Shown here piece by piece: positions 1 through 32,995 of a stretch of DNA of 32,995 nt. The stretch is taken from the IMG/VR virus record IMGVR_UViG_3300031521_000233, positions 1-32,995 of that record; one strand, given 5' to 3'. The position numbers and the translations under genes are program-made. Every line of letters begins with the position of its first letter. Positions within the stretch are counted from its first letter, which is position 1. The notes below the pieces were generated by a model. The model saw only the letters and a program-made list of their open reading frames with translations, ran no database searches and had not been told where the DNA came from. The stretch comes from a virus.

Positions 1-945
1 AAAAATAAAGATATAATTATATTCTTTCCTAGGTTATTGTCTAATGGAACAGAAAAAGCAATATTAGATTTAATTAAAGATGTAAATAGACAATGGAAAA
101 TAGTATATAATTGTGATGATAAATTAAATGACCCTAAGATGATTGAACAATTATCAGAATATGCAAAAGTAGAAAAATGGCACGAAGGAATTGAATGTGA
201 TATATGTATATATGCAACGCAATATTTCAAATGGGAAGAATCAATAATACATGCAAATAAACATTATCAATGGGTACATAATATGCCGTTTGCTTGGGGT
301 CCAAATGTTATAAATGATAAAGAATATACAAAACAAATAGATTTATTTATATGTGTATCAGACGCTTCTAGGGAAGAATTGGAATATTATGACTCAGATT
401 TTAATGTTATAACTATACATAATTTCTTAAATACTATGGATATTAAAAAAAAATCAAAAGAAGATTTAGAACTTTATTTTAAAAAAGATAAATCTCTTAC
501 AATAGTAGGAAGAATATCTAGTGAAAAAGGTGTATATAGAATAGGATACTTTGCTAATAAGATACCAGATTGGCAGATAAATGTTATAGGAACATCTGTT
601 GATGAGGATTATGAAAGACTAACAAAACTATATTTAAAACAATTTCCTAATGTTAGATTTTTAGGATACAAAGATAATCCTTTTAAATATATTGCTAACT
701 CAACTTATCTATTGTGCCTATCAGAACACGAAGGTTGGAATAGAACTTTAACAGAAGCAAGAATACTAGGAGTACCTATTGTAACAACAGATTTTAGTTC
801 TGCAAGAGAACAAGTAGTTGATGGATTAAATGGTTATATATTTGATATGGATTTTAATAGAGATATAAAAATTATAGAAGATGTACCTAAATATGATAAA
901 TTAGTATGGCACAATGAAATAGAGAAGTGGGAGAAAATATTATGA
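1..945 (+). CDS. Glycosyltransferase, GT-B fold, family 4-like (5' end cut by window)
   Basis: The reading frame is open to the first base of the window, so the gene starts upstream. The in-frame TTG at 37 sits inside a typical GT-B opening (FFPRLLSNGTEK) and is not a believable start. The C-terminal half has the nucleotide-sugar binding core of GT4 enzymes: TIVGRISSEKG, then NVRFLGY, then the EX7E motif in SEHEGWNRTLTEA, followed by GVPIVTTD and a VVDGLNGYIF tail. Such enzymes move a sugar from a nucleotide sugar to an acceptor. Phage copies may decorate host surface polymers, virion proteins or modified DNA bases; nothing here says which. The stop overlaps the next start (ATGA), so it is co-translated with the metalloprotein gene. 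Fold and family are confident; the substrate is unknown. Confidence 0.85.
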   Translation, partial: KNKDIIIFFPRLLSNGTEKAILDLIKDVNRQWKIVYNCDDKLNDPKMIEQLSEYAKVEKWHEGIECDICIYATQYFKWEESIIHANKHYQWVHNMPFAWGPNVINDKEYTKQIDLFICVSDASREELEYYDSDFNVITIHNFLNTMDIKKKSKEDLELYFKKDKSLTIVGRISSEKGVYRIGYFANKIPDWQINVIGTSVDEDYERLTKLYLKQFPNVRFLGYKDNPFKYIANSTYLLCLSEHEGWNRTLTEARILGVPIVTTDFSSAREQVVDGLNGYIFDMDFNRDIKIIEDVPKYDKLVWHNEIEKWEKIL

Positions 946-1280
946 AAGATGAAGAGTTAGAAAATATTTTAAATATATTAAAAAATAGTTTTAAAATGAA
1001 TGATTGGGATATACAAATAATACCAGATAGAACTCTTATGGTAAGTGGTGAAACACACATTGTTTATAACGATTATGTATCAACAATCAAAATAAATCCA
1101 GATTTAAAACTTTCAGAGCAAAGACTCACTTTAATTCACGAATTTGTTCATATGTTGTTAAGAGATACGCAACAAATACTTGATGATAATATAGAAAATG
1201 AAGATGTTAAATCAATAATTAGTAGACTTATGGAAAGAGAAACAGAAAAAATAGCGAAAGGAATAAACGAACTATTATGA
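942..1280 (+). CDS. Small HExxH putative zinc metallopeptidase-like protein
   Basis: A 112-aa protein with an HEFVH motif at about residues 66-70 inside a predicted helix (LTLIHEFVHMLL). This is the zinc-binding helix of gluzincin/M78-like proteins. Acidic residues in the last helix (around MERETEK) could give a third ligand, as in ImmA/IrrE-type proteins. A GTG at 927 also opens the frame, but ATG 942 is preferred: it has GGGAG about 8 nt upstream and overlaps the glycosyltransferase stop as ATGA. It is followed by another ATGA overlap at 1277, so it sits in a coupled operon. It lacks the N-terminal HTH of ImmA partners. It could cleave a host regulator or simply be a zinc-binding phage protein. 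The motif is clear; the activity is inferred. Confidence 0.65.
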   Translation: MKDEELENILNILKNSFKMNDWDIQIIPDRTLMVSGETHIVYNDYVSTIKINPDLKLSEQRLTLIHEFVHMLLRDTQQILDDNIENEDVKSIISRLMERETEKIAKGINELL

Positions 1281-1477
1281 AAATACAAAAAGTAAAAAGA
1301 AAAGAAACAAAGGAACAAGTAGAAGAAAATATAAAGAAATTAGAAGTTGCAGAAGAATCTTTTAAAAAGAATCAGTTAATAGCAAAAGAACAGATTAAAT
1401 TATGGAAAATGGGAACTAAAATATATAGTGGTAAGACGCCTTATAGAAAGATTAGAGAGGGAATTAGAAAGATATGA
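1277..1477 (+). CDS. Small basic coiled-coil-like protein, unknown
   Basis: A 66-aa, Lys/Glu-rich protein I do not recognise. Residues 5-40 look helical and possibly coiled-coil; the C-terminus is basic (YRKIREGIRKI). It begins in an ATGA overlap with the metalloprotein gene and ends in an ATGA overlap with the next, so it is embedded in a translationally coupled operon. The end of the gene (1443-1472) contains TAGAAAGAT-type 9-mers related to repeats elsewhere in the window, here read as RKI/REG/RKI. Function unknown. Confidence 0.6.
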   Translation: MKIQKVKRKETKEQVEENIKKLEVAEESFKKNQLIAKEQIKLWKMGTKIYSGKTPYRKIREGIRKI

Positions 1478-1707
1478 CAATATTATGGATTATATTAAAA
1501 GTATTAGTGGGTATTTGGATATTCTGGAGAGTTCTTTTAAGTTTTTTCTATAAGAAAATGTTTGAAAGTTCTATGATAGTATTAAATATAGCAACAGACG
1601 CTTTAGAAACGGAGATAAATTATGCCAACAACAACAGCAAGAAGAATAACAAAACCTCAAAGCCAAGAACAAAAGGACAAACAAAAGATAACAAAGAACA
1701 AAGTTAA
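1474..1707 (+). CDS. Small membrane protein with hydrophilic tail, unknown
   Basis: A 77-aa protein. Residues 2-25 are strongly hydrophobic and aromatic (ILWIILKVLVGIWIFW), a likely transmembrane helix. The tail is Asn/Lys-rich and low in complexity. The start overlaps the previous stop (ATGA). The last 86 nt overlap the start of the next gene at 1622 in another reading frame, so this stretch would be read in two frames. Holin-like or membrane-anchor roles are possible, but nothing specific is visible. The coupling and the clear hydrophobic helix favour a real gene; the exact C-terminus is less certain because of the long overlap. Confidence 0.5.
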   Translation: MTILWIILKVLVGIWIFWRVLLSFFYKKMFESSMIVLNIATDALETEINYANNNSKKNNKTSKPRTKGQTKDNKEQS

Positions 1708-2395
1708 AGAAATAGTTATAGAACAACAGAATGAACTTGAAGAAGTTAAAAATGAAATATTTGAAAGAACAAAAGCACAACTTCCTAATATATTAAAAGA
1801 AAAAACAGATAGTATTGTTAAAGAAATAGAAACTATCTATCAAGAAAAGGAAGATGCAAAGGTATGGGAAGAAACTAAATATGGTCAAAAGTTAGATACT
1901 ATTGATTATGGATTGGTTGAAGCAAGAATTGCACCTTTAATTATGAATAGAAGTGTTAATTTCTACTCAAATATAACATACACAGCAGATGAATTATACA
2001 TAATATATCAAGAATTTATTAGAATGATTAGTGAAATAAATAAAAAATTGAAATACTTACCATCTAAGAAGAAATTTTGTTCTTTTGCAGGTATTAGTAC
2101 ATCAACTTATGGAAGTTATTTACAAGATTTTGATGCAAACAAGAGAAATGTTATGCAAATGATAGATGATTATATAACAGATGTAAACTTATCTTCTGCT
2201 CAACAAGGCGATGTTAGAGAAATTACAACAATGTTTAGGTCAAAAGCAGAACACGGAATGATAGAAGCGTCTGCACCAGTAGTTGTAGAGTACAAAAAAT
2301 CACTTAATATTGACGAAATTAAAGATAAATTAGCAACATTAGGAAGATTTTATGACGCTGATTTTGTAGAAGTTGATAAAAAGCAGGAAGATTAG
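1622..2395 (+). CDS. Phage protein, possible HTH DNA-binding protein (terminase small subunit-like?)
   Basis: A 257-aa protein starting at ATG 1622, with GGAG about 9 nt upstream. Residues 1-75 are charged and probably coiled-coil. The middle holds a possible helix-turn-helix (KKFCSFAGISTSTYGSYL), and the C-terminal half is conserved-looking (DVREITTMFRSKAEHGMIEA). The HTH followed by a regular C-terminal region recalls small terminase subunits or other DNA-binding phage proteins, but the gene is not next to the large terminase in this window. It is the last gene of the left plus-strand operon: the stop (TAG 2393-2395) falls in a 9-nt repeat, about 110 nt before the shared terminator. The functional name is tentative. 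Confidence 0.6.
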   Translation: MPTTTARRITKPQSQEQKDKQKITKNKVKEIVIEQQNELEEVKNEIFERTKAQLPNILKEKTDSIVKEIETIYQEKEDAKVWEETKYGQKLDTIDYGLVEARIAPLIMNRSVNFYSNITYTADELYIIYQEFIRMISEINKKLKYLPSKKKFCSFAGISTSTYGSYLQDFDANKRNVMQMIDDYITDVNLSSAQQGDVREITTMFRSKAEHGMIEASAPVVVEYKKSLNIDEIKDKLATLGRFYDADFVEVDKKQED

Positions 2396-2435
2396 GAAGA
2401 TACCGAGGTCGGTATGTTAGAAAGATTAGGAAGAT
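2384..2435. repeat. Four 9-nt YAGRAAGAT repeats flanking a 6-bp inverted repeat
   Basis: Copies are at 2384-2392, 2393-2401, 2418-2426 and 2427-2435 (CAGGAAGAT, TAGGAAGAT, TAGAAAGAT, TAGGAAGAT). Between the pairs lies a hairpin, ATACCG-AGGT-CGGTAT (2400-2415). There is no T-run after the hairpin, so it is not a typical terminator. The 9-mer is the same family as the array at 5139-5231. Confidence 0.7.
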
Positions 2436-2504
2436 TAAGCCGTAGATATGAGTTTATTTGTTATTAATCATCAAAATTCATAAAATTTGCGTTTTAAATA
2501 CAGA

Positions 2505-2533
2505 AAAGACTATAAATTAGTCTTTCTTTTTTT
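2505..2533. terminator. Shared (bidirectional) intrinsic terminator between converging operons
   Basis: The stem AAAGACTA (2505-2512) pairs with TAGTCTTT (2518-2525) around the loop TAAAT, followed by C and seven Ts (2527-2533) on the plus strand. It ends the left plus-strand operon. The minus-strand gene's stop codon (TAG, 2510-2512) lies inside the stem, and the minus side has a shorter T run. It probably serves both converging operons. Confidence 0.75.
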
Positions 2534-2821
2534 AAGTGTAATCATATTTATTATAAATATTTCTAAATCATTTTCTCCAAAATAATATGTTGGCTTTCTA
2601 TCTCTAAAATATATTGTTTTTCTACCACCAATTATTACATTATAAGCAAAATCTCTATACTTTTCACCATTATTATGGTCGCTAACTCTTATGTTTGGCA
2701 AGTTATCTGGGTATATGTATACTGAACTCGTTGTTTTAGACCTTGATATATGACTTTTAATATCATTTTCTGCTAGTTTAGAAACTATTTCTTGTGCTAA
2801 ATCTAATACTTTATCTTTCAT
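2510..2821 (-). CDS. Hypothetical phage protein, 103 aa
   Basis: Not recognised. The protein has a helical N-terminus (about residues 1-25), then an alternating beta-like core (SVYIYPDNLPNIRVSDH, AYNVIIGGRKTIYF) and a basic C-terminal tail (LKKRKTNL). No catalytic motif or membrane segment is visible. It is the last gene of the minus-strand small-gene operon. Its start lies 1 nt after the preceding stop, and its stop sits inside the terminator stem. The beta-rich core with RVSDH suggests a small globular protein; the function is unknown. Confidence 0.7.
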   Translation of the reverse strand: MKDKVLDLAQEIVSKLAENDIKSHISRSKTTSSVYIYPDNLPNIRVSDHNNGEKYRDFAYNVIIGGRKTIYFRDRKPTYYFGENDLEIFIINMITLKKRKTNL

Positions 2822-2822
2822 A

Positions 2823-3020
2823 TTATAAGTCCATAGGTAAGTCTTTAACCACTACAACTTTCATATTATTATAATAAAACTCTCCATTTTTAATCGTAAA
2901 TAAATTTCCTTTAAAACCATATGCAAACATTTTTTCTGTTGCATAAAACTTATAATATTGTATAGGTAGTTCTTTATGATTTTTCATACCTTTTTTAATT
3001 GCTTTAACTATGTCTTTCAT
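2823..3020 (-). CDS. Hypothetical small phage protein
   Basis: Start chosen at ATG 3020, which has AAAAGGAG about 8 nt upstream; the in-frame GTG at 3029 directly abuts that ribosome binding site and is unlikely. This gives 65 aa, basic at the N-terminus and then aromatic beta-like (PIQYYKFYATEKMFAYGF, EFYYNNMKVVVV). It is not recognised. It lies in the minus-strand operon directly before the 103-aa gene. Confidence 0.65.
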   Translation of the reverse strand: MKDIVKAIKKGMKNHKELPIQYYKFYATEKMFAYGFKGNLFTIKNGEFYYNNMKVVVVKDLPMDL

Positions 3021-3066
3021 TTCTTTCACTCCTTTTAAAATGAGTAGAGAGACTATATTTCAAGTC

Positions 3067-3135
3067 TCAATACTTTTTGCTTAAATCTATAAAATCTTTT
3101 ACTAGAAAGTATATAAATATCAATAATAATATCAT
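3067..3135 (-). CDS. Possible 22-aa hydrophobic peptide
   Basis: A short minus-strand frame, MILLLIFIYFLVKDFIDLSKKY, starts 3 nt after the stop of the SH3-like gene. It has one hydrophobic stretch and a basic end, like a tiny membrane peptide. The ribosome binding site is weak (AGAG) and the end overlaps a hairpin (GAGACT/AGTCTC, 3050-3070 area). It may equally be a chance frame in a 110-nt spacer. Confidence 0.25.
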   Translation of the reverse strand: MILLLIFIYFLVKDFIDLSKKY

Positions 3136-3138
3136 AAT

Positions 3139-3675
3139 CTACTCTAATATTTCTGTTGTATCTTTTTCTAATATACCTTGTTTAACTAATGTATCTATCA
3201 TATCATTTATTCTTTTCATAATTTTTTCTTCTTTTATTTGTTCTTTTGTTTTTTCTTCAACTAATTCTTCAATATATTTATTTGCTTTATTTCTTGATAG
3301 TCCTGATGTTTTTTGAAAGTAAGCATATAAGAAACCTAATCTTTTATCAAAATTATCTTCGTTTGTTCTTTTAACTATTGTCTTTTCTCCATTTTCCCAT
3401 ATCAATACTGTTGCGTCTTTCTTTATAATATATCTTTTAGGTAAAGTCAATTCTTTATTCATTTTAATTTCTTCTTTCTTATTTGTTTTATTTTCTACTA
3501 ATTTTAAATAACTTGCTGAATGTTGATAGTCATCTGTAAACCCATCTTTTAATCTTTTTAATATAAAACTACAATATTTAATTTCTATAACTTCACAAAT
3601 ATCTCCAATTTTAACTCCATTTATTCTAGTTGTATCGCTACCTATTCTTTCTACTATATCTCCTACTTTAAACAT
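3139..3675 (-). CDS. Two-part early phage protein: N-terminal SH3/KOW-like barrel plus conserved phage domain
   Basis: A 178-aa protein. Residues 1-60 (FKVGDIVERIG, VKIGDICEVIEI, SYLKLVE) look like a small beta-barrel of the KOW/SH3-like type. The same pattern opens the amidoligase at 8199. Residues 72-135 (RYIIKKDATVLIWENGEKT, then IVKRTNEDNFDKRLGFLYAYF) resemble a family I know as widespread in Firmicute phages, with no known function. The C-terminus is a charged helix. Start ATG 3675 has GGAG 9 nt upstream and overlaps the previous stop (TAATG). It could be a nucleic-acid or protein binding adaptor. Confidence 0.75.
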   Translation of the reverse strand: MFKVGDIVERIGSDTTRINGVKIGDICEVIEIKYCSFILKRLKDGFTDDYQHSASYLKLVENKTNKKEEIKMNKELTLPKRYIIKKDATVLIWENGEKTIVKRTNEDNFDKRLGFLYAYFQKTSGLSRNKANKYIEELVEEKTKEQIKEEKIMKRINDMIDTLVKQGILEKDTTEILE

Positions 3676-3884
3676 TATTTATTCTCCATTTCTATATTTT
3701 CCTTTTTTAATTCTTTATTTTTATTTGTTAATTCTTTAATTACTAATTCTAAATGTTCTATTTTATCTTTTTGACATAATAAATTTAATTGTTTATTCAA
3801 TAAATCTTTTGCTATTGTATCTTTTAATAACTCATATTTTGCTCTTTCAAGTAAATATAAAGTATAATATTTAATTTCTTTCAT
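3675..3884 (-). CDS. Small coiled-coil protein, unknown
   Basis: A 69-aa protein, almost entirely helical, with heptad-like Leu/Ile spacing from residue 25 to the end (LELVIKELTNKNKELKKENI), so probably a coiled coil. AAAGG precedes ATG 3884, and the stop overlaps the next start as TAATG. It is not recognised. It is part of the tightly packed minus-strand operon. Confidence 0.65.
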   Translation of the reverse strand: MKEIKYYTLYLLERAKYELLKDTIAKDLLNKQLNLLCQKDKIEHLELVIKELTNKNKELKKENIEMENK

Positions 3885-3896
3885 TTTATTGCCTTT

Positions 3897-4034
3897 CTAC
3901 CAATAGGTAATACTAACTAATGTTAGCGCTTTACTTTTTTTAACTTTGTTTAGAAACTTATTTAACAGATATTCACTATCAAATGTTTCTATAAATTCTG
4001 TATTATTTTTATTTAATAATTTAACTTCTATCAT
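3897..4034 (-). CDS. Small early phage protein, 45 aa
   Basis: Found by reading the strand. ATG 4034 is preceded by AAAAAGG with 8-nt spacing, and the frame runs to TAG at 3897-3899. The start is MIEVKLLNKNNTEFIETF and the end is TLVSITYW. The beginning overlaps the end of the 149-aa gene by 14 nt, and the stop is followed 12 nt later by the next ATG, so it fills what would otherwise be the only gap in the operon. It resembles short early proteins of clostridial phages (beta strand, helix, beta strand). Function unknown. Confidence 0.7.
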   Translation of the reverse strand: MIEVKLLNKNNTEFIETFDSEYLLNKFLNKVKKSKALTLVSITYW

Positions 4035-4470
4035 ATATCATACCTTTTTCATTTGGTTCAAACATATCGCCACAACCATTATTATTATACTCTTGCCATA
4101 TTCCGTCTAAAACAGATAAATTTTTATTTAAACATTTTATTTCATATTCTACAAAACCATTTGAATATAATAAATATCTACCTTTGGCACTTGAATATTT
4201 ATCGTATTCGTGTGCGTAGTATTCTCCTTTAATAAACTTTCCTTTTTCTTTTAAATAAACTAATTCAATATCGTCTATTGTATTATCTTTATATAACATA
4301 TCATTTTTTAATGCGTCCGTTATATATTTTTTATTTCTTTCTTTCATTTGTTCTAAATATTCTTTTGTTATATTTTTATTCTTTTCTTTCATTACAAAGT
4401 TAAAATCTAGAAACCCTTTTAAATAATTCTTTTCGTGATTAACAAATACATATATTTTATTATCTATCAT
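4021..4470 (-). CDS. Hypothetical phage protein, 149 aa
   Basis: Not recognised. A helical, charged N-terminal half (residues 25-75) is followed by a beta-rich C-terminal half (FIKGEYYAHEYDKY, RYLLYSNGFVEYEIKCL). No motif for catalysis or metal binding is evident, and there is no signal peptide or membrane segment. Start ATG 4470 has AAAGGAG upstream and overlaps the upstream stop by 4 nt (ATGA). Confidence 0.7.
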   Translation of the reverse strand: MIDNKIYVFVNHEKNYLKGFLDFNFVMKEKNKNITKEYLEQMKERNKKYITDALKNDMLYKDNTIDDIELVYLKEKGKFIKGEYYAHEYDKYSSAKGRYLLYSNGFVEYEIKCLNKNLSVLDGIWQEYNNNGCGDMFEPNEKGMIYDRS

Positions 4471-4727
4471 AATTTTATTTCTCCTTTATCATAACCAGTA
4501 AATTGTAAATCTTCTGTATTTTCTAAATATTCTAATATTTCATTATTTAATATACTACAATTTTCTCCGTCAATATAATTTTGATATATTTTTTTAAGTT
4601 TTAAATAATTTTCATTTGTTAAATCTATATCTCTTTCAAAAACTAACAAGCTTATAAATCTATTTATATATTTTGTATCGTCCATTAAATTTACTAACAT
4701 TTTTATTTCTTCTAAATCTTTTTCCAT
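4467..4727 (-). CDS. Small acidic helical protein, unknown
   Basis: An 86-aa protein, mainly helical and acidic (for example MEKDLEEIKMLVNLMDD). It is coupled at both ends: TAATG with the upstream coiled-coil gene and ATGA with the 149-aa gene. GGAGAG lies upstream of the start. It is not recognised. Confidence 0.65.
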   Translation of the reverse strand: MEKDLEEIKMLVNLMDDTKYINRFISLLVFERDIDLTNENYLKLKKIYQNYIDGENCSILNNEILEYLENTEDLQFTGYDKGEIKL

Positions 4728-4942
4728 TAAAAACTCTCCATTTCATTTATTATTATTGTATTTTCTCTTTGTGTATCTAATTCTCTTTTATCGTTTTCAT
4801 AATCAATATCAAATTGTTCTAATTCTTTTAATCTTTTATAATCTTGTTCTTTTAGTGCATTTAATTTCTTTTGTAAGAATAATACTAATTCTACTAATTC
4901 TCTAAAACCATAATATTGTAAGTTTTCTTCTGTATATTTCAT
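4727..4942 (-). CDS. Small coiled-coil protein, unknown
   Basis: A 71-aa protein with a long helix (VELVLFLQKKLNALKEQ onward), strongly charged, probably a coiled coil. Its ATG overlaps the stop of the small gene upstream at 4939, and its own stop overlaps the next start (TAATG). It is the second gene of the operon after the promoter at 5101-5128. Function unknown. Confidence 0.65.
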   Translation of the reverse strand: MKYTEENLQYYGFRELVELVLFLQKKLNALKEQDYKRLKELEQFDIDYENDKRELDTQRENTIIINEMESF

Positions 4943-5070
4943 TTTAATTTCTTCTTTCTTTTCATTATTTTATTCATTTGTTTAACATCTTTAATAAACC
5001 CTATCTTGTCTCTTATTCTAAAATATTCTTTTAGCATTTCTGTTGATACTTTATGCTTTGTCTGTTCCAA
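4939..5070 (-). CDS. Small basic protein with TTG start, first gene of the operon
   Basis: Found by hand. The frame from TTG 5070 reads MEQTKHKVSTEMLKEYF, then RIRDKIGFIKDV and a Lys-rich end, 43 aa. AAAGGAG (5080-5086) is spaced 9 nt from this TTG; the in-frame TTG at 5079 touches the GGAG and is less likely. The stop overlaps the next start (ATGA), as in the rest of the operon. It lies about 25 nt after the predicted transcription start. The basic helical character suggests nucleic-acid binding, but this is a guess. Confidence 0.6.
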   Translation of the reverse strand: MEQTKHKVSTEMLKEYFRIRDKIGFIKDVKQMNKIMKRKKKLK

Positions 5071-5100
5071 TTCTTTCAACTCCTTTCTACCCTAAATATA

Positions 5101-5128
5101 ATGATACTCTTATTTTTAGAAAAGTCAA
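5101..5128 (-). promoter_or_regulatory. Sigma70/sigmaA-type promoter of the 5.1-2.5 kb minus-strand operon
   Basis: Read on the minus strand: -35 TTGACT (5128-5123), 16-bp spacer, -10 TATCAT (5106-5101). Each hexamer matches consensus at five of six positions. The predicted start near 5094 is followed by the AAAGGAG of the first small gene. A 9-nt repeat array lies immediately upstream. Confidence 0.75.
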
Positions 5129-5138
5129 GTATTATTTT

Positions 5139-5231
5139 TAGAAAGGTTAGAAAGACTAGAAAGGTATATACTAGAAAGGTTAGAAAGGCAAATACTAGAA
5201 AGACTAGAAACCTTAGAAAGACCAGAAAGAT
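5139..5231. repeat. Array of nine 9-nt TAGAAAG-type repeats
   Basis: Units start at 5139, 5148, 5157, 5172, 5181, 5196, 5205, 5214 and 5223. The period is 9 nt, interrupted twice by 6-nt inserts (ATATAC, AAATAC). The unit is TAGAAAGGT or TAGAAAGAC, with TAGAAACCT and CAGAAAGAT variants. The array sits just upstream of the minus-strand promoter at 5101-5128. The plus-strand frame through it (Arg-Lys repeats) is a by-product of the repeats. Confidence 0.85.
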
Positions 5232-5578
5232 TTTATTTTTTTAATTTTAAGGCGAATTTTTTTGGTCTATTTTTATTTACATTTGTTTTACGTAAATAAA
5301 ATGTAAAGTAAATGTCAAATAGTATAAAATGAACAATCGTTCGCTTTACATAATTGTGTAAATAAATTGTCGAATAACTATAAACATATATTTAAACTAT
5401 ATTTTTAAAGTCTAAGTTAAATTTTTTATTGTACACTTGTATTTATATTACTTTTATTTTTAAGTACTTTAAATCGCTTTAAAATGGGTTAAAGGTGGCA
5501 TTGTTTATATACCACCATTTAATATTTAATATTTTTTTGATAATTTAATCAATGCAAGTAATATTATTATAGCAAAGG
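5232..5578. other. AT-rich intergenic region with hairpins and a LexA-box-like dyad
   Basis: No believable gene. Visible structure: a 9-bp inverted repeat TTTACATTT/AAATGTAAA (5276-5284, 5299-5307) enclosing the palindrome TTTACGTAAA (5287-5296); a dyad TGAACAATCGTTCG (5330-5343) close to the Gram-positive LexA consensus CGAAC-N4-GTTCG; and a hairpin at 5494-5516 downstream of the glutamine amidotransferase gene. Confidence 0.6.
5494..5516 (-). terminator. Possible weak terminator after the GATase gene
   Basis: On the minus strand, GGTGGT (5516-5511) pairs with GCCACC (5499-5494) across an 11-nt loop, with one G-U pair, followed by TTTAACCCATTTT. The T run is short, so termination would be weak. 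It is the only clear hairpin between the GATase stop and the next operon. Confidence 0.4.
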
Positions 5579-6445
5579 TCAACAATTTAAGCCTTGTAAA
5601 ATAAAACTTTTGTACTCTTTAAGTGTAAAATCGCAAGGTTGCATTGTATTATCTTGTAAAAAATTGATATAATCAATGTAATCTATATCATGATATATTT
5701 TTGTAAACTCTGTATAAGTAAAATCTTGTCTATGTAAATATAACATATCTAAAAATATGTTATATTCTTGATATATTAAACTAAAGTTCTTATCATAATC
5801 ATAAATATTTTTTTGTGCTTTTGTTGGGTAATATCTATCTTGATAATCGTCCCAATTGTAACTCGGGCTATCATTTTTATAACTCTTGTATGTTGTATTG
5901 CTATAAAATATCTTGTTATCTTCTGTAAAATCGCCTATCATTGACACGTTGCCCTTGCTATCTAAAAATAGCATTTTTGAATTTGTTGTCTCTTTTATTA
6001 TCTCTTGCCACTTATCTTTTAAATAAAAGCATTTATCTATCTTGTAAAACTTTTTCAAAAAATTATCAATATATATCTGCGTATCGCTATAAATTGTGCT
6101 TTTACAACTCTTTAAAGATATAATACCATTATGAACAACGCCTATATCTGTATTGATTATTAAATCGGTATTATAACTATTAAATAAGTCAAAGGGATGT
6201 GTTAGTTCTTTTGAGTTTTTTCCTTGTGTGCCTATTCTAAAGTGCATTACAAGGGGTTGCGTTCTTGGTATTTTTCTTAGGTCATTAAATAAATCTTCAA
6301 AAATCATATAACCTTTTTTTATTATTACTTTATTATCTTTTACATACATAAAGCCTGCACCATTACTATTATAATTAAAACAACGTTCTAGTATCTCCCT
6401 ACTTGGTAGGGGTTGCTTTTTAGGCTTGTATATTATTATACACAT
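5579..6445 (-). CDS. Class II glutamine amidotransferase (Ntn-hydrolase) partner of the amidoligase
   Basis: A 288-aa protein starting Met-Cys (MCIIIYKP). Cys2 would be the N-terminal nucleophile after Met removal, as in class II glutamine amidotransferases. Other hallmarks are NSNGAGF (26-32), MHFRIGTQG (67-75, with the Arg expected to bind glutamine), GVVHNG (102-107) and SDTQ (120-123). The C-terminal 120 residues are Tyr/Asp-rich and not recognised. The family hydrolyses glutamine and passes ammonia to a partner or transfers the gamma-glutamyl amide. The start lies 5 nt after the amidoligase stop, so the two are almost certainly co-expressed. Amidoligase plus GATase pairs are known from comparative genomics as predicted peptide-modifying systems. 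The fold is confident; the substrate is unknown. Confidence 0.8.
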   Translation of the reverse strand: MCIIIYKPKKQPLPSREILERCFNYNSNGAGFMYVKDNKVIIKKGYMIFEDLFNDLRKIPRTQPLVMHFRIGTQGKNSKELTHPFDLFNSYNTDLIINTDIGVVHNGIISLKSCKSTIYSDTQIYIDNFLKKFYKIDKCFYLKDKWQEIIKETTNSKMLFLDSKGNVSMIGDFTEDNKIFYSNTTYKSYKNDSPSYNWDDYQDRYYPTKAQKNIYDYDKNFSLIYQEYNIFLDMLYLHRQDFTYTEFTKIYHDIDYIDYINFLQDNTMQPCDFTLKEYKSFILQGLNC

Positions 6446-6450
6446 ATCTT

Positions 6451-8199
6451 TTATCTCTCACTTTCTATTTTTATTTTTTGCCAATAGTCTTTTATCTCTT
6501 TATAATCATTTATATTTATAATATCATTAAATGATATTTTTTCTATATCTTGATTATCTTTAGTTATACAATAAAGATTATAACATAATTCTAAACTTGC
6601 TAAATATGTATCAATGTTTAACGTGCCTTTAAATATTCTAACTTCTATCGTATTATCATTGTTTAAGTTTACAGCTCTATATCTTGAGCCGTCGTCTGTA
6701 TTTTTAATTGTGTCAACTATACTTTTTTTATCTACTGCTATATAGTTATTTGTTCTAAATTGACACCAATGTAAATCGCCGTGTCTACGCGAAAAAGTGT
6801 CTATCTCTTTTTTGTATTTTTCAATTAAAAACATAAAATCTTCTGTCTGTTCACAAGTAAATGCTTTTTTTGATAAATGAAAATGTAGTCCACAAGTTGA
6901 AGTATTATCGCTATCATAATCATTATCTAGTATATACTCAAACATTTTAGCAAAATGTTCTTTTTTCTCTAACATATAATTTATACTAAATGGGTGAGAC
7001 ACTATCTCAAGTCCATTATTTAAAGAGCCGTCGCTTTTGTTATAAAAAAACTTATCTTGGTTAAACTTGTTATGTAGGTTTATGCTAAATTGCTCTATAT
7101 CACTGCTATATCTACTGCCTTTATAGTCTACTTCTAACTCACTACCAAAGAATAAATCGTCTTTATCTGTACCAAAGAAAATTGGGCTAGGCTTAAAACT
7201 ATAACCGTTTATACCTTTAAAATCGCATCTGCAACACCTAGAACAAGCATGACAATTTAAACAATAATTTTCTGTATCTGTTTTTAAAGTCCACTTGCCA
7301 CATATTGAACATTGATTATATTTTAAATTTGCACACTCTTTACATATACAAATATAACTTTTTATATAGCATTTTTCTGTTGTCCAATGTAATTTATTAC
7401 AAATTGAACACTCAAACGTGTTAAATGCTATACAATTAGAACAATAATGCCCTAAGTCATTATCCACAAACTCACTTTTTAAATGATAGTTATTGCATTT
7501 ATTACATATTTCATATTTTTCATTTAAACAATCATTACACATTATATTAAAAGTTTCATTTATCATTATAGGTTTAAATATTGTTTTACAGTTTTTACAT
7601 TTATATAATAATTTAATATCGCCTTGACCTACTTTATAATTGATATAATTGTCTTTAAAATGCATTGAAAAATTACCATTATATTGCAAAAATATTTTTT
7701 TTTCTTTTTCTGTTTTTAAAGTTAAAGTTAAATCGCTTTTTTTCATAATTAAAACATTGCCTCTAAGATATAAAAAGTTTTTACCTTTATAAAAATAATT
7801 TTTATAATTATATGTATGTAAAAGTGTTAAAAAATCATTGATAGTATTAAATGTATTATAATTTGTTTTATAGTCCATTTGATATATAAAGTTTATATCT
7901 GTTTTTTTAGTTATATTATAACTTTGATAATTTCCCAAGTGTAATAACAATAAATTGTCTAAATCATTAAACATATCTAAAAAGTCTATCGTCTCATAGT
8001 TCAATATTTTTTTATCATTTTCATTTACTTTTGCAATTTTTGAAGGGATATTGCCTAGTTCTTGTCCTTCATTGTCTGTAATATAAACAAACTCATCATT
8101 AATACGAGTTATTATTGCAATATCGCCAATTTTAAAACTCCTGTTATTATTACTTATTCGCATTATTCTATCGCCTACTTGAAAATCTCTTATATCCAT
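6451..8199 (-). CDS. Amidoligase (COOH-NH2 ligase) with SH3-like N-terminus and Cys-rich zinc-ribbon region
   Basis: A 582-aa multidomain protein. Residues 5-55 form a KOW/SH3-like barrel (FQVGDRIMRIS, FKIGDIAIITRI). Residues 70-195 are unrecognised. Residues 201-325 carry about 22 cysteines, mostly as CxxC knuckles (CKNC, CNDC, CNKC, CSNC, CSIC, CKEC, CSIC, CLNC), which implies several zinc ribbons. Residues 350-540 match the amidoligase core: FGSELEVD (351-358), DGSLNNGLEIVSHP (390-403), CGLHFHLS (436-443) and RYRAVNLNNDNTIEVRIFKG (506-525), supplying the acidic and His residues for ATP/Mg binding in this glutamine-synthetase-like fold. Predicted to join an amine to a carboxyl group using ATP, with the downstream GATase. 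AGAGAG precedes the start. The zinc part probably binds the target protein or nucleic acid. Confidence 0.8.
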   Translation of the reverse strand: MDIRDFQVGDRIMRISNNNRSFKIGDIAIITRINDEFVYITDNEGQELGNIPSKIAKVNENDKKILNYETIDFLDMFNDLDNLLLLHLGNYQSYNITKKTDINFIYQMDYKTNYNTFNTINDFLTLLHTYNYKNYFYKGKNFLYLRGNVLIMKKSDLTLTLKTEKEKKIFLQYNGNFSMHFKDNYINYKVGQGDIKLLYKCKNCKTIFKPIMINETFNIMCNDCLNEKYEICNKCNNYHLKSEFVDNDLGHYCSNCIAFNTFECSICNKLHWTTEKCYIKSYICICKECANLKYNQCSICGKWTLKTDTENYCLNCHACSRCCRCDFKGINGYSFKPSPIFFGTDKDDLFFGSELEVDYKGSRYSSDIEQFSINLHNKFNQDKFFYNKSDGSLNNGLEIVSHPFSINYMLEKKEHFAKMFEYILDNDYDSDNTSTCGLHFHLSKKAFTCEQTEDFMFLIEKYKKEIDTFSRRHGDLHWCQFRTNNYIAVDKKSIVDTIKNTDDGSRYRAVNLNNDNTIEVRIFKGTLNIDTYLASLELCYNLYCITKDNQDIEKISFNDIININDYKEIKDYWQKIKIESER

Positions 8200-8250
8200 T
8201 TTTTTATTCTCTCTATTCTTATTTTATAGTGTTTAATCACTTTTATTTTT

Positions 8251-8433
8251 TTAATTGCATATGTTTATTATTTCACCATAAGTATTATATACTTTATCGC
8301 AAGTATTATTCCTTTTATCTAGTTTAATTATTGTTATAAGTATATAAGTTATTATTATTGTAAGTAATACTATTACAGTAAATGTTTTAATAGTTTTAAC
8401 GATAGTTTTTTTTAATCTTCTTCTACTTCTCAT
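8251..8433 (-). CDS. Small single-pass membrane protein, first gene of the amidoligase operon
   Basis: A 60-aa protein. It has a very basic N-terminus (MRSRRRLKKT), a hydrophobic helix at about residues 17-37 (FTVIVLLTIIITYILITII) and a short outside tail with two cysteines (NTCDKVYNTYGEIINIC). By the positive-inside rule the C-terminus faces outward. AGGTGGTG precedes ATG 8433 and the promoter at 8480-8507 lies just upstream; the amidoligase starts 51 nt after its stop. It could anchor a product at the membrane or be unrelated. Not recognised. Confidence 0.65.
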   Translation of the reverse strand: MRSRRRLKKTIVKTIKTFTVIVLLTIIITYILITIIKLDKRNNTCDKVYNTYGEIINICN

Positions 8434-8479
8434 TTTTTCACCACCTTTTTATAGCATATATCTTTATTGCTATACTTAT

Positions 8480-8507
8480 ATTATAGCACATATAAACACA
8501 CTTGCAA
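8480..8507 (-). promoter_or_regulatory. Promoter of the membrane protein/amidoligase/GATase operon
   Basis: Read on the minus strand: -35 TTGCAA (8507-8502), 16-bp spacer, -10 TATAAT (8485-8480) with the extended TGC just before it. A perfect palindrome GTGTATACAC (8533-8542) lies about 26 bp upstream and could be an operator. Confidence 0.7.
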
Positions 8508-8926
8508 CATTTATTTTAACTAACTTTATCTAGTGTATACACATTGCAAATAGTACTTATATACATATTGTTATTATCATTATATTAATAACATACACTA
8601 ATACGCATACATACTTATATACACAAGTGTACTACATACGCATACATACAAGTCCATTATACATATTGTAAAGAATATATTATATATACATATCATTGAT
8701 ACATATAGCATAGCATAGTATAAGAGTAGCAAAATTACATATAACGCTTAAACTAAAAGACTTTAATACAATATACTAACTTATTATATTACCCTTTAAA
8801 ACGCCTTATTATACCTTTATATTAGTTATATATATAATGTTAATAAGAGAATTGTAAAAGTGTAAAGTAATTATACATATATTTGTAAATAGAATAATTG
8901 TTTTGTATACATAAATAGACGTTTAG

Positions 8927-8955
8927 TTGACACCCTACCCCTATAAGTTTACATT
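8927..8955 (+). promoter_or_regulatory. Candidate plus-strand promoter
   Basis: A perfect -35 TTGACA (8927-8932), a 17-bp spacer and a weaker -10 TACATT (8950-8955). It lies 22 nt upstream of a tiny frame with a ribosome binding site. It could drive that peptide or an untranslated RNA. Confidence 0.55.
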
Positions 8956-8976
8956 TTTTAAGTAGAGGTTACCCCA

Positions 8977-9042
8977 ATGAATATTCCTAAAAAACAAAAA
9001 GAATTAATCACCTTTAGTTTAAATATAATATTAAGCCTTTAG
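8977..9042 (+). CDS. Possible 21-aa peptide
   Basis: ATG 8977 follows AGAGG by about 9 nt and sits just after the promoter at 8927-8955. The frame reads MNIPKKQKELITFSLN and ends in a short hydrophobic stretch. Promoter, ribosome binding site and short frame in a row are suggestive, but the length is too small for confidence. Confidence 0.3.
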   Translation: MNIPKKQKELITFSLNIILSL

Positions 9043-9228
9043 AGATACAAACACTTAAAGTAATGTAATTATACTAGACTATATGCTTTCGTTTAATGTA
9101 GAGCCTTAAAATGGCTTTAAATGATGTATAGAAATATATTTGGTATGTGAATTAAAAATATATATCATATGTTCCGTTTTGGAACTTGTGCTTTTAAAAA
9201 ATTTATAAAAAAAACAAAAAGAAATGTA

Positions 9229-9257
9229 TTGACTTTTGGTGTAATATATGGTAATAT
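9229..9257 (+). promoter_or_regulatory. Candidate plus-strand promoter with downstream operator-like 13-mer
   Basis: -35 TTGACT (9229-9234), 17-bp spacer, -10 TAATAT (9252-9257). Immediately after the expected start lies TTACATTTAAACG (9266-9278), a motif repeated in inverse orientation twice in front of the tRNA array. Confidence 0.5.
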
Positions 9258-9403
9258 ATAGATGGTTACATTTAAACGCGTTTTTACACCTTTTAGTAAT
9301 TATTGATTATTTGTTATATATAAAGGGATACTAGGTTATTTTTGATAAAAAATGCTTACATACACTATATATATATTAAAAGACCCTATGTAATGAAAAA
9401 TCG

Positions 9404-9436
9404 GATATTGTGTTTATTATAGTTATATGCTATAAT
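9404..9436 (+). promoter_or_regulatory. Promoter of the tRNA array (GATATT class)
   Basis: GATA (9404-9407) abuts -35 TTGTGT (9408-9413); a 17-bp spacer is followed by a perfect TATAAT (9431-9436) with extended TGC. It shares the GATATT upstream block and geometry with the promoters at 13270 and 26894. The transcript would start near 9443 and read the tRNAs, possibly continuing into the terminase genes. Confidence 0.8.
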
Positions 9437-9459
9437 GGAACTAGACGAATAAATGAAAA

Positions 9460-9516
9460 GGTGCATTTGCTCGTTTAAATGTAAAAAGTAGGGTGCATTT
9501 GCTCGTTTAAATGTAA
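9460..9516 (+). repeat. 25-nt perfect direct repeat in the tRNA leader
   Basis: Copies at 9460-9484 and 9492-9516, both beginning GGTGCATTTGCTCG and ending GTTTAAATGTAA, 32 nt apart. Each can form a 6-bp hairpin (GCATTT/AAATGT with one G-U). Each contains CGTTTAAATGTAA, the reverse complement of the 13-mer at 9266-9278. Position between promoter and first tRNA suggests an operator or RNA control element. Confidence 0.85.
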
Positions 9517-9530
9517 TTGCACTTTTTAGA

Positions 9531-9604
9531 AGGAGAATAATTCAAAGGCAGAATAGTGGTCTCCAACACCATCTATGTAGGTTCAAGTCCTACTTCTCCT
9601 GCCA
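9531..9604 (+). tRNA. tRNA-Trp (anticodon CCA)
   Basis: Acceptor AGGAGAA/TTCTCCT, discriminator G and encoded CCA. Anticodon stem GTGGT/ACCAT with loop CTCCAAC. T arm GTAGG/CCTAC with loop TTCAAGT. The CCA anticodon reads UGG only, which argues against UGA-as-Trp coding. Confidence 0.92.
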
Positions 9605-9612
9605 TTTTTTTT

Positions 9613-9688
9613 AGGAGAGTAGTTGAATAGGTAAAACAACGCACTTTGAATGCGTAAGTTAGAGGTTCGAATCTTTTTTCTCCTACCA
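9613..9688 (+). tRNA. tRNA-Gln (anticodon TTG)
   Basis: Acceptor AGGAGAG/TTCTCCT, anticodon stem ACGCA/TGCGT with loop CTTTGAA, T loop TTCGAAT, encoded CCA. The T stem uses G-U pairs. Reads CAA, the Gln codon that prevails in this window. Confidence 0.9.
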
Positions 9689-9703
9689 GTATTTTTTTTA
9701 TTT

Positions 9704-9788
9704 GGTTGTGTGATGGAATTGGCATACATATCAGACTTAAACCCTGATGCCTTCGGGATTGAGAGTTCGACTCTCTCCACAACCACCA
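9704..9788 (+). tRNA. tRNA-Leu (anticodon TAA), normal class II
   Basis: Acceptor GGTTGTG/CACAACC, anticodon loop CTTAAAC, a long variable arm with the CC-TTCG-GG hairpin, T loop TTCGACT, encoded CCA. One A-C mismatch closes the anticodon stem. Its D arm is nearly identical to that of the Leu(TAG) gene at 10453. Confidence 0.9.
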
Positions 9789-9793
9789 TAATT

Positions 9794-9869
9794 GTCTTCG
9801 TAGCACAAAGGATAATGCAAAGGACTTCTAAACCTTCGATTATAGGTTCGATTCCTATCGAAGACACCA
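9794..9869 (+). tRNA. tRNA-Arg (anticodon TCT)
   Basis: Acceptor GTCTTCG/CGAAGAC, anticodon loop CTTCTAA, T arm ATAGG/CCTAT with loop TTCGATT, encoded CCA. The last pair of the anticodon stem is an A-A mismatch. Reads AGA, the main Arg codon of these genes. Confidence 0.9.
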
Positions 9870-9873
9870 ATAT

Positions 9874-9948
9874 GCTCTGTTCATCAAGTGGTTAAGATAT
9901 TGCACTTTCAATGCAAGTTCATCGGTTCAATTCCGATACAGAGTACCA
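9874..9948 (+). tRNA. tRNA-Glu (anticodon TTC)
   Basis: Acceptor GCTCTGT/ACAGAGT (first pair G-U), anticodon stem TTGCA/TGCAA with loop CTTTCAA, T arm ATCGG/CCGAT, encoded CCA. Confidence 0.92.
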
Positions 9949-9952
9949 ATAT

Positions 9953-10028
9953 GCTCATTTAACTCAGTGATAAGAGTGCTGTTCTTATAAAGCAGAAGTC
10001 GGTAGTTCAAATCTATCAATGAGTACCA
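9953..10028 (+). tRNA. tRNA-Ile (anticodon TAT)
   Basis: Acceptor GCTCATT/AATGAGT, D stem ACTC/GAGT, anticodon stem CTGTT/AGCAG with loop CTTATAA, T arm GGTAG/CTATC, encoded CCA. UAU reads AUA directly. Most bacteria instead use a CAU tRNA whose C34 is changed to lysidine, so this is a less common solution. Confidence 0.88.
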
Positions 10029-10032
10029 ATAT

Positions 10033-10107
10033 GTTGTAGTTAGTTCAATGGAAGAACGCAAGGCTGTGAACCTTGTCATAAGAGTTAAATTCTCTTACTA
10101 CACCCCA
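10033..10107 (+). tRNA. tRNA-His (anticodon GTG)
   Basis: Anticodon stem CAAGG/CCTTG with loop CTGTGAA. An extra 5' G (10033) faces discriminator C, the hallmark of tRNA-His. The first regular acceptor pair is a U-C mismatch; the other six pair. D stem GTTC/GAAC, encoded CCA. Confidence 0.88.
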
Positions 10108-10110
10108 AAT

Positions 10111-10199
10111 GTCAACATACTCAAGTGGTTTAAGAGAGTAGTTTACTAAACTATTAGCACTGAAAGGTGGCGTGGGTCCGAATCCTACTGTTGACGCCA
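10111..10199 (+). tRNA. tRNA-Ser (anticodon ACT, unusual A34)
   Basis: Acceptor GTCAACA/TGTTGAC, discriminator G, long variable arm and D stem CTC/GAG, as expected for tRNA-Ser. Anticodon stem GTAGT/ACTAT encloses loop TTACTAA, giving anticodon ACT for AGU codons. Bacterial AGY tRNAs normally have GCT; A34 here is rare. T arm GTGGG/CCTAC is sound and CCA is encoded. Confidence 0.85.
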
Positions 10200-10201
10200 A
10201 T

Positions 10202-10288
10202 GACAAATTGACCGAGAGGTTTAAGGTGATGGTCCTGAAAACCATTGTATGTAATGTACCATAGGTTCGAATCCTATATTTGTCGCCA
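10202..10288 (+). tRNA. tRNA-Ser (anticodon TGA)
   Basis: Acceptor GACAAAT/ATTTGTC, discriminator G, anticodon stem ATGGT/ACCAT with loop CCTGAAA, long variable arm, T arm ATAGG/CCTAT, encoded CCA. Confidence 0.9.
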
Positions 10289-10294
10289 AATTAT

Positions 10295-10369
10295 GATTGT
10301 ATAGTATAAAGGTTATTATGTCAGGTTGTCAGCCTGAAGATAAGGGTTCGATTCCCTTTATGGTCGCCA
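10295..10369 (+). tRNA. tRNA-Asp (anticodon GTC)
   Basis: Anticodon stem TCAGG/CCTGA with loop TTGTCAG, discriminator G, T arm AAGGG/CCCTT, encoded CCA. The acceptor GATTGTA/TATGGTC is rich in G-U pairs but complete. Confidence 0.88.
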
Positions 10370-10372
10370 TAT

Positions 10373-10449
10373 ATTCGCTTAGTTCAGATGATTAGAACGC
10401 TTGTCTAATACGCAAGAGGTCTCTGGTTCGACTCCAGAAGCGAGTACCA
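10373..10449 (+). tRNA. tRNA-Ile (anticodon AAT, unusual A34)
   Basis: Acceptor ATTCGCT/AGCGAGT, D stem GTTC/GAAC, anticodon stem CTTGT/GCAAG with loop CTAATAC, T arm TCTGG/CCAGA, encoded CCA. The anticodon AAT would read AUU; bacteria normally use GAT. All stems are well formed, so the anticodon assignment is secure even though its type is rare. Confidence 0.85.
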
Positions 10450-10452
10450 ATT

Positions 10453-10529
10453 GCCCTTATGGTGGAATTGGCATACATATTTATCTTAGAAGCAAAGTTT
10501 TGCAGGTTAAAGTCCTGCTAGGGGTACCA
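10453..10529 (+). tRNA. tRNA-Leu (anticodon TAG) lacking the long variable arm
   Basis: Acceptor GCCCTTA/TAGGGGT, discriminator A, encoded CCA. The D arm (GGAATTGGCATACATAT) is nearly the same as in Leu(TAA) at 9704. The anticodon loop CTTAGAA gives TAG. Only about 5 nt separate the anticodon and T stems, where bacterial tRNA-Leu has a long arm. The anticodon stem is weak (one A-C and one G-U pair). It may be a shortened functional tRNA or a decaying one. Confidence 0.75.
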
Positions 10530-10532
10530 TAT

Positions 10533-10607
10533 GTCTCTATAATGCAATGGAAAGCATATAGTTCTACGAAAACTAAAATCTGGGTTCAAATCCTAGTAGA
10601 GATACCA
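10533..10607 (+). tRNA. tRNA-Arg (anticodon ACG)
   Basis: Acceptor GTCTCTA/TAGAGAT, anticodon stem TAGTT/AACTA with loop CTACGAA, T loop TTCAAAT, encoded CCA. ACG is the standard bacterial A34 tRNA, normally edited to inosine by TadA. Last gene of the array, 29 nt before the next CDS. Confidence 0.9.
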
Positions 10608-10636
10608 AATTATTTAACTAAAAAGGTGGTGGCAAT

Positions 10637-11161
10637 ATGTTAATTATTACTGATGATGAAAATGGCGAAGTAATTAGAGAAGTGGCTAAAAAAGATTTCT
10701 TAGACTTTAAAAAAAATGAAGTTGATGAATATCTTAAAGATACTACTCAAGTTTATATGCCGAGTTTTAGTAAAATAGATTTAAGACTATTCACAGATGT
10801 AACAGTTAGCAATGCGTCTGCTTTAAATTATTTAATTTCCTTATTGCATTCGCCAGATGGAATATTAAGATATAAATGTAGAAAAGTTAATAAAAAGTTA
10901 ATTACAACTCATACGAGCGTTTATTATAAAAATGTAAGAAAAGTCATAAGAGAATTAATAAACCAAGACGTGATTAAAGAGAAAATAATAAATCGTAACA
11001 CTTATTATGTCTTTAATCCTTTTTTGTGTTCAAGAGGAAAAAGAGTAGATAATGAATTATATGATTTATTTAAAGAAAGTAGGTGGAATCGTGCTACAAG
11101 TAAGCGAGTTAATATTAAATATATTGAAAAAGAAGAAAATGACGAAAATGGACCTGCTTAG
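10637..11161 (+). CDS. RepL-like winged-helix protein (regulator or terminase small-subunit candidate)
   Basis: A 174-aa protein. Residues 45-140 resemble the winged-helix domain of RepL-type Firmicute replication proteins: SNASALNYLISLL, then VYYKNVRKVIRELINQDVI as probable recognition helix, then the wing and the typical ending NTYYVFNPFLCSRGKRV. The C-terminus is basic. ATG 10637 follows AAGGTGGT. It is the first protein gene after the tRNAs and lies two genes before the large terminase, where many phages place the terminase small subunit. It may bind the packaging site or an origin, or regulate late transcription. The winged-helix call is fairly firm; the role is inferred. Confidence 0.65.
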   Translation: MLIITDDENGEVIREVAKKDFLDFKKNEVDEYLKDTTQVYMPSFSKIDLRLFTDVTVSNASALNYLISLLHSPDGILRYKCRKVNKKLITTHTSVYYKNVRKVIRELINQDVIKEKIINRNTYYVFNPFLCSRGKRVDNELYDLFKESRWNRATSKRVNIKYIEKEENDENGPA

Positions 11162-11378
11162 AAAAATAAATGAGTTAGAAAAGTCAATAAATAGTCCAAC
11201 ATTAATGGAAAAACAACATTTAGTTAATTTTTTAAACAATAATTATATAAGTAAAGCAAGAGCAATCAAAATTGAGTTAGCATTAGGATTACCAAAAGGT
11301 TATTTAAGTGATTTTTGTGCAATGAATGGTAAAGGATTAAACGAATTAGAGGAGTTGATGAAAAATGCTGGAAAATGA
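11139..11378 (+). CDS. Small HTH-like protein before terminase
   Basis: The frame is open from 11052, but the coding start is most likely ATG 11139 (or 11148), giving about 79 aa and a 23-nt overlap with the gene upstream. The C-terminal half (ISKARAIKIELALGLPKGYL) looks like a short helix-turn-helix of the Xre type, followed by an acidic helix. It overlaps the terminase start by 14 nt. Position directly before the large terminase makes it a second candidate for the small subunit, although it is short for one. The ribosome binding site (AAGAAG) is weak, consistent with coupling. Confidence 0.55.
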   Translation: MTKMDLLRKINELEKSINSPTLMEKQHLVNFLNNNYISKARAIKIELALGLPKGYLSDFCAMNGKGLNELEELMKNAGK

Positions 11379-13107
11379 GAAGTTATTGAGAGATATTTTA
11401 TTTATATTTAAAGAACAGAAGTTAAAAGATGAACAAATACACGATTTATTTGAAAATTGTTATCTTTTAGTAGAAGATTGGTTCGAAATTAAAGGCCAAG
11501 ATTATAAATCTATTCATTTTTGTAAGTCTTTAGTACTTCCAGTTATGGAAAAGTTTATAAAAGCATCTAAAAAGGATTATTTACCCGAATTATATAAGTT
11601 ATATATGAAAATGTATGCTTTATGTGGTCGTAGAGACCTTGAATGCTTTATAGATTATATGGAAAGTGATAGAGTATATAGAGTATTAGATAGTCGTAGA
11701 AGTGTTTTAATGCCATTTGTAGATAGTTTAAATAGACTATTATATGATGATAAATTAAAAATGGTAGTCGCTTCATATCCCCCAAGTACGGGTAAAAGTT
11801 TTTGTATGAATTATTTTACTGCATTTTGTTTTGGAATAGATATAAATAATAGTGTTTTAAGAATATCATATTCAGATGACTTAGTATCTGGATTTTCAAG
11901 AAGTATTAAAGATATAATATCTAGCCAATTATTTGCAGATATATTTCCTAACTTTGTTTTATATGGTGGTAAAGTATTTGATAAAGATAAAGAAACAGAT
12001 TGGAAAATAAAAGGTGCAGACTTAATAACTAATCACTATGCTAGAACTCGTGGTGGTCCTATTACTGGAGTTAGAGCAAATACTGCTATTATAATAGATG
12101 ATATAACTAAAGGTGCAGAAGAAGCAACTTCAGTTGATGTTCATAATAATATTTATAACAAATGGACTACTGAGTGGATTAATAGATACGATAATAGACC
12201 AAATAAACCCAGAACTAAGTTTGTAGTTGCTGGAACTATGTGGTGTCCTGATGACCTTTTAAATAGGGTTAGAGAAGATGAAGAAAAATATAGTAAATTA
12301 AAAGCAAGTAAGAAATATAAATATGTTTGGGAAACAGACGATGCTATATTCATTAGAATACCAGCATTAGATGAGAATGATGAGTCAACTTGTCCTAGTG
12401 TATCTTCTACTCAAGAATATTTAAGATTAAGAGATAAAATGGACCCTTATTTATTCTCTTGTGTATATCAGCAAGACCCTATTGCACCAAGTGGATTAGA
12501 GTTCAACTGGGATTTAATAAATACCTATACTACACTGCCTAGAGATGAAAATGGAATACAATTATGTTCTGAATATACATTTGCTTCACTAGACCCTGCA
12601 AGAAAAGGTAAAGATTATGTTTCTATGCCTATACACGCTAATAATAACTTTAATTATTATATGGTTGATGTTTTATATCAACAAAAAGCAATGACAGAGT
12701 TATATGATTCAATAGTAGATAAAATAATATCTAATAAGGTAATTAAACTTGCTTTAGAAAATAATACTGATGTATCATTAAAAGAAGTATTAGAAATGAA
12801 ATTAAAAGAAAAACAATATCCATTTTGCGAAATTGTAGAAAAATATGCAACAGTAGTTAAAGAAAAAAGAATTAAAGATACTAGAGGAATAATTAAAAGA
12901 CAAATATATTTTAAAGAAAAAAATTTAATATCTCCAAATTCTGAATATGGTAAGTTTATGAAAGATTTTACAACTTATTCATTTGACTATCCAAATAAGC
13001 ACGATGATGCACCAGATTCTTTAGCACTTTTTACAACAGAAATTATACTAGGAAATAGTATTTTACCAGACGCAATCCCTGTAAATCGTTCTGATATAAG
13101 GTTTTAA
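11365..13107 (+). CDS. terL: Terminase large subunit
   Basis: A 580-aa DNA-packaging motor. The N-terminal ATPase has a Walker A-like SYPPSTGKS (137-145), a Walker B AIIIDD (241-246) and a coupling motif VVAGTMW (287-293). The C-terminal RNase H-like nuclease has FASLDPARKGKDYV (Asp 410) and the distal HDDAPDS (546-552). Length and domain order fit a complete TerL. It pumps DNA into the prohead and cuts it at the ends of packaging. GAGGAG lies about 10 nt before ATG 11365. A terminator and a new promoter follow at 13230-13302, so TerL and portal may be transcribed separately. Confidence 0.95.
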   Translation: MLENEKLLRDILFIFKEQKLKDEQIHDLFENCYLLVEDWFEIKGQDYKSIHFCKSLVLPVMEKFIKASKKDYLPELYKLYMKMYALCGRRDLECFIDYMESDRVYRVLDSRRSVLMPFVDSLNRLLYDDKLKMVVASYPPSTGKSFCMNYFTAFCFGIDINNSVLRISYSDDLVSGFSRSIKDIISSQLFADIFPNFVLYGGKVFDKDKETDWKIKGADLITNHYARTRGGPITGVRANTAIIIDDITKGAEEATSVDVHNNIYNKWTTEWINRYDNRPNKPRTKFVVAGTMWCPDDLLNRVREDEEKYSKLKASKKYKYVWETDDAIFIRIPALDENDESTCPSVSSTQEYLRLRDKMDPYLFSCVYQQDPIAPSGLEFNWDLINTYTTLPRDENGIQLCSEYTFASLDPARKGKDYVSMPIHANNNFNYYMVDVLYQQKAMTELYDSIVDKIISNKVIKLALENNTDVSLKEVLEMKLKEKQYPFCEIVEKYATVVKEKRIKDTRGIIKRQIYFKEKNLISPNSEYGKFMKDFTTYSFDYPNKHDDAPDSLALFTTEIILGNSILPDAIPVNRSDIRF

Positions 13108-13229
13108 TCAATAAACCACTAGGTTAATCATATGTTTAGCATATGCACTACCATATGGACAATGATAATATATATATAATATTATATTAATAATAAAGTA
13201 TAATAGTATTAATTAATAATCAAAGAAAG

Positions 13230-13264
13230 AATATATAAGAAAGAAAGTTTTTATATATTTTTTT
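13230..13264 (+). terminator. AT-rich intrinsic terminator after terL
   Basis: AATATATAA (13230-13238) pairs with TTATATATT (13251-13259) around a purine-rich loop and is followed by TTTTT (13260-13264). The stem is pure A-U, so strength is uncertain, but it lies right between terL and a new promoter. The preceding spacer (13108-13229) also has three CATATG copies, two forming a hairpin, and otherwise only AT-rich sequence. Confidence 0.55.
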
Positions 13265-13269
13265 ATTTG

Positions 13270-13302
13270 GATATTAGTTTTAGAAATTTTGTGTGGTATA
13301 CT
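13270..13302 (+). promoter_or_regulatory. Promoter of the portal/structural operon (GATATT class)
   Basis: GATATTAGTTTT (13270-13281) contains -35 TTAGTT (13274-13279); a 17-bp spacer leads to -10 TATACT (13297-13302) with extended TGG. The same 12-mer and spacing occur at 26894. The expected start near 13309 is about 24 nt before the portal ATG. Confidence 0.75.
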
Positions 13303-13332
13303 TATGAAGTAAAAACAAAAAGGAGTGATTGT

Positions 13333-14796
13333 ATGGCTACATTTGTAAATACTGTAATAACAAATCTATTTGGTAGAACTGATATATTTACATCGTATGA
13401 TGAAAGCAGTCTTAACAAAGATACAATTTCTAAAATAATACAAGATAGTATTACTACTCATAGAGTTAATGTTACTGAGATTGAGTATTTATATAATTAC
13501 TTTAAAGGAAAACAACCTATACTTCAAAAAGTTAAAAAAGTTAGACCTAATATAAATAACATAGTTGTTGAAAATAATGCTTTTGAAATAGTAGAATTTA
13601 AAAAAGGTTATGTATTTGGAGAACCTATACAATATGTTTCTAAGAATGACGGTTCAAGTGATGAAATAAGTGCATTAAACGATTATATGGGTTATGAAGA
13701 TAAAGCAAGTAAAGACCAAGAATTAGCAGAATGGTTATATATTTGTGGAGTTGGTTATAGACTTGTATTACCAGACGACAAAAACGATGAAGACGAATGT
13801 CCATTTGAAATATATAATTTAAGTCCTATGAATACATTTATAGTTAAATCAACTAAAATAGGTAATAAACCATTACTTGGTGTTACAACTGTTGATATAA
13901 CATTTGAAGGAAAAACATTTACTAGATACTACTGTTATACTAACAAAGCATTTTATGAATTTGTTTCAGAAGGCTCAAGTGGTAGAATAGACTTTGTAAG
14001 TGAAAAACCATATTATGTTGGTGTTATGCCAATATTCGAATACTCATTAAATACAGCAAAAATGGGATTAATAGAAGTAGTAATATCTTTATTAGATACC
14101 TTAAATAAAATAAACTCTAATGAAATGGACGACATTGAACAATTCGTAAATTCATTATTAGTATTTAAAAACCAAAATGTAACTGCAGAAACTTTAAATT
14201 CTTTATTAGAATTAGGTGCTGTACTGTTAAATACATCAGACCCTAGTAAACCAGCAGACTTAACAAATATAAATCAAAAACTTTCAAGTGCAGATATTAA
14301 AGTTTATTATGATAGATTATATAATAATGCTTTAACAATCTGTGGAGTTCCTAGAATGAACGATAAACCTAGTGGTGGGGATACGGGTCAGGCTAGATTA
14401 CTTGGAGAAGGTTGGACAATGGCAGATGAGAGAGCCAAACAAGACGAACTTTATTTCAAGAGAACTGAGAAAAAAGTTATTGATTTAATATTAAAAATAT
14501 GTAAGATGACTAAGAGCAATGTTAAAACTTTAAAAACAAGTATGTTAGATATTAAGTTTACAAGAAACAAATCAGATAATATATTAGTTAAAACACAAGC
14601 ATTAATCAATATGAAATCAGCACAAGTATCACCTGAGATAGCATTTAATACATCTGGATTATTTAATGATAGTACAGACGCAGTTAAACAAAGTCAAGTA
14701 TTCTTTGCAGAACAATTTTGGAAAATGCCAGAACCTAAAGTTGCAATAGCAACTGATAAACCAACGGATAAAAAACCAGTAGACGCAAATAAATAA
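13333..14796 (+). CDS. Portal protein (SPP1 gp6-like)
   Basis: Start placed at ATG 13333, which has AGGAGTG 5-12 nt upstream; the earlier in-frame TTG at 13267 lies in the promoter. This gives 487 aa. The sequence fits the SPP1 gp6-type portal family: an N-terminal wing with EIEYLYNYFKGKQPIL, a central stem region (MGLIEVVISLLDTLNKINS), then the conserved NALTICGVPRMNDKPSGG and GQARLLGEGWTMADERAKQ. Twelve copies would form the DNA gateway at the capsid vertex, docking TerL and later the connector proteins encoded downstream. It is followed by a 232-nt structured spacer before the scaffold gene. Confidence 0.92.
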   Translation: MATFVNTVITNLFGRTDIFTSYDESSLNKDTISKIIQDSITTHRVNVTEIEYLYNYFKGKQPILQKVKKVRPNINNIVVENNAFEIVEFKKGYVFGEPIQYVSKNDGSSDEISALNDYMGYEDKASKDQELAEWLYICGVGYRLVLPDDKNDEDECPFEIYNLSPMNTFIVKSTKIGNKPLLGVTTVDITFEGKTFTRYYCYTNKAFYEFVSEGSSGRIDFVSEKPYYVGVMPIFEYSLNTAKMGLIEVVISLLDTLNKINSNEMDDIEQFVNSLLVFKNQNVTAETLNSLLELGAVLLNTSDPSKPADLTNINQKLSSADIKVYYDRLYNNALTICGVPRMNDKPSGGDTGQARLLGEGWTMADERAKQDELYFKRTEKKVIDLILKICKMTKSNVKTLKTSMLDIKFTRNKSDNILVKTQALINMKSAQVSPEIAFNTSGLFNDSTDAVKQSQVFFAEQFWKMPEPKVAIATDKPTDKKPVDANK

Positions 14797-14808
14797 ATCA
14801 TTTAGGGA

Positions 14809-14974
14809 ATATTATTATTGTGATTAGGTATAACCTAGCAGGGAATAATATATACATTGGTTGGTGGGGACTAATGTTTGGTGGTATCTAAGTCTTATAA
14901 AGTATAATATTTTATACTTTGCCACCTCATAAGGCTTTTATACATAGATTTACCTAGTGTCAGGTATTGGACAC
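14809..14974 (+). ncRNA. Structured RNA element between portal and scaffold, possible pseudoknot
   Basis: The 232-nt spacer has no gene but dense pairing. Stem 1: ATATTATT/AATAATAT (14809-14816, 14844-14851), enclosing TAGGT-ATA-ACCTA (14825-14837). Stem 2: AAGTCTTAT/ATAAGGCTT (14890-14898, 14929-14937), enclosing a 9-bp hairpin AAAGTATAA/TTATACTTT (14899-14920). The bulge GCCACC (14921-14926) can pair with upstream GGTGGT (14880-14885), making a pseudoknot. Stem 3: GTGTC/GACAC (14957-14961, 14970-14974). No T run follows, so this is not a terminator. It may be a cis-regulator of scaffold/capsid expression or a stable small RNA. Not matched to any known family. Confidence 0.6.
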
Positions 14975-15028
14975 ACTCACACATACGACCTATAAGTCGG
15001 TAAAAACTAGAAAGGGAGAAACAACAAA

Positions 15029-15625
15029 ATGAAAGAACAATTTAAAACAATACTAGATAATGAAGAATTAGATAGTAAATCAAAAGTAGAAGAAATTGCA
15101 AGAATAGTTGGAGAGCAAACAGTTATTAAAAGCAAATTTAATGAAGTTAATACTAAGTTACAAACACTAGAAAGCGAAAAAGAATCTATAAGTTCAGAGT
15201 TAGATACTATTAAAAATAGTAATATGACTAATGAACAAAAACTTGCTAAACAAGAAGAATTAGCAAAAGAAGAAAAGACAAAATATTCTAAATTAATTAA
15301 TAAGGCTCAAGCAGAAAAACTTTTAGGAAAAGCAGGACTTAAAGAAGAAGATTACGCAGACATTTTAGATGATTTAATTAGCGAAGACGCAGATAGCACA
15401 GCCAAAAGAGTACAAGGCATAGCAAAAATATTAGAATCACAAAAAGTAAAAGTAACTGATGCAACTAAAGAAGATTTACTAAAAGACACACCAAGACCAA
15501 ATGAAGAACAAAAAAATGCTAATGGAATCATTACAAAAGAAGTGTTCAACAATATGGACGGAAATGATAGAGTTAAATTATTCAAAGAAAATAGAGAACT
15601 TTTCAACCAATTAACACAAAACTAA
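15029..15625 (+). CDS. Head scaffolding protein (DUF4355/GP20-like)
   Basis: A 198-aa, highly charged, mostly helical protein with a long predicted coiled coil (about residues 35-100, for example LQTLESEKESISSELDTIK) and a short C-terminal region ending LFKENRELFNQLTQN. Composition, length and position between portal and capsid fit the GP20/DUF4355 scaffolding type, which guides prohead assembly and is then lost. GGGAG precedes ATG 15029. The structured RNA just upstream may influence its expression. Confidence 0.85.
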   Translation: MKEQFKTILDNEELDSKSKVEEIARIVGEQTVIKSKFNEVNTKLQTLESEKESISSELDTIKNSNMTNEQKLAKQEELAKEEKTKYSKLINKAQAEKLLGKAGLKEEDYADILDDLISEDADSTAKRVQGIAKILESQKVKVTDATKEDLLKDTPRPNEEQKNANGIITKEVFNNMDGNDRVKLFKENRELFNQLTQN

Positions 15626-15640
15626 AAAGGAGAAAAAATT

Positions 15641-16504
15641 ATGAAAACAGACTTACCAACAGTATATGCAGAAGATTTAATAATTCCAGAAGTAATTGCG
15701 TCTTTCGTAGACCAAAAACTTGTAAATAATATCAAATTTTCACCATTTGCAACAGTAGACACTACATTAGTAGGAGTTGCTGGAGATACTATTAAATTTC
15801 CATCATACACATATATTGGAGATGCAGTAGACGTTCCTGAAGGAGAAGCAATACCTTACAGTAATTTAACTGCTAGTACAGTTGAAACAACTGTTAAAAA
15901 AGCAGGTAGAGGAGTAGATATTACTGACGAAGCCGTTCTTAAATCAACAGGAGACGTTAACCAAGAAATAGGTAAACAATTAGGTTTATCAATCGCTAGT
16001 AAAGTAGATAATGACGTAATCGTAGCATTACAAGGAATTATCGCTGGAATGACATTAGACAAATCAGGTTCAGAAATCGATTCAGATATTATTGCTGACG
16101 CATTAGTTAAATTTGGAGAAGATGACAATGGATTAAATACAATGTTTATTCACCCATCACAATTAAATACATTTAGAAAAGCAACTGACTGGATTCCTTA
16201 CTCAGCAATGAGAGCAGAAGAATTAACAAGTGGTTCACAAGGTTCAATATATGGAGTTAACTTCGTATTATCAAACAAAGTTCCATACAGTAAAGTTAAA
16301 AACGCATTCGAAAACTTCATCATCAAAGATGGTGCTTTAAAAATAGTTCTTAAAAGAGACACATTAGTTGAAAAAGATAGAGATATTACTTACAAAACAA
16401 CTAAAGTAAACTTAGACAAACACTATGTTGCATACTTATATGATTCATCAAAAGCAATCAAAGTATGGTGCAAAGCAAGTCCAGCATATTCAAAAATTAG
16501 TTAA
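15641..16504 (+). CDS. Major capsid protein (N4-gp56 family, HK97 fold)
   Basis: A 287-aa protein with the pattern of N4-gp56-type capsid proteins: N-terminal IIPEVIASFVDQKLVN, then the PFATVDTTLVG/AGDTIKFPSY region, EGEAIPYSNLT, and the spine helix area DVNQEIGKQLGLSIASKVDN. The C-terminal part carries FIHPSQLNTFRKATDWIP and the P-domain strands. The strong AAAGGAG and the use of better codons fit very high expression. It lies 15 nt after the scaffold gene. Confidence 0.92.
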   Translation: MKTDLPTVYAEDLIIPEVIASFVDQKLVNNIKFSPFATVDTTLVGVAGDTIKFPSYTYIGDAVDVPEGEAIPYSNLTASTVETTVKKAGRGVDITDEAVLKSTGDVNQEIGKQLGLSIASKVDNDVIVALQGIIAGMTLDKSGSEIDSDIIADALVKFGEDDNGLNTMFIHPSQLNTFRKATDWIPYSAMRAEELTSGSQGSIYGVNFVLSNKVPYSKVKNAFENFIIKDGALKIVLKRDTLVEKDRDITYKTTKVNLDKHYVAYLYDSSKAIKVWCKASPAYSKIS

Positions 16505-16534
16505 TTAAACTTGAGATAAGGAGAGTATATTACT

Positions 16535-16879
16535 ATGGATAATCAAATTAAAGAAATGAGATTAACGATATTAAAAGATATTTCTGACCAAAGTAAAGAT
16601 GAAACATTTGAATTAATGTTAAATCGTGCTAAGTCAATGGCATTTAATATACTCTATCCATTTCAAGAAATATTACCAACAACACTTCCAAATAGATACA
16701 CATATTGGCAAACAAGATGTGCAATCGAATTATATAATAATCTTAATACAGAAGGCTTTACAAGTTATTCAGAAAATCAATTAAACTGGACTAAGAAAAC
16801 AGATGGATTATCAAGTTCACTTCTAAGTGAATTAATGCCATTTGCTTACACTCCAAGAGATACAGAATATGTTTCATAA
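16535..16879 (+). CDS. Head-tail connector protein (gp6/gp15-like adaptor)
   Basis: A 114-aa protein, mainly helical, with the conserved feel of connector proteins that bind under the portal: KDETFELMLNRAKSMAFNIL, then YWQTRCAIELYNNLNTEGF and SENQLNWT near the C-terminus. AAGGAGAG lies about 12 nt before ATG 16535. Gene order (capsid, adaptor, stopper, HK97-gp10-like, tail completion, tube) supports the call. Confidence 0.85.
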   Translation: MDNQIKEMRLTILKDISDQSKDETFELMLNRAKSMAFNILYPFQEILPTTLPNRYTYWQTRCAIELYNNLNTEGFTSYSENQLNWTKKTDGLSSSLLSELMPFAYTPRDTEYVS

Positions 16880-17234
16880 AATAATCTATATAGCAAGTAG
16901 AGAAAATATGTTAGAAGATAAAGATAGATTTGATGAAAACGGAAATGAAGTTGTTAATTACAAACTACCAATAAAATATGAATTTAATGTTCAGCCACTT
17001 AATGGTTCACTTGACTTACAACAATTCGGTGAAAGAATAAATTTAATGCAAAGAGCAGTTATTCCTTATGATACTTACTTTGGTAAGTTTAAAGAAGGAG
17101 ACCTTGCTTATTTAGATGGACTTACACCTAATTATGAAGAGTTTAATGGAACAGATGCTAACTACAAAATATATTCAGTTATGAATCAAAACAAAGTAAT
17201 AGTAATATTATTTGAGAGATTGATAGGTAGATAA
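16869..17234 (+). CDS. Head closure/stopper protein (head-tail joining)
   Basis: The frame opens at 16842, but ATG 16869 is preferred; it overlaps the previous stop by 11 nt and gives 121 aa. The protein is beta-rich: KLPIKYEFNVQPLNG, INLMQRAVIPYDTYFG, FKEGDLAYLDG and VNQ/VIVILFERLIG-type strands, consistent with the SPP1 gp16-like stopper that closes the portal channel. The call rests on position plus fold pattern rather than a single motif. Confidence 0.75.
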   Translation: MFHKIIYIASRENMLEDKDRFDENGNEVVNYKLPIKYEFNVQPLNGSLDLQQFGERINLMQRAVIPYDTYFGKFKEGDLAYLDGLTPNYEEFNGTDANYKIYSVMNQNKVIVILFERLIGR

Positions 17235-17236
17235 TT

Positions 17237-17743
17237 ATGAGTAATGCAGTTTTATGCCAAATGAATATCAATGAAAAACAATTTAAAGATGTAGAAGATA
17301 CTATAAATACTTTTTCAGAGTTTCTAGGTGGAGATGAAATTATAAAAGTTTCTAAACTAATTGCAAAGAAAATAGTAGATGAAGAAGTTTCAAGATATGC
17401 ACCAAATAGAATTGGTAGTATAAAAGTAACTGGTATTTCTAAAAATTTAAGAATATATTCAAACGACCCAGTACTTATTTTTAATGAATATGGAACTGGA
17501 ATTGCTGGAAGTAATAAACCTCACCCAGAAGCAAGTTTAGTAGGTTGGCAGTATATGTCAAATCCTACACAAAACTATGAAATGGGTTGGCGTTATCCTA
17601 AAGAAGATGGAACATTTGGTTGGACTAGAGGATTACCAGCAAGAATGGGATTTTATACAGCAAGAAATAGAATATATGAAAGTTTACCAATTGATATTAA
17701 TATAAAAATAAAAGCAATACTCGATGAAAAACATTTATATTAA
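17237..17743 (+). CDS. HK97 gp10-like neck/tail protein
   Basis: A 168-aa protein with the HK97-gp10 pattern: KIVDEEVSRYAPNRIGSIK (a variant of the family's usual kyaPvdTG segment), then IYSNDPVLIFNEYGTGIAG, and the C-terminal LPARMGFYTARNRIYESL. The family acts at the head-tail junction or in tail completion. Only 2 nt separate it from the stopper gene, so translation is likely coupled. Confidence 0.85.
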   Translation: MSNAVLCQMNINEKQFKDVEDTINTFSEFLGGDEIIKVSKLIAKKIVDEEVSRYAPNRIGSIKVTGISKNLRIYSNDPVLIFNEYGTGIAGSNKPHPEASLVGWQYMSNPTQNYEMGWRYPKEDGTFGWTRGLPARMGFYTARNRIYESLPIDINIKIKAILDEKHLY

Positions 17744-17755
17744 AGGAGAAATAAT

Positions 17756-18172
17756 ATGACAAATATATATCAACAAGTTTTTAATAAAATAAAAACAGAC
17801 TTAACATCATTATCAAGTTATTCTCCAGTAGTAGTTAAAGTAGCACCATCAAATAGTTCAGTATTTCCAGTAGTGGAAGTAGTTGAATTTGATAATACAT
17901 TACAAAATGAAACATTAGATAAAACAGAACAAATAGAAAAATTAAATTATACTATAAATATATTTACGCAAGACAATAAAAACAAAGTTTCTAAAGTAGA
18001 AATAGCAGAAGAATTAAGAGATTTAATTGATGAAATAATGAGCAATCATTATGGAATGAATAGAGTAACTTGTCAGAGAATACCTAATTTAGATACAAAC
18101 GTTTATAGAATCTTATTGATATATGAATGTAGTATAGACAAAGATAAATTAATAATTTATAGAAGGAGATAA
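17756..18172 (+). CDS. Tail completion/terminator protein (gp17-like)
   Basis: A 138-aa alpha/beta protein. SVFPVVEVVEFDNT, KLNYTINIFTQDNKNK and a helix (EIAEELRDLIDEIMS) followed by strand YRILLIYECSID make the pattern of tail terminator proteins that cap the tail tube. AAAGGAG lies before ATG 17756. Position just before the tube gene supports it. It ends 3 nt before the next start. Confidence 0.8.
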   Translation: MTNIYQQVFNKIKTDLTSLSSYSPVVVKVAPSNSSVFPVVEVVEFDNTLQNETLDKTEQIEKLNYTINIFTQDNKNKVSKVEIAEELRDLIDEIMSNHYGMNRVTCQRIPNLDTNVYRILLIYECSIDKDKLIIYRRR

Positions 18173-18175
18173 AAT

Positions 18176-18616
18176 ATGGCAACAGTAGCAATTTCAGATG
18201 TTGGAACATTACTTTACGCAAGATTAGGTAATGCAACAAAATTTACAAAATTACTTTCAATTACATCAGCACCAGCAATGGGTTCAGCAGGTGGTACATT
18301 AGAAGTAACTGTACTTGATAGTGCAACTAAACAATTCATTCCTGATAGAGTAGAAACTCCAGACCAAGATTTCAATTATAACTATACTGAAGCAAACTTC
18401 GAATTAGCATTAACTGCTTGTAACGACGTTTCACCAGAGTTCTTAGTTGTTTTCCAAGATGGTAGTGGATACACAATTGATGGTACAGCACAAACTTGGA
18501 TTAACGAAGTTGGCAGAGGTGCAGGTATTGAAGCAACACTTCATATCGTAGCATCAGCAATTGATTGGAGAACTTCAGCAGAAGTACTTAGAACAATCGC
18601 TGGAATATACAGTTAA
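18176..18616 (+). CDS. Major tail (tube) protein
   Basis: A 146-aa beta-rich protein (ISDVGTLLYARLG, LLSITSAPAMGSAGGTLEV, VVFQDGSGYTIDG, RGAGIEATLHIVASA) with the profile of siphovirus tail tube proteins. AAGGAG precedes ATG 18176. No sheath gene follows, so the tail is non-contractile. The codons are favourable, as in the capsid gene. Confidence 0.88.
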   Translation: MATVAISDVGTLLYARLGNATKFTKLLSITSAPAMGSAGGTLEVTVLDSATKQFIPDRVETPDQDFNYNYTEANFELALTACNDVSPEFLVVFQDGSGYTIDGTAQTWINEVGRGAGIEATLHIVASAIDWRTSAEVLRTIAGIYS

Positions 18617-18638
18617 TAAATAAAGAGGAGAAATAATA

Positions 18639-18941
18639 ATGAATATTAATATTATTGAAATTGACGGCAAAGAATATGAATTATGTTTAAATAGAAAGGC
18701 AATTAAAATAGCAGAAAATGCTGGATTAACACCTGACGCATTTGAAAAAAGACCACTTAACACAATAGATTTATTATGGAGAGCAAGTTTTTTACCAAAA
18801 CACCCTGAAGTAACAGACGAAAAGGCAACAGAACTTTTTGAAAAGTTAGAAGAACAAAACAGTGAAAAAGTTGGTCAAATTATAAAATATTTAATGGAAA
18901 AATACACATCTTTTTTCAAAGCCCTAAACATTGGAGAATAG
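18639..18941 (+). CDS. Tail assembly chaperone, short form (gpG-like)
   Basis: A 100-aa, mainly helical protein (ELCLNRKAIKIAENAGL, TIDLLWRASFL, KYLMEKYTSFFKALN) between the tube and tape measure genes. This is where siphoviruses encode the tail chaperone made as a short form and a frameshifted long form. A slippery heptamer lies near its end. GAGGAG precedes ATG 18639. The chaperone coats the tape measure protein during tail assembly. Confidence 0.85.
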   Translation: MNINIIEIDGKEYELCLNRKAIKIAENAGLTPDAFEKRPLNTIDLLWRASFLPKHPEVTDEKATELFEKLEEQNSEKVGQIIKYLMEKYTSFFKALNIGE

Positions 18942-19375
18942 AAGAAGAAACGAATACTGAATTTCAGAATAAACAAACAAATTCTATATCAGTTAGTGAA
19001 ATCTTTAATCATCATTTAATTTTGGCTTTACAAAGTGGTATGTCCTACAAAGAATTCTGGGAAGAAGACCCTGAAATATTTTGGGCATATCACTTTTATT
19101 ATTATAAAAAGCAAGAAATTGAATTAGAAAAAATAAACTTTAACTCTTGGTTAAACGGTTTATATATCTACAATGCAGTATCTGTATCACTATCAAATGC
19201 TTTCAAAACAAAAGGTAGTCAACCAGATGAATATATAGGGCAACCAATAGAATTAAAACCTAAAAAAGAAAAATTAATTGAAGAAAAAGTTTCACTTGAT
19301 GTTCAATTAAAGGAAAGAGCAATGAAAATTAAAAAAATGTTAGAAAAGAAAAGTGGTGTCGTAGATGACAAATAA
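18639..19375 (+). CDS. Tail assembly chaperone, long -1 frameshift product (gpGT-like)
   Basis: Reading 0 frame to TTC 18915-18917 (93 codons) and then shifting back one base gives an open frame from 18917 to the stop at 19373-19375, a fusion of about 245 aa. The -1 frame has no stop between the slip and the downstream frame, whose only other start is a TTG at 19022 without a ribosome binding site. The T-part (KEFWEEDPEIFWAYHFYYY, then a charged tail) matches the usual second chaperone domain that contacts the tube. The end overlaps the tape measure start by 11 nt. Confidence 0.88.
18911..18917 (+). promoter_or_regulatory. Programmed -1 frameshift slippery site T TTT TTC
   Basis: TTTTTTC lies in the exact X XXY YYZ register: 0-frame codons are TTT (18912-18914) and TTC (18915-18917). 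It sits 22 nt before the 0-frame stop (TAG, 18939-18941). Both tRNAs can re-pair one base back. No strong downstream pseudoknot is evident by eye. Confidence 0.88.
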
Positions 19376-21854
19376 ACAATTAGAAATAGTAATAACTTCA
19401 AATGCCGAACAAGCAATTGCCGAATTTACACATCTTAATTTAAAATTTAATGAGATATATAAAAAAGTTCTTGAAGTTAAATCTGCAATGGCTGGAACAT
19501 CAACTACTTTTATAAATAGTTTTAACACTATAAATAATGGTTCTGAAAAAGCAACTACTGGCATCAACAAACTAAGTAATGGATTTGGGAACTTAGCAAG
19601 AAGATTAGTTAGTATATATGCTTTAAGACAAATTGCAGGAGTTTTAACCGAAGGTTATAAACAAGCAATAAATTATACGGAAACATTAAACTTATTCAAT
19701 ACAGCATTGAAGGGTTCTGCTTCTCAAGGTAGAGACTTTCAAGAACAAATGGGAGAAACTTTTGGTACTAATCGTGAAGAAATGATGAAATATCAAGGTT
19801 TATTTACTGCTATATCTAATTCATTAGGTTTAACAGAAGATGCTTCTTATAAAGTAGGTAAAAGTTTAACTTCGTTATCGGTAGATTTATCTTCATTATA
19901 TAATAAAAATATTAAAGATGTTAATGAAGCATTAAAGTCTGGACTTGTTGGACAAACTAAACCAGTTCGTTCATTAGGTATGGATATAACTGAAAGAACA
20001 TTAAATAATGAATTAAAATTAATGGGAATAAACGATAGAACAGTTGCTCAAATGAGCCAAACTGAAAAGGTTATTTTAAGATATAATACTATGTTAAAAC
20101 AATCTGCAATAGCACACGGAGACTGGGCTAAAACAATTGAATCACCAGCAAACCAATTAAGAATATTTAAAAATCAATTAGTAGAAGTACAAAAATGGCT
20201 TGGTAATATCTTTTATGGAACACTTGGCTCTATACTTCCTTATATAAATGGATTTACAATGGCTTTAAAAGAAGTTATTAAAACAATCGCAGTTATGTTT
20301 GGATATACAGAACAAACGTTTGGTGGTGCATTATATGATACTGAAGCAACAGACGATGGATTAGATAGTGCAAATGCGAAGGCTCAAAAAGTTAAAGATA
20401 CTTTAATGGGATTCGATGAAATAAATAATATTTCAAAAGATACTGGAAACGATTCTGGTGTAGGAACTGGAGTTGACCCTAGATTACTTGCTAGTATGAA
20501 AGAATATGAAAATACTATGCTTAACGTTCAAATGAAAGCAACTAAAATTAGAGATAAAATAATGGATTGGTTAGGATTTACAAAAAAAGTGAATGATTTA
20601 ACTGGAGAAACTTATTTTAAATTAGATGAAGGATATACAAATATTAAAAAAATAAAAGACGCATTTTTAACTTTTATAAGTGCATTAGTTTTATTTGGAA
20701 CATTAAAATCTCTAGTTGAATTTAAAAGTGATTTAAGTGCAATATACTTAATGTTAAAAAGTGCTATATTACCAGTATTAACTGCAATAGCAACAGCATT
20801 AGGAATAAGTATTGGTTGGTTAGTTGCAATAATAGCAGTTATAGTATTAGCAATAGTTACATTCAAACACTTTTATGATACAAGTGAAGCGTTTAGAAGT
20901 ACAATAGATAATGGAATTAAATCTTTAATTAACTTCTTAAAACAAGGAATAGAACCTTTAAAAAATGTATTAGATATTCTTATTATTACATTTAAAAATT
21001 TATATGAAGGTGTAGTTAAACCATTTATAGATTGGCTAGTTATAGTTGGAACACCAGTAATTGAAATACTAAAAGAAACTTTAGATATGTTATGGAAAAA
21101 TGTTTTAGCACCATTAGCAGATTGCATAGGTTCAGTTTTATATAAAGCGTTCTTATCAATTACTACAATATTAAATACAACAGTAATACCAATATTTAAA
21201 ATATGGAATGACATATTAAATTACTTATGGAAAAATATATTAATGCCAATAGTAGAATGGTTATTGAAAGTATTCAAACCAATATTTGAAAGTATATTTT
21301 CATATTTTGGAGATACATTCAAAAATTTAAAAACATTCTTTAATGGCTTCCTAGATTTTATAACTGGAGTGTTTACAGGCAACTGGAAATTGGCATTTGG
21401 TGGATTAAAAGAAATATTTAGAGGAATGATAAACGGATTAATAGCAGGAATAAATTTCTTTGTTAAAATGTCAATGACTCCAATAAATATGATGATAGAT
21501 GCTATAAATAAAGTCTTACCAAAAAATCAAGAAATTAAAAATATAATATTTAAAATAGCACCAATACCAGAGTTTGCAACTGGTGGATTTCCAACAATAG
21601 GTTCTATGTTCTTAGCAAATGAATCTGGACCAGAAATGGTTGGAAAAATTGGAAATAAAACAGCAGTTATGAATAACGACCAAATAGTTTCATCCGTATC
21701 ACAAGGTGTTGCAAGAGCAGTAGCAAGTGTAATGGGTGGAAATGGAAACCAAACAATAAATCTAGTAGTAGATGGTAAAGTGTTAACAGATGTAGTTGTT
21801 AATGGAATAAATAGTCAAATGCAACAATATGGCACATCGCCATTAAGGGGGTAA
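19365..21854 (+). CDS. Tape measure protein
   Basis: An 829-aa protein with a helical N-terminal part (FGNLARRLVSIYALRQIAG onward, with NLFNTALKGSASQGRDFQEQ), hydrophobic segments at about 425-445 and 465-500 (IGWLVAIIAVIVLAIVTF), repeated amphipathic helices with Trp every 40-50 residues, and the typical end ATGGFPTIGSMFLANESG-PEMVG followed by TAVMNNDQIV. It sets tail length; 829 aa predicts a medium siphovirus tail, roughly 120 nm by the usual rule. It may be cleaved or help DNA cross the host membrane. It is coupled to the chaperone gene. Confidence 0.93.
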   Translation: MTNKQLEIVITSNAEQAIAEFTHLNLKFNEIYKKVLEVKSAMAGTSTTFINSFNTINNGSEKATTGINKLSNGFGNLARRLVSIYALRQIAGVLTEGYKQAINYTETLNLFNTALKGSASQGRDFQEQMGETFGTNREEMMKYQGLFTAISNSLGLTEDASYKVGKSLTSLSVDLSSLYNKNIKDVNEALKSGLVGQTKPVRSLGMDITERTLNNELKLMGINDRTVAQMSQTEKVILRYNTMLKQSAIAHGDWAKTIESPANQLRIFKNQLVEVQKWLGNIFYGTLGSILPYINGFTMALKEVIKTIAVMFGYTEQTFGGALYDTEATDDGLDSANAKAQKVKDTLMGFDEINNISKDTGNDSGVGTGVDPRLLASMKEYENTMLNVQMKATKIRDKIMDWLGFTKKVNDLTGETYFKLDEGYTNIKKIKDAFLTFISALVLFGTLKSLVEFKSDLSAIYLMLKSAILPVLTAIATALGISIGWLVAIIAVIVLAIVTFKHFYDTSEAFRSTIDNGIKSLINFLKQGIEPLKNVLDILIITFKNLYEGVVKPFIDWLVIVGTPVIEILKETLDMLWKNVLAPLADCIGSVLYKAFLSITTILNTTVIPIFKIWNDILNYLWKNILMPIVEWLLKVFKPIFESIFSYFGDTFKNLKTFFNGFLDFITGVFTGNWKLAFGGLKEIFRGMINGLIAGINFFVKMSMTPINMMIDAINKVLPKNQEIKNIIFKIAPIPEFATGGFPTIGSMFLANESGPEMVGKIGNKTAVMNNDQIVSSVSQGVARAVASVMGGNGNQTINLVVDGKVLTDVVVNGINSQMQQYGTSPLRG

Positions 21855-21859
21855 TAATT

Positions 21860-22210
21860 ATGTCTTTAATAACAATAAATAGCACAGCATTAACACCATT
21901 AACTGGTTATGATGTTGAGTGGTATGATTTATCTATGGATAGTGGTAGAAATGCCAATGGAGATATGAAATTAAATATAGTTAATAATAAATATAAAGTT
22001 ATATTGCATACTCCTTATATGACTCAAACACAACTAACTGCATTCTTTACTAATTTAGGAATTGGAACATTATCTGTAACATTTTATAATCCATTTATTG
22101 GGACAACATCTACAAAAAATATGTATAGAGGAGATAGGAAAATAAGTCTTTATTGGGATAAAACTGAAAAGTTATATAGTCCTATGGACATTTCCTTAAT
22201 AGAATTATAA
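21860..22210 (+). CDS. Small tail protein (DUF6711-like)
   Basis: A 116-aa beta-rich protein (TALTPLTGYDVEWYDLSMDS, KYKVILHTPYMTQTQLTAFF, VTFYNPFIGTTSTKNMYRGD, ISLYWDKTEKLYSPMDISLIEL). It resembles the short protein often placed between tape measure and tail hub in Lachnospiraceae/Clostridia phages (DUF6711), a probable minimal distal-tail equivalent. Strong GGGGG-type ribosome binding site before ATG 21860. Family name from memory of the pattern. Confidence 0.7.
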   Translation: MSLITINSTALTPLTGYDVEWYDLSMDSGRNANGDMKLNIVNNKYKVILHTPYMTQTQLTAFFTNLGIGTLSVTFYNPFIGTTSTKNMYRGDRKISLYWDKTEKLYSPMDISLIEL

Positions 22211-24900
22211 TGACATATAATGAAAAACTAAGAGAATTAGTATCAACTGATAGACTTGGAAAAATAGAATATACAGATACAAATAGTACATTACAAACTA
22301 TAACAAAAGCAAATGACCTTATAGAATTTAAAATAGAAGACAATATTTATATTGATGGAAATTTTATAGGGTCTGTCTGCTCTAAAAAGTTAAGTTTAAA
22401 ATTAATAAACGATAATAATAAATATAATAGTGGAGTTCATAACCTAGAAAATAAAGAAATTGAAGTATTTTCTGGATTAGTAATAACCACTTATATCGAA
22501 GAGGAAGTCGAAGGAGAAACGGTTTATACACCAGTTTATACAGATACTTATAATTCTTGGGGTAACTTTGTTATAACTAAAATCACAAATAGCGAAACAG
22601 ATAACACTTGCGAAATAGAAGCATTTTGTCCTATTGTTAAATTAAATAGATTATATGTACCTTTAATAACTTATGAAGTATTAACTACAATTAGAAATGT
22701 ATATGATGATATATGTTTACAATGTGGTATAACAAAAGATACAACTGCATTCTTAAATGATGATTTTATAATTGCAACTAATCAATATGAAAATAGAACT
22801 TGTAGAGAAGTAATAAGTGATATATGTAAAATGGCTATGGGATTTGCAAAAATTGAAAGTGGTAAATTATGTATATGTAGTCTTGGTACTTCAGTTGTTG
22901 ATACAATAGATACAGATGTAGAATTTACATTCAAGATGTCAAATACAACAAGTCCAATAAATAGATTAAATATTGGTGATAGTGTAATAACAGATGAAGA
23001 AACTATCACACAAGATGAAGCCAGTATAGCAACTTATGGAATAAATGAATTAACTTTAAATGATATAGGATTTTTATATATTCCTTCAACTAGAGAAGAT
23101 GTAATAGACAATATGTTTGCTGTAATAAACGGATTTAGTTATACACCTTTTGAAAGTGAATATGCTGGGTTTGATACATTATCAAGTGGAGATAAAATTA
23201 CAATTAAAAACTTGGCTGGTAACTCATATACAAGTTATGTGTTTGAACATTCATTTACATTTAATGGTGGTTTTAATGGTACTTTAAAGGCTCAGGCTTT
23301 AACAAAAGCAGAAAAGAGTAATATACTTATACCAACTGCTAAAGATGTATTAAAACGTACAGAAATAAGAGTAGATAGAGCAGAACAAAATATAGATTTA
23401 TTAGTTGAAACAACTGATAGTTTAGATACAAGAACAACAGAGTTAGAACTAACAACAGATGAAATTAATTTAAGTGTTAAAAGGTCTGGTGGTATTAATT
23501 TAAAAGAAAACTCATCAGCACAAAATGGAACTAAGTTCTGGGGATATAGTTTAGATGCACCTTATACAACAAGTGATACTCCACCAACAAGCCCAGTTGA
23601 CCAACAATATTGGTATTGTACATTAACTTCTGGAAGTTATACTTCTGGGATAGTATACTATTATGATGAAGCAACAACAACTTGGATTGAATCTCATTAT
23701 ACAAAACAGCAATTAGATGAGTCAAATACTTTTATAGTTGGAGTTACAGCATTAAATAGCAATAATTATGATAATGATGAATTAAGAGAAAACTTTAAGG
23801 CGGGTTCTGCATTCAAAATAGATTCATTATCACCAGAAACATTTAATTTTAGTTCACTTGTTTCACAGCCAATAGATATAACAGATACTATATATAATAT
23901 TGATTTTAAAATAAAAAACAATTTAATAGATGGTTTAATACTAATTGGTTGCGACCAAACAAATGACTATATACAAAATCAAGCAGACTTATCAAGTAAT
24001 ATAATAGATAGCAAGTTTAAATGGATATATCCAGAAGATAATTTTGGACAATATTTTACTTATAATTTACAAGTTCCAATAGTAAATAGTTCTAATTTAT
24101 TATTTGGTACTATAAGTGATACAGAACCTTCAACACCAAATGAAAATGATTTATGGCTAGATACTTCAACTTATCAAGGAGAAGTATTATATAAATATAT
24201 TACAGATTCTTTTGTACCTTATACTAATTTGTCTACAACAAGTTATACAAACTTATGTGATAATTTAACAAAAGTTATTTGGCAATGTATTTATTTCTTT
24301 GAATCATATTCTTGGTTAGAAACAACAATAGATTATACAAAATTTATAGTAAAACAAATAGCACCATATATAAACTTAATTCCAACTTTAAATATAATAT
24401 TATCTGCAACAGAACCAACAGAACCAATATTTGGTTGTTATTGGTTAGATAGTACAAATGAAAAAGTATATAGGTCTAAATATATATATAATGAAACAAC
24501 TTTAGAATATGACTTTGACAGTTTTATTGAAAGAACAGATTTAAGTTATACTGATATAATAGCAAATGGATTTATATTCAATTCTGGAAGTATAATAGTT
24601 GGAGATATAATGGTATATTCTGGTACTCAAGCAAAAGATTGGACACCAGCAAATAACGAATTATATGGAAAATTAGTTAAAATAGATAGTAAAGGTTTAA
24701 CTGTTTCAACTTATGAAAATGATAACTCAATGAATATTACAGAAGCAGAAATAGTTGCTAGAAAAGGAACTGAAAAAGTTTTTGAAATATCAGGATATCA
24801 AACAATATTAAAACAAACAGAAATACAAGATTCATTATTACTAGGAAAAATACTAACAGTAATTTCTAGTGATGGTACCGATGAATACTTTATTGATTAG
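22210..24900 (+). CDS. Tail-associated baseplate/hub protein with repeated carbohydrate-binding-like modules
   Basis: An 896-aa protein starting at the overlap TAATG. Residues 1-370 look like the hub region of tail-associated proteins (LVSTDRLGKIEYTD, FKIEDNIYIDGNFIGSVC, YENRTCREVISDICKMAMGF, FTFNGGFNGTLKAQAL). A coiled coil follows (about 375-425, RVDRAEQNIDLLVETTDSLD). The C-terminal half has three related short modules around PTSPVDQQYWYC, TPNENDLWLDTSTYQGEVLY and TEPIFGCYWLDST, each a Pro-rich turn, a W/Y strand and a final Tyr strand. It probably forms the distal tail hub and carries peripheral domains. Confidence 0.82.
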   Translation: MTYNEKLRELVSTDRLGKIEYTDTNSTLQTITKANDLIEFKIEDNIYIDGNFIGSVCSKKLSLKLINDNNKYNSGVHNLENKEIEVFSGLVITTYIEEEVEGETVYTPVYTDTYNSWGNFVITKITNSETDNTCEIEAFCPIVKLNRLYVPLITYEVLTTIRNVYDDICLQCGITKDTTAFLNDDFIIATNQYENRTCREVISDICKMAMGFAKIESGKLCICSLGTSVVDTIDTDVEFTFKMSNTTSPINRLNIGDSVITDEETITQDEASIATYGINELTLNDIGFLYIPSTREDVIDNMFAVINGFSYTPFESEYAGFDTLSSGDKITIKNLAGNSYTSYVFEHSFTFNGGFNGTLKAQALTKAEKSNILIPTAKDVLKRTEIRVDRAEQNIDLLVETTDSLDTRTTELELTTDEINLSVKRSGGINLKENSSAQNGTKFWGYSLDAPYTTSDTPPTSPVDQQYWYCTLTSGSYTSGIVYYYDEATTTWIESHYTKQQLDESNTFIVGVTALNSNNYDNDELRENFKAGSAFKIDSLSPETFNFSSLVSQPIDITDTIYNIDFKIKNNLIDGLILIGCDQTNDYIQNQADLSSNIIDSKFKWIYPEDNFGQYFTYNLQVPIVNSSNLLFGTISDTEPSTPNENDLWLDTSTYQGEVLYKYITDSFVPYTNLSTTSYTNLCDNLTKVIWQCIYFFESYSWLETTIDYTKFIVKQIAPYINLIPTLNIILSATEPTEPIFGCYWLDSTNEKVYRSKYIYNETTLEYDFDSFIERTDLSYTDIIANGFIFNSGSIIVGDIMVYSGTQAKDWTPANNELYGKLVKIDSKGLTVSTYENDNSMNITEAEIVARKGTEKVFEISGYQTILKQTEIQDSLLLGKILTVISSDGTDEYFID

Positions 24901-24911
24901 GAGATGAAATA

Positions 24912-26891
24912 ATGGGTTTAATTCAAGGAACAGTTACTCAAAGAGGAACTTATTATAGAAGTTATATCTATTGGTGGGAAACAGAAGTAAACAATGCCAA
25001 TAATACAAGTAGATTAAATATACAAGTATTAATAGATACAACAAATACTGGTATTAATTGGAATGGAACTTGTTCTAACTCTAGTTATACCATAGATGGA
25101 ACATATACTGGAGTAAGTAATTTTAATTCAAATACTTCTAGTGGTTGGACTTATAGTGCTGGAAATTCTCCAACTGGTAGAGCATCTCAACTTATAATGA
25201 GTGGTAGTAAAGTTATAACACACAATACAGATGGTTCATATACTGCTAATTTATCAACTTATTTTAGTTTACCTTCTGGTGGATATGGTCCTGGGAATGT
25301 TAGTATTTCTGGAACTGCCGAACTTACAACTATACCAAGAGCATCAACTCCAGCAAGTCTACAATTTTTTGTAGGGGATACTGTAACTTTTGCAGTAAAT
25401 AGATTAAGTTCAAGTTTTACTCATACTTTAGAATTATATATTAATTCTATAAAAGTTTTAGAAAGAACAAATGTTGAAACATTTTTACAGTTTCAACCAA
25501 CTTCAGAAGAAGTAATAGCAATGTATGATGCTATACCAAATTCAAATAAAGGTATTTCTTATATAAAATGTATAACATTTAGTGGTAGTACTCAAATTGG
25601 AGAACCTATAAATTCTGACGATAGATATGCTACAATAAATAGTGCTGGTAATTTACCAACAATTCCAAGTATAACTTGGGAAGAAAATGAAAGTACAAAT
25701 AAGACTTTAACTAGTTGGACAACAGCGATTTCAACAGATAATGGTAAAACAATACAAAATAAAACTAAATTTAAAATAAATTGTGCTACTGGTGTTGCTC
25801 AAAATGGTGCATCAATTACTACTTATAAAGCAGTAATAAATGGTAATACTTATACTTCAACAACTCCTACAATAATTACTGGATTAATATCAGACAGTGA
25901 TACATTAAAAGTTAGTGTAATAGATAGTAGAACATTTGAAAGTACTTTAATAGAAAAAGTAATAGTAGTATTGCCTTATGAAGAACCTTATTTTACAAGT
26001 CCAACAGCAGTTAGAAAAACATATCCAAATAATCAAACTGTAACTTTAGAATTTTCTGCTAAACTTGCAAAATTAATGAAAACTTATGGTACAAAAGGAA
26101 CTGCATATAAATTAGAATATCAATTTAAAAAGACAATAGATGTTAGTTATAATTCTTTAGCAACTTTAATTTATACGGTTGATACTGAAGGTGCAATAAC
26201 TTATAATTCTGATTTATCAAATACGTTTGATAAGGACTTTTCTTATAATATAAAAATTAGATTAACAGATTATTATACATATAAAGAAGAAGATTTACTT
26301 GTTCCAACAGATACACCTTTAATTAGTAAAAGAAAAGGAAAAGTAGGAATAGGTAAAGTTCCAACACAAGGAATGTTAGATGTTGCTGGAGATATTTATA
26401 GCAATAATATCAAATTATCAAATACAGTTATAAACGACACATTAACCTCAACTTCAACTACTGAAGCACTATCTGCAAAACAAGGAAAAGAATTAGATAC
26501 TAAAATAAGTACATTAGCAGGAAAAACTCATCAAATGATATGTGGTGCAAGTAGTGCAAATGTAACTGCTGGTACAACAACATATTTAGGATTAAAAAAT
26601 AGTGCTGGAACATATTCTGGTTTTGTAACATCTTGTGCTGGAACAATAAGTAATTTGCATACCTACGCAGATGGAAGTCCAGGAGTAGGACAAACATATA
26701 CATATACTGTTGTAGTAGACAATACCCCATCAGCAGTAACTTGTCAAACATCAGCAGGTACTAATAATAGTACAGATACAACTCATAGTGTAACTTGTAC
26801 TGCAAATCAAAGAGTAAGTGTAAAATGTGTATTATCTGGTAGTGCTTCTACAACTGGAGTGATATTTGGATTTATGTTTACGCCATCTTAA
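24912..26891 (+). CDS. Tail fibre / receptor-binding protein (DUF859-like)
   Basis: A 659-aa protein. The N-terminus (SYIYWWETEVNNANNTSRLN, then TYTGVSNFNSNTSSGWTYS) matches the DUF859-type siphovirus structural protein seen in streptococcal phages. The middle is repeated Ig-like/beta domains. A fibre-like region follows: GKVGIGKVPTQGMLDVAGDI near residue 475, then TSTSTTEALSAKQGKELDTK, and a beta-rich C-terminal head (about 545-659). GGAGATG lies before ATG 24912. It is a good candidate for host recognition. The promoter at 26894 follows directly. Confidence 0.8.
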   Translation: MGLIQGTVTQRGTYYRSYIYWWETEVNNANNTSRLNIQVLIDTTNTGINWNGTCSNSSYTIDGTYTGVSNFNSNTSSGWTYSAGNSPTGRASQLIMSGSKVITHNTDGSYTANLSTYFSLPSGGYGPGNVSISGTAELTTIPRASTPASLQFFVGDTVTFAVNRLSSSFTHTLELYINSIKVLERTNVETFLQFQPTSEEVIAMYDAIPNSNKGISYIKCITFSGSTQIGEPINSDDRYATINSAGNLPTIPSITWEENESTNKTLTSWTTAISTDNGKTIQNKTKFKINCATGVAQNGASITTYKAVINGNTYTSTTPTIITGLISDSDTLKVSVIDSRTFESTLIEKVIVVLPYEEPYFTSPTAVRKTYPNNQTVTLEFSAKLAKLMKTYGTKGTAYKLEYQFKKTIDVSYNSLATLIYTVDTEGAITYNSDLSNTFDKDFSYNIKIRLTDYYTYKEEDLLVPTDTPLISKRKGKVGIGKVPTQGMLDVAGDIYSNNIKLSNTVINDTLTSTSTTEALSAKQGKELDTKISTLAGKTHQMICGASSANVTAGTTTYLGLKNSAGTYSGFVTSCAGTISNLHTYADGSPGVGQTYTYTVVVDNTPSAVTCQTSAGTNNSTDTTHSVTCTANQRVSVKCVLSGSASTTGVIFGFMFTPS

Positions 26892-26893
26892 TA

Positions 26894-26926
26894 GATATTA
26901 GTTTTTTATAAAAAATATGATATAAT
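26894..26926 (+). promoter_or_regulatory. Promoter of the lysis/fibre gene block (GATATT class)
   Basis: GATATTAGTTTT (26894-26905) includes -35 TTAGTT (26898-26903); a 17-bp spacer leads to TATAAT (26921-26926) with extended TGA. Identical upstream 12-mer and spacing to the portal promoter. Confidence 0.82.
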
Positions 26927-26955
26927 ACAAATATACGCATAAGGAGAATACAACA

Positions 26956-27252
26956 ATGAATACAGCACAATTAATAATAGAAATATCAGTTTTATTGGGA
27001 GCAATTACAACAATCACTTTAGGGTTAAAAAGAGGTTTATCTAAAGATATTACTGCTTTGGTAGAACAAATTTCTAAAAAAGACAAGTGCGAATGTAAAA
27101 GATACTTAACAGACTTTTTAACTGCTATTGAAAATGGCGAACCAAAAAGCGAAATACAAATACAAATGGCAACCGAAACTTATGACCACTATTTTCACGA
27201 TTTAAAAGGAAACTCTTGGATTGAAGATAAGTGGAATAAATTAATGAAATAA
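26956..27252 (+). CDS. Holin-like single-TM protein
   Basis: A 98-aa protein with one hydrophobic helix near the N-terminus (LIIEISVLLGAITTITLGL, residues 5-24), then a basic turn and a charged C-terminal domain (KRYLTDFLTAIENGEPKSE, HDLKGNSWIEDKWNKLM). This pattern is common beside lysis genes of clostridial-type phages and is often annotated as holin-related or hypothetical. It is the first gene after its own promoter; AAGGAG precedes ATG 26956. A membrane role is secure; being the holin is inference. Confidence 0.65.
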   Translation: MNTAQLIIEISVLLGAITTITLGLKRGLSKDITALVEQISKKDKCECKRYLTDFLTAIENGEPKSEIQIQMATETYDHYFHDLKGNSWIEDKWNKLMK

Positions 27253-27263
27253 GGAGAAAAATT

Positions 27264-27614
27264 ATGATAAGAATTAATAAAGGAGATATGTCTGCTGTTA
27301 TATTTCAAGGAGAAACTGGGACTATTCCAGTTGGATATGATAACAGATATTTTGAAACAGGAGATAAAGTTTATTTTAATGTTATGGAAAAAGATTTTGT
27401 AGAAGGAGATACTCCTTTATTAACTATCGTAACAGATACGTTTGAAGTTGATGGAACTTGTAATATAGAAATAAGTTCATCAGATTCTAAATCTTTACCA
27501 GTTGGAATATATTTATACGATATTACTGCTATTGGAACTGATTTTAGCGATAAAATATTGGTAAATAATACATTACCAACTTTAGAAGTAAAATTAGGTT
27601 CTAGCAATGAATAG
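27264..27614 (+). CDS. Small baseplate-like Ig/BppU-like domain protein
   Basis: A 116-aa beta-rich protein (AVIFQGETGTIPVGYDN, KVYFNVMEKDF, NIEISSSDSKSLPVGIYLYD, LVNNTLPTLEVKLG). The pattern of an N-terminal strand, FN-type strand pairs and PVGIYLYDI resembles the N-terminal domain of upper baseplate proteins (BppU-like) found as separate small genes in gut phages. The following gene overlaps it by 8 nt, so they are probably assembled together. Confidence 0.65.
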   Translation: MIRINKGDMSAVIFQGETGTIPVGYDNRYFETGDKVYFNVMEKDFVEGDTPLLTIVTDTFEVDGTCNIEISSSDSKSLPVGIYLYDITAIGTDFSDKILVNNTLPTLEVKLGSSNE

Positions 27615-27942
27615 TAATATAATAATAAAAGATAATCCAATAGTAGAAGTAAAAACACAAGAAAATAATATAAATATAATAAATGAATCAAACGAAATAA
27701 TAATAAATAAACAAGAAAACAATATAATAATTTCAGAAAGCAATAACTCTTTAAAAATACTAGATGCACCTAAAGGCCAAAAAGGTGATAAAGGTGATAA
27801 GGGTGATATTGGAGACTTCTGGAAAATAACAAGTCAAACTAAACTAAATGGATATACACAAACTTCAACTTTAGAAAATGATAAAGTATATACATATATA
27901 AGAGATGAAGACAATATAGTAATAGAAACGGTGGTGATTTAA
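27607..27942 (+). CDS. Small fibre-linker protein with collagen-like repeats
   Basis: A 111-aa protein. Residues 1-52 are Asn/Ile/Glu-rich low-complexity beta-like sequence. Residues 57-71 are five Gly-X-Y triplets (GQKGDKGDKGDIGDF), a short collagen-like stretch that usually makes trimeric linkers in fibres. The C-terminal 40 residues look like a small beta domain (YTQTSTLENDKVYTYI). It lies directly before the giant spike gene and may connect it to the baseplate. Confidence 0.7.
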   Translation: MNSNIIIKDNPIVEVKTQENNINIINESNEIIINKQENNIIISESNNSLKILDAPKGQKGDKGDKGDIGDFWKITSQTKLNGYTQTSTLENDKVYTYIRDEDNIVIETVVI

Positions 27943-27943
27943 T

Positions 27944-30900
27944 ATGGCAGCAGCAATTACATATAATGTTACTCCTACAAACGCAGGTTATGTCTATCGC
28001 ACAACAGGTGGTGGTGTAACATTTTCAGCTAACCTTACCGCTACCGCTGTGTTTGATTATTTCTCTGATACCGCAGTAGTCAACGATGCTCTTTATATAG
28101 CTAAAGGCGGTGGACAAACTTCTGGTATATTCTCTGACGTTAATTTTAATGTAGGAACTGCACTTACTGGAACTGGTATTATGGGTGTTTGGGAATATTA
28201 CAATGCCAATACCTCTACATGGGTAGCAGTAACTAATATAGTAGATAATACTGTAGGTTTTACTGCTACTGGTGCAAAAGTAGTTCAATTTCCATATCAA
28301 ACAGATTGGGGTGCTGTTATCGTAAATGGTGTAGCCGCAACAGGTTGGGTAAGGTATCGTCTAACTGCTATTACAACAATTACAGAAGGTGGTGCTAACA
28401 GGACAACTGCTTGTCAGGTAAATGATGGAAAATTATCTTGTACAGGGTACACAATAGGTTCACCTTGTACTTTTACTGCTCTATATAACTACATGAATAC
28501 TAATTATTCTTATGTAGGTTGTAAAAAAGTAAGTCAATACTTTGACTTCAGGTGGGTTTCATTACAGTTATTAAGTTATCTTTTTACTACTCACGAAGTT
28601 ATAGAATCAGGTATAAATACAGCACAGGTCAACACATTAAATGTTAATGCTAACTTTAGTTATTTACAAAGTGGATATAAGGTAGGTAGTTATAATGGTA
28701 GAGACGGTTCAACATTTATTATCAATGCTATACCTAACTCAGCACCCTATGTTTTTGGTGCCAATACTAAATGTTATGGTTCTAACTTCTTATCGTTTAG
28801 TGCTTCTGCTGGTTACCCTGGATTGGTTGGTGAATTTATGGATTGTAGATTTGAATGTGCACCAGGTGGACTTTCTGCATCAAGTTCATTCTATAACAAT
28901 AAGTGGGTATTTGGTTCATTAGGCTTTATTGCTTCCGTTTGGGATGCTTCTTCAACTTTCGTAAATCAAAGTATTATCGTTAGGGGAACTTATGCTATAT
29001 CAGGCTATCAAACCAGCTGGTCTATTAGAGGATTTGATGTTAGTTTTACAAGTCCTTCTATCCAAGGTATTATAGGATTACAACAGACTCAGGTTAATTC
29101 TACTTTTGATTTTGTAAACCCTATAAATCCATTTCCACGAATTAATGATGCAACAGGCGCAAGACCTATTATTAGAACTATAGGTACAGAAGCAAGTTGT
29201 CCGAATGTATTTTTCTATGATGATAGTGCTGCAACTTATGTTGACTATACTACTCAGGCTGCCAGTGCTACTACTGCAGATGTACCTATTTGGGGTGATG
29301 TAAATGATTGTTTATACTACAACCCATGTGCTGCCGCAACCGATTTAAGGTGGGGTAGTGTTACTTCTACTATAGGTGGAACTAATGATTATGTCTATGC
29401 TCACGAATATTATTACGGCGGTGCTTGGGTTCCGTTTACAAAGATGTGGGATGAAACTACCAACCTCGTTAAGTCGGGTATGCTATGGGGTCAAAGACCA
29501 ATGTCTGCACTTACTTCTATTACTATAAATGGAGTAGCTGGATTTTGGTATAGAATAAGAATAGTTACCAAAGGCACAGGTTATCCAATGATAGACAAAC
29601 TCCGCTATAAGAGTTCTATGGGGTGTTCTGATTGGGAAATGTGGGAAAGATATGAAATTAATTATAATGCAAAAAATAGTGCTGGTGCTAATCTTGCTGG
29701 AGTTGAAGTTAGAGCAACAGATGTAGATGGAGCAGTTGCCTATACTGGTACGACTGATGCTAATGGGTTAATTACTGCAACTCCAGTAAAGGGTATGAAA
29801 TGGTACTTTGACCCACTATCTGCAAGTGGAACTGATACAGTAAATAAAACAGGACAAAAAGATTATAATCCATATTCAATGACTTCAAGAAAGTATGGTT
29901 ATCTACCACAGACTATCGCTTTAACAATGACTTCTGTTCAGAACGTAAAACCAGTATTTCAGACTAATACAAATGTAGTAGCAAGTCAATCAACTGCACA
30001 CGCATATACTGGAATAGCAATAGATGGTGTAGCTAAAACAATAACAGTATCAGGAACAAGACTAATAACAGAACTATATGACTATTCACAAGACTGGTAC
30101 TCATTAACAGCAAATATGGCATACGATGAGCCAATTACAACGACTGATGGTATAACATATACTTTAACAAGTGGTTGGTCTATCATTGTTACAGGTCAAT
30201 TAACAAGTAATACAAGAAAAATAAGTGGTACGGTTACTGTAAGTGGTAATGGTTACTTTGAAACTCTATCAGGAGCAGTATGGGCTTCAAGTGGTCATAT
30301 ATACTATGGAAACAAAGTAACACATAATGTTAAAAATGGTACTTCAAATATACAAAATGTAAATATAGCATACTATTGCTCAATGGGGACAAATAGAACA
30401 TACAACTCATCAAGAGTAGCAGTAGATTGTTTAACAACTGATGTAAGTGGTAATGCTACTGGATATTCAGTATGGAAAGTAGATAGTACTGCTTGTAGTT
30501 CACAAAATCTAATAATTAAGGCATATGGTTATACAAAATCAACATTACCTAAAACATTGGATGGAACTGCATATAGTGAGACTGATTATATAGTAGCAAA
30601 TCCTTATGTAGTAGCAAATTATGCAACAGCAAGTGCTTATACAGGAATAACGGTAGTAGCAAACACATTATTAACAATGACAACTTCACATACAATACAA
30701 GAATTATTTGACTATTGTGATTATTGGAATACTTTAGGAACTAATCTAAATTACTCAACACTAATAACTTCAACTGACGGAATAATATTTAATTTACTAG
30801 GTGGTTTAACTACTACTATTACAGGACAATTAACAAGTGATACATTAAAATTAACTGGTAATATTGTAGTTTCAAGTGGTGGTTATTTTGAAACAGTTCT

Positions 30901-32278
30901 AGGTGCAATGTGGGAAAGTTTAGGTAATGTATACTATGGTAATAAAGTTATTCATAATATAAAGTCAGGAGTTTCTAATATAGCAAGTACAAATATATCT
31001 TACTATGATGAAAATAGTATAAATAGAACTTATAATAGTTCACGAATATCAACAAATGCTTTAACAAGTGATATAAATGGTAATATAATAGGTTATGCAG
31101 TATGGAAAATAAATAGTACATTGCATGATATACAAAACTTAATAATTAAAGCATATGGTTATAATAAAGTAATTATACCTAAAGTTTTAAATGGTGCAGT
31201 AATAAATGAAATAAACTATATTGTTTCAGACCTTTATAAAGTTGCTAATTATAATACTGCTGGGGCATACACAGGAATAGCAATTATAGGTAATAATAGT
31301 ATAGTAATGAGTAATAATCATACTATGCAAGAACTATATGACTATTCTCAATGGTGGGCAACACAAACAACTAACTTAAATTATGAAACTCCAATTACAA
31401 CTAATGATGGTACTAACTATGTATCAACTTATGATTTTACAATAGACAATGCCGAATTAAGTGGTAATGGTAGTGAAAACTTGGGTACACACTCATTAGA
31501 ATTGATAGGAACAGCTAAAAGTTCAATAAATATAACATATATAGACGGAACTCAAACTAATATAATTCTAACTGGAATAACAAATAATTCAAGAGTTCAG
31601 TTATATGATATTAGTAGTTCAACTGAATTATACAATGATATTACTGGCACAACATTAACATTTCCTTACTTATGGACTACTAATAAGCAAATAAGAATAA
31701 GAGTTATGTATGTTAATGGTGCAAATGCTAAAAAATGGTATGAAACAACTGCGACAGTTACTTCAAGTGGTATAAACTTAAATGTTATACAAGAAGATGA
31801 CACAGTATATAATAAAAATCTAGTATATGGTTCAACAGTTACAGAATGTTCAATAGAGGGAACTACATTAGTAGTAAATGTAGACGACCCCGATAATAAA
31901 ACAACAGCACAAAGAATATATGCTTATGAAGTATATTGGTTATTTACTGAAGGTGGTATTAGAGACCAGAATTTATATATAGATGCAACTGACCAAACAC
32001 ATTATATTTTAGAAGGTGGATTGAAGATTAAAAATCTTGATATGTCCAATCCTTTAAATATAACTGGTGCTAATTTAGAACCTATTACTGGTAGTGCAAC
32101 TGATATACTAGATACTACTGGTGGTATGATACTAATAAATCCTGAAACGGTAGTGCCATTCGCTTATAATGTAAATGGGGCAACAGAAGCACAATTCAAT
32201 GAATTAATAAGTAAAACAAGTATATTAGATAGAAAAGTTGATGATACTCAAACAAGAGTAATAACATTAACGGAATAG
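27944..32278 (+). CDS. Giant tail spike/adhesin, 1444 aa, with beta-helix-like and tandem repeat domains
   Basis: Residues 20-165 and 435-560 look like copies of one beta-sandwich (shared pattern W-EYYN-STWV, NGVAATGWVRYRL versus NGVAGFWYRIRI). Residues 165-430 have short turns of a right-handed beta-helix. Residues 565-650 are a regulatory-like Ig domain (AGANLAGVEVRATDVDG). From about 683 there are two full repeats of about 211 aa (683-894 and 895-1105) and a partial third (1106-1165), each opening AYTGI and containing LYDYSQ-type and YGNKV motifs. Residues after 1165 form further beta domains. The first 1.7 kb is visibly richer in G and C than the rest. GGTGGTGATT precedes ATG 27944. It probably binds or cuts host surface glycan. 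Confidence 0.8.
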   Translation: MAAAITYNVTPTNAGYVYRTTGGGVTFSANLTATAVFDYFSDTAVVNDALYIAKGGGQTSGIFSDVNFNVGTALTGTGIMGVWEYYNANTSTWVAVTNIVDNTVGFTATGAKVVQFPYQTDWGAVIVNGVAATGWVRYRLTAITTITEGGANRTTACQVNDGKLSCTGYTIGSPCTFTALYNYMNTNYSYVGCKKVSQYFDFRWVSLQLLSYLFTTHEVIESGINTAQVNTLNVNANFSYLQSGYKVGSYNGRDGSTFIINAIPNSAPYVFGANTKCYGSNFLSFSASAGYPGLVGEFMDCRFECAPGGLSASSSFYNNKWVFGSLGFIASVWDASSTFVNQSIIVRGTYAISGYQTSWSIRGFDVSFTSPSIQGIIGLQQTQVNSTFDFVNPINPFPRINDATGARPIIRTIGTEASCPNVFFYDDSAATYVDYTTQAASATTADVPIWGDVNDCLYYNPCAAATDLRWGSVTSTIGGTNDYVYAHEYYYGGAWVPFTKMWDETTNLVKSGMLWGQRPMSALTSITINGVAGFWYRIRIVTKGTGYPMIDKLRYKSSMGCSDWEMWERYEINYNAKNSAGANLAGVEVRATDVDGAVAYTGTTDANGLITATPVKGMKWYFDPLSASGTDTVNKTGQKDYNPYSMTSRKYGYLPQTIALTMTSVQNVKPVFQTNTNVVASQSTAHAYTGIAIDGVAKTITVSGTRLITELYDYSQDWYSLTANMAYDEPITTTDGITYTLTSGWSIIVTGQLTSNTRKISGTVTVSGNGYFETLSGAVWASSGHIYYGNKVTHNVKNGTSNIQNVNIAYYCSMGTNRTYNSSRVAVDCLTTDVSGNATGYSVWKVDSTACSSQNLIIKAYGYTKSTLPKTLDGTAYSETDYIVANPYVVANYATASAYTGITVVANTLLTMTTSHTIQELFDYCDYWNTLGTNLNYSTLITSTDGIIFNLLGGLTTTITGQLTSDTLKLTGNIVVSSGGYFETVLGAMWESLGNVYYGNKVIHNIKSGVSNIASTNISYYDENSINRTYNSSRISTNALTSDINGNIIGYAVWKINSTLHDIQNLIIKAYGYNKVIIPKVLNGAVINEINYIVSDLYKVANYNTAGAYTGIAIIGNNSIVMSNNHTMQELYDYSQWWATQTTNLNYETPITTNDGTNYVSTYDFTIDNAELSGNGSENLGTHSLELIGTAKSSINITYIDGTQTNIILTGITNNSRVQLYDISSSTELYNDITGTTLTFPYLWTTNKQIRIRVMYVNGANAKKWYETTATVTSSGINLNVIQEDDTVYNKNLVYGSTVTECSIEGTTLVVNVDDPDNKTTAQRIYAYEVYWLFTEGGIRDQNLYIDATDQTHYILEGGLKIKNLDMSNPLNITGANLEPITGSATDILDTTGGMILINPETVVPFAYNVNGATEAQFNELISKTSILDRKVDDTQTRVITLTE

Positions 32279-32287
32279 GCAAGAATT

Positions 32288-32485
32288 ATGTTAGAAGAAA
32301 TAAGTTTAAAAGAACTAATTGAAATTGCAAGTGAAAACTATTTAGAAAATACTGAAAATAAAGACTCTGATATGTTACAAAAAAACATTGAAAATGAAAT
32401 AGATAAAAGAGTTAAAGAACAAATAGGTATTATTCCAAAGGTTAAAAGACTTACAAGATTAAATCAAAGAAAAAAATATAAATAA
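32288..32485 (+). CDS. Small charged protein, unknown
   Basis: A 65-aa, strongly charged helical protein with an acidic middle (ENTENKDSDMLQKNIENEID) and a basic tail (KRLTRLNQRKKYK). It starts 9 nt after the spike stop. Not recognised; possibly a fibre chaperone or lysis accessory by position only. Confidence 0.6.
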   Translation: MLEEISLKELIEIASENYLENTENKDSDMLQKNIENEIDKRVKEQIGIIPKVKRLTRLNQRKKYK

Positions 32486-32502
32486 TGGGAGAAGGTATTC
32501 TT

Positions 32503-32622
32503 ATGACTCAATATGAATTATATAAAGAATTATCAAGAATACTTTCATTTCCAGATGAAGAACAAGTTAAAGAATTTTATAAATGGATTTTACAACTATT
32601 TATAAATATAGAGGAGAAATAA
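32503..32622 (+). CDS. Small protein, 39 aa
   Basis: Short frame found by hand: starts MTQYELYKELSRILSF and ends LQLFINIEEK. ATG 32503 has GGGAGAAGG about 7 nt upstream; an in-frame ATG at 32485 overlaps the previous stop and is less likely. The sequence is helical and amphipathic. The next ribosome binding site (GAGGAG) is inside its last codons, so it is coupled to the endolysin gene. XkdX-like short proteins occupy this place in other phages, but the resemblance is weak. Confidence 0.55.
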   Translation: MTQYELYKELSRILSFPDEEQVKEFYKWILQLFINIEEK

Positions 32623-32624
32623 AA

Positions 32625-32995
32625 ATGAATTGTAGAATATTAAAAAATAAAATATGTAGTATAACTAATTTAAAACACGACTTACCAGCAGTAGATATTG
32701 TTGGAGTACCTAATAAATTAGATGATGTTATAGCACATAGTTCTGGGAAAGTAGTTTGGTTGCAAACTGGACAAAAGAATAATCCAGGAAGTAGTGGTAA
32801 CGCTAGTTATGGTAATTGTGTTAAATTGCAACATCCAAACGGATACTTTACTTTATATGCACACTTAAATAGAGTTAATGTATATTTAGGACAAGAATTA
32901 GTAGAAGGACAAATAATAGGAAGCATAGGTAATACTGGAAACTCTTATGGAGCACACTTACACTGGGAAGTTAGAAATGCTAATGATACTAGAAT
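32625..32995 (+). CDS. Endolysin, M23 (LytM-type) peptidase domain, cut by window end
   Basis: The frame runs from ATG 32625 (GAGGAG about 9 nt upstream) to the window edge with no stop, 123 codons. It starts MNCRILKNKIC. The M23 zinc-peptidase pattern is visible: a first motif KHDLPAVDIVG (His18, Asp24), strand NCVKLQHPNGYFTLYAHL, turn GSIGNTGNSYG and the HxH motif AHLHWEV. M23 enzymes cut peptide cross-links in peptidoglycan. The spacing between the first His and Asp is longer than in typical HxxxD sites. C-terminal cell-wall binding domains would lie outside the window. Confidence 0.88.
   Translation, partial: MNCRILKNKICSITNLKHDLPAVDIVGVPNKLDDVIAHSSGKVVWLQTGQKNNPGSSGNASYGNCVKLQHPNGYFTLYAHLNRVNVYLGQELVEGQIIGSIGNTGNSYGAHLHWEVRNANDTR

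Follow-up and report, generated by a model that had tools for sequence, protein, structure and literature searches.

Phages phiEco32 (phi32_84/phi32_83) and LUZ24 (gp18/gp19) encode an Amidoligase_2-type ligase that adjoins a class II glutamine amidotransferase (GATase), in a cluster that additionally comprises a COOH-NH2 ligase, a RimK-type ATP-grasp ligase, and a gamma-glutamyl cyclotransferase (GGCT). Similarly, a zinc-ribbon amidoligase is followed by a GATase in Mycobacterium phage Marvin (gp105/gp106), and an amidoligase is directly followed by a GATase in Methylophilales phages MEP401 and MEP402, in which both were classed as auxiliary metabolic genes (PMC10580990). Earlier mentions of the pair concern OM43 phages (PMC10580990), LUZ24-like phages, phage tf, and Marvin; clostridial prophages and Tn6164 were described to carry an amidoligase together with GGCT. 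Proteome analysis of the phiEco32-like phage SU10 detected a GATase, an "ATP-graze" enzyme (read here as ATP-grasp), and a YtfP protein, which were listed as early gene products. A two-subunit, glutamine-dependent design is also found in peptidoglycan amidation by MurT/GatD (PMC3267633, PMC6113224), which serves as an analogy only. MurT/GatD involves a Mur-ligase-type synthase, whereas the proteins studied here belong to other families, namely a glutamine-synthetase (GS)-like fold and a class II GATase. GatD is a class I-type GATase. No enzyme biochemistry for any Amidoligase_2 member was found in the open literature searched.

The stretch of DNA analyzed here (hereafter the window), a viral record of IMG/VR with a length of 32,995 bases, may be a fragment; its genes include those for terminase, portal, major head, and tape-measure proteins. 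An earlier note, prepared from the sequence, had described an operon of a one-TM protein, a 582-aa amidoligase, and a GATase. Its coordinates proved exact, and the three ORFs lie on the minus strand and encode proteins of 60, 582, and 288 amino acids (Table 1). Intergenic gaps are 51 bp between the genes for the transmembrane (TM) peptide and the amidoligase, and 5 bp between those for the amidoligase and the GATase. The assignment of the 60-aa ORF as a one-TM protein was upheld by a single strong hydrophobic stretch, with a 19-residue Kyte-Doolittle mean that peaks at 2.87.

Table 1. Features of the minus-strand gene set in the window.
Feature	Position	Strand	Remarks
Candidate extended -10 promoter	8480-8507	minus	10/12 matches; TTGCAA-16-TATAAT, TG in front
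Single-TM basic peptide, 60 aa	8251-8433	minus	first ORF of putative operon
Amidoligase, Amidoligase_2 (PF12224), zinc-ribbon, 582 aa	6451-8199	minus	
SH3-like segment, low confidence	8020-8199	minus	residues 1-60
Zinc-ribbon module	7225-7599	minus	residues 201-325; 22 Cys; LIM-like
GS-like amidoligase domain	6466-7212	minus	residues ~330-578
Class II glutamine amidotransferase (GATase), 288 aa	5579-6445	minus	N-terminal Cys once Met removed

The earlier note had placed the three genes under one promoter. The best minus-strand promoter match (8507-8480) indeed sits just upstream of the TM ORF. However, the 46 promoter-like matches found in this AT-rich region were not clearly above chance (mean of shuffled sequences 39.4, sd 5.9), so that a single promoter for the three-gene set is plausible. 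A cluster of imperfect TAGAAAGnn repeats with a phase of approximately 9 bp (5130-5229), located in the interval that separates the GATase gene from the next set of genes on the minus strand, possibly constitutes a protein-binding array. Elsewhere in the window, a glycosyltransferase gene (PF00534) occupies the left end of the record (37-945), and a 1444-aa ORF beyond the tail genes (27944-32278), for which no PHROG match was found, may encode a receptor-binding or structural protein. An array of 13 tRNA genes (9531-10607) is directly preceded by two identical 25-bp direct repeats, 32 bp apart (9460-9516), of which an inverted partial copy occurs at 9266-9278. The array includes tRNA-Ile genes with anticodons TAT and AAT, both of which are unusual in bacteria. 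ATA was the commonest Ile codon (397 of 603) in 13 large ORFs of the window.

Profile comparisons with a set of eight proteins showed homology of the window proteins to those of phiEco32 and LUZ24, both for the amidoligase (E = 1.3e-13 and 1.2e-7) and for the GATase (E = 6.4e-14 and 3.2e-14). In contrast to the window, amidoligases of these two phages lack zinc ribbons, and their GATases are larger. No match to GGCT was found among the ORFs of the window, which may be a fragment, and a RimK-type ATP-grasp ligase and a PF14395 COOH-NH2 ligase were absent from the subset of left-arm proteins that was scanned. The Marvin amidoligase, which shares approximately 25% identity with its window counterpart, differs from it by fewer CxxC motifs, absence of the N-terminal extension, and a long C-terminal extension. 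That of MEP402 is divergent and has only two CxxC motifs. Clostridial mobile elements from Ruminococcus and relatives resemble the window in encoding amidoligases with mostly 6-11 CxxC motifs and a downstream GATase. Their amidoligases are mostly shorter, without the 200-aa N-terminal extension, and have DUF960, DUF3846, relaxase, and resolvase genes as neighbors.

Identification of the 582-aa protein as an amidoligase was based on several lines of evidence. It matched PF12224 with 30.1 bits (cut-off 22) over residues 384-540 and phrog_16683 with an E value of 1.4e-44. The FGSELEVD, GLEIVSHP, and CGLHFHLS motifs recognized previously were all present and contain family-invariant residues. In an alignment of 60 nonredundant relatives, E354, E356, D390, S392, E398, G437, H439, N511, E519, and R521 were invariant, and the loss of catalytic acidic or His residues that would have spoken against an amidoligase was thus not observed. 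An AlphaFold2 model, based on an alignment of the window protein with IMG/VR rows only (as was the GATase model), reached pLDDT values of mostly 80-98 for residues ~330-580, while residues 1-194 were poorly modeled. Leading fold matches in the PDB (E values from 1e-4; modest TM-scores of 0.23-0.39, normalized by target) were YbdK, glutamine synthetase, gamma-glutamylmethylamide synthetase (GmaS), and Dop/PafA, all of them carboxylate-amine ligases of the glutamine-synthetase superfamily. The model therefore bore out the GS-like fold that the earlier note had expected at residues 350-540, and profile, motif, and fold evidence together identify the protein as a genuine Amidoligase_2 member. As single sequences, neither the amidoligase nor the GATase yielded a match in a phmmer search of PDB sequences, and an NCBIfam search returned nothing above a cut-off. 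Pupylation was rejected as a candidate function: Dop/PafA ranked below YbdK and glutamine synthetase among the fold matches. Membership of a known defense system was likewise unsupported, with no match at all in PADLOC and none above cut-off in NCBIfam.

The GATase gene directly follows the amidoligase gene, as the earlier note had observed, and its product starts with Met-Cys and contains HFRIGTQG, THPF, VVHNG, and SDT motifs. Residues C2, R70, H83, N106, G107, and D121 were invariant among 38 relatives. The corresponding GlmS residues presumably bind glutamine. The GATase family profile matched PurF/GlmS (E ~2e-8), most of the active-site stretch aligned with GlmS/PurF, and residues 1-190 of the structural model, comprising the Ntn domain, matched GFAT/GlmS with pLDDT values mostly above 95. 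The C-terminal third was modeled at low confidence, and the window GATase lacks the C-terminal ribbon found in many relatives. By itself it gave no match above threshold to Pfam GATase_4 or GATase_6; GATase_4 was matched by 36 of 44 aligned family members. Family profile and model thus indicate that the 288-aa protein is a class II GATase with a predicted GlmS/PurF-like fold and active site. Judged from their intact active-site residues, amidoligase and GATase both look active.

A search of IMG/VR with a single sequence retrieved no relative, and relatives were therefore sought by alignment-based scans. A scan with the family alignment yielded at least 575 candidate relatives, from which the best 80 viral loci were selected by amidoligase alone. 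Downstream of the amidoligase, a same-strand GATase was found in 79 of these 80 loci, locus L074 being the exception. Under the strict requirement that no more than 450 bp separate the two genes, pairing held for 77 of 83 viral amidoligase ORFs. A scan of genomes gave 447 relatives, and in the best 80 loci, likewise selected by amidoligase alone, mainly from Clostridia and many from Ruminococcus, 80 of 84 amidoligase ORFs had a same-strand GATase within 1.5 kb downstream. These best loci are the nearest to the query, and the pairing fraction across the whole family may differ. The GATase gene usually directly adjoined the amidoligase gene, and most relatives among the best viral and genome loci carried 6-14 CxxC motifs in the amidoligase. 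In view of the high pairing and these usual CxxC numbers, the combination of zinc ribbons, amidoligase, and downstream GATase is the rule in phages and clostridial mobile elements. What had been proposed to be an unusual domain fusion is therefore the usual architecture of the subfamily.

Near the genome loci, DUF960, DUF3846, resolvase, relaxase, NikA-like, and integrase genes were found, and 59 of the 80 loci had a mobility gene in their flanks. In a phylogenetic tree, a weakly supported branching placed the window protein close to viral loci L029 and L049 and to two clostridial loci. Divergence of amidoligases was correlated with that of their GATases (rank correlation 0.32; none of 2000 permutations as high), which fits partnership, although shared descent of the elements yields the same signal. 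The pair is a common and long-noticed module of phages and mobile elements rather than a one-off. When the operon content of relatives was compared, the amidoligase/GATase pair in the three-gene operon of the earlier note was found to be conserved, but the TM peptide was not. Of 120 upstream neighbors (with the window counted twice), only 16 were short ORFs with a hydrophobic stretch, and these formed no family with the TM peptide, which was therefore rejected as a third conserved component and lies outside the conserved module. No conserved third gene common to the window operon and its viral relatives was found.

The 22 cysteines reported for the insert were confirmed in residues 201-325, out of 27 in the entire amidoligase, and 11 overlapping CxxC motifs were counted where "eight or more" had been noted. 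The ribbons resemble LIM and double-zinc-ribbon domains. In one viral clade, which retained the amino-terminal region and is sister to loci with 10 CxxC motifs, most ribbon Cys columns were replaced by Asp, Glu, Ser, Tyr, or gaps, while the catalytic residues were kept and the catalytic sites of both amidoligase and GATase were intact. This clade comprises loci L026, L030, L056-L061, and L066-L069, among others, and most of its partner GATases bear a CxxC ribbon at the C-terminus. Because ribbon cysteines were lost and catalytic residues retained, zinc in the ribbons is predicted to be non-catalytic, and the ribbons can be inferred to act as a docking scaffold. Among 20 viral amidoligases that are paired with a GATase but have no ribbons, 19 had a partner GATase with CxxC motifs at its C-terminus; these 19 cases mostly belong to one clade and thus represent approximately a single evolutionary event.

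Relative to most of its relatives, the window amidoligase has an N-terminal extension of approximately 195 residues. This lineage-specific extension is what is new in the window copy, which otherwise adds little. A weak match to phrog_13152 (E = 0.025) and a low-confidence, beta-rich model make an SH3-like fold at the start of the protein, as asserted in the earlier note, possible. A 178-aa protein encoded elsewhere in the window (3139-3675) begins in a similar way to the amidoligase (FxVGDxxxRI...KIGDI) and is also a weak match to phrog_13152, which suggests that an SH3-like module may be common to both proteins.

Modeled folds, intact active sites, near-obligate pairing, and spread on phages and mobile elements together formed the basis for the best explanation. 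With a probability just above one half (approximately 0.52), amidoligase and GATase constitute one glutamine-dependent, ATP-driven carboxylate-amidation system, with the ribbons as docking scaffold. In such a system, the class II GATase would split glutamine and hand ammonia to the GS-like amidoligase, which would use ATP to activate a carboxylate and convert it to an amide. The LIM-like ribbons would have a non-catalytic role in docking the target or the partner enzyme. The most likely targets would be proteins or peptides of the host cytoplasm, or envelope precursors there that bear a peptide, and the gain might lie in host takeover or exclusion of rival elements. A GATase combined with a GS-like ligase is most simply explained by glutamine-dependent amidation, and the ATP-driven amide modification envisaged by the earlier note stands to this extent as the natural reading of two genuine enzymes, one identified by PF12224 and fold and the other of the GlmS/PurF type. 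A more elaborate scheme, in which variable numbers of LIM-like modules would select cytoplasmic proteins of the host or of rivals, to be disarmed or rewired by a glutamine-derived amide in a protein-amidation system of mobile elements, is rather unlikely.

Plain amidation is challenged by the few relatives that pair with, or are fused to, GGCT, which point to gamma-glutamyl chemistry instead. The sub-threshold Pfam scores of the window GATase taken alone also count against it. In the alternative chemistry, the amidoligase might join glutamate, another amino acid, or an amine to the target, as gamma-glutamylation or peptide tagging, and the GATase-fold partner might trim or recycle gamma-glutamyl amides in a GGCT-like manner. 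GATase-GGCT fusions occurred in L089 (5001-5897) and L091 (5001-6218), GGCT adjoined clusters of two amidoligases and one GATase in L010 and L032, and Bacillus phage 035JT001 has an amidoligase and GGCT without a GATase. Both the phiEco32/LUZ24 cluster of COOH-NH2 ligase, amidoligase, GATase, RimK, and GGCT, and the presence of YbdK and gamma-glutamylmethylamide synthetase among the nearest folds, are in line with this chemistry. Although these fusions and clusters keep it viable, it was considered doubtful: nearly always, a GATase of the glutaminase type was encoded whose glutamine-site residues were intact, while GGCT was found in only 2 of 80 viral zinc-ribbon loci and in no such genome locus. 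On the same counts, GGCT was rejected as a regular third component of the zinc-ribbon subfamily.

According to PMC10580990 and PMC11318856, Iyer et al. (2009) proposed that the phiEco32 pair amidates peptidoglycan precursors or another envelope component and thereby blocks superinfection. The glutamine-dependent precedent of MurT/GatD (PMC3267633, PMC6113224), a TM peptide in the same putative operon, and an occurrence on phages and mobile elements that fits exclusion of rivals all agree with this proposal. It is improbable for the window pair; against it stand a TM peptide that is not conserved with the pair, hosts with differing walls (Clostridia, Actinomycetota, Proteobacteria), and LIM-like ribbons that are better suited to binding of cytoplasmic proteins. 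Synthesis of a small molecule, for which linked peptide ligases in secondary-metabolite pathways provide a parallel (PMC4431377), or modification of a nucleotide or DNA base, to which nucleic-acid binding by zinc ribbons could contribute, appears very unlikely. Viral relatives share no conserved third gene, and no dedicated modification gene was recognized near the window operon among the proteins scanned.

The claimed oddity of the domain fusion is refuted. Versions of the pair had already been described in phiEco32 and Marvin and in LUZ24-like and OM43 phages. What lasts from this analysis is the conserved architecture, together with the clade that lost the ribbon cysteines. Identification of the substrate would explain a common phage accessory module and could reveal a new modification of proteins or of the cell envelope.
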